Made by a program: the position numbers and the translations under genes
Origin: Paludibacteraceae bacterium
GTDB taxonomy: Bacteria; Bacteroidota; Bacteroidia; Bacteroidales; Paludibacteraceae
NCBI GenBank assembly: GCA_017483945.1
Contig: JAFUUE010000059.1
Location: 1-39,750 of the forward strand
Direction of reading: 5' to 3'
DNA length: 39,750 bases
In this document: piece by piece, positions 1-39,750 of the stretch
Position numbering within the stretch: the first letter of the stretch is position 1
Layout: the number at the start of each line of letters is the position of its first letter
The notes under the pieces: model-generated
Told to the model about the DNA's origin: nothing
What the model saw: the letters and a program-made list of their open reading frames with translations, nothing else
The model's database searches: none

Positions 1-141
1 TCACACTATTCGAGATGGTGATGGAGGTTAGACTGCTGCAACCATAGAAAGCCTCATATCCAATACTTGTCACACTATTCGAGATGGTGATGGAGGTTAG
101 ACTGCTGCAACCACAGAAAGCCCCGCCTCCAATGCTTGTCA
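1..141. repeat. Terminal direct repeat, left copy (identical to 39610-39750)
   Basis: Bases 1-141 and 39610-39750 are identical by direct reading. The repeat covers about two 69-bp leucine-rich-repeat units. A 141-base terminal identity is what a de Bruijn assembler leaves when it closes a contig on a k-mer of that length. Confidence 0.97.
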
Positions 142-1137
142 CACTATTTGGGATGGTGACAGAGGTTAGACTGTTACAGCCCCTAAAAGCACACCATCCT
201 ATGCTTGTCACACTATTCGGGATGGTGATGGAGGTTAGACTGCTGCAACCATCGAAAGCACTTTCTTCAATGCTGGTTACACCATTCGGGATAGTATGGG
301 ATGATGCTTGTTTACCTACTGGATATTGCAGCAAGGTTGTCATATCCTTATTGAACAGCACACCGTTCAAAGAACAATAATTTAGATTCGTAGTCATCAC
401 ATCAATAGAGGTTAGACTACTGCAACCAATGAACGGACTAAGTCCAATGTTCGTCACACTATTCGGGATGGTGATAGAGGTTAGACCGCTGCAACCAGAG
501 AAAGCAGACCTTCCAATGCCTGTCACACTATTCGGGATGGTGATGGAGGTTAGACTGCTGCAACCATCGAAAGCAAAGTGTCCAATACTCGTGACGCTAT
601 TCGGGATGGTGATGGAGGTTAGACTGCTGCAACCATCGAAAGCATAATCTCCAATGCTTGTTACACTATTCGGGATAGTGACAGAGGTCAAACTGCTGCA
701 ATCAGAGAAAGCATAATCTCCAATGCTTGTTACACTATTCGGGATAGTGACAGAGGTCAGACTGGTACAACGTGCAAAGGTACTACGTCCAATGCTTGTT
801 ACGCGATTCGGTATGGTGATAAAAGTCAGACTGCTGCAATCAGAGAAAGCATAATCTCCAATGCTTGTTACACTATTCGGGATAGTGACAGAGGTCAAAC
901 TGCTGCAATCAGAGAAAGTATACCATCCAATGCTTGCCACACTATTTGGGATAGTGACAGAGGTCAAACTGCTGCAATGAGAGAAAGCACTGCTTCCTAT
1001 GCTTGTCACACTATTCGGGATAGTAATGGAGGTCAAACTGCTGCAATTAGAGAAAGCACTGCCTCCTATGCTTGTCACACTATTCGGGATAGTGATGGAG
1101 GTCAGACGGCGGCGACTTAGAAAAGCCTCATTTCCAA
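1..1137 (-). repeat. 69-bp leucine-rich-repeat coding array
   Basis: Tandem 69-bp (23-codon) units run to the left edge, interrupted once around 295-430. Several units are nearly identical at DNA level: those around 650-720, 720-760 and 835-900 all encode SIGDYAF followed by SDCSS or DGCSS. Such arrays can change copy number by recombination and are hard to assemble from short reads. The array resumes at about 39480-39750. Confidence 0.9.
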
Positions 1138-1351
1138 TGCTTGTCACACTATAGGTTGTGCCATTATAGGACACGGAGGCTGGAATGTTGATGGATGAGA
1201 AGGTGTATGGAGCCGATAAATTGCTAATTACAGCTACTTCGTTTGTCTTATCTTGTAAGATACTGTAGCAAAGGTCGCCGGATTGAAAATCGTAGGACCA
1301 AAGAGCAAGGGAGCACAGGAGTAGCGCTGTGGCAAAGAGGAGGCGTCTCAT
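1..1351 (-). CDS. BspA-like leucine-rich-repeat surface protein, N-terminal part (runs off left edge)
   Basis: Translation from the ATG at 1351-1349 gives a signal peptide ([17 protein letters not shown], cleaved near W18-S19), a short non-repeat region, then about 15 leucine-rich repeats of 23 residues with the core [14 protein letters not shown] and an AF..CSS ending, the LRR_5/BspA type. Around 295-430 one repeat carries an insert containing NGVLFNKD and LLQYP, a variation often seen in BspA proteins. The reading frame is open to base 1. BspA-type proteins are secreted or surface proteins linked to adhesion; that role here is inferred from the family. The gene lies 48 bp downstream of the WG-repeat lipoprotein on the same strand, so the two may share a transcript. 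The frame continues exactly into the piece at 37940-39750 if the identical window ends are joined. Confidence 0.85.
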
Positions 1352-1399
1352 AATGTGCTATATTAGATTATGTGTCAATTATTAGTTCTATTTCAGACA

Positions 1400-2503
1400 T
1401 TATTGCCCGAGCATGAAGTGGCGGGAGGCGCGATAGTTCGGCGAGATGGTTGAAGAAGAAGGCATAGAGAGGTTGCTGCCACCTTTCCAACTGAAGACGG
1501 GTGTACCTTGCGGGGTGATATAGCGGTATTCGGCATCCTCGCCGATGACGAGCAGCAATCCGTTGTGGCAGAGACTGACCGGATGCCAGCCTTCCGAGAG
1601 GTAGCAGACAATCTGCCCCTTGGTGTCGATGAGTTGATATTGGTCGTTAATCATCACCCAGGCATAGCCTTCGCTGAAGGGTTGTGCAAGGTCGTAGTTT
1701 GAGGGAATCTGCTCCTTGCCGTCGCGGTTGATGTAGCCATACTTGCTGCCGCTCAGGCAGTAGGGTGCGAGGCCGTTGTTGAGGAACTGCCCTACGGCGC
1801 GGAACAGTGGCGAGGTGAGTTGGGTGCCGTTGGTGCTCATCAGTCCGTACTTGTTCGACTCGCTGTAGAGGACACAGCCGTTGCCGATGCTTGTGAGTTG
1901 GTCATAGAGGGGCATGATGACCATCTTGCCGGAGGTGTTGATGGCGCCCATCTTGCCACCCTGCATGATGCAGGCGATGCCGTCTTCGAAGTCACCTGCC
2001 CACTCATAGACCGGTTGGATAACTTCGGTACCGCTCTTGTCGATATAGCCGAAGGTGCGGTCGGATTTGGAACGGCGGAAGGAGGCCAGACCTTCTTTGG
2101 ACATCTGTCCGAGGTGGGCATAGACGGCGGGGATAGCGTATGTCAGGCCATTGTTAATCATACCATAGTTGCCACTGAGGCTGACCACGGCATACCCGTA
2201 GTAGAAGTCATCCACACTGTCGAAGGTGACCTGCTGGAGGTCGCCCTTGGTGTTGATGTAGTAGTTCTTGCCGTTCAGATAGACTTTGGCATAGCCGCAG
2301 GAGAATGTGGCCGCCGCGTCATACTGGGGCTGGATGACCCATTCGCCGGCGGCGTTGATGTAGCCGTACTTCTGGTTAGCCGCCTGATAGGCAGGCCAGA
2401 GGCTTGTGGTGTCGGTGGTGGGGGTGACATCCTGTGAACAGCTGCCCAGACCGAGGGCCAGCACGATGCCGCAGAGCAGCGGCAGGAAAGAATGGTGTTT
2501 CAT
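1400..2503 (-). CDS. WG-repeat lipoprotein
   Basis: This 367-residue protein has an SPII signal (MKHHSFLPLL..., lipobox LGSC with C22), so it is predicted to be lipidated. The rest is about seven WG (beta) repeats with the pattern YGYIN..G..VI.P.YD.A..F..G.A.V, for example YGYINAAGEWVIQPQYD near residue 46 and FGYIDKSGTEVIQPVYE near 150. WG repeats (KWG/WG_beta_rep family) are common in secreted Bacteroidota proteins, and their ligand is generally unknown. The gene lies downstream of the candidate 6S-like RNA and 48 bp upstream of the BspA gene. I see no separate consensus promoter in the 80 bp before its start, so it may depend on read-through past the terminator at 2585-2614. I infer no precise function. 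Confidence 0.88.
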   Translation of the reverse strand: MKHHSFLPLLCGIVLALGLGSCSQDVTPTTDTTSLWPAYQAANQKYGYINAAGEWVIQPQYDAAATFSCGYAKVYLNGKNYYINTKGDLQQVTFDSVDDFYYGYAVVSLSGNYGMINNGLTYAIPAVYAHLGQMSKEGLASFRRSKSDRTFGYIDKSGTEVIQPVYEWAGDFEDGIACIMQGGKMGAINTSGKMVIMPLYDQLTSIGNGCVLYSESNKYGLMSTNGTQLTSPLFRAVGQFLNNGLAPYCLSGSKYGYINRDGKEQIPSNYDLAQPFSEGYAWVMINDQYQLIDTKGQIVCYLSEGWHPVSLCHNGLLLVIGEDAEYRYITPQGTPVFSWKGGSNLSMPSSSTISPNYRASRHFMLGQ

Positions 2504-2584
2504 TGTGTTGGTTGTTTTAGGTGTGAATATATAATAAGTAGTTTAATGGTCATCTTGTCGGCGAATCCACACCCATACACAAAC

Positions 2585-2614
2585 AAAAAGTGGACCCGAC
2601 GTCGTCGTTCCACT
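2585..2614 (-). terminator. Rho-independent terminator of the 6S-like RNA
   Basis: Read on the minus strand, AGTGGA (2614-2609) pairs with TCCACT (2594-2589), with an inner CGAC/GTCG stem, followed by TTTTT (2589-2585). Its 5' arm overlaps the closing stem of the long hairpin, so the two structures would compete. Confidence 0.75.
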
Positions 2615-2900
2615 CTTTGAGGCTCTCGCATTGCCCTTGTTGTATAGAACAAACAACGCAAAGCCCACAACGAATATACACATATTACTATACACCTAAT
2701 GTGCCTTCTACCCTTTTACAGACGGGTTGGCACAAGCATATAGACAATAGAAGGTCTATATTCATGTGGCATTTATCGTTGCAATGTCTGATACAACAAC
2801 TTGAAACTTGCGAGATTCCAAAGAGTCAGAACAGAGCGTTAATAAACGCCTTATATTATGTCCTCCTGTTTAGCGTCAGTGAGTGACGAGGTTGGTATTT
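2585..2900 (-). ncRNA. Long-hairpin non-coding RNA, 6S-like / Bacteroidales-1-like candidate
   Basis: A consensus promoter (2905-2937) and a terminator (2585-2614) bracket about 315 nt with no credible coding frame. Within it, 2832-2607 (226 nt) folds into one long irregular hairpin of nested stems. In window coordinates these are 2829-2832 with 2607-2610, 2819-2826 with 2612-2619, 2810-2815 with 2624-2629, 2791-2799 with 2637-2645, 2777-2781 with 2654-2658, 2757-2763 with 2672-2678, 2736-2743 with 2688-2695, 2729-2734 with 2700-2705, and 2724-2727 with 2710-2713. Internal loops separate the stems. A quasi-continuous hairpin of ~200 nt with an interior bubble is the hallmark of 6S RNA, which mimics an open promoter and binds RNA polymerase. 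The Bacteroidales-1 motif was described as promoter-to-terminator and 6S-like. Family assignment is inference; the fold and boundaries are read directly. Confidence 0.68.
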
Positions 2901-2904
2901 TGAA

Positions 2905-2937
2905 TGCAAAGGTACAACTTTATTTTAGATTGTGCAA
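2905..2937 (-). promoter_or_regulatory. Bacteroidota promoter of the 6S-like RNA
   Basis: On the minus strand, TTG (2937-2935) is followed after exactly 20 nt by TACCTTTG (2914-2907). This matches the -33/-7 consensus of the phylum and places the transcript start near 2900. Confidence 0.85.
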
Positions 2938-3063
2938 GAGGGAAAGTGTTTTTTTATAAGATGTACTGTTTGTACTGTCCATCAACGAATGTAATTTACC
3001 ACCACCCCCTCCCTCTCACTACACCTATGAGACGGCCTTGACCCACAAACGTAAATTATTTGC

Positions 3064-3211
3064 CTTGCACTTTTTGCACTTTCTGCACTTTCAACCATCT
3101 TCAACCATCTTAAACCATCTTAAACAACCTTAAACTATTTTGAACCATTTTGAACCATTTTGAACCACCTTCTACCACCTTAAAAGTGCAAATAGTGCAA
3201 AAAGTGCAAAG
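3064..3211. repeat. 10-bp tandem array flanked by a near-perfect inverted repeat
   Basis: Nine degenerate 10-bp units (type TCAACCATCT, drifting to TGAACCATTT and TCTACCACCT) fill 3091-3181. They are flanked by a 28-bp inverted repeat: the left arm 3064-3091 contains three GCACTTT-type units, and the right arm 3183-3211 contains three AGTGCAA-type units. Each arm is itself roughly 10-bp periodic. As RNA or single-stranded DNA this would form a long stem with a ~90-nt repetitive loop. Confidence 0.9.
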
Positions 3212-3251
3212 CGTTTTTCTTTCAATTGTGCCAAATCGCCTCGGCGTTTCG

Positions 3252-3291
3252 TTAGTGGTTCTTAGAGATTCTTAGTTGTCTTTAGTCGTTC
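3252..3291. repeat. 10-bp tandem array, TTAGNNNTTC type
   Basis: Four consecutive 10-bp units: TTAGTGGTTC, TTAGAGATTC, TTAGTTGTCT, TTAGTCGTTC. The period matches the neighbouring array but the sequence differs. Confidence 0.8.
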
Positions 3292-3446
3292 ACTGAGGCC
3301 CGCCAGTGTCCTGACTAAATCCCACGGGAAAATACGGGCGCTCCCTGTACCTCTCTTCCATAAAAAATGCTTTTCTAAATGGAAACTATATAGTATGAAA
3401 TACAGAAGTGCAATCTTTCGTGGGAGTATAGCGATGCGATGGCAGT

Positions 3447-4853
3447 CTAACGGTTTATCTCATAGATGGTGGCCTCGCCTCCGACGACCTTAATGCGGTT
3501 GTAGGGCGTGGTGGGGAAGACGAGGTTGGTCATTGCCCAAGCACCGTCGCCGTCGAAGGCCTCGATGGAGCAGCGGTCAAGGAAGAGATATACGGTGTAC
3601 GAAGGACGATGCACGAAGAGGGATGTGGTGGTGACACCGGGGAAGTCGGCTGAGAAAGAGTCGTCTCCGGCGGCTGTGCGGTCCATTGAGAACGTCTGGC
3701 GATGAACATCGAGTGTCATGGTGACTTTCTCGCCGAGGTTATTGGAGAGTGTGACGACTCCGGTCTCGTTCCCCGAGAAAGTCAGGCAGATGATACAAGC
3801 CTCGGTAGGACGGCTGACGGTTTTGCCTCGGATAGCCCATGTCTCGGGCGAAGGTTGTACGCATATACGGTAGTCGCCGGCGTCGTCGATATAGAGGGAG
3901 AGGTCACGTGCGATGGTGTTCTGGGAGCGGAAGGAGCCTGTGGGCACTTGTTGCGCATACTGCCAGTTGGACATCCATCCGAGCGACACGATGCGGTTGT
4001 CCGGGGCGTTATGGAAGGTGAAGGTCGAATAGTTATCGCGTCCGTAGTCGAGCCACTTGGTGTTGGTTGTCGGAGCATTCCGGACATCGTCACATTTGAA
4101 CTCCCGGCCGTCCCAGTCGCCGATGAAATACTGCGTGGCTGAACCGCCGAAGGGTCCGCCGGGATTGATGCTGACCAGGAGCACCCACCGCTCTCCCATA
4201 TGGATGAGTTCGGGACATTCCCATACACCTCCGTGGGCACCATATCCCTCGCCGAAGGAGGATAGGTAGGTCCAGTCCTTGAGGTCGGGCGAGGCATAGA
4301 AACGTATCTCCTGTTGGCAGGCGAGTGTCATGAGCCAGTGGTCGCCGTCGCGCGTCACCTTGGGGTCTCGGAAGTCGGCTATGTCGCCCATGAGAACCGG
4401 GTTACCCTCATATTTAGTGAAGGTCATCCCTCCATCGAGCGAGTAGGCAAGAGACTGGTTCTGACCGATATACTCGGACTGCGTATAGACCGCAACGACG
4501 GCGTTCGGTCCGAATCCGGCGGTGTTGTCGCGGTCGATGACCACGGAGCCGGAGAAGATAGTGCCGAGTGAGTCGGGCGCGAGAACGATGCCTCGGTGGT
4601 CCCAATGGATGAGATCTTTGGATGTCGCGTGTCCCCAATGCATAGGCCCCCAGACAGGTGCTTCGGGGTTATGCTGGTAATAGAGATGCCAGAGACCGGT
4701 CTGCTCGTCAAAGAACATACCGTTCGGGTCGTTCATCCAGTTCTGTGTCGGGGTGTGATGATATAGGGAGCGATAGGGTTCCGTTGCAGAGGGAGTGCAG
4801 GAGGCGAGGAGTGCCAGAGCACCAAGCAGGAGGCAGAGAGGGAAATGTTTCAT
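3447..4853 (-). CDS. GH32 fructan hydrolase lipoprotein (levanase/inulinase/sucrase type)
   Basis: This 468-residue enzyme is predicted to hydrolyse beta-fructosidic bonds in levan, inulin or sucrose. I chose the ATG at 4853 because it gives a clean SPII signal (MKHFPLCLLLGALALLASC, C19); an upstream in-frame ATG would add 22 residues that spoil it. The GH32 signatures are all present: WMNDPNG with nucleophile D42, RDP at 162-164 (transition-state stabiliser) and WECP with acid/base E212. The five-bladed propeller is followed by a C-terminal beta-sandwich (about 330-468). It is the last gene of the locus, 66 bp after the previous one. The hydrolysis mode (exo or endo, levan or inulin) cannot be told from these motifs. 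Being a lipoprotein, it sits in the periplasmic or outer-surface membrane leaflet rather than free in the periplasm. Confidence 0.92.
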   Translation of the reverse strand: MKHFPLCLLLGALALLASCTPSATEPYRSLYHHTPTQNWMNDPNGMFFDEQTGLWHLYYQHNPEAPVWGPMHWGHATSKDLIHWDHRGIVLAPDSLGTIFSGSVVIDRDNTAGFGPNAVVAVYTQSEYIGQNQSLAYSLDGGMTFTKYEGNPVLMGDIADFRDPKVTRDGDHWLMTLACQQEIRFYASPDLKDWTYLSSFGEGYGAHGGVWECPELIHMGERWVLLVSINPGGPFGGSATQYFIGDWDGREFKCDDVRNAPTTNTKWLDYGRDNYSTFTFHNAPDNRIVSLGWMSNWQYAQQVPTGSFRSQNTIARDLSLYIDDAGDYRICVQPSPETWAIRGKTVSRPTEACIICLTFSGNETGVVTLSNNLGEKVTMTLDVHRQTFSMDRTAAGDDSFSADFPGVTTTSLFVHRPSYTVYLFLDRCSIEAFDGDGAWAMTNLVFPTTPYNRIKVVGGEATIYEINR

Positions 4854-4919
4854 GGGATTATGCGTAAATATGAGTAAGCACAGACGGTAATCAGCCGCCT
4901 GTGCCCTATGGATAATCAA

Positions 4920-5768
4920 TTAGAGTGCTGTGCCGAGGGCGTTATAGCGAATACCGTTCTTAATGATGACAAGTTGACCGTTTTCGATAGTCTTGACAGC
5001 CTTTGCCTCTTGGCTTATTTGGTCGATAGCGGCAGGAGCGTCATTCAGAACAAGGACGATGTCGATTACGTTGAACGCACTGATGGATTCTTTATTGAAC
5101 TGAATCATCCAGTGACCTGCCTCGCTTACAGCCGTGCGCAAATCGTCCGTTAGCATAAGTTCTTTATAGCCTTCTCCATCCGTCATCGCCGTATGGTCTG
5201 CGAACTTGTCGGCAGGATCCCAGCCTTTGAGGAAATTGATTACATAGTCCGTTCCTATTGCTTCGGTGTAAAAACGGATAGCTTCTACCTTGCTAAAGTC
5301 CACGCCTGCGTACGCATCGCGATAGAGCTCGAGAGTACTCCACTCATCAGCCCAGAAGAAACCGGTCCAGACGGTGATGCCTTCTTTGAGAGTTTTGCCA
5401 TCGAGTAGTTCCACCTGAGTAACGTTGAAGTTAGCGCCGATGATTTCAAGACCGTGCAGCTTGAGGCTATCCACAGCAGCAACGGTAAGGAATTGCTCCA
5501 CGGCACCATTGCCATTAATCCATAAAGACTCGCGCGAGCCGGCAAGGTGGTCGAAATTAGCGTTCATCACCTTGAGCTCCAGACCATCGGTAGCGTCGGT
5601 GAAGGAAACAACGATTTTCTGTCCGGGTTGTGCAGCGGCAAACTGAGCTGCGGGGATTTGCAGACCACCTTCAGCCCATGATACATGTTTCGTTCCGGTC
5701 CAAAGATCCGTCGCGAACGCACTTGCGCCCATCATGAGGGCTGCAAGAAACAAGAAAGTTTTTTTCAT
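4920..5768 (-). CDS. Secreted two-domain protein of the fructan locus, possible glycan binder
   Basis: This 282-residue protein has a clear SPI signal peptide (MKKTFLFLAALMMGASAFA) and no lipobox. Two halves begin alike, LWTGTKHVSW near residue 22 and VWTGFFWADEW near 133, each followed by beta-rich sequence. This suggests two related beta-sandwich modules, and the repeated W-T-G and aromatic residues would fit carbohydrate binding. The last ~30 residues (KTIENGQLVIIKNGIRYNA) resemble the end of the BspA-like protein at 37940, a short C-terminal module widespread in secreted Bacteroidales proteins. It lies 15 bp after the GH32-like gene and 66 bp before the GH32 gene, within the operon. I do not recognise a named family; fructan binding is inferred from context only. 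Confidence 0.8.
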   Translation of the reverse strand: MKKTFLFLAALMMGASAFATDLWTGTKHVSWAEGGLQIPAAQFAAAQPGQKIVVSFTDATDGLELKVMNANFDHLAGSRESLWINGNGAVEQFLTVAAVDSLKLHGLEIIGANFNVTQVELLDGKTLKEGITVWTGFFWADEWSTLELYRDAYAGVDFSKVEAIRFYTEAIGTDYVINFLKGWDPADKFADHTAMTDGEGYKELMLTDDLRTAVSEAGHWMIQFNKESISAFNVIDIVLVLNDAPAAIDQISQEAKAVKTIENGQLVIIKNGIRYNALGTAL

Positions 5769-5783
5769 AATGATTAAAAGATA

Positions 5784-7373
5784 TTAATAGTTGGTTATTG
5801 TTAAATCAGAGATAGTGATTGTCCCGTTATAGGAGTTGACCGACCAGCAATTGTGCTGTATGCCATAGACGCGGTTGGTGTAGGCGACATTGTCGTTGAT
5901 ATAGAGCACCATGACCGAGTTGTCGGTATAGATGTCGATGTGGTAGGTGTTGTCCGCCGGTGTGTCAAAGATATAGCTGTCAATAGCTTCGATGAACCCT
6001 TTTCCCGCTGGTCCTTCTTCCTCAAAATTGATTTTGCGTTTGGTGGCATTCTCGGGATTGAGGATGAGCGTGTAGTATTTCTCGCTATCCGTCCCGCGGC
6101 AGAGTGAGATGCCGAACTTGTCGGTAGCCTCGGCGGTGGTGACGGTTAGCGAGATGTGATTATGGTAATCCAGACGGTTGAAGAGTGCATAACTGTTGGG
6201 CTCAAGTGTATAGGTACCGCCGGCAGCGGTCACGCCTGTCTCGCTCTGCGCCATGAGTCGAACCTCTTTGGTCGTAGTATATTTGCCTTCCATCCCCGGT
6301 ACCTCGCCGAGTGTGAGTGTACCGTCCTCATGCTGGATGAGGCGGTGTGCGACGAGTGAGCCTGCCCATTGTGGTTCTGAGCCGGAATTGGTCTTGGTGT
6401 TGTCGTTTCCCTCACGTGTCGGACACCAGCCCCAGATATACCGATTTGTACCATCGGAAGCAGTCTTGCCGGCATAGAATGCCCGGCTGTCAAGGAATCC
6501 CTCATGGTTGTCGGGCCATATACCGGCATCACCGGCCGTGCATGCTTTGAGTTCGGCGAGGGTGTGTCCCTTGAAGTACTGAACACGGCGAATGGCGCTA
6601 TGCATCTCGCTATAGACGAGGTACCACCAGTCGCCCATCTTGAACACATCAGGACATTCGTAGAAGCGGTCCCACATCATGGGCATGAAGATGCCGACAT
6701 GCGCCCATGCCTTGAGGTCGGAGGAGGTGAACTCCACGAGATTGCCTTTGCCGCCCACTTTGGTTGCGACAATCATGTGCCAGAGGTCATCTTCGTCGTT
6801 GAAGAAGACGAAGGGGTCACGGAAGTCGGTACTGCTGTAGGCATACTCCACGCCACGGAGCCGGAAGAGCGGGTCTTTGGTCCATGTCCGGAAGTCGGGT
6901 GAAGTGGCCGTCATGATGATTTGTGCATCTTCTCCGGCTTTAGGCTGGTCGCGATTGGCGGTGTAGAAGATATAGTAGAGCTTGTCTGCTTCATTATAGA
7001 CCACACATCCTGTTCCGAGTGCCGCATCCGCCTCCGCGCGGCTGCCGGTCGGCAGGACCTCGTTGAGTGGGGTATAGTTGGCGGCATCCCGGGTCTCCAC
7101 GCCCCAAATGGGGTGGTAGGTGCCCGGCATGTTGGGGCGGAACTCCTGGAGGTAGAGTACCTTGAAGTCCCTGTTGACCGGGTCGAAGAAGGGCATCGGG
7201 TCACCTATGTAGCCCGCAACGGGCTTGTAGTAGGTGGCGGATTGCTGCTCGTCCACCGAGGCGTAGTACTGAGTGGTGCCGTCCCAGTCTTTCTGCTCTA
7301 CGGGTATATTCTCTTGGCAAGCGGAGAACAGGGCCGCGCAAAGGGCTGTCAATATATAAAATGATTTTCTCAT
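5784..7373 (-). CDS. GH32-like fructanase lipoprotein with C-terminal beta-sandwich
   Basis: This 529-residue protein has an SPII signal (MRKSFYILTALCAALFSAC, C19) and an acidic stretch after the cysteine, which may favour surface exposure. The catalytic half has the GH32 layout in divergent form: GYIGDPMPFFD (nucleophile D58) instead of the classic NDPNG, an FRDPFVF block near residue 180, and FYECPDVF near 235 carrying the acid/base glutamate. The C-terminal ~200 residues form a separate beta-rich domain, as in the GH32/DUF4975 architecture of gut Bacteroidota. It starts 4 bp after the preceding lipoprotein gene ends, so the two are tightly coupled. All three catalytic acids are kept, so activity is likely. 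Its specificity may differ from that of the second GH32 enzyme at 3447; division of labour between them is inference. Confidence 0.88.
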   Translation of the reverse strand: MRKSFYILTALCAALFSACQENIPVEQKDWDGTTQYYASVDEQQSATYYKPVAGYIGDPMPFFDPVNRDFKVLYLQEFRPNMPGTYHPIWGVETRDAANYTPLNEVLPTGSRAEADAALGTGCVVYNEADKLYYIFYTANRDQPKAGEDAQIIMTATSPDFRTWTKDPLFRLRGVEYAYSSTDFRDPFVFFNDEDDLWHMIVATKVGGKGNLVEFTSSDLKAWAHVGIFMPMMWDRFYECPDVFKMGDWWYLVYSEMHSAIRRVQYFKGHTLAELKACTAGDAGIWPDNHEGFLDSRAFYAGKTASDGTNRYIWGWCPTREGNDNTKTNSGSEPQWAGSLVAHRLIQHEDGTLTLGEVPGMEGKYTTTKEVRLMAQSETGVTAAGGTYTLEPNSYALFNRLDYHNHISLTVTTAEATDKFGISLCRGTDSEKYYTLILNPENATKRKINFEEEGPAGKGFIEAIDSYIFDTPADNTYHIDIYTDNSVMVLYINDNVAYTNRVYGIQHNCWSVNSYNGTITISDLTITNY

Positions 7374-7377
7374 GGGA

Positions 7378-8745
7378 TTATTGCTTTAAATAGTTGATTG
7401 CATTTTCCGTTATCTTGGCAATGTTGGCATGGTAGTATTCCGTGCCGGCATCGCCTGCTACAGAGTACCAGTCGTAGCATCCGGAGCCGATGCAGACGAT
7501 TGCACCGTGATCCGCCGTACGCTTGTATTCCCATGCCACGACTGCATCGTCACCGCCGGCAATATCGACAGCGCCTGTCTTACTGCGGAACACCTCGCGG
7601 CTCTCATAACCGCCCCAGTCGGCACCGATATGGTACTGTGCGGTGGAGTTGGTGATACGATAGCCGGCATCGCATACGAACACATTCTCCGGCCGGGTGG
7701 GGTCCATCAGCAGGTCCTGCCATAACGCATGGTCGGTATGACCGGCTATGGAGAACTCCCACGGTCCGCCAACGGTCTCGGCCGACTCTTCCGCTTAGCC
7801 CCAGCAGTTGTTAGGCACGCAGTCCGCCTCGCCGAGGTAGGCGGGCAGATAGGTCGCATAGCGGGTGAGCAAGAAGGAGCCTCCCCCCTGGTAGTAGGTC
7901 CGGAGAGCATCGGTAGATGCGATAGCCTCCATGGCGTTGTTCTCGAACTGACCCTTGCCGTCAATGCCGCCGTCCTTGTGCAGGTGCCACCATATGACCC
8001 GACATTGGCTGAGGTCCACCAGACCGCTCCGGATGTCAGCGAAGGATGCGTATGCCGCTTTCTCGACATTGCTCAATAGCCACATACAAGCCGTCTGCTC
8101 CTCTATGAGCAGTTGTTGCTGCGTGGCTGCGAGACCTACGTAGAGGGCGTGCGGTGCACTCATCTCCGTCACGGTCACGGTATAGGTGAGGGAAGCCGTG
8201 TTGTAACTAACCGTATAATCCACCGGGGTCGTAAAATCCTGCGCAACGCCGGAAGCGGGCGTAAGGGTGGCTCCGTCAGTGGTGGTGATAGTCGGTGTGA
8301 GGGAAGACAGACTACTGCCTGCCGGCACTTGGACAGAGATAGTATGTGCCGTCTGGTTGATGACGCCCATGTATTGACCGTTGATGACAAAACTGAGGAT
8401 ACGTGCTTCATCGTGTTTGACGGAGAGGGTGTAGTCGAGATACACATCGCCGTTGGACACCCGCAGCAGTTGCGGTGTAGTCATGTTGAGCCGGTCACCC
8501 GTCTTACGGTTTGCTGTTGCACCGGACGAGAGCTCCATAGCGGTGATTGTCATGGCACGCTCATCATAGGTCTCAGGGATAGCCACTACGATTGTTTTGG
8601 CTTTTTTATCCACCGTACCGGCATACTGCTCATCAAGTTGTATTGACAGTACATCGCATTCACCGGTGAGATCAAAATCCGAATGGCGCTTTTCGCAGCT
8701 TACCAAAGCCGCCAACGCTATTAGTATATATAAGAATTTCTTCAT
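7378..8745 (-). pseudogene. Surface glycan-binding-type lipoprotein (SusE position) interrupted by an in-frame TAA
   Basis: From the ATG at 8745 the frame encodes an SPII lipoprotein (MKKFLYILIALAALVSC), two Ig-like beta domains and the start of a C-terminal domain. It meets a TAA at 7797-7795, after PNNCWG (316 residues). The same frame then continues without further stops for 138 codons to 7378 (AEESAETVGGPWEF through ENAINYLKQ), so a single codon separates the halves; there is no frameshift. One base change, such as GAA to TAA, would explain it. The full-length form (about 455 residues) resembles the DUF5018/DUF4960-type glycan-binding lipoprotein found after susD in Bacteroides fructan loci. 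The 5' part alone could still be secreted. Sequencing error, true nonsense mutation and recoding cannot be separated here. Confidence 0.82.
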
Positions 8746-8787
8746 AACATTCCTTTCAATTTCCAATTTTCACCTTTCAATTTTCAA

Positions 8788-10488
8788 TTACCATCCGCCT
8801 ATGTTTTGTGTATAGTGCCCGTTGGAAGCGGCTATCTGCTCGTAGGGGATTGGCAGATACTCATTCTTGTCGGCCGTGAAGCGTGCGGCGGAATAGATTG
8901 CGCAGTTGTCTGCTTCTTCGGCGTAGTATCGGTTGATGACCGTTTCGGCCTCTCCCCAGCGCACCAGGTCGAAGAATCGTTCTGACTCCATAGCCATCTC
9001 CAGCCGGCGCTCCATCTTGACGCGTGCCAGGGCATCACCTGTATCCCCGTAGGGCATGATACGGATTTTGGCGCCGTAGTTCACGTCGTAGCCGTTGAGC
9101 ATACCCGTCTGTGCTGCGCGAACGCGGAGCTGGTTAATCAGGTTGATGGCTTCGCTGCCCTTGTTCTGCAACGCAAGAGCCTCGGCACGCATGAGCATTA
9201 CGTCCGCATAACGTAGCACGATGCGGTTCATCGGACTGCCCCACCAGGCACCTTTGATGAGGTACTCGCTGTCGGGATCGACATTATGCTTGAGACTTAC
9301 GTTGTAGCCATACAGACCGTTGGAACGACTCCATGTCTGGGTCTTGGCCACCATGTAGTTGGGATTGAACATGTACGGGAATCCGGGCAGGCCGATGGTG
9401 AGCCAAAGGCGCGGATCCGCGTTGTCGGTTGCGGCGTTGAAATCCTTGTTGTTGTAGGTGTCTATCAACGGCAGCCCCGCATCGTCGGTATGGAACGCAT
9501 TGACCAGGTTCTGGCTGGGCTTGTAGAAATCGCAGCCGCCATCCGTAACACCCGGGATGTTCGGTACAATGAGTCCGTACGACCAGTTGAGGTTACCGTT
9601 CTTCGTGCCGTCGTTCATGGAGTACTGCATGGCCCAGATACTCTCTATACCGTTCTCATATTGGGGCTCGGGGCGGAAGTTGTTGTGGAAGTCCGGCTCG
9701 AGTCCATAGCCTGCATAGAGGGCCGGGTCGGTGTAGGTGATGACTTTCGCAATGTCCTCGGCATTAATCTCCGTCACGCGGTGCGATGCAGGCTCGTCCT
9801 GACGATAGGCTTTGTATAGGTACACTTTGGCCAGAAGGGCCGCGGCAGCGGCTTTGGTCGGACGCCCTTTGTCGGCCTGTGTCTCCGGCAGTACACGGAA
9901 GGAGTACTCCAAGTCATTGGCTATAACCTGCCATCCCGCATCGTTCGTATATTCGGTGTTGCTGAGTGCAAGATAGTCCTCCTGCGTCATGTTGCCCTTG
10001 ATGACGAACGGGATGTTCTTATAGAGGCGTTTGAGCAGGAAATGCCCGTAGGCACGCAGGAAATACATCTCTCCGAGCCGCTGCTCTTTGAGTTGGTAGG
10101 TGTCGTCCATCTTGTTCAGCGCATCAATAGCGGCATTGACACGACTGAGGCTGTTGTAGAGACGGACCCACATGTCGTTGATATTCCAGTTGGTCGTGAG
10201 GATGCCTTGCGAAATCTCCAACTGATGGAACACGTCGCCGTCGGATGTGCCGTTGCCGCCTTTGTAGGCATCGTCGGAGCGCACGTCGAAGTTCCACATC
10301 GAGAAGGACGAGTTGATGTCTTCCGACGAGATGAATATGGCATAGGCGGAGATGACGAGGTTGTCCACATACTGCGGGTCACTCACTTGCTCTTCATTGA
10401 GAATACCTTGCGGCACATCCTGATTGAGGAAGGAGTCGCAGGACACGAAGAGAACCGCACAGATGATAATATATACTATCTTTTTCAT
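8788..10488 (-). CDS. SusD/RagB family glycan-binding lipoprotein
   Basis: This 566-residue outer-membrane lipoprotein has an SPII signal (MKKIVYIIICAVLFVSC, C17). The N-terminal helical region and the C-terminal block with NQLRVRAAQTG, RVKMERRLEMAMESERFFDLVRWG and YLPIPYEQI are typical SusD features. SusD proteins cap the SusC channel as a lid and hold the oligosaccharide during import. It follows susC by 16 bp and precedes the broken glycan-binding lipoprotein by 42 bp, the standard susC-susD-SGBP order. The substrate is inferred from the GH32 enzymes and the regulator to be a fructan. Confidence 0.95.
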   Translation of the reverse strand: MKKIVYIIICAVLFVSCDSFLNQDVPQGILNEEQVSDPQYVDNLVISAYAIFISSEDINSSFSMWNFDVRSDDAYKGGNGTSDGDVFHQLEISQGILTTNWNINDMWVRLYNSLSRVNAAIDALNKMDDTYQLKEQRLGEMYFLRAYGHFLLKRLYKNIPFVIKGNMTQEDYLALSNTEYTNDAGWQVIANDLEYSFRVLPETQADKGRPTKAAAAALLAKVYLYKAYRQDEPASHRVTEINAEDIAKVITYTDPALYAGYGLEPDFHNNFRPEPQYENGIESIWAMQYSMNDGTKNGNLNWSYGLIVPNIPGVTDGGCDFYKPSQNLVNAFHTDDAGLPLIDTYNNKDFNAATDNADPRLWLTIGLPGFPYMFNPNYMVAKTQTWSRSNGLYGYNVSLKHNVDPDSEYLIKGAWWGSPMNRIVLRYADVMLMRAEALALQNKGSEAINLINQLRVRAAQTGMLNGYDVNYGAKIRIMPYGDTGDALARVKMERRLEMAMESERFFDLVRWGEAETVINRYYAEEADNCAIYSAARFTADKNEYLPIPYEQIAASNGHYTQNIGGW

Positions 10489-10504
10489 AATAATCGTATG
10501 GCGT

Positions 10505-13500
10505 TTAGAAGGTTACTTTTGTACCAAGGGTTACCGTGAGTGGGATAGGGTAGCCGTAGTTGGGATTCTCCGGGTCCACGCCTGTGAAATTGGCGGAATG
10601 AATCGTGAAGACATTCTGTGCGGAGAGGAACCAGCGCCAGTTCTGCATCTTCATCTTCTCGCATGCCGACTTCGGTAGGTTGTATCCCAGTTGGATGTTA
10701 CGCAGTTTGAGGAATGAGCCGTCTTCTATCCAGTAGGTGCTGACGCGCTTCTCGTTGTTGTTGTCGCTCAGGCTGAGAGCCGGGATATTACTATTCGGGT
10801 TGGTGGGGCTCCATGCGTCCAGCAGGCGGGTGCCTTTATTGAGGAAGCCGATGTTGAGTCCTGCCCAGATGTCCGTCTCACGCTTCAGGTCGGTGATGAC
10901 ATCCACGCCGGCTACGCCTTGGAAGAACAGCGTGAGGTCGAAGCCCTTGTATTCAAAATAGAAGTTGGCTCCGAACATCACGTCCGGCACCGGCGAATAT
11001 ATCCAGTCCTGGTCCGCTTCGGTTATTCGCCCGTCGCCGTTGATGTCGCGGTAGCGGATACGTCCCACGGCGGCGCCTTCTTGAGTCGCATGGTTGTCCA
11101 CTTCCTCCTGGCTCTTGAAGATGCCGTCTGCGATGTAACCCACTTGCGAACCCATCGCATGACCTACCACCGACTTGACTCCGTTACCGCCGAAGGTGCC
11201 TTTGGCGGCAATCGTTTCCGGCAGTTTGGTGACGGTGTTCTGATAGGAAGAGAGGTTGGCGCTGATGTCATACTTGAAGCCGCCCTTGGTCTGGTTGCGG
11301 TAACCGAGACTGAGCTCAACGCCCATGTTATCCATCGCGCCGGCATTCACCCATTGTACCGAACCTTCGCCCATCGCACCGATTCCGTCCATGAGCACCA
11401 GGATGTCGTTCGTCTGCTTGTAGAACCAATCGAACGAGCCGTAGAACGTCTGCTTGAAGAAGGAGAAGTCCAAGCCCGCATTGGTCTGCGTGGTCGTCTC
11501 CCAACGGATGTCGTCGTTCCCTATCTGGTTGCGCTTGAAGCCGGAAGGCAGTGTGCTGCCGCCGTTCGAGCCGGTGATGTCGTAACTCGTTCCGTAGCTC
11601 TGGCCGCCGCTTTCATTCACACCGTAGTTGGAGACATAGATGGTGTAGCGCGCGGTGGAGGAGATATCCTGATTACCCGTCTGGCCCCACGATGCACGAA
11701 TCTTCAGGTCATCCAACCATGAGGAGGCGTCGGACATGAACTTCTCCTGACTGATACGCCAACCGGCAGAGACGGAGGGGAAGGTGGCAAAACGGTTGTT
11801 CTTGCCGAAGCGGCTGGAGCCGTCGTGACGCAGCGTGAGCGAGACCAGATAGCGGTTGTCGTAGGTGTAGTTCGCTTTGCCGAAGAACGAAATCAGCGAG
11901 TAGCTGCCGGCCGAACCGTAGGCCTGCGCTTTGCCCACACCGGCATCCGGCCACATGTAGTCGGGATTGAGCACGATATAGTCCTCCTTGTAGCCGGAGA
12001 AGTTCTCGTCAATCTGGCGGTTAAGCTCGGTTCCGAGCAGGAAATCCGCACGGTGTTTGCCTATCTCCATGTTATAGGTGATGATGGCGTTCCACATCCA
12101 CCTCATCCAGTGCTCCTGCTTGGCCTCGACGCCGTTGGTTGGATTGGCCACAGTGCCTTCTGTCACCGGATAGGTGAAGATGCGCTGTTTCTTCTGGGAG
12201 TAGTCGATACCGGCGGTAGTGCGGATATTGAGTCCCTTGTAGGGAGCGATGTTCACAAACGCGTTACCGAACATGCGCCAGTAGGTATAGCGGTTGTATT
12301 TGTTGCGCTCCAGACGGGCTACCGGGTTCTGACGGTCGGGATAGCCGCCTACAGGACCGGCGAACTCGCCGTCGGTCGTGTAGATAGGCAGCGAGGGGTT
12401 GAACTGCAGCACGTTCTGCAGAAAACCACCCGGAGCCGCCACTTCGGACGTGCGGTTCAGCGTGAAGTTCTCTCCGATGGTCACGTAGTCGCCGATAATC
12501 TTGTAGTCGCTGTTGATACGCGCCGAGAAACGGTCGAAGTCGGAGGTCTTGATGACGCCTTCGTTCTTGTAGTAGCCCAGCGAGAAGAAGGACGAACCTT
12601 TCTGACTGCCGTTTGAGACCGACACATTATAGTTCTGTATCACGCCCGGGCGGGTCGTCTCCGCATACCAGTCGGTGTTGGCGGCCGGAACGGTACCGGC
12701 TTCGTCCAGGTACTTGTTCATCGTGATGGCGTTGAGCACAGGATAACCCGCTGCATTATAGCCCCAGTCGTAGTGATAGCCCAGCGCATTGCTGTTGGGG
12801 TTCATGTTGTCATTGACATAGGCCTGCCACATGACCTGCCCGAACTGCTTGGCGTCCAGTACGTGCATGCGGTTGGTGTAGGACTGTACGGCCACACTGG
12901 CGTCCAGACTGACACTCAACTTACCTTCCGCGCCTTTCTTGGTCGTGATGACGATGACACCGTTGGCCGCACGCGAACCGTATATACTCGCGCTCGCGGC
13001 ATCTTTCAGCACTTGGATGGACTCGATGTCGTTCGGGTTGAGTTCGTGCATTCCTGACTTGGTCGGCACTCCGTCGATGATGTAGAGAGGGTCGTTGTCG
13101 TTCAGTGTACCGACGCCGCGGATTCGGATGGTGGCGGCCCCCGAGGGACTACCGTCTGCCGTGATGTTCATGCCGGGAATCTTGCCTTGCAGCGCTTTCA
13201 TCGGGTTGTTCTCCTGCTGCTTCTCCAGGTCCTTGGCGCTCACCGCACTCACCGCACCGGTCAGGTCGGCCTTGCGCTGTGTGGTATAACCCGTTACTAC
13301 CACTTCTTCCAGCACCTCGTTGTCTTCCGCCAAACGCACGGTCATGTTGGCGGATGCGGCCAAGGTCTGCGGCTTGTATCCGACATAGGAGATGTTCAGT
13401 TCTGCTCCTTCGGATACGCTGAGGGTGAAGTTGCCGTCGAAATCGGTTATCGTACCGTTCGTGGTACCCACCTCCAGCACACTTGCCCCGATAATACCCT

Positions 13501-13612
13501 CGCCGGTCTCGTCAACTACCGTGCCCGACGCCGTTATCTGCGCCATGGCTATGGACGACACCAACAGCAAGAGTGTCACCAGACAGCTTCTTAGTTGATT
13601 TTTCATACGCAT
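10505..13612 (-). CDS. SusC/RagA family TonB-dependent outer-membrane transporter
   Basis: This 1035-residue protein has an SPI signal (MRMKNQLRSCLVTLLLLVSSIAMA). Next come a carboxypeptidase-regulatory-like domain (about 28-100), the SusC signature EEVVVTGYTTQRKADLTGAV (about 110-130), the plug domain with IRIRGVGTLNDNDPLYIIDG and SIYGSRAANGVIVITTKKG, and a long beta-barrel ending in VTLGTKVTF with the expected terminal phenylalanine. It imports oligosaccharides using TonB energy, together with SusD downstream. The second in-frame ATG (13606, MKNQL) is an equally good start. It is the first structural gene of the locus and is preceded by a promoter lacking a clear -33 element, which suggests activator dependence. 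Confidence 0.96.
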   Translation of the reverse strand: MRMKNQLRSCLVTLLLLVSSIAMAQITASGTVVDETGEGIIGASVLEVGTTNGTITDFDGNFTLSVSEGAELNISYVGYKPQTLAASANMTVRLAEDNEVLEEVVVTGYTTQRKADLTGAVSAVSAKDLEKQQENNPMKALQGKIPGMNITADGSPSGAATIRIRGVGTLNDNDPLYIIDGVPTKSGMHELNPNDIESIQVLKDAASASIYGSRAANGVIVITTKKGAEGKLSVSLDASVAVQSYTNRMHVLDAKQFGQVMWQAYVNDNMNPNSNALGYHYDWGYNAAGYPVLNAITMNKYLDEAGTVPAANTDWYAETTRPGVIQNYNVSVSNGSQKGSSFFSLGYYKNEGVIKTSDFDRFSARINSDYKIIGDYVTIGENFTLNRTSEVAAPGGFLQNVLQFNPSLPIYTTDGEFAGPVGGYPDRQNPVARLERNKYNRYTYWRMFGNAFVNIAPYKGLNIRTTAGIDYSQKKQRIFTYPVTEGTVANPTNGVEAKQEHWMRWMWNAIITYNMEIGKHRADFLLGTELNRQIDENFSGYKEDYIVLNPDYMWPDAGVGKAQAYGSAGSYSLISFFGKANYTYDNRYLVSLTLRHDGSSRFGKNNRFATFPSVSAGWRISQEKFMSDASSWLDDLKIRASWGQTGNQDISSTARYTIYVSNYGVNESGGQSYGTSYDITGSNGGSTLPSGFKRNQIGNDDIRWETTTQTNAGLDFSFFKQTFYGSFDWFYKQTNDILVLMDGIGAMGEGSVQWVNAGAMDNMGVELSLGYRNQTKGGFKYDISANLSSYQNTVTKLPETIAAKGTFGGNGVKSVVGHAMGSQVGYIADGIFKSQEEVDNHATQEGAAVGRIRYRDINGDGRITEADQDWIYSPVPDVMFGANFYFEYKGFDLTLFFQGVAGVDVITDLKRETDIWAGLNIGFLNKGTRLLDAWSPTNPNSNIPALSLSDNNNEKRVSTYWIEDGSFLKLRNIQLGYNLPKSACEKMKMQNWRWFLSAQNVFTIHSANFTGVDPENPNYGYPIPLTVTLGTKVTF

Positions 13613-13662
13613 CTTTTACGATTTAAGGATTTGTTCGTTACTGTGGACTCCGAAGTCCGATG

Positions 13663-13670
13663 CAAAATTA
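13663..13670 (-). promoter_or_regulatory. -7 element of the susC promoter, no matching -33 box
   Basis: On the minus strand TAATTTTG (13670-13663) fits the TAnnTTTG consensus, about 50 bp before the susC start. At the expected -33 position (around 13691-13693) the sequence is TAT, not TTG. A GGACT/AGTCC hairpin (13645-13658) lies at the transcript start. Confidence 0.6.
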
Positions 13671-13701
13671 TAGCTTTTCGCGCGTATAGAATAAAAAAAA
13701 T

Positions 13702-13729
13702 GCTGCAAACACTTGTATTTTTGTTGCAA
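13702..13729 (-). promoter_or_regulatory. Candidate operator: two GYTGCAA direct repeats 21 bp apart
   Basis: In plus-strand reading GCTGCAA (13702-13708) and GTTGCAA (13723-13729) are direct repeats spaced 21 bp, two helical turns. They lie just upstream of the susC -7 element in transcription direction, between the regulator gene's stop and susC. AraC-type DNA-binding domains usually bind such spaced direct repeats. The link to the adjacent regulator is inference. Confidence 0.45.
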
Positions 13730-13743
13730 CATTCTTTTTTCTG

Positions 13744-16401
13744 CTATTTTTTTATCCGTGCCGACGGCTTCTCGCCGAATAGCTCCGTGTAACATTTCGT
13801 GAAGTACGAGGGCGAGGTGAACCCTGTCTGGTAGGCTATCTCGCTGACGGACAGCGTCCCCTTGCTCAGTAACGCGCGCGCTTCGTGCAGGCGCACGTTC
13901 CGTATAATCTCATTGGGCGAGTAGTTCGTCAGTTGTTTGATTTTGCGGTATAGCTGGGTACGGCTCAGCGCCATCTTGTCCGCAATGACCTCCACGCTGA
14001 GGGTCTCGTCGTCCAGGTGCTCGCGGACGATGTCGTTGAATCGCTGTACGAACTGCTCTTCCGGAGTCTGCAGCTCGCTCCGACCGTGGTCTCTCGCCGC
14101 GCCGCCGCGCACGCGTTTCCTGTTCTCTATCAGGGATGCCACCTGCGCTTTCAGTATCTCGGCCTTGAACGGCTTGGATACATAAGCATCCGCGCCGTGC
14201 GCGAATCCTTCCACCTGCTGCTCGTCCATCGAACGGGCGGTGAGCATCAGTATCGGAATATGGGAAGTGGCGGTCTCGCTCTTCAGTTGTCGGCACACCT
14301 CCAGTCCGTCCATATCCGGCATCGACAGGTCCGTCAGTATGACGTCCGGCACCGAGATAAACGCTTTGCGGAGTCCCGTGGCGCCGTTCTCCGCCGTGAT
14401 GACGGTGTATGTCTCGCTGAACAGACTGCGCAGGTACGCACGGATATCCGCATTGTCATCGATGACCAGCATCGTACATTTCTCATCGTCTTCGCGCAGG
14501 TCCGGCTCTTCTGTGCCGTCTGTGTCTAACTCGGTGAGTATCTGGTCAGAAGATATGTGCTGATAATGGATGTCGGCATGTGTGTCATCTGCGGTTGCCG
14601 GGTCTCCGATGGGCAGTCCTATCGTGAACACTGTCCCGTGTCCCTCGGGGTTGTCGCTGACGGAGATGGTGCCGCCTTGCAGCGTGACGAAACTGCGGAC
14701 GAGGGCCAGCCCGATGCCGGATCCCTGCGCATTGGTGGCGTCGAACTGGAAGAAGGTGTCGAAGATGCGCTGTTTGTACGCATCCGGTATGCCCGAACCG
14801 GTGTCGGAGACGGAGAAGCAGACCTGCTCCCCCTCCCGCCACAGACGCACGCGCACCTGCCCGTTTTCCGGCGTGAACTTAAAGGCGTTAGCCACGATGT
14901 TAAACACGATTCGCTCGGTCTTCTCGATGTCCAATGCGGCCTCTATCGGCTCCTCGGGCGCGTCTAACGATAGTTGGATATGCCGTTTCCTGCCCAGCGG
15001 AGAGAACGCATCTACCCATTCGCGCATCGCCTGGCTCATGTTCACACGACTCCGCCGAGGGTGGAGCATGCCGCTCTCGTATTTGCGGAAATCAAGCACC
15101 TGGTTAATCAGACGCAGCAGCACCTGTGTGTTGCGGTGGGCTAAGGCTATCAGCTTGTGCTGCTCCGGCGACAGCGTGCTGTCGTGCTCCAACTGACCAA
15201 GCGGATCGGCTATTAGTGTCAGGGGAGTGCGGAAATCATGACTGACATTCGTGAAGAAGGTCAGCTTGCTGCGCGTCGCCTCTTCCAGACGCGTTTGCGC
15301 CTCAAGCAGCTGCTCATGCAGACGCTTACGCTGACGGTAGAGCAGGCACACATACACGAACAGCAGCAGGGTGATGACGGTGAAGACTCCGATGAGCCAT
15401 AGTATCGTGCGCTGTTGGCGGTATTCCTTGCGGAGCACCTCCGTGCGCTGCTTGAGCATCATGATGGTATTCACTTCGTGGTCCATCTCCGCCCATAGGT
15501 TCAGCATCGCCTCGGCCGCCTCTTTCTCGACCAGCACGGTCTGGAGTATCGTGTCGCGCACAAACGGTTCGCTGGCCAGAATATGCGCCGCGGTCTCTAT
15601 CAGCAAATCCCTGCGGGAAGGGTAGGTGGCCGTGCACTCTATCACACCATCCACAACGGCCTGCAAACCTGCATGTAATCCGTCAACGCCCATAATGCGA
15701 ACATGGCCGTATTGCAACTCTCCAACCGCCTTCGCAGCGTCGGCCGCCATCATATCATTGTGCGCCATGATGGCATCTATATGCGGGTGTTCTTGCAGAA
15801 AAGCCAGCACGGCATGGTAGGCATCCGACGCACCGACCACCGAATGTATCGTCGGCAGGGCTTTGCCCGATGCACTCAGGCCGTCCATCAGGCCCTGGTG
15901 GCGTAGCATCTCGGGCGTGGAACCCGGCAGACCACTCACTTCCAACACTTGCACCGGATGCGGCGTCTCGGCCTGAACGCGGAGCACCTGCTCGGCCATC
16001 AGACGACCCACACGGTAGTTGTCGCCGCCGATGAAGGCTGTCCACTGGTCTCCCGAGACACGGCGGTCGGCTACTATCACAGGAATGCCGGCCTGATAGG
16101 CACGAGACACGGCAGGCTTGACCTCCTCCGCCTCATTCGGACTGACGATAATCAGGTCCACACCCTCATGGATAAAGCTGTCTATCTGAGCACATTGCAC
16201 GCTGTTACTGCCATAAGCGATGCGCTTCTGGATGGACATGTTCGGATGAAATAGCAACTCGCGCTCCATCTCGTCATTCATCTTCTGCCGCCATGCGTCG
16301 TCATAACATTGGCTCAGACCGATGCGATATTGAATCGGTTGCTTCGCGCATCCTGCTAATAGCAAGGACAATACACAAGTTAGGATAATTGTGTTTCTCA
16401 T
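13744..16401 (-). CDS. Hybrid two-component system regulator with sugar-binding-protein sensor (fructan locus)
   Basis: This 885-residue protein unites sensing and transcription control. In order: an N-terminal signal with a lipobox-like LLAGC; a periplasmic ribose/fructose-binding-protein-like domain (about 22-300, with VDLIIVSPNE, GIPVIVADRR and IMAHNDMMAADAAKAV); a membrane segment near 335-355 (LIGVFTVITLLLFVYVCLL); HisKA with NVSHDFRTPLTL; an ATPase domain with N box FNIVANAFKFTPENG and G boxes SDTGSGIP and GSGIGLALV; a receiver domain (VIDDNADIR, LTDLSMPDMDGLEV); and an AraC-type helix-turn-helix ending SPSYFTKCYTELFGEKPSA. I chose the ATG at 16401 because the promoter's transcript begins near 16416, downstream of an earlier in-frame ATG. 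In Bacteroides thetaiotaomicron the regulator of this architecture binds monomeric fructose and activates the fructan locus. Confidence 0.94.
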   Translation of the reverse strand: MRNTIILTCVLSLLLAGCAKQPIQYRIGLSQCYDDAWRQKMNDEMERELLFHPNMSIQKRIAYGSNSVQCAQIDSFIHEGVDLIIVSPNEAEEVKPAVSRAYQAGIPVIVADRRVSGDQWTAFIGGDNYRVGRLMAEQVLRVQAETPHPVQVLEVSGLPGSTPEMLRHQGLMDGLSASGKALPTIHSVVGASDAYHAVLAFLQEHPHIDAIMAHNDMMAADAAKAVGELQYGHVRIMGVDGLHAGLQAVVDGVIECTATYPSRRDLLIETAAHILASEPFVRDTILQTVLVEKEAAEAMLNLWAEMDHEVNTIMMLKQRTEVLRKEYRQQRTILWLIGVFTVITLLLFVYVCLLYRQRKRLHEQLLEAQTRLEEATRSKLTFFTNVSHDFRTPLTLIADPLGQLEHDSTLSPEQHKLIALAHRNTQVLLRLINQVLDFRKYESGMLHPRRSRVNMSQAMREWVDAFSPLGRKRHIQLSLDAPEEPIEAALDIEKTERIVFNIVANAFKFTPENGQVRVRLWREGEQVCFSVSDTGSGIPDAYKQRIFDTFFQFDATNAQGSGIGLALVRSFVTLQGGTISVSDNPEGHGTVFTIGLPIGDPATADDTHADIHYQHISSDQILTELDTDGTEEPDLREDDEKCTMLVIDDNADIRAYLRSLFSETYTVITAENGATGLRKAFISVPDVILTDLSMPDMDGLEVCRQLKSETATSHIPILMLTARSMDEQQVEGFAHGADAYVSKPFKAEILKAQVASLIENRKRVRGGAARDHGRSELQTPEEQFVQRFNDIVREHLDDETLSVEVIADKMALSRTQLYRKIKQLTNYSPNEIIRNVRLHEARALLSKGTLSVSEIAYQTGFTSPSYFTKCYTELFGEKPSARIKK

Positions 16402-16422
16402 GGTTCTACGTCTTTCACGCTG

Positions 16423-16454
16423 CAAAGATACGAAAAAAAACAATCATATGCAAA
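16423..16454 (-). promoter_or_regulatory. Promoter of the hybrid regulator gene
   Basis: On the minus strand TTTG (16454-16451), 20 nt, then TATCTTTG (16430-16423). The leader before the ATG at 16401 would be only about 15 nt. Confidence 0.85.
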
Positions 16455-16658
16455 TATTCCTCCTCCGCAATCCGTTTTTTTCTCCGCCTTCCCCCGGTCG
16501 CCTCCACCTCTGCACCTGTCGCATTTGCCTACCGTTCTCGCGTGATTGTCGCGTGATTGACGCGTGATTAACGCGTGATTCAGGTATCGTTCCCCGTACG
16601 ACTCATCGTCTTTTGAGACCCCCTTGGATAGATTTTTAGCACATTCCTGCCTTAAAAC
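16455..16658. other. Divergent intergenic region between regulator and gtrA promoters
   Basis: About 200 bp separate two consensus promoters facing away from each other. I see no gene. The only conspicuous structure is the four-unit 11-bp repeat at 16539-16582, placed roughly midway. Confidence 0.6.
16539..16582. repeat. Four perfect-register 11-bp repeats, CGCGTGATTNN
   Basis: Four consecutive 11-bp units share CGCGTGATT and end GT, GA, AA, CA. They lie about 85 bp upstream of the regulator's -33 box and 77 bp upstream of the plus-strand -33 box. The spacing would place each unit on nearly the same DNA face. Confidence 0.92.
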
Positions 16659-16689
16659 TTGCGTGTCTCGCAAAAAAATCGTACCTTTG
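16659..16689 (+). promoter_or_regulatory. Promoter of the hairpin RNA / gtrA operon
   Basis: TTG (16659-16661), 20 nt, TACCTTTG (16682-16689), followed by CA. Transcription should start near 16696, leaving a leader of about 295 nt before gtrA. Confidence 0.88.
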
Positions 16690-16695
16690 CATCGC

Positions 16696-16987
16696 AGTCC
16701 TGCACTTCGGCATCTGCCCGGATACGCGGAGCGGGGATTGCAGACATATTTGATAAGGCGTTTACGTACGCTTGTTTTTGACTGATTGAAACCTGAGAAA
16801 CTTCAATAAGTAATGTTCGAAAGCAAGTAGTGGTAGATGCCCGTGGTGTGATTATACACGCGCGCGTACTATGTAAGGTACGTGCACACTTATGTATATC
16901 ACAGCGTGGGTTTCTGCTTTACTTATTCGACATTACGGGTTTTCTCAGGACCTCAATCAGCGAATAAGCAAGAGAAGAAATCCGCGT
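16696..16987 (+). ncRNA. Long-hairpin RNA or structured 5' leader upstream of gtrA
   Basis: Between the promoter and the gtrA start the RNA folds into one long irregular hairpin spanning 16771-16972 (202 nt). Nested stems are 16782-16789 with 16953-16960, 16792-16800 with 16941-16949, 16805-16813 with 16919-16927, 16848-16858 with 16893-16902 (one bulge), and 16862-16869 with 16878-16885 around an 8-nt loop. An outer pairing of 16724-16730 with 16981-16987 is also possible. The 3' arm offers an alternative pairing for the middle part (GTAATG with CATTAC at 16930-16935), so two conformations are feasible. Size and fold resemble 6S RNA. No U-rich terminator separates it from gtrA, so it may be a leader rather than a free RNA. 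Confidence 0.55.
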
Positions 16988-16990
16988 TTT

Positions 16991-17422
16991 ATGATGGTTA
17001 AAGACTTTACCGGCCGAATGGCTGCTTGGGTGTCGAGCCTCTCGACTTTTCGCAATCTTATTCTGTATGGGATAATCGGCAGCTTCTGTGCCGCCTTGGA
17101 CTTCGGCGTTTATACCGCGCTGTGTTACTTTGATATCATGCCCTACCTATGGGCGAATATCATCAGTATCCATATAGGCATCTTCACCTCTTTTGTGCTC
17201 AACCGTTCCCTGAACTTCAGGGTAAAAGACAGGACTCTCCGACGCTTCTTCTCCTTCTATGCTGTAGGCCTGACAGGACTTGGTATCAGTGAGTTAATGC
17301 TCTATCTCATGGTCTCCCTCGGCAGAATGAACGAACTCTTTTGCAAGCTCGTCTCTATCGTCGTCGTGGCCCTGATACAATTCATCCTGAACAAGTATAT
17401 TACCTTCAAAAAACACCACTAA
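16991..17422 (+). CDS. GtrA family membrane protein
   Basis: This 143-residue protein has four membrane segments, from LILYGIIGSFCAALDFGVYTAL near residue 20 to LVSIVVVALIQFILNKYITF at the end, the GtrA fold (PF04138). The C-terminal FILNKYITF motif is typical. GtrA-like proteins are thought to help move polyprenyl-linked sugars across the inner membrane for cell-surface glycan decoration. I chose the ATG at 16991 because the frame further upstream lies inside the long hairpin leader and would add unlikely residues; 16994 is an alternative. Its stop codon directly abuts the start of the GT2 gene, so the two are translated together. Confidence 0.88.
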   Translation: MMVKDFTGRMAAWVSSLSTFRNLILYGIIGSFCAALDFGVYTALCYFDIMPYLWANIISIHIGIFTSFVLNRSLNFRVKDRTLRRFFSFYAVGLTGLGISELMLYLMVSLGRMNELFCKLVSIVVVALIQFILNKYITFKKHH

Positions 17423-18139
17423 ATGGACACCATCTATTTCGTGCTTCCTGCATACAACGAGGAAGCGAACATCGAATCCGTTATCGAGCAGTGGCACCCT
17501 GTCTGCGAGCGTATTAACGCGGAGGGGCACATCGCGCAGCTGGTCATCGCCAATGATGGCAGCAAGGACCGGACTTTCGCTATCATGCAGCAACTGCTGC
17601 CTCGCTATCCCTACCTCGTTCCGCTTGACAAACCCAACTCCGGGCACGGCGCAACCGTCATGTACCTGTACAAGTACGCCATCAGCAATGGTGCCGATTA
17701 TGTCTTCCAGACCGACAGCGACGGACAGACTTTGCCGGAAGAGTTCTGGCAGATGTGGGAGAACCGAGACAAGTTCGATTTCCAAATAGGTACGCGTGGC
17801 GGCAGACAAGATGGCGCAAGCCGTGTCTTTGTGACGAAGACGCTCCGCTTGGTCGTCTGGCTCATGTTCCATGTGTGGGTACGCGACGCCAACACGCCTT
17901 TCCGCCTGATGCGCTCCGACAAACTCAAACCCGTCTTGGACATCATCCCTCGGGACTACAACCTCACCAATGTCGCCGTCAGTGCGATTGCCGTGCGTTG
18001 GCACTATACCATCGGCTGGTATCCCATTACTTTCCGTCCCCGCCAAGGCGGAGTCAACTCTATCAACCTCCGCCGCATCTTCCACATCGGCCTCCAAGCC
18101 CTCACCGATTTCCGCACAATAAACAAGAACTTGAAATGA
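17423..18139 (+). CDS. GT2 family glycosyltransferase, polyprenyl-phosphate sugar synthase type
   Basis: This 238-residue cytoplasmic enzyme has the GT2 fold: FVLPAYNEEANIESVIEQW at the start, VIANDGSKDRT, NSGHGATVMYLYKYAI, and the metal-binding DSD in FQTDSDGQTLP near residue 95. It lacks C-terminal membrane helices, like dolichol-phosphate-mannose synthase-type enzymes that charge undecaprenyl phosphate with a hexose. Position between gtrA and a polytopic glycosyltransferase fits a three-part system: charge the lipid (GT2), flip it (GtrA), transfer the sugar on the outside (next gene). It starts right after the gtrA stop and overlaps the next gene by 4 bp (ATGA). Confidence 0.92.
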   Translation: MDTIYFVLPAYNEEANIESVIEQWHPVCERINAEGHIAQLVIANDGSKDRTFAIMQQLLPRYPYLVPLDKPNSGHGATVMYLYKYAISNGADYVFQTDSDGQTLPEEFWQMWENRDKFDFQIGTRGGRQDGASRVFVTKTLRLVVWLMFHVWVRDANTPFRLMRSDKLKPVLDIIPRDYNLTNVAVSAIAVRWHYTIGWYPITFRPRQGGVNSINLRRIFHIGLQALTDFRTINKNLK

Positions 18140-19683
18140 GCACCCATAATTTTTGCAAGAAGAATATACTGGCCGTAGTACTATCTGCCGCATCTATTAT
18201 AGTTATAATTCCGTATATTGTCGTACTGGTTAAATCGTTCGGTCTTTATCCATATACCTGCATGGATTCTGCGATTATTCTGTCGGAAATGGAACGAATT
18301 GCAGAAGGGTGGATTCCGTATCATCAAATGCACCTGAACTATCCGCCTTTGTGGTTCTACTTTATGGCTTCCTTAAAGAAAGTCTTCCACATCCCGTATG
18401 GATGTTACTCGTTTTATCTAATCATACAGTATATATTCCTTTCTGGCTCGGCCTGGATGCTATACAAATTCAATAAATTGTATTGTACCTCACAACCGGT
18501 TTTATGGGCATCAGTGCTATATTTCCTGTTTATGACATTCCTCTACAGGGCTTTCTTTGTCATCTTTGAGCCGATAAGCATTTTCTTCGGCTTGACGGCT
18601 TTGTATTTAACACTAACTCCTTCCATTCGGAAAAGCGCATATAGATACATCTTTGTCGGCCTTTTATCATCTGGCGCCTTCTTAATCAAGCAATTCGGTC
18701 TGGGCTTTTGCCTGTTAAATATATTATTGATTCTGTTGAACCCTTCTTTTGAAGAACAAGATGAATACAAGGTCTCCACGGTCTTGGGCAGACTCATGTC
18801 TTTTAGCATCGGATTATTGATACCGATATTCCTTTGTCGGCTATATTTTGGAGACCTCTTCTGGGAGGCGGTTCTATTCAATGGATACGGAACTACAGTT
18901 AATGCCTCAATAGGTGACGATGTCTCTTTTGGAAGCAAAATAGTGTTTGTTCTTGTTCAGTTGAGCAAGTTCTTGTTTTTCCAATGCCCCATTGTTATAC
19001 TTATAGTATTTACCTTGCGGAAAGTGATTAACACAGAGCAATGGAAAATCGTACTATTAGCTTTCTGTGGTATTATTGGCTTTGCGTTTCAGTACTATTT
19101 TTCCAAATATACCAACTCTCCGCATTATAATCAATATATGATGCCGTTTGTTTGTATGCTGATACCGGTAATTGCCCAATGGGCGCATTCAAATATCCGT
19201 CTTCGCAAATTGTTATGTATTGCTTTGCTTGGCATATCTGTGCTGTATGCAGGAGAGTCTGTCTTGGGAAAGAAACATAAATATTCGCCTTCTGTTATGA
19301 AGCAAGACGTAGCAGAAGGAGAATGCGGAATAAGTACAGATACACAGACTTCGTCCGAACGAATTGTTATTGAGACGACCGGGAATTCCGTTTATGAACG
19401 TATTCATAATATTGTTCCGAAAGATAAGACACTCTGGATTCCCAATACATCTTTACTCAAATATTGGATAAAAACAAACAGACTGCCACCTAACATGAAA
19501 GAAATAGGATACTCCACAGGAACATCGGAACTAACACCGGAAAAAGCGGAAAGGCAAATAAATGACGCTGATTTTATTCTATGCCAAGAGGGAGATGCCT
19601 GGGACACTATGTTGTCTTCAAAAAGTATCAATTGTTTCTTGATAGATAGCAGACGCCGTTTATTCTTGCATGAAATGCCATAA
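18136..19683 (+). CDS. Polytopic membrane glycosyltransferase (GT39/GT83-like)
   Basis: This 515-residue protein starts at the ATG overlapping the GT2 stop codon. It has about ten membrane segments, a first extracytoplasmic loop with CMDSAIILSEMERIAEGWIPY containing the conserved acidic residue, and a soluble C-terminal part (about 395-515). The arrangement fits GT-C enzymes that use polyprenyl-phosphate sugars, such as protein O-mannosyl- or arabinosyl-transferase-like proteins. The acceptor is unknown. The gene is visibly richer in A+T than its two upstream partners and the rest of the strand, which may reflect separate origin. A yraN promoter follows about 80 bp after its stop. Confidence 0.85.
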   Translation: MSTHNFCKKNILAVVLSAASIIVIIPYIVVLVKSFGLYPYTCMDSAIILSEMERIAEGWIPYHQMHLNYPPLWFYFMASLKKVFHIPYGCYSFYLIIQYIFLSGSAWMLYKFNKLYCTSQPVLWASVLYFLFMTFLYRAFFVIFEPISIFFGLTALYLTLTPSIRKSAYRYIFVGLLSSGAFLIKQFGLGFCLLNILLILLNPSFEEQDEYKVSTVLGRLMSFSIGLLIPIFLCRLYFGDLFWEAVLFNGYGTTVNASIGDDVSFGSKIVFVLVQLSKFLFFQCPIVILIVFTLRKVINTEQWKIVLLAFCGIIGFAFQYYFSKYTNSPHYNQYMMPFVCMLIPVIAQWAHSNIRLRKLLCIALLGISVLYAGESVLGKKHKYSPSVMKQDVAEGECGISTDTQTSSERIVIETTGNSVYERIHNIVPKDKTLWIPNTSLLKYWIKTNRLPPNMKEIGYSTGTSELTPEKAERQINDADFILCQEGDAWDTMLSSKSINCFLIDSRRRLFLHEMP

Positions 19684-19700
19684 TCTTTGGAGAAACATTA

Positions 19701-19766
19701 CAAATCGTAGATTATTTTATAACAAATCGCAGATTTTTTAGTAAGATTCGGAGATTTTTTGTACCT
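19701..19766. repeat. 22-bp direct repeats leading into the yraN promoter
   Basis: Three imperfect units begin at 19701 (CAAATCGTAGATT), 19723 (CAAATCGCAGATT) and 19745 (GATTCGGAGATT), each followed by a T-rich tract. The period is 22 bp, two helical turns, and the third unit overlaps the region just before the -7 box. Confidence 0.75.
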
Positions 19767-19769
19767 TTG
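19762..19769 (+). promoter_or_regulatory. -7 element of the yraN promoter
   Basis: TACCTTTG followed by CAG matches the consensus, 44 bp before the yraN start. The -33 position reads TTTAG rather than a clean TTG and overlaps the 22-bp repeats. Confidence 0.75.
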
Positions 19770-19812
19770 CAGCGTCATTTCAATATCGTGTAATCGTTAA
19801 AAAATACCGGAC

Positions 19813-20211
19813 ATGGCTGCGCATAATGAATTAGGGAAGAGAGGTGAAGAACTGGCCGCTAAGATGTTGCGTGAAAAGGGATATAAAATCCTGGAACGCA
19901 ATTGGCGTCTCGGAGACTTGGAGGTGGATATTATTGCGCGTAAAGGCAAGTTTGTCGTATTTGTCGAAGTGAAGACACGCACCGATGATGCGTGGATGAA
20001 TCCGGCTCAGGCTGTAGATAAGAAACGCAAGATTCGGATGTCCCATGCGGCGAAGGCCTATATGCGAGGACATAAGATAACGGACCTGGAGGTGCGTTAC
20101 GATATTGTGTCCATTGTCCTGAATGATACTCGATGTGACATAGAGCACTTCGAGGATGCGTTTATACCTCCTTTACGCACCTATGGGAGATACGGAGTGA
20201 TGTATTCCTGA
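19813..20211 (+). CDS. yraN: YraN/UPF0102 family putative endonuclease-like protein
   Basis: This 132-residue cytoplasmic protein begins MAAHNELGKRGEELAAKML and carries a PD-(D/E)XK nuclease-like core, GDLEVDIIARKG then FVEVKTR, with D, E and K in the expected places. This matches UPF0102/YraN, a widely conserved family related to Holliday-junction-type nucleases whose biological role is not settled. Length is normal for the family. It has its own promoter and a strong terminator directly after it, so it is a single-gene unit. Confidence 0.93.
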   Translation: MAAHNELGKRGEELAAKMLREKGYKILERNWRLGDLEVDIIARKGKFVVFVEVKTRTDDAWMNPAQAVDKKRKIRMSHAAKAYMRGHKITDLEVRYDIVSIVLNDTRCDIEHFEDAFIPPLRTYGRYGVMYS

Positions 20212-20243
20212 CAGGAAGACCATACTACTTTAGAGATTCGACA

Positions 20244-20281
20244 AGTCAGACATTCTCAATAGAGGAATGTCTGACTTTTTT
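20244..20281 (+). terminator. Rho-independent terminator of yraN
   Basis: A perfect 12-bp stem, AGTCAGACATTC (20244-20255) with GAATGTCTGACT (20264-20275), an 8-nt loop, then a run of T. Confidence 0.9.
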
Positions 20282-20774
20282 ATGTAACGTGCAGTATAGA
20301 AATGTGAACGTGTTTATATTGTACATAAATGTACCATGTTCACACTTGTGCCGCCGTGGGAGATCACAAACGTGATAGTTTATTGCACAAAGAAGTTCAC
20401 AAATGTCTTCATCCTTTAAGGCGCAACTGGCACAGCAGAGTAGGGGAGTCTATTAATATCACAGAACCTTGGAATGTTGCACGCATTAAGTACATAACAT
20501 GCTACATATCAACAAATATACAGATTACATCAAGTGCAACTTTATTGCTTTTGGGGCATTCGGGTGCATCTTGCTGTCCGGAGGCGTAATATATTGCATT
20601 TTATTCTTGCAATATACATATTATATGCATATTATTGCGTTTATATAAAGTTGCAGATTGGACTGATTGGGCGGCTGTAACGGGTGATTGGTATCAGGGA
20701 GGCCGTGAGTCATAGAATTGTGGCTATTCTGCTCTGCGTGGCTTGTAGATAACATGTGTGAATTTTATTTTTCA
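20282..20774. other. Intergenic region, no gene recognised
   Basis: About 490 bp, rich in A+T. An 86-codon frame at 20329-20589 has no recognisable domain or start signal and I do not call it. An AT-rich dyad lies at 20609-20638. CAAATATA at 20513-20520 could be a minus-strand -7 box but has no matching -33. Confidence 0.6.
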
Positions 20775-20806
20775 TTTGTGTATATCATTTTATTTTCGTA
20801 TCTTTG
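20775..20806 (+). promoter_or_regulatory. Promoter of the XRE-type regulator
   Basis: TTTG (20775-20778), 20 nt, TATCTTTG (20799-20806), then CAG. Transcription starting near 20813 excludes the upstream in-frame ATG at 20718 and supports the start at 20832. Confidence 0.85.
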
Positions 20807-20831
20807 CAGAGAATTTCACATTTCTATACCT

Positions 20832-21446
20832 ATGACAATACGCGAAAAACTTATTCTGTTGATAGAAGAGAAACAGATGACGGCACGACGCTTTGCCGAT
20901 TATGTGGGTGTGCAGCCCGGGACTATTAGTAATATCATCAATGGGCGCAACAACCCGAGTCTGGATGTTGTGCAGCGTGTGTTGAATGCCTTTCCTGATG
21001 TGTCACCACGGTGGCTGCTACAGGATGTCGGACCTCTGGAGGCCGATGACGACTATGCTCACACAGCAGCAACGGCCCATCCGGCTGCTACTCCGTCTAT
21101 GCCGACCTCGTCTATAGCGGTTCTGCCATCTATGCCAACTCCGTCTATACTGAGCAAACAGGAGGGGGCGACACTATTTTCTGCAGGTCAGATGATGTCC
21201 GGAGCAATGGATGCTCCGGCTATTCCGATTACTCCGAATACTTCTGCTCCGATTACCCCGAACACTTCAGCTCCGAGGACTCCGAATACTCCGAGTGTTC
21301 CGTCTAAGACGCAGACGGCTATGCCCGGCGCAAGTCAGCAGAAGAAGCCGGAGACGGCTTCGGAAGGGACAATAGAAATGCCGTCTGAACGAAGAGTCGA
21401 ACGTATCGTTATCTTCTATTCAGACGGCACGTATGAGCAGAGATAG
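20832..21446 (+). CDS. XRE-type helix-turn-helix protein with proline/threonine-rich linker
   Basis: This 204-residue protein starts MTIREKLILLIEEKQMTARR. A helix-turn-helix of the Cro/CI type fills residues 1-65 (FADYVGVQPGTISNIINGRN, then SLDVVQRVLNAFPDV and the common SPRWLLQDVGP). Residues 70-180 are low complexity, rich in P, T, S and A, with repeats of TPNTSAP. The last ~20 residues (RRVERIVIFYSDGTYEQ) form a conserved-looking tail seen in other Bacteroidales proteins. It probably binds DNA as a dimer through the N-terminus; the tail may mediate another contact. No phage or toxin partner is adjacent, so its target is unknown. Confidence 0.85.
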   Translation: MTIREKLILLIEEKQMTARRFADYVGVQPGTISNIINGRNNPSLDVVQRVLNAFPDVSPRWLLQDVGPLEADDDYAHTAATAHPAATPSMPTSSIAVLPSMPTPSILSKQEGATLFSAGQMMSGAMDAPAIPITPNTSAPITPNTSAPRTPNTPSVPSKTQTAMPGASQQKKPETASEGTIEMPSERRVERIVIFYSDGTYEQR

Positions 21447-21511
21447 TAGGCCTTAAGCACCCTTTAGCTGGGATAGTTGGAGGTATTAAATAACTCCATG
21501 AGAGGCAGGGC

Positions 21512-23977
21512 TTATAGTATCGCGAAATCGATTACTTCTTTGATGTCGCGGACATAGTGGAACGTAAGTCCTGTCAGGTAGGATTCGGCGATGTCTGCTA
21601 TATCTTTCCGGTTGTCATTACAGAGAATGATATCGGTGATACCGGCACGTTTTGCGGCCAGAATCTTCTCTTTCACCCCTCCGATGGGCAGAACCTTCCC
21701 GCGAAGGGTCATCTCTCCGGTCATGGCGATGCGTTCTCTCACTTTGCGCCCGGAGAAGGCACTGACGAGTGCGGTCGTGATGGTGATTCCGGCGCTGGGA
21801 CCGTCTTTGGGTACGGCTCCTTCCGGGACATGTATGTGGACGGAATGGGTGTCCAGGTCTTTCTGCTTGATGCCATACTCTGCGGCGTGAGCCTTGATAT
21901 ATCCGAGGGCCAGAGTTGCGGACTCTTTCATCACGTCGCCTAAGTTTCCCGTCAGTGTGAGGGTGGGTGTCTTTGAGGGGGAGAGTGAGGCCTCAATAAA
22001 GAGAATCTCACCTCCGACGGCGGTCCATGCGAGTCCCGTTACGACGCCGATATAGTTGTTGCCCTCGTACATGTCTCTACTGAAACGCGGTTGGCCGAGG
22101 TAGGTGCGGAGTTCGGGGAGCGAGAGAGTCGGCTCGACGTGTTCCTCCATGGCTATCCGTGTGACTATCTTGCGACACAAAGCGGCGAGTTGCCGATCCA
22201 GACTGCGCACACCGGACTCCCGTGTGTAGTCATCGATGAGGTGTCGGATTATGTCGTCCGACAGGTGCATCTGTGCGTCGTTGATGCCGTGGTTCTCCTG
22301 TTGCTTTCGTATCAAGTGGCGCTTGGCAATCTCAATCTTCTCCTCCTGAGTATAACCGGTCATCTCGATGAGCTCCATGCGGTCGAGAAGAGGGCGGGGG
22401 ATAGAGTCGAGTGAGTTGGCCGTGGCGATGAAGAGCACTTTGCTGAGGTCATAATCCACATCGAGGTAGTTGTCGTGGAAGGTGTTGTTTTGCTCCGGGT
22501 CCAACACTTCAAGGAGTGCGTGGGTCGGATCGCCCTTGTAGTCAGCGCCTATCTTGTCTATCTCATCCAGGACGAAGACGGGATTGCTCGTCTTGACCTT
22601 GCGGATATTCTCGATGATTCGCCCCGGCATAGCGCCGATATAGGTGCGCCGGTGACCACGGATTTCGGCCTCGTCGTGCAGTCCTCCGAGCGAGATTCGT
22701 GCATATTTGCGCCCGAGTGCCTCTGCGATAGACTTGCCAAGACTCGTTTTTCCGACTCCCGGAGGACCATAGAGGCATAGAATGGGGGCTTTGACGGCCG
22801 GACCGACACCATTCGTAGCCTCTTCGTCCGCGCCGAGTACCTCTTGTTGCTTGCGCTGCAACTGGCGCAGGACAGCCAGGTGCTCAATGATGCGTTCCTT
22901 GACTTTGTCTATCCCGTAGTGCTCTCTATCAAGGACTTGCCGTGCATTCTTGATGTCGAAATTATCCTCGGAATACTCATTCCAAGGCAAGTCGAGTAGG
23001 GTATCCAGATAGTTCTGCTGTATGCTGTAGTCGGGCGAATGGGATGGGGTGTGTTGCAGTTTCTCCAGTTCCTTGTCGAATATCTTGGCGACTGCGTCGG
23101 ACCAGTGCTTACTCTCCGCCCGTTTGCGCATCTCGGCCACGACCTGTGCCCCTGTGTCTCCCAGCTCTTTCTGGATAGTCTCCAACTGGTGATGCAGGTA
23201 GTACTGGCGCTGTTCCTTGTCGATTTCCTCCTTGGTCTTAGACTGGATATCCTGCTTCATCTTAATCATCTCGACCTCCTTATTGAGGATTTCGAGCAGT
23301 CGTAAGGCTCTGTCAGACAGCGTCTCTGTGCCGAGCAGTTCTTGCTTCTCGGCGATAGACATGCCGAAATTGACGCAGACATAGTTGACGAGCGTCGGCG
23401 GGTTGTCGATGCTGCGCAATGTGAGGCTCGCTTCGGGTGCAACATTGTCGGCGCCCTTGAGAATCTGCAGGGCCTGGTCGCGTATGTTCGACGCGATGGC
23501 AACGAACTCCTTGTCGTTCTTGGCGGGGAAAACCTCGGGGTAGATGGACACGCGGGCCTTGATTCCGGTGCGTGTGGTGGTGAACTCTTCGACCTTAATT
23601 CGGTCCACACCTTCGAGCAGGACGACAAGGCTCTGGTCGAGCATGTTGAGCACGCGCACGATACGGGCGGCTGTGCCAAGCGTATAGAGGTCTTCGCACT
23701 TCGGATCCTCTGTTTCTTTCTCATGCTGGCATAGGACGGCTATCGGTTTCTCGTTCTCAAAAGCACTCTTGACGAGCTTCTGGATTTTGGGGCGTGAGAC
23801 GTTGACCGGCAGCAGCACTCCGGGAAAGAGCACCATGTTCTTCAGCGGTAACACGCCGAGTATATCGTTTTGCTGCACTTTCATCTCGTTGCTGTCCTGT
23901 CCGTCCAGGATGGGGATGAACTGTGCGTCCTCGGCGTCCGAGGCCGCAGCCAATGCGTCTTGAAGGTTGTATATCAT
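21512..23977 (-). CDS. lon: Lon ATP-dependent protease
   Basis: This 821-residue cytoplasmic AAA+ protease degrades misfolded and regulatory proteins. It has the LON N-terminal substrate domain (about 35-240), coiled-coil middle, AAA+ module with Walker A GPPGVGKTS (K410) and Walker B VFVLDEIDKI, sensor regions, and the C-terminal protease domain with the catalytic serine in PKDGPSAG (S728) and lysine near 771 in the GGVKEKILAAKRAG block. Length is normal for Bacteroidota Lon. It is transcribed alone: a terminator for aspS lies upstream at 24417-24459. It is convergent with the XRE gene. Confidence 0.98.
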   Translation of the reverse strand: MIYNLQDALAAASDAEDAQFIPILDGQDSNEMKVQQNDILGVLPLKNMVLFPGVLLPVNVSRPKIQKLVKSAFENEKPIAVLCQHEKETEDPKCEDLYTLGTAARIVRVLNMLDQSLVVLLEGVDRIKVEEFTTTRTGIKARVSIYPEVFPAKNDKEFVAIASNIRDQALQILKGADNVAPEASLTLRSIDNPPTLVNYVCVNFGMSIAEKQELLGTETLSDRALRLLEILNKEVEMIKMKQDIQSKTKEEIDKEQRQYYLHHQLETIQKELGDTGAQVVAEMRKRAESKHWSDAVAKIFDKELEKLQHTPSHSPDYSIQQNYLDTLLDLPWNEYSEDNFDIKNARQVLDREHYGIDKVKERIIEHLAVLRQLQRKQQEVLGADEEATNGVGPAVKAPILCLYGPPGVGKTSLGKSIAEALGRKYARISLGGLHDEAEIRGHRRTYIGAMPGRIIENIRKVKTSNPVFVLDEIDKIGADYKGDPTHALLEVLDPEQNNTFHDNYLDVDYDLSKVLFIATANSLDSIPRPLLDRMELIEMTGYTQEEKIEIAKRHLIRKQQENHGINDAQMHLSDDIIRHLIDDYTRESGVRSLDRQLAALCRKIVTRIAMEEHVEPTLSLPELRTYLGQPRFSRDMYEGNNYIGVVTGLAWTAVGGEILFIEASLSPSKTPTLTLTGNLGDVMKESATLALGYIKAHAAEYGIKQKDLDTHSVHIHVPEGAVPKDGPSAGITITTALVSAFSGRKVRERIAMTGEMTLRGKVLPIGGVKEKILAAKRAGITDIILCNDNRKDIADIAESYLTGLTFHYVRDIKEVIDFAIL

Positions 23978-24070
23978 ATTGTGCTATTTTACATAATCCC
24001 AATTAGGTTTGGTTGAGGGCACTGATTTTTGGCAGGCCTTATTGTATATAATATGGTGCAAATAATGTAC

Positions 24071-24099
24071 CAAAGATATTGCGGCTGCCAAAATGGCAG
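24071..24099 (-). promoter_or_regulatory. lon promoter -7 box with an adjacent dyad
   Basis: On the minus strand TATCTTTG (24078-24071) fits the -7 consensus, about 90 bp before the lon start. Between it and the expected -33 region lies a dyad, CTGCC AAAAT GGCAG (24085-24099), placed where a regulator could block polymerase. No clear TTG is present at -33. Confidence 0.5.
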
Positions 24100-24227
24100 T
24101 AAAGACACCGGAAACTCTTGCATTCCCGGCGCAACACCCATGCGCCGAAATCAGCGGGAAAATGCGGAAACGTCCACTGCCTATGTATGACGCTCACATA
24201 AGGACAACGGACGCTTCAGTGGCGCCT

Positions 24228-24403
24228 CCCGAACCTGACCCGAAGCTGGCCCGAACCTGACCGATGAATTTGGCTGATTAGCAGCGAGATGAATGGGTCA
24301 GCTCTGTTCCAGCTCTGTTCCAGGTCCGTTAGCCGGTCTGAAAATCAAGCGGATAGCACAGCAAATTTAAGCTGATAGCACTGCGATTTTTAGCGAAAAA
24401 GAT
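24228..24403. repeat. 11-bp-period degenerate array between aspS and lon
   Basis: Read in steps of 11 from 24228, successive units resemble one another in three blocks that keep one register: CCCGAACCTGA, CCCGAAGCTGG, CCCGAACCTGA; then from 24294 TGGGTCAGCTC, TGTTCCAGCTC, TGTTCCAGGTC; then GCGGATAGCAC (24349) and GCTGATAGCAC (24371), 22 apart. Sixteen units span about 176 bp. This fills much of the 530-bp gap between lon and aspS. Confidence 0.75.
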
Positions 24404-24416
24404 ACAGAATTCGGAC

Positions 24417-24459
24417 AAAAAAGTCATCGGATAACAGCAGAAGGCCGTTATCCGATGAC
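24417..24459 (-). terminator. Rho-independent terminator of the fabD-aspS operon
   Basis: A perfect 13-bp stem (24423-24435 with 24447-24459) is followed on the minus strand by six T (24422-24417). It lies 48 bp after the aspS stop. Confidence 0.93.
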
Positions 24460-24507
24460 CGGTTCACAAGAGATAAACTCTTGATGTTGGTGCTGATTTA
24501 TAGCGGA

Positions 24508-26262
24508 TTATTTCTTGAGGTCAACGCGGAGTTGGAGCTCGTCCAACTGAATCTGGTCAATGACTCCCGGTGCTCCGAGCATGACATCCCGTCCCTGATT
24601 GTTCTTGGGGAACGCGATGCAGTCGCGGATGCTGTCCAGTCCGGCAAAGAGGCTGACGAAGCGGTCGAGTCCGTAGGCCAGTCCTCCGTGAGGCGGCGCT
24701 CCGTACTTGAAGGCATTCATGAGGAATCCGAACTTCTGCTGCGCCTGTTCGGGCGTGAATCCGAGTATCTCGAAGACCTTCTGCTGGAGGTTGGCGTCGT
24801 GGATACGGATAGAGCCGCCTCCGACCTCTACCCCATTGATAACCATGTCGTAAGCGTTAGCGCGTACGGCTGCCGGGTCGGTATCCAGCAGGGGTATATC
24901 CTCGGGTTTGGGCGAGGTGAAGGGATGGTGCATGGCCATGAGCCGGTTTTCCTCGTCGGACCACTCGTACATAGGGAAGTCGATGACCCAGAGGCATGCA
25001 TATTGGTTCTTGTCGCGCAGTCCGAGTCGGCTGCCCATCTCCAGTCGCAACTCGCAGAGCTGCTTGCGGGTCTTGTTGGCATCATCGCCGGAGAGGATGA
25101 GTATGAGGTCGCCGGGCTGGGCGTTCATGGCCTGTTTGAGGCTCTGGAGGACGTCTTGTGTATAGAACTTATCGACGCTGGACTTGACGGTGCCATCAGC
25201 TTCTATCCGCGCGTAAACCAGTCCCTTAGCCCCGATTTGCGGGCGGCGTACGAAGTCAGTCAGTTCATCCAACTGCTTGCGTGTATAGGATGCTGCTCCC
25301 TTGGCGCATATACCGCCGATATAGGCAGCGTTGTCGAAGACGGAGAAACCGTGTCCCTGCAGGACATCCATCAGTTCGACGAAGCGCATGTCGAAGCGTG
25401 TGTCGGGCTTGTCTGAGCCGTAGTATTTCATGGCGTCCGCCCATGTCATGCGTGGCAGTTTGGGGAGGTCGATGCCCTTAATGACCTTAAAGAGGTGCCG
25501 GCTCATGCCCTCAAACATGTTGAGCACATCCTCTTGTTCGACGAAGGACATCTCGCAGTCGATTTGCGTGAACTCCGGCTGACGGTCGGCACGCAGGTCC
25601 TCGTCGCGGAAGCACTTGACAATCTGGAAATAGCGGTCGAATCCGCTGACCATCAGCAGCTGTTTGAGCGTCTGCGGCGACTGCGGCAGGGCGTAGAACT
25701 GGCCGGGATTCATGCGCGACGGCACGACGAAGTCGCGTGCTCCTTCGGGGGTCGAATTGACGAGAACGGGCGTTTCTACCTCGAGGAATCCCTGTTCGTC
25801 GAGGTAGCGGCGCACTTCGAATGCCATCTTGTGCCGCAGTTCGAGGTTCTGGCGCACGCATTGTCTGCGCAGGTCGAGGTAGCGGTACTTCATGCGTATG
25901 TCATCGCCTCCATCGGTGTCGTTCTCGATGGTGAAGGGCGGCGTCGCAGCCTCGTTGAGGACATGTAACTCGCTGACATTGATTTCGATGTCGCCGGTAG
26001 GCATGTTGGCGTTCTTGCTATATCGCTCCTCTACCCGACCGACAGCCTGGATGACATATTCGCGTCCCAGACGGTTGGCCTCCTCGAAGACGGGTGCATT
26101 AATCTCCTGGTTGAATGCCAGTTGCGTTATGCCATATCGGTCGCGCAGGTCCACGAAGGTCATGCCTCCCATTTTACGGATGCGCTGTACCCATCCGGCG
26201 AGCGTAACCGTTTGATTTACATCAGAGAGTCGTAGCTCTCCACAATTTTTAGTACGATACAT
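24508..26262 (-). CDS. aspS: Aspartyl-tRNA synthetase
   Basis: This 584-residue class II synthetase charges tRNA-Asp with aspartate. It has the N-terminal anticodon-binding OB domain (about 1-105, [22 protein letters not shown]), catalytic motif 2 ([18 protein letters not shown] near 215), the bacterial GAD insertion (about 290-420) and motif 3 ([15 protein letters not shown] near 540). Length and layout are those of the bacterial enzyme. The tail [19 protein letters not shown] is typical. It starts 18 bp after the fabD stop, so fabD and aspS form an operon ended by the terminator at 24417-24459. Confidence 0.98.
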
Positions 26263-26280
26263 ATGCTTATAATAGTGTTA

Positions 26281-27156
26281 TTATCCGATAGTCAGCGTGG
26301 GTTCAATCTTGCGGATGAGCCCCTTGAGGACATCGCCCGGTCCGAACTCATAGAACTCCCCTGCCCCGTCCGCAATCATGTTGCGCACGGACTGTGTCCA
26401 GCGGACGGGCATGGTCAGTTGTGCGATGAGGTTCTCGCGTATGGTCTCGGGGTTGGTCTCTGCCCGGGCATTGACATTCTGATAGATAGGGCATGTCGGT
26501 TGGTGGAAATCGGTGCTCATGATGGCCTCTCTGAGCCGTTGTGCAGCCGGCTCCATGAGGGGGCTGTGGAAAGCGCCTCCGACGGGGAGTCGAAGGGCCC
26601 GTTTGGCTCCGGCCTCTTTGAGGGCGACGCAGGCGTCGTCCACGGCCTGTATATCGCCGGAGATGACGACCTGGCCGGGGCAGTTGAAGTTCGCGGCAAC
26701 GACTACTCCGCTCCGGCTGCTGACCTCCTGGCATATCTCGTCCACCTGCTGGTCCGGCAGACCCAAGACCGCCGCCATCGTACCGGGATTCTGCTCACAG
26801 GCCATCTGCATGGCCAGAGCCCGTTCGCTGACGACCCGCAGGGCGTCCTCGAAGCGAAGCGCACCGCACACGACCAGTGCGGAATATTCGCCGAGACTAT
26901 GCCCCGCGACAAAGTCGGGGCGGAGCGTGGTGTTATACATGGCACTCAGGACAGAGTGCAGGAAGACAGCCGGTTGCGTGACACGCGTCTGGCGCAAATC
27001 TTCAGCGGAACCCTCGAACATGACGTCCGTCAGGCGGAAGCCGAGAATGGCGTCAGCCTGCTCGAAGAACTCATGGCTGGAGGGGTACTTATCATACAGG
27101 TCCTTGCCCATTCCGGGAAACTGGGCACCTTGACCCGGGAATACAAATACTTTCAT
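26281..27156 (-). CDS. fabD: Malonyl-CoA:ACP transacylase
   Basis: This 291-residue cytoplasmic enzyme moves malonate from CoA to acyl carrier protein for fatty-acid synthesis. It begins MKVFVFPGQGAQFPGMG, and carries the nucleophile serine in GHSLGEYSALV (about residue 90) and the histidine block PVGGAFHSPLM near 200. I chose the ATG at 27156 because the consensus promoter at 27189-27219 lies just upstream and a longer frame to 27276 would start before the transcript. It is the first gene of a fabD-aspS operon. Confidence 0.97.
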   Translation of the reverse strand: MKVFVFPGQGAQFPGMGKDLYDKYPSSHEFFEQADAILGFRLTDVMFEGSAEDLRQTRVTQPAVFLHSVLSAMYNTTLRPDFVAGHSLGEYSALVVCGALRFEDALRVVSERALAMQMACEQNPGTMAAVLGLPDQQVDEICQEVSSRSGVVVAANFNCPGQVVISGDIQAVDDACVALKEAGAKRALRLPVGGAFHSPLMEPAAQRLREAIMSTDFHQPTCPIYQNVNARAETNPETIRENLIAQLTMPVRWTQSVRNMIADGAGEFYEFGPGDVLKGLIRKIEPTLTIG

Positions 27157-27188
27157 ATCAATCGTGTTAAGATAATCAAAATAGCCTA

Positions 27189-27219
27189 CAAAGGTACTAC
27201 AAAAAATGCACATGTGCAA
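27189..27219 (-). promoter_or_regulatory. Promoter of fabD-aspS
   Basis: On the minus strand TTG (27219-27217), 20 nt, TACCTTTG (27196-27189). The transcript would begin near 27182, about 26 nt before the fabD ATG. Confidence 0.88.
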
Positions 27220-27251
27220 TAGGCAGGCGTAGTTTTTTGTGATGAAATCAC

Positions 27252-27283
27252 TCAGGGGATGCACCGATTGGCACATCCCCTGA
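27252..27283 (-). terminator. Hairpin after the PpiD-like gene, probable terminator
   Basis: A perfect 10-bp stem, TCAGGGGATG (27252-27261) with CATCCCCTGA (27274-27283). The following minus-strand sequence is only weakly T-rich, so termination may be partial or Rho-aided. Confidence 0.55.
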
Positions 27284-27354
27284 ATGACTATTCCCTGCAG
27301 AGAGTGAGGTCGGCCCCTTCCGAGGCAGCAAGCACGCTCTCGGGAAAAGGCGGT

Positions 27355-29367
27355 TTATTGGAAGTTGATTCGCTTGTCCCGGATGTCAGCGTTGTCGCGC
27401 AGAATCTGGTGGAGGCGATAGGAGGTCATGTAGGAATTGCGTGCTGCCAGCTGCTGTTTCTCCTGCTCGACGTTAAACTCGCCTTCCTGTGTGTTCTTGG
27501 CGGTTGTCTTGACCATATAGACACCGGCTACTCCTGTCAGCGGGGCGGACACTTGACCGGCCTCTTGCGCCAGGGTGGCTCCGATGACTGCGGGCTCTGC
27601 GCCTTGGTTGCCGAAGCGGCTGGCAGCCAGTGTCACGTGCTCTGCTTTCAGCACCGGCACGCCCCAGATCTCAGCAGCCTCTTCGAGCGAGGTGGCGCCG
27701 TGGAGCTGGTCGATTATATAGTCGGCTTTCTTGCGGTTGGCGGCCTCGGCCGTCAGTTCGGCCTGCACCTCGCTGAAGGGACGGAAAGCCTCTTCGTTAA
27801 CTTCGTTGAGCACAGCAACAACGAACTTATCACCGCACTCGAACACGTCGCTCACGTCACCCTCTTTGGCCTCGAAAGCCCAGCGCACGATAGCGCGGCT
27901 CGACTTGAGGTCGCCAATCTTATCGGCCGAGGATACCAGTCCGTATTGGGGATGTACCTGCATACCCTCGCGCTTGGCTGCCTCGACGATAGCGGTATCG
28001 GAGTTGTGAGCTACGATGAACTGCTTAGCCTGGTTGTAAAGCACAGAGTACGTGCGGCTCGACGGGTTCACTTGGCGTTCCAGGATGGCCAGTTTGACCT
28101 TCGGTGTAGCGGGGCTGATGTCGAGTATCTCAAAGGTCTGCTCGCCCATCCCCTGCTCTACTGTGAAGCGCTCGCCGCGCTTGCCATGCAGCGCTTTCTC
28201 GGCGATATTCTGGGGCAGCACTTCGGCACGCACCCATCCGATTTCGGCATCCTCCTGTCCTTCCGCCATGGCAATAGCCTTCAGTTCGACGCTGTCGGGC
28301 AGGCTGTAGCCGCAATCCATTATGCGCGCGATAGAATAGGTGTTGTCCGCAAAGGATATGTCCGTGCAGTCGCCCACCTTGGCGCCCTTGGCGAACGCAA
28401 ACTCCTTGTATTGCGCAGGCACGGTCGTCTCGGAGTAGTCGCGTCCGTCATACATGCGGTCGCTGTTCACGTTGACTACCAGTGCTATCTCATCCGTGGT
28501 ACGGAACTGCTGCTCCAGGCTCAGAATCAGCTGCTGTGCCTCGGCAAAGTCCTGCTCGGAGGGCACGATGGGGAACTCGATATACGACAGCGAACGGTTG
28601 GGCGTCTGCTTATAGAGAGGCTTGCGCTCGTTGTAAATCTTCTTGGCGTCAGAGGTCGAGACGCTTACCAGCGAGTCAGCCACTGCATAATAAGGACGGA
28701 AGACGTAGTCTGCTTCAGCCGATTGCATACGGGCGTCAAACGCGTACTTGGCATCGAGGCTGTTGGGCTTAATCAGGCTCTGCACGAGGGCATTATACTT
28801 GCCCTGCAGGGTGTTCAGGCGGACCACCTTCTCCCAATAGAGCCAATAGCGCTTATATTGCGCCATCTGCTCCTCCATCTCGGGAGTGACATCCTCGTTT
28901 ACAAACAGTTGCTCATAGAAGCGGAGCAGGTTCTCGCGGCTGAACTGACCGTCTGCCCCGGCAAAGATACGACGCGAAGTAATGTTCTGGTCGGGTTTCT
29001 CGCCGATGCAGAGGTTGGACAACTCGTCCACCGTGACCGTCATGCCGATTTGGGCGGCCTGCTGGTTCAGGATATTCTCCTCAAGCAGGAGCTCCCATGT
29101 CTGGTTGCGGATGTAGGCAGCCATCTCCTCGTCGAAGTCGGAGCGGCCGTATTCAATCTTATAGACGTCCTCTAACTGCTCGCGAGCGGCCTCATATTCC
29201 GTGTAGTGAATGTCTTTGCCATTGACGGAACCGATGTTTTCGCGGTCACGATTGAAGAAACTGCTGCCTGAGTTCAGGAAGTCGCCCAGGATGAAAGCCA
29301 ACATGGCCAGTCCCACTATAACCAGCAGGAGTACACCATGATTACGAATTTTTTGTAATGTTGCCAT
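27355..29367 (-). CDS. PpiD/SurA-like periplasmic peptidyl-prolyl isomerase
   Basis: This 670-residue protein is anchored in the inner membrane by one N-terminal helix (VLLLVIVGLAMLAFILGDFLN, residues 12-32) with the bulk in the periplasm. A SurA_N-like chaperone region follows (about 40-230), then parvulin-like segments in the middle (about 240-480) and a C-terminal helical region. It matches the Bacteroidota 'peptidylprolyl isomerase / SurA N-terminal' family that helps fold outer-membrane and exported proteins. Classical parvulin active-site residues are not obvious to me, so a chaperone role may dominate. It has its own promoter at 29450-29481. Confidence 0.88.
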   Translation of the reverse strand: MATLQKIRNHGVLLLVIVGLAMLAFILGDFLNSGSSFFNRDRENIGSVNGKDIHYTEYEAAREQLEDVYKIEYGRSDFDEEMAAYIRNQTWELLLEENILNQQAAQIGMTVTVDELSNLCIGEKPDQNITSRRIFAGADGQFSRENLLRFYEQLFVNEDVTPEMEEQMAQYKRYWLYWEKVVRLNTLQGKYNALVQSLIKPNSLDAKYAFDARMQSAEADYVFRPYYAVADSLVSVSTSDAKKIYNERKPLYKQTPNRSLSYIEFPIVPSEQDFAEAQQLILSLEQQFRTTDEIALVVNVNSDRMYDGRDYSETTVPAQYKEFAFAKGAKVGDCTDISFADNTYSIARIMDCGYSLPDSVELKAIAMAEGQEDAEIGWVRAEVLPQNIAEKALHGKRGERFTVEQGMGEQTFEILDISPATPKVKLAILERQVNPSSRTYSVLYNQAKQFIVAHNSDTAIVEAAKREGMQVHPQYGLVSSADKIGDLKSSRAIVRWAFEAKEGDVSDVFECGDKFVVAVLNEVNEEAFRPFSEVQAELTAEAANRKKADYIIDQLHGATSLEEAAEIWGVPVLKAEHVTLAASRFGNQGAEPAVIGATLAQEAGQVSAPLTGVAGVYMVKTTAKNTQEGEFNVEQEKQQLAARNSYMTSYRLHQILRDNADIRDKRINFQ

Positions 29368-29449
29368 TTTATTAAGTGTGTTTAGTATTTATTTTCCATT
29401 TGGACCGAGGTCGGGGGACTACATGCCATAGTCCATACCAAAAAGCGTG

Positions 29450-29481
29450 CAAAGTTACAAATAAAAAATGACATAGGCAAA
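29450..29481 (-). promoter_or_regulatory. Promoter of the PpiD-like gene
   Basis: On the minus strand TTTG (29481-29478), 20 nt, TAACTTTG (29457-29450). The leader to the start at 29367 is about 75 nt. Confidence 0.85.
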
Positions 29482-29541
29482 TTTTTCTGCATTTTGATGC
29501 AAAAAATATAAAAAGACAAGATTATACGGGAAATAAAAAAG

Positions 29542-29571
29542 AACAACCCGGGACGTGCTGTCCGGGTTGTT
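29542..29571 (-). terminator. Rho-independent terminator after the outer-membrane protein gene
   Basis: A 10-bp stem, AACAACCCGG (29542-29551) with CCGGGTTGTT (29562-29571). On the minus strand CTTTTTTATTT follows. It is also symmetrical enough to act on the plus strand. Confidence 0.85.
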
Positions 29572-29647
29572 TTGTGTGTGTTGCGGGGATGCGAATAGTG
29601 GCAATGTTCGTTCCTTTCCCACACTTCGCAATGACGCAACGAACTGA

Positions 29648-30157
29648 TTAATTGTTGAATTTGTAGCGGACGCCGATTTGTACTCCGCCCCACAGGCCGT
29701 TGTAGTTGTAGCCGAGGCCTTTGCCGTCGAAGTCACACAGGCCGAGCGAGGGACGCCAATCCAGAGAAAGCTGGAAGGGGAACCAGAAATCATATTCGAT
29801 GCCCACATGTGCAGCAACGCCGCCATACCAACCGCCTTGGTAGGAGTTGAGCGGGAAGATGAAACCGCCGCTGGCGCCGACACCCATGTACCAGTGCCAC
29901 TCGCCCACGTTGTTCCAGGGGACAGGGGCATTGAAGGGGTCAATCCAGTCGTAGGTGACATGACCACCTGCGCCGATACCCGATTGGATGGGCAGGATGA
30001 CGTTGGCCGCCACGTCCAACATGTTGCTTTCACCGAAGCCGTGTTGGTAGGACAGCGACGACCACGGACCTATGTTCACACCGACGGCGCGAGGCTGTGC
30101 CAGCGCCACGGTCAGGCTCGCAAGAGCCATACATGCAATAAGAAAAACTTTTTTCAT
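29648..30157 (-). CDS. Small outer-membrane beta-barrel protein
   Basis: This 169-residue protein has an SPI signal peptide (MKKVFLIACMALASLTVALA). The mature ~149 residues alternate hydrophobic and polar residues with many G, Y and W (VGVNIGPWSSLSYQHGFG, GGWYGGVAAHVGIEYDFWF, GLWGGVQIGVRYKFNN), which fits about eight beta strands and an aromatic C-terminal strand. This is the porin-like 'outer membrane beta-barrel' type common in Bacteroidales; no substrate is suggested. It follows the OB-fold-like lipoprotein by 84 bp on the same strand and may be co-transcribed with it, since no clear consensus promoter is visible in the gap. Confidence 0.85.
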   Translation of the reverse strand: MKKVFLIACMALASLTVALAQPRAVGVNIGPWSSLSYQHGFGESNMLDVAANVILPIQSGIGAGGHVTYDWIDPFNAPVPWNNVGEWHWYMGVGASGGFIFPLNSYQGGWYGGVAAHVGIEYDFWFPFQLSLDWRPSLGLCDFDGKGLGYNYNGLWGGVQIGVRYKFNN

Positions 30158-30241
30158 AATACAAAATTGTTAAACTAAAATTATATTACTAATACCATAA
30201 AATACAGTCTTTTACGGACGCCCTCCCGAACAGCCGGCCGC

Positions 30242-31159
30242 TTATTCGGGACGCGTGCCGAACTCCTCGTCGCCAATCTTGACGTAGGACACGTCCTTTA
30301 TGCCCGTAATGCCCATGTATTCCGTGCGTTTGCCGTAGAGCAGGACGAGTTGGCCGAGGTGCTCGGGATGGTCCTTCAGGTTGACGCCGTTGCGCACCTT
30401 GCCCACGGGGAACTGGATGGGCGCCATCTGCGCTATATCCGTCTCGCCCGGCTTGTCTGCCAGCACGATGTTGTTCGCCTTGAACGGAGCGGAGGTCTTG
30501 AGTGAGGTCACCGTCAGCGAGTCTTGAGTCTCGTTCGCACCGATGATATATCCTTGAACATAAGCGGATTGCTCTTTTCTTGTGCCCAGTTTAATCAGGT
30601 CTCCGATGGTATACGGCGACTCAAACGTGCCCTGTCCGATAGTCTCAATGACCGGCTCTTTCCACGTTGTCGAATACAGGTAGCCTGTGTTGTATGCCGT
30701 CTCGGACGTGCCGTTATACACCGTCAACTTGGCGCAGACAACCACCACATTGCCCACTTTTATCTGGTCCGAACTCTCGAAATCCTTGTTACCCAGGCCC
30801 TTGATGCGGTAGCAGTACAGCTGGTCCGGTATCGGTGCAAAGATGTTGTCGCCGATATAGCACTCGCAGGTCGTGCCGGGGAGCGTCTGGATGCGGCATA
30901 CGACACCTTTTATATAATAGGTCTCGGCGGACGTCTTCCCCGACCCCAGCGTGCGACATATATCCAGCGCCTCTTTCACGGTGATGGCATTGGCCGGAAC
31001 ATTCAGTCCCGACGCGTCGTCCGTGATGTCCACCATCTCGCGGTCGCCGAGGTTCTGACCGTTGTCGCCCGGAGCATTGATGTACGGATCCTCTTTGCAT
31101 CCCCACAGGGTTATACCCGCTGTCAGCAGGCAGATAATGAGAGCCTTCTTGGTCTTCAT
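30242..31159 (-). CDS. Lipoprotein with two OB-fold-like domains, function unknown
   Basis: This 305-residue protein starts at 31159 (MKTKKALIICLLTAGITLWGC, SPII, C21); a frame opening 10 codons earlier overlaps the promoter. Two similar modules follow. Each begins with an 'A-hxhG' type line: NAITVKEALDICRTLGSGK...YYIKGVVCRI near residue 60 and GTFESPYTIGDLIKLGTRKEQSAYVQGYIIGA near 195. Both continue into strands resembling OB folds (YTGYLY, IVLADKPGETD, GQLVLLYGKRTEYMGI). This resembles the DUF6359/OB-fold lipoproteins of Bacteroidales. I cannot assign a ligand. It is transcribed from its own consensus promoter, divergently from infC. Confidence 0.82.
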   Translation of the reverse strand: MKTKKALIICLLTAGITLWGCKEDPYINAPGDNGQNLGDREMVDITDDASGLNVPANAITVKEALDICRTLGSGKTSAETYYIKGVVCRIQTLPGTTCECYIGDNIFAPIPDQLYCYRIKGLGNKDFESSDQIKVGNVVVVCAKLTVYNGTSETAYNTGYLYSTTWKEPVIETIGQGTFESPYTIGDLIKLGTRKEQSAYVQGYIIGANETQDSLTVTSLKTSAPFKANNIVLADKPGETDIAQMAPIQFPVGKVRNGVNLKDHPEHLGQLVLLYGKRTEYMGITGIKDVSYVKIGDEEFGTRPE

Positions 31160-31186
31160 AACATGAGTTGGATTAAAATATTGCTG

Positions 31187-31218
31187 CAAAGTTACAAAAA
31201 ATCCCTGACCTACACAAA
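31187..31218 (-). promoter_or_regulatory. Promoter of the OB-fold-like lipoprotein
   Basis: On the minus strand TTTG (31218-31215), 20 nt, TAACTTTG (31194-31187). Confidence 0.87.
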
Positions 31219-31255
31219 TAAAATCGCTATTTTGTCATTTTTTTAGCGAAAATAT

Positions 31256-31286
31256 TTTGTCGGATGCAAAAAAAGTTGTACCTTTG
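31256..31286 (+). promoter_or_regulatory. Promoter of the infC-rpmI-rplT operon
   Basis: TTTG (31256-31259), 19 nt, TACCTTTG (31279-31286), then CAAC. The transcript should start near 31293, so an in-frame ATG at 31257 cannot be used. Confidence 0.88.
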
Positions 31287-31313
31287 CAACGCTTTTTACG
31301 GGTAGGGCTAATT

Positions 31314-31928
31314 ATGCGCACGCAAGAAGCACTACTATTTGATTACTTACTTAACAAGGAGGAAACAACTATCGCAACTGAAAATGGGCCCAAGCCGATG
31401 CGGCGTGGACGAGTAGAAAAAGAGTACCCCAACCGAATCAATGACAAGATTCTTGGTGTGTACGAAGTGCGCCTGGTCGGCGACAATGTAGAGCAAGGTA
31501 TCTACACCTATCAGCAGGCTATGCACATAGCCGATGAACAGAACCTGGATCTTGTGGAAATCTCTCCCAATGCCGAACCGCCGGTATGCCGAATCCTCGA
31601 CTACCAGAAGTTCCTGTACCAGAAGAAACGCAAGGAAAAGGAGCAGAAAGCCAACTCCGCCAAAGTGGTAATCAAGGAGATACGATTCGGACCGCAGACC
31701 GACGACCATGATTATAACTTCAAGCTCAAGCACGCCCAGGAGTTCCTCAAGGACGGCAACAAGGTCAAGGCCTACGTCTTCTTCCGCGGACGAAGCATCG
31801 TCTTCAAGGAGCAGGGCGAACTCCTACTCGCACGATTCGCTAATGACCTCGCCGAATTCGGAAAGGTCGAAGCCATGCCTAAACTCGAAGGCAAGCGAAT
31901 GATTGTCAACATCGCACCTAAGAAATAA
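31314..31928 (+). CDS. infC: Translation initiation factor IF-3
   Basis: IF-3 binds the 30S subunit and checks start-codon pairing. The protein shows the N-domain ([19 protein letters not shown], then [21 protein letters not shown]), the lysine-rich linker helix ([12 protein letters not shown]) and the C-domain ([41 protein letters not shown]). I give the start as the ATG at 31314 (204 residues), the first ATG after the predicted transcript start. It carries about 45 residues before the conserved domain, more than usual. The ATG at 31398 ([10 protein letters not shown]) or a non-AUG codon, known for infC elsewhere, are alternatives. It leads the conserved infC-rpmI-rplT operon; thrS, often the upstream neighbour, is absent. 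Confidence 0.93.
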
Positions 31929-31995
31929 CAACTATCCGAGGGCCACTATGGCTGCCTGAGGAGGTATTTATTAACCATATTAAACAACAAACAAA

Positions 31996-32193
31996 ATGCC
32001 AAAAATGAAAACTAATTCCGGTGCAAAAAAGCGCTTCACGCTTACCGGAACCGGTAAAATTAAGCGTAAACACGCTTACAAGAGTCACATTCTGACTAAG
32101 AAAACGAAAAAGCAGAAGCGTAACCTGACTCACGTAACCTTAGTAGACGGATCCAACCTCCGCTCCGTGCGCGAGATGCTGTTGCTCCGTTAA
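31996..32193 (+). CDS. rpmI: 50S ribosomal protein L35
   Basis: This 65-residue basic protein begins [20 protein letters not shown] and matches bacterial L35 (bL35) in length and pattern. It is the middle gene of the infC-rpmI-rplT operon, 67 bp after infC and 29 bp before rplT. Confidence 0.98.
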
Positions 32194-32222
32194 GTATTAA
32201 CCACCAAAAAACGTAGAACACT

Positions 32223-32576
32223 ATGTCAAGATCAGTTAATCACGTTGCTTCTCGCGCACGCCGCAAGAAGATTATGAGCCTCACAAGAGGCAACTTTGGT
32301 GGCCGTGCTAACGTCTGGACCGTCGCCAAGAACACATGGGAAAAAGGCTTGCTCTATGCCTACCGTGATCGTAAGAACAAGAAACGCACCTTCCGCGCAC
32401 TGTGGATTCAGCGTATCAACGCTGCCGCACGCCTCGAGGGATTGAGCTACAGCCAGTTGATGGGAGCGCTCAAGAAAGCCGAAATCACCATCAACCGCAA
32501 GGTCCTCGCCGACCTCGCCATGAACCAGCCGCAGGCGTTCAAGGCAATCGTCGACCAGGCTAAAAAGTCGCTCTAA
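32223..32576 (+). CDS. rplT: 50S ribosomal protein L20
   Basis: This 117-residue protein ([20 protein letters not shown], then [16 protein letters not shown] and [21 protein letters not shown]) is ribosomal protein bL20, which binds 23S rRNA early in 50S assembly. In other bacteria it also represses its own operon by binding mRNA; I did not find an obvious mimic here. It is the last gene of the operon and is followed by a terminator. Confidence 0.98.
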
Positions 32577-32594
32577 GAATAGACTCTTCGACAT

Positions 32595-32627
32595 AAACGG
32601 AGGATTGGCTCGGTCATTCCTCCGTTT
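32595..32627 (+). terminator. Terminator of the infC-rpmI-rplT operon
   Basis: A perfect 10-bp stem, AAACGGAGGA (32595-32604) with TCCTCCGTTT (32618-32627), followed by ATTA. It begins 19 bp after the rplT stop. The T tract is short and partly inside the stem. Confidence 0.8.
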
Positions 32628-32931
32628 ATTAGTACTATCCGCCTACCCCGCTCCGCATAACCTCGGTTCCCGCTCCGTACCCAACCCGACCGACACATCG
32701 CCTCACCTGGGACGCGGGCGGCTCGCCCGCGAATGATGCAAGTAAGACAACCCGTACCGTTCCCGACGGCACACCGACGGCTGACCGACGGCAGAGAGGA
32801 GTCCCACCCGTACCGTTCCCGACGGATCTCCGACGGATCTCCGACGGATCTCGGTACCTTCATAGGTCTATGAGGTAGGACGAGCCTATGTCGCAAAACA
32901 TATAAACCCAATCATACAAGAACCCCTTTCA
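32628..32931. other. Intergenic region with GC-rich hairpin and 11-bp repeats
   Basis: No gene is seen. It contains an 8-bp perfect hairpin, CGCGGGCG with CGCCCGCG (32713-32731), and two trains of CCGACGG repeats (32760-32858). No consensus promoter for the downstream peptidase gene could be found. Confidence 0.65.
32760..32858. repeat. Two trains of 11-bp CCGACGG repeats
   Basis: CCGACGG recurs at 32763, 32774 and 32785 (11-bp steps), then at 32819, 32830 and 32841 (11-bp steps). The second train is three copies of CCGACGGATCT. A longer direct repeat, CCCGTACCGTTCCCGACGG, precedes or begins each train (32751 and 32807). Confidence 0.88.
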
Positions 32932-35115
32932 ATGAAAAAACTTCTCATTATGGCTTTAGCCGCTTTATCGCTCACCGCTGTCTCGGCGGCCGAGACGAAC
33001 CCATTCTTCAATTATCGCAATTGGAAAACGCCCCACGGCACCTACCCCTTCAACGAAATCAAGCCCGAGCATTATATGCCTGCTTTTGAGGAAGGTATGC
33101 GACAGGGGTTAGCCGACATCGACGCCATCGTCAACAACCCCGCCGAACCGACCTTCGCCAACACCATCGAGGCCTACGAGCGCTCCGGCGAACTGCTCAG
33201 CATCGTCTCCGGATGCTTCTACAACCTCACCCACAGCGAGACCACGCCCGAACTCCAGGAGATAGAGATGGCCCTCTCGCCCAAGATGTCCGAGTACAGC
33301 GCCACTATCCGCCTGAACGAAGGACTCTTCGCGCGTATAAAAAAGGTGTATGACAACCGCGCCAACCTGCGCCTCAACAAAGAGCAGCAGAAGCTCTTGG
33401 AGGACATCTACGACTCGTTCGCCAACAACGGCGCCAACCTCTCCCCCGAGGACAAAGCCACCTACCGCGAACTGAGTGCGCGCCTCTCGCAACTCACGCT
33501 CACCTATGGCCAGAACGTGCTCAAGGCCACCAACGCATGGACCATGCTCATCACACGCGAGGAGGACCTCGCCGGACTCAATGACGACACCAAAGCCATG
33601 CTGGCCGACAAGGCACAGAAAGCCGGGCTGCAAGGATGGCTGCTCGACCTGCGCCCCACGACCTATATACCCGTCATGCAGGACTGCGCCAACCGCGATG
33701 TGCGCCGTGAGTTATACACGGCCTACAGCAGCCGCTGCGTCGGAGGGCCGTTCGATAACACACAGGTTATCATGGACATCGTCAACACCCGACTCCAACT
33801 CGCGCAGCTCTTCGGCAAGAAGAACTACGCCGAGAAATCTCTCCACAAGACCATGGCCGAGACTCAGGAGCGCGTCTATTCCCTACTCGACCAACTGCGC
33901 GACAGCTACCTGCCCGTAGCGCGTCAGGAGGCGGCCGAGCTGCAGGAGTATGCCAAGTCCCAAGGGCTCTATGCCACACTTCAGCCGTGGGACTGGAGTT
34001 ACTACAGCAAGAAACTCAAGAACGAGAAGTACTCCATCTCCGATGACGACCTCCGTCCCTACTTCCCGCTCGACAGAGTCATCGACGGCGTCTTCGGACT
34101 GGCCAAGCGTCTCTACGGCGTCACCTTCAAGGAAAACAAAGAAATTCAGGTCTATAACCCCGAGGTGCGTGCTTATGAGGTGTTTGACGCCAAGGGTAAG
34201 TATGTCGCTGTCTATTATGCCGACTTCCACCCGCGCGAGGGTAAACGCGGGGGCGCTTGGATGAACGACTTCCAGCCCCAGTATATGCGCGGCAAGAAAG
34301 ACCACCGCCCGCACATCGTCAATGTGATGAATTTCACAAGACCTGTGGTGTCCGAAGCCGCAGGCGAGAATTTCTCAGGTCAGACCAAACCCGCCCTGCT
34401 CACCTATGACGAGGTGCGCACCTTCCTCCACGAGTTCGGACATGGCCTGCACGGCATGCTCACACGATGCCAATACGCATCACTATCCGGTACCAATGTG
34501 CCCCGCGACTTCGTCGAGTTGCCCAGCCAGTTCAACGAGAACTTCATCGACGAGAAGGAGTTCCTCGACACCTTCGCCCGCCACTATCAGACCGGCGAAG
34601 CCCTCCCGCAGGAGTTGCTCGACAAGATGCACGCCTCGCAGACCTATCACGCCGCCTATGCCTGTGTGCGCCAACTCAGCTTCGGATACCTCGACATGGC
34701 ATGGCACACGCTGGAGCAACCCTTCACCGTGCCCGCGGACCTCACCACAGAGGAGGCGGTCCTCCGCTTCGGCAACGAGGCCATGGCGCAGGTAGCCCTC
34801 ATGCCCGACGTGCCCGGCACGCAGATGGAGACGGCCTTCACGCATATCTTCTCCGGAGGCTATGCCGCAGGCTACTATAGCTATAAGTGGTCCGAACTGC
34901 TCGACGCCGATGCCTTCTCCGTCTTCAAGCAGGCGGCGCAGAAGCGCGGGGGCACTATCTTTGACAAGAAGTCGGCCGACCTCTTCCGCAAGAACATCCT
35001 CGAGCGCGGTGGTACGGAGAATGTCATGGAGCTCTACAAGCGTTTCCGTGGCGGCGAGCCCACCATCAACGCCCTCCTGGAGCGTGACGGCATCAAAGCC
35101 CTCGTCCTACAATAA
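32932..35115 (+). CDS. M3 family zinc metallopeptidase (Dcp/oligopeptidase A type), secreted
   Basis: This 727-residue protein has an SPI signal peptide (MKKLLIMALAALSLTAVSAAE), so it acts in the periplasm. The mature part begins NPFFNYRNWKTPHGTYPFNEI, like peptidyl-dipeptidase Dcp. The zinc site is HEFGHGLHGML (HEXXH at 500-504) with a downstream glutamate in FNENFIDEKEF, and the C-terminal FSGGYAAGYYSYKWSELLDAD is the substrate-binding stretch of the family. It likely trims short peptides, removing dipeptides from the C-terminus. It stands alone, convergent with the membrane-protein pair downstream. No TAnnTTTG box is obvious in the 350 bp upstream. Confidence 0.95.
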   Translation: MKKLLIMALAALSLTAVSAAETNPFFNYRNWKTPHGTYPFNEIKPEHYMPAFEEGMRQGLADIDAIVNNPAEPTFANTIEAYERSGELLSIVSGCFYNLTHSETTPELQEIEMALSPKMSEYSATIRLNEGLFARIKKVYDNRANLRLNKEQQKLLEDIYDSFANNGANLSPEDKATYRELSARLSQLTLTYGQNVLKATNAWTMLITREEDLAGLNDDTKAMLADKAQKAGLQGWLLDLRPTTYIPVMQDCANRDVRRELYTAYSSRCVGGPFDNTQVIMDIVNTRLQLAQLFGKKNYAEKSLHKTMAETQERVYSLLDQLRDSYLPVARQEAAELQEYAKSQGLYATLQPWDWSYYSKKLKNEKYSISDDDLRPYFPLDRVIDGVFGLAKRLYGVTFKENKEIQVYNPEVRAYEVFDAKGKYVAVYYADFHPREGKRGGAWMNDFQPQYMRGKKDHRPHIVNVMNFTRPVVSEAAGENFSGQTKPALLTYDEVRTFLHEFGHGLHGMLTRCQYASLSGTNVPRDFVELPSQFNENFIDEKEFLDTFARHYQTGEALPQELLDKMHASQTYHAAYACVRQLSFGYLDMAWHTLEQPFTVPADLTTEEAVLRFGNEAMAQVALMPDVPGTQMETAFTHIFSGGYAAGYYSYKWSELLDADAFSVFKQAAQKRGGTIFDKKSADLFRKNILERGGTENVMELYKRFRGGEPTINALLERDGIKALVLQ

Positions 35116-35444
35116 TCGCCGGGATGAAGCGGGAAAGCGCACCGAGAAAGACAAACGGAATTGTCTTTCGAGGAGTCAGTGCGCGGCGCGAGCGCGAGGA
35201 GTCCCCACTCCGAGCGCATAGAAATCCTTATTGTGCGGGGGATAAAAAGACTCCGGCTTGTCATCTTGGATGACCGGAACGCTGCAAGCGCCACCACCGA
35301 GCGACAGATAACAGTTATAGAGTCTCTTTTAACTCTATTGCAACTACTTAAACACACCAAGCGCAGCCACACGGCTGCGCTTGGTGTTTAGAACAGAGAC
35401 TGCGGGCAGTCTTTATTTCAGCAATATCTCATTGCTTTTTGCTC
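35116..35444. other. Intergenic region between convergent genes, several hairpins
   Basis: No gene is seen. In order it holds a GC-rich imperfect hairpin (around 35179-35219), a TCCGG..GTCATC hairpin closing with GATGAC..CGGA (35252-35278), a 7-bp ATAGAGT/ACTCTAT hairpin (35317-35338) and the strong terminator hairpin at 35354-35387. Confidence 0.65.
35354..35387. terminator. Strong shared hairpin between convergent genes
   Basis: A perfect 15-bp stem, ACACCAAGCGCAGCC (35354-35368) with its complement at 35373-35387, and a 4-nt loop. T tracts on both sides are short, so it probably acts on both strands with modest strength. Confidence 0.75.
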
Positions 35445-36476
35445 TTATTTTAGATATACATCCCATACATTCCCACTGCAATCCGTAAATGTCCCAACAA
35501 GTGTATATGAGGATCCGCTCGCTCCTAGAATGAAGAATAAAACAAGCTCCAAATGGTCTGTAAAGGTGATATCTATGATACTAAATATAGACATAATAGC
35601 AATAAATGCCGGTATTAATAAGATAAAGAAAGCACCTATGTCCTTAAAAGTAGATATCACAATAGATATACAGAGCATTAGATTAAAAGACACCAATAAG
35701 ACTACAGGGATGATGCTCAAGAGCATCCAGCCCCACCCCACGACACTTGGCCATAACATATAGAAAGGTTGTGCCATAAAGTGTAGATAGGCATATTCCA
35801 TAATGATACCAATCCAGACCAATGGGGTGAACACTTTCAAGCCTATAGCTATAATTAGTAATCCGCCTATATAAAATACGAACCACCAATGGTTTGTAAA
35901 CGACCAATTGTAAAAAACGGTGTCAAATGCATTGTTAATATAATCACTGCCGGACTCATACTGATACACTAACCATTCAACGGACTTTTTTACAAAAGAG
36001 CGGTCTTTTTCTGCCTTTTTGGCCTTTTTAGCAAGAATCCTCTCGCTTTGAAGTTCTTTAGAGGAAGGCATGTTCAAAATTGGACATTGCGAATCTTGAA
36101 AGCATATATCATATGTTTTGCTTTTAGAATGATATATTACATCCATACGGATTGGTGCCTTCTCCTCATAAAACTTACGCTCCTTTTTGTTTAAGTCTTC
36201 ATTCAAAAAGTTTTGCTCCAAAAAGAACGTGTAATCAATATTCCTGTTTATGAACTTTACGCCCCCCAGATACCGTGAACGAATGGAAGAATATCCCTTT
36301 TTCCAAACAAAAACATTTGCAGTAATCATGCCATGTTCTTTATGGAAGTTAACGGACACCGTATGTCCATCTTCTAAGGGGACGTTCACTACTTCATTAT
36401 ATGGTCCATGTGAGCGCAACCCGCACCCTGTCATAGACAATGAGACTAATAAAAATAGCAAAATTCGCTTCATCAT
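35445..36476 (-). CDS. Unrecognised lipoprotein/membrane protein, partner of the upstream membrane protein
   Basis: I do not recognise this 343-residue protein. It starts MMKRILLFLLVSLSMTGC with a lipobox-like SMTGC, then has about 150 soluble, mostly beta residues (VPLEDGHTVSVNFHKEHGM, DVIYHSKSKTYDICFQDSQ), a lysine-rich stretch near 155 (ILAKKAKKAEKDRSFVKK) and four or five membrane segments from about residue 195 to 325. A lipoprotein signal joined to several membrane helices is unusual. Its ATG overlaps the stop of the preceding gene (ATGA, 36476-36473), so the two are translationally coupled and probably act together. The gene is richer in A+T than the housekeeping genes nearby. Confidence 0.75.
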   Translation of the reverse strand: MMKRILLFLLVSLSMTGCGLRSHGPYNEVVNVPLEDGHTVSVNFHKEHGMITANVFVWKKGYSSIRSRYLGGVKFINRNIDYTFFLEQNFLNEDLNKKERKFYEEKAPIRMDVIYHSKSKTYDICFQDSQCPILNMPSSKELQSERILAKKAKKAEKDRSFVKKSVEWLVYQYESGSDYINNAFDTVFYNWSFTNHWWFVFYIGGLLIIAIGLKVFTPLVWIGIIMEYAYLHFMAQPFYMLWPSVVGWGWMLLSIIPVVLLVSFNLMLCISIVISTFKDIGAFFILLIPAFIAIMSIFSIIDITFTDHLELVLFFILGASGSSYTLVGTFTDCSGNVWDVYLK

Positions 36477-37891
36477 AATGAATCCAAGAAAGACAGTTTG
36501 GTTTTCAAGTAAGTACGTATCAGCTTCTTATCCACATCCTTCTCCTCTACTTCTTCGTTCTCGCGGAAGACATAATTGTCACAGATTCTACATGAACAAT
36601 GGTGGTCGTAGTATTTTTTCTCTTTGGTTATCTCATACTCATAATAGCGATAGGTGATATATACTCTCTTAGAGCTACCAACCTCCCTCTCCGCTACCAC
36701 TTGGTCGTTTTTGTCAAGGAGTTGTTCTATGTCCTTCGTAATCTCCGTATCTCTGCGCACTTCTTCTCCACGCTCATCGACATTATATTTCTCATATTCT
36801 ACGTGATTCAGCGTTTTCTTGTCCAAGTTGATAAATCCCACATTGAGGCATTGTTCACATCGTTGGCGCACGGTGTACCTTGCTATTCCGCTTCCGACGA
36901 CAATCATGCTAAGGAGAATGGTAACGGTCATAAACGAGCCATGCTCAATCAGGAATAGCGGCATGTAGAAATAGGCGCTACATATAATTAGGACGACGAA
37001 GAGAAGCGTTACTGCTATGTTACTCCAACGTCTGAATAACAGATGAAGGGGATAAATCAGCAGAAGAATCACTATCAAGGGGTTGCATATAATGATTCGC
37101 CAATATAGTGCGAGAATAACGGCAATAACAATGAGAATCAGTTTCGCCGGGATTCGGAATATCCACCACCAATTATCCAGTACAATTCCCGGACGCGGAA
37201 TCATCGGTTTATCCCAATGGATATGGAAGAAAGGAGTTGTATATAGCAACTCAGCCCAAGGGGTGGCACGCAGCCATTTTTTATTCCCTGCGAACGGGGC
37301 TTCTTTAAAGGACTGTATCGCGACGGCACTATCATTGACATAGCATACTGTGGGAACAAGCGGGTTGAGGCCATCCCACATACGCAACTGGTACGTGGCA
37401 TAGAGTGTGTCTCCACTAATGGCACAACTTAACGCCGGCCAGTAATTCAACTCATTGGCTGCAAAGGAACGACCGAGGTATTGGTCCTCCATCTGTTTCT
37501 TCCCGATATTGATGAAATAATCCTCGTATAATTCATGTTCATCCATATCAGGACGACCTGTAATAGTCTTCCAATCTTTTATCTCGAATATACCGACGAT
37601 ACCTCTCTCTCCATTCTCCGTCTCCACCCACATATCCCTACTGCCATCGCATCCTAAGGCCTTGACCTTTTCCCCGTCCTTTAGGATACGATGAACATAG
37701 GGAACAGCGGTTCTCAACTCAACCGGTTTTTTCAGGTAATCACTCGAAATATACGCCTCTACGGGCTCCGGAAGATAGGATGTAGAGCCATACTGGTAAT
37801 AAGTCAGTGCCCCGGCTGCAGCCAATAAGAGCACGATTATTATGTACCACTTGATACTTATTCTAAAGGGATAGTTTTGCTTATCTTCCAT
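36473..37891 (-). CDS. Unrecognised polytopic membrane protein with SH3-like and cysteine-pair regions
   Basis: I do not recognise this 472-residue protein. An N-terminal membrane helix (WYIIIVLLLAAAGALTYYQYG, about 14-34) leads to an extracytoplasmic region. That region has an SH3-like stretch near 65-105 (VHRILKDGEKVKALGCDG, MWVETENGERGIVGIFEI). Membrane segments follow at about 240-345. The C-terminal ~120 residues are charged and carry two cysteine pairs, RQRCEQCLNVG near 365 and HHCSCRICDN near 440, which could bind a metal or haem-free iron site. It lies 48 bp downstream of the BspA-like gene end on the same strand, and overlaps the next gene by 4 bp. The arrangement suggests a BspA-membrane-pair operon; function is open. 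Confidence 0.78.
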   Translation of the reverse strand: MEDKQNYPFRISIKWYIIIVLLLAAAGALTYYQYGSTSYLPEPVEAYISSDYLKKPVELRTAVPYVHRILKDGEKVKALGCDGSRDMWVETENGERGIVGIFEIKDWKTITGRPDMDEHELYEDYFINIGKKQMEDQYLGRSFAANELNYWPALSCAISGDTLYATYQLRMWDGLNPLVPTVCYVNDSAVAIQSFKEAPFAGNKKWLRATPWAELLYTTPFFHIHWDKPMIPRPGIVLDNWWWIFRIPAKLILIVIAVILALYWRIIICNPLIVILLLIYPLHLLFRRWSNIAVTLLFVVLIICSAYFYMPLFLIEHGSFMTVTILLSMIVVGSGIARYTVRQRCEQCLNVGFINLDKKTLNHVEYEKYNVDERGEEVRRDTEITKDIEQLLDKNDQVVAEREVGSSKRVYITYRYYEYEITKEKKYYDHHCSCRICDNYVFRENEEVEEKDVDKKLIRTYLKTKLSFLDSL

Positions 37892-37939
37892 ATGTTAGAT
37901 GAACTGTCTGTTTAATATTTATTGCAGATCTTCTATGTC

Positions 37940-39750
37940 TTATTTCAGCAATTGCCCTTGTGTCGTAAAGGTCTTGCCGTCGCGGAGGATGTAGAGCACG
38001 CCGTCGCGCAGCACCTTTGTACATTGTACATCGTCCCTTTGTACATCCTCTACGCCTTCGGGGTCTTCCGGCCGGTCAGAGGGCGCAGTGCCTTTGGTGG
38101 TGAAGGTGGCGGAGAACATGTCCAGTGTCAGCTCGGAGGCGTCCTTGGCGGTCAGACGCAGGCTGTAGTGGCTGCCCTCGTCTAGACCGGTGACCACGAA
38201 GCGGAAGCCGTTGACGCTGCCGAAAGCAGGCGCTTGTGCCCCGTCCGTTGCAGCAGGCGTCATGTGTACCCGCTCGGCGCGCATGGCGGGCGCGTGTGAC
38301 ATACCGAAGTTGATGCCGATGAGGTGTCCCTCGCCGTCGAAGATGAGCGAGCAGAAGATGTCGCCGTTGTTGTCGCGGACATCCAGGTCATAAGAGTCGG
38401 CGTTTGTCACCTCGGGCCATGTCATGACAGCCGTTGTCTCCTCCGGTTCTACCTGTACGTTATTGACGGCAATGTCCTCCACCCGCTCGGCACTCTTCAC
38501 CTGCAGGTCAAACTCGGACCAGTACTCGTCCCGCTGGTAGAAACGGAGGCGCGGCTCCGGCACATAGACAGGCACATAGCTCTTGTTGCCGATATTGGCG
38601 AAGCTCAAGGCTGTCAGGTCGATGACGCGCTCGGCATAGACGGTGATGTCCTCGATGCGCTTGCAGCCGGCAAAGGCATTGTCGCGGATATCGCGCATGC
38701 CGGTGCCAAGCGTGATATGTGCGATGTCCGAGCAACCGGCAAAAGCACCCTCGCCGATGGTCTCTAACGTGTTGGAGGTGACGAGGTCGGTCAGACGGTC
38801 GCAACCCGCGAAGGCGCTGTCAGCGACAGCCGTCACGGCAAAAGTCATTCCGCGGTAGGTCACTGTGGCAGGCACCGCCAGCGAGGTTATGCGGGCGTAG
38901 CTGTTCCCCTCATGGTCCAGTGCTGCCGTCAGCTCCTCGCGGTCGTAGATATAGTACAGCCCCTCCACCTCATCACGTGTGTACTGCACCGTGATAGTCA
39001 TATCGGCAGTGACGTGCGAGAAGTCCTGGTCATAGCCCGAGAAGGTATATCCGAAGCGGTCTGTCACGGAGGACATGGTGTCCGCCGCCAAGCCGTGCTC
39101 TACAATCTGCTCGGCAAGCACCACTCCTGCCGCATCGCAGAACGTAACCCGATAGGTGTTGATGGCATACTGCGCCGTCACCGTCATATCCGATGTGACA
39201 TTTGAGAAGTCCACATCCCAACCGATGAAGTGATAACCCTCCACCTCCGGCGCCTCTGGTGCCGTTGCAGCAGAGAGTGTCTCCACCTCTTGCACAACTA
39301 TGCAATTACCATCTTTATCAAGGAAAGACACTTTATGAGCATCAAATGCCTCTATAGAAGGAAAATACTGCGCCCACTCGCTATTTTGATAGGTAGAAAT
39401 AGCTTTATAGGGAACTCGTAATACGCACAGTTCCGAAAATATGTGGAACGTATTTTTTTTTAACGTCGGCGGGGTCATTGCCTCGCAAGTGACAGAGGTT
39501 AGACTGCTACAACCCAAGAAAGCATCACTCCCAATGCTTGTCACACTATTTGGGATGGTGACAGAGGTTAGACTGCTGCAACCATAGAAAGTCCCATATC
39601 CAATACTTGTCACACTATTCGAGATGGTGATGGAGGTTAGACTGCTGCAACCATAGAAAGCCTCATATCCAATACTTGTCACACTATTCGAGATGGTGAT
39701 GGAGGTTAGACTGCTGCAACCACAGAAAGCCCCGCCTCCAATGCTTGTCA
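37940..39750 (-). CDS. BspA-like leucine-rich-repeat surface protein, C-terminal part (enters from right edge)
   Basis: The frame is open from the right edge. It encodes about four 23-residue leucine-rich repeats, an end cap ([17 protein letters not shown]), and two InlB/Flg_new-type beta-grasp repeats (VSFLDKDGN...[24 protein letters not shown] and VTFCDAAGV...[24 protein letters not shown]). Three diverged leucine-rich repeats ([21 protein letters not shown]), a fibronectin-III-like domain and a short tail ([21 protein letters not shown]) follow. The tail resembles the end of the secreted protein at 4920 and may be a sorting or anchoring element. Position 39610 has the same codon phase as position 1, so joining the window ends gives a 1006-residue protein with the piece at 1-1351. 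Otherwise this is a separate, paralogous gene. Confidence 0.88.
39610..39750. repeat. Terminal direct repeat, right copy (identical to 1-141)
   Basis: This is the right-hand member of the exact 141-base pair. Positions 1 and 39610 have the same codon phase, so the minus-strand reading frame is preserved across the join. Confidence 0.97.

Follow-up and report, generated by a model that had tools for sequence, protein, structure and literature searches.

A multi-copy structured RNA of Bacteroidales and its probable role as an attenuator leader of a WG-repeat gene

The analysed window (39,750 nt of a Paludibacteraceae bacterium, assembly GCA_017483945.1, contig JAFUUE010000059.1) carries, upstream of a WG-repeat gene, a member of a structured RNA family that was not found in Rfam 15. 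Three helices of this RNA, namely the closing stem, a loop-loop helix and an inner stem, keep their pairing across copies while their sequences change fast, also when tested against nearest relatives. The RNA probably acts in cis as an attenuator leader for the WG-repeat gene and belongs to a Bacteroidales-wide family of such leaders. A preliminary description of the same DNA had proposed that a structured RNA, provided with a promoter of its own and an overlapping terminator, is placed to control a surface-type gene, and this part of its interpretation stands; the identification with 6S RNA or Bacteroidales-1 does not.

Table 1. Positions of the features of the RNA locus and of the second copy in the window.
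Feature	Position	Strand	Details
Bacteroidales-type promoter	2937-2907	minus	TTG 2937-2935, 20-nt spacer, TACCTTTG 2914-2907
Small leader hairpin CGTCACTCACTGACG, then CTAAACAGGAG	2874-2888	minus	
Conserved 5' start GACATAATATAAGGCGTTTATTAACGCT with hairpin H1 (2850-2835)	2835-2862	minus	alignments A1, A3
Closing stem P1, 5' strand, including 5 variable pairs	2819-2832	minus	base 2819 common to Ha
Hairpin Ha	2803-2819	minus	loop CTCGCA 2814-2809
Inner helix S3	5' strand 2786-2799, 3' strand 2650-2637	minus	
S4, 3' strand	2647-2668	minus	partner GCAACG 2782-2777; can instead pair with 2611-2601 (alternative helix)
Hairpin Hb	2620-2636	minus	loop TGCGAG 2630-2625, complementary to Ha loop
Closing stem P1, 3' strand CAAAGAGTGGAAC	2607-2619	minus	
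Intrinsic terminator, GTGGAACGACGACGTCGGGTCCAC then TTTTTGTTTGTG	2613-2578	minus	5' arm GTGGA common to P1; U-rich tail
Lipoprotein-like WG-repeat gene, 367 aa	2503-1400	minus	PF14903, 1.6e-52; proposed regulatory target
Second copy, overall	16659-16990	plus	promoter 16659-16689, RNA from 16743
Second copy, hairpins	Ha 16788-16804, Hb 16936-16952	plus	
Second copy, terminator-like end	16960-16990	plus	weak hairpin, -2.0 kcal/mol

The promoter (TTG-N20-TACCTTTG) and the U-tailed terminator, for which the preliminary description gave no strand, are both present and lie on the minus strand. The folded RNA spans about 2866-2607 on this strand. About 80 nt separate the terminator from the ATG of the WG-repeat gene on the same strand, in agreement with the upstream position first proposed. 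The terminator at 2613-2578 was not listed by a generic terminator scan. A model of the 5' portion of the element (R1, described below) scored 88.5 bits at the conserved 5' start (E 7.2e-14), this copy being one of the 26 from which the model was built. A CGTC..GACG motif of the leader-hairpin type scored in 22 of 126 copies. Elsewhere in the window, positions 3062-3212 hold a 33-nt inverted repeat (88% complementary, with GTGCAAAAAGTGCAA-like arms) enclosing seven 20-nt AACCATCTT-like units, mostly at 10-nt spacing; the only Rfam matches there were sub-threshold ones to microRNAs.

The minimum-energy fold of the 226 nt at 2834-2609 (minus strand) is the single long nested hairpin reported earlier, with a predicted energy of -86.6 kcal/mol, and the folding check bore out its stability (z -8.3, 0 of 200 shuffles as stable). 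The longer 321-nt segment at 2905-2585 (minus strand) gave z -7.7, and the plus strand of 2585-2937 was less stable (z -4.7). The comparative data give a branched alternative, in which the hairpins at 2819-2803 (Ha) and 2636-2620 (Hb) carry complementary loops. Since the continuous hairpin and the branched fold share the loop-loop pairs, the RNA may adopt either of them.

Covariation among relatives, which the preliminary description had named as a check, was found: pairings are conserved through changes on both sides. Across 13 close copies, RNAalifold combined with pairing by hand gave 52 nested pairs, with 96.3% of cells formed, and the pairs of P1 were among those kept through changes on both sides. 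In total, 65 cells had changed on both sides, far above slid controls and compared with 20.3 for shuffles, none of 500 of which reached this count. Less extreme measures of covariation, counting pairs or pair types, were reached by 24 and 25 of the 500 shuffles, respectively. The best-supported stems were also the most variable.

Pairing was further assessed in 136 non-redundant copies of 151 with an own-partner test, in which a 5' strand was matched to its own 3' strand or to the 3' strands of the 10 nearest relatives. The variable part of P1 (p = 2.3e-24), the loop-loop helix (p = 3.4e-22) and S3 (p = 6.9e-23) all preferred their own partners, as did the alternative helix, in which the S4 3' strand pairs with bases immediately past P1 (p = 2e-7); three control pairings were null. 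No significant covariation was detected against nearest relatives in the lower part of P1, the portion common to the terminator (p = 0.36), and S4 was nearly invariant (p = 0.08 against nearest relatives). A candidate pairing between the two ends of the element, P0, was conspicuous but was rejected at p = 0.074 against nearest relatives.

In all 26 aligned copies, the Ha and Hb loops can form a run of at least six pairs (G-U allowed) from several different sequences, and all four stem pairs of Hb are formed, one of them changing on both sides (C-G, U-A, G-C). For Ha, 90.8% of cells were paired and covariation was slight. When all 26 copies were folded jointly with RNAalifold, the consensus was weak, in our opinion because the variable stems do not align. 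Highly conserved blocks lie around H1, Ha, Hb and S4.

The overlap of the terminator 5' arm with the closing stem, noted in the preliminary description, holds: GTGGAAC is common to the P1 3' strand (2619-2607) and the terminator. As the P1 3' strand and the terminator 5' arm are thus the same bases, P1 and the terminator exclude each other. For this copy, the terminator hairpin (2613-2578) was predicted at -9.7 kcal/mol. A T run occupies the terminator position in 146 of 151 copies, with at least 6 T in the 9 bases from the run start in 99% of those 146. The hairpin was predicted below -8 kcal/mol in 61% of the 146; with 10th and 90th percentiles of -12.1 and -0.5 kcal/mol, some copies have a weak one. 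Forcing the terminator fold cost a median of 4.0 kcal/mol relative to the best fold (146 of 151 copies); a forced fold is never better by construction, so this value shows that the two states are close and not which of them wins. The sequence and predicted structure therefore combine a conserved fold with a terminator exclusive to it, as in attenuators and ON riboswitches, the shared lower part of P1 being non-covarying.

In ON-type transcription-attenuating riboswitches, the P1 3' strand is likewise the terminator 5' arm. The RNA described here resembles them in this strand sharing and in a complex fold with loop-loop pairing. It differs in that its stems are long and fast-changing, and in that the genes it precedes share a surface location rather than a pathway.

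A blastn search of the stretch against 150 genomes (E ≤ 0.01) matched 97 of them: the source genome, every one of the 90 congeneric genomes and 6 further ones. Among the weaker matches, several extended over only a short piece. Two models were then used, both from the same 26 copies: R1 for the 5' 95 nt and R2 for the 3' half. R1 found six copies in the source genome, two of them within the window, and 379 matches in 61 of 61 sampled genomes of the genus (1-26 each). In the order-wide sample, 29 of 294 Bacteroidales genomes, the source included, matched at E ≤ 1e-4; this is a lower bound because only 14 candidates per genome were scored. These 29 genomes represent 20 genera and 14 family labels. 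Under the same stricter filters as the order search, 0 of 295 genomes besides the source matched at E ≤ 0.001 in a phylum-wide sample.

The two halves of the element occur together. Of the 126 genus loci, 125 gave an R2 match on the strand of the R1 match; the exception, L128, runs off its contig. With the 13 model-building copies left out, the agreement was 112 of 113 loci. Among loci from the order search, R2 matched 27 of 28 and gave none in L211; one of these loci, L194, belongs to the same genus as the source. Element length ranged from 218 to 348 nt. The 120 genus loci analysed were the strongest of 148 places, so the sample leans towards good copies.

A 26-base pattern from the 3' half occurred in at least 120 stretches of species genomes. 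The 80 of these that were listed include Paludibacteraceae, Prevotella, Segatella copri, Paraprevotella, Barnesiella, Parabacteroides and Muribaculaceae, and their titles name Bacteroidales, Bacteroidia or Bacteroidetes except for one MAG named Clostridium and 'bacterium F082'. Cultured carriers among them are Paraprevotella xylaniphila YIT 11841, Barnesiella sp. An55 and Segatella copri iAQ1173, the last with the 3' half alone in the stretch covered. No phage or plasmid match was obtained by blastn of a 376-base stretch. One copy (L335) was seen on an IMG/VR viral contig (IMGVR_UViG_3300021319_000137), followed by an EF-Tu-type GTPase gene; this viral-collection contig may be host DNA. The listings and main-text passages found in the open-licence literature contain no description of the family. 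A prior listing is possible, for example among the thousands of candidate RNAs that PMC8040213 reports.

In the second copy in the window, the U tail abuts the probable start codon (ATG, 16991) of a GtrA-family gene, with a glycosyltransferase gene next in line. Since this ATG adjoins the U tail, there is no room for another promoter. A start codon at the U tail was also seen in L037. Upstream of the second copy, at 16540-16585, lies a short run of GCGTGATT-like repeats.

The orientation of neighbouring genes was analysed with a crude ORF caller, taking the longest ORF of at least 60 aa that starts within 500 nt. Such an ORF was present for 123 of the 125 copies with a located 3' end, and in 117 of the 123 it was co-oriented with the element, at a median of 68 nt from the R2 end. 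A second crude caller gave 111 of 115 co-oriented. Three of the six remaining loci (L036, L147, L158) have a co-oriented gene missed by the longest-ORF rule, leaving L033, L175 and L184 as exceptions. The copies thus lie where a cis-regulatory leader would lie, co-oriented with and close to a start codon (117/123, median 68 nt).

In 80 of 126 copies, the 130 nt upstream contain a promoter of the form TTG-N16-22-TAnnTTTG. The other 46 lack a full promoter in that interval, and for 26 of them a co-oriented ORF ends no more than about 135 nt before the copy. Promoterless copies (L120, L144, L164, L167, L172, L177 and others) were seen to trail small accessory genes closely. By eye, these genes are RhuM-, BRO-, PIN- and DUF2442-like, and small hairpins with TTAAAC-GGAG-like linkers stand between them and the copy.

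Pfam was run on 106 of the 117 downstream proteins, the 11 omitted being mostly repeats of others or short. Surface-type families were found, with BspA-type LRR_5 in 21, InlB-like repeats in 10, DUF4988 in 6, collagen repeats in 5 and Por sorting tails in 4; the downstream genes are not only of the surface type and also include restriction enzymes and a YafQ toxin. In a crude signal-peptide test, 72 of the 117 downstream ORFs looked secreted. Among ATG ORFs of at least 110 aa, a signal-peptide-like start was present in 64 of 89 on the downstream side versus 1 of 47 on the upstream side; in mixed genus loci the figure was 40 of 145 ORFs, some of them downstream genes themselves. In five loci (L085, L103, L138, L147, L185) the element precedes short genes with EELQSRREFFKKAAKA-like starts. 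Some of these short genes have Cys-rich tails, L138 also has a radical-SAM-like ORF farther on (by eye), and the loci are possibly peptide-modification systems.

By tblastx, 85 locus pairs were alike upstream but not downstream of the element and 18 were alike on both sides. The WG-repeat gene was rejected as a constant partner, as the element was found within 1500 nt in 0 of 19 other loci with WG homologues. Together, these counts indicate that the pairing of element and gene is labile. They would also suit a mobile or recombination element, an attC- or MITE-like hairpin acting as folded DNA and moving accessory genes; the copies differ in place, and many neighbours look accessory-like by eye (RhuM-, BRO-, PIN-like). 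We nevertheless hold this explanation to be quite improbable, given that the element points to the next gene in 117 of 123 loci, that 80 of 126 copies have an upstream promoter and that 146 of 151 have a T run behind the hairpin. The base pairs also argue against it: G-U exceeded A-C on the modelled strand by 29 to 5 with G-U-majority pairs excluded and by 83 to 5 with them included. Such an excess on one strand is expected for RNA, and an RNA fold is therefore favoured over a DNA fold.

6S RNA binds RNA polymerase and serves in pRNA synthesis. The families RF01693 (Bacteroidales-1), RF00013 (6S) and RF01685 (6S-Flavo) all combine a promoter, a long paired RNA and a terminator, and the RNA of the window is like them in these respects; RF01693 is, moreover, also from Bacteroidales. 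It differs from all three in that no covariance-model match was obtained at the locus and in that its family is multi-copy and stands before genes. No Rfam 15 match at gathering score was found anywhere in the window, and neither a 6S-type family (RF01685 included) nor Bacteroidales-1 appeared in a permissive scan of 2400-3500 that reached to E = 10. The source genome has its own Bacteroidales-1 match on another contig (C55, at 1501-1695 of L001), at 56.1 bits just below the cut-off of 60. RF00013 had no match in the source genome, with the control matched in 5 of 14. The genome search with RF01685 gave no match; its controls were silent too, hence this result is without weight. In the passages available from PMC2864571, Bacteroidales-1 is listed for the order Bacteroidales without a tie to 6S.

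A stand-alone trans-acting RNA, such as 6S or Bacteroidales-1, could account for the own promoter, the terminator and the long hairpin. This explanation is highly improbable: Rfam matches nothing at the locus, the Bacteroidales-1 match of the genome lies elsewhere, and the RNA is multi-copy, stands nearly always before a co-oriented ORF and in some cases has the start codon at its U tail. The earlier idea of one global RNA likewise gives way, as six copies in the genome and placement before co-oriented genes fit a cis leader better.

Another comparison is offered by FopS, described in the available part of PMC11697453 as multicopy trans-acting sRNAs of Bacteroides, 65-70 nt long, with a single-stranded 5' end and a terminator hairpin. 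As far as that part goes, the RNA family of the window shares with FopS the multiple copies, the promoter, the terminator and the occurrence in Bacteroidales, but its members are highly folded. Membership in FopS was rejected on length (218-348 vs 65-70 nt).

Rfam analysis of 20 related loci showed no known family at the element itself. Its other matches in these loci were SAM-II in L011 and DUF805b (RF02914) in L005 and L010, where the DUF805b RNA lies between the terminator and the start codon (1799-1833 and 1834-1868, respectively; 2 of 20 loci). DUF805b is a separate 35-nt cis motif outside the fold of the window RNA and was unlisted at the window copy. The sequence GCCGAAAAGCC, part of a similar-looking post-terminator motif, was seen in 7 of 31 loci, in some of them at another position.

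In families other than that of the source, at least 7 of the 80 listed named loci (picked by eye) have a NusG-type gene next to the element. All seven of these NusG-like genes exceeded the Pfam NusG cut-off, and four exceeded the UpxY cut-off. According to the consulted part of PMC7819879, UpxY prevents premature termination in leaders upstream of upxY, and the corresponding part of PMC12691694 describes LoaP as requiring a leader hairpin and acting at the leader terminator. The copies before UpxY-type genes, in genomes named Prevotellaceae, Paraprevotella and Bacteroidaceae, resemble the UpxY capsule-operon leaders of Bacteroides as terminator-bearing 5' leaders upstream of upxY. Most copies seen of the window RNA family precede other genes. 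UpxY exceeded the cut-off in only 3 of 61 genus genomes and had no match at E ≤ 1e-5 in the source genome. A role of UpxY as the general partner of the family is therefore not supported in this genus.

Under the attenuator model, the transcript would start at the promoter at 2937-2907 and fold into a closed structure comprising P1, two hairpins linked through their loops (or a single uninterrupted helix), S3 and S4. We infer an ON-type switch, keeping the direction of the preliminary description: with P1 paired, the terminator would be blocked and polymerase would read into the gene. Opening of P1, possibly through the alternative helix between 2668-2647 and 2611-2601, would let the terminator form and turn the gene off. 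One cell signal, whether a ligand, a protein or an antitermination factor, might in this way tune a set of surface genes.

The same position and orientation data (117/123) would arise from a passive 5' leader, whose fold protects the mRNA or fixes a level of read-through and senses nothing. The variable stems, in which pairing is kept more than sequence, are consistent with such a role, and the state in use cannot be read from the energy comparison. A passive leader appears rather unlikely to us, however, because it leaves unexplained the terminator-like end that shares a strand with P1, the covarying alternative helix and the highly conserved blocks described above.

Gut Bacteroidales choose their surface proteins and capsules by DNA inversion and by sigma factors. 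Occurring 1-26 times per genome in 61 genus genomes, under 14 family labels and not found in Rfam 15, the RNA described here would be a further layer of control. UpxY proteins, in the part of PMC7819879 available, are another known layer of capsule choice in these bacteria. We suggest, with less confidence than for the attenuator leader itself, that the family may be a new class of large switching leaders confined, as sampled, to Bacteroidales, in which a common signal at the Ha/Hb junction and S4 sets the antitermination of surface genes across the genome. If so, its targets would be BspA-type and other secreted proteins in the source genus and UpxY-type capsule regulators in Prevotellaceae and Paraprevotella. 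The family would then be an orphan switch and would give these bacteria a master control of the cell surface at the level of RNA.
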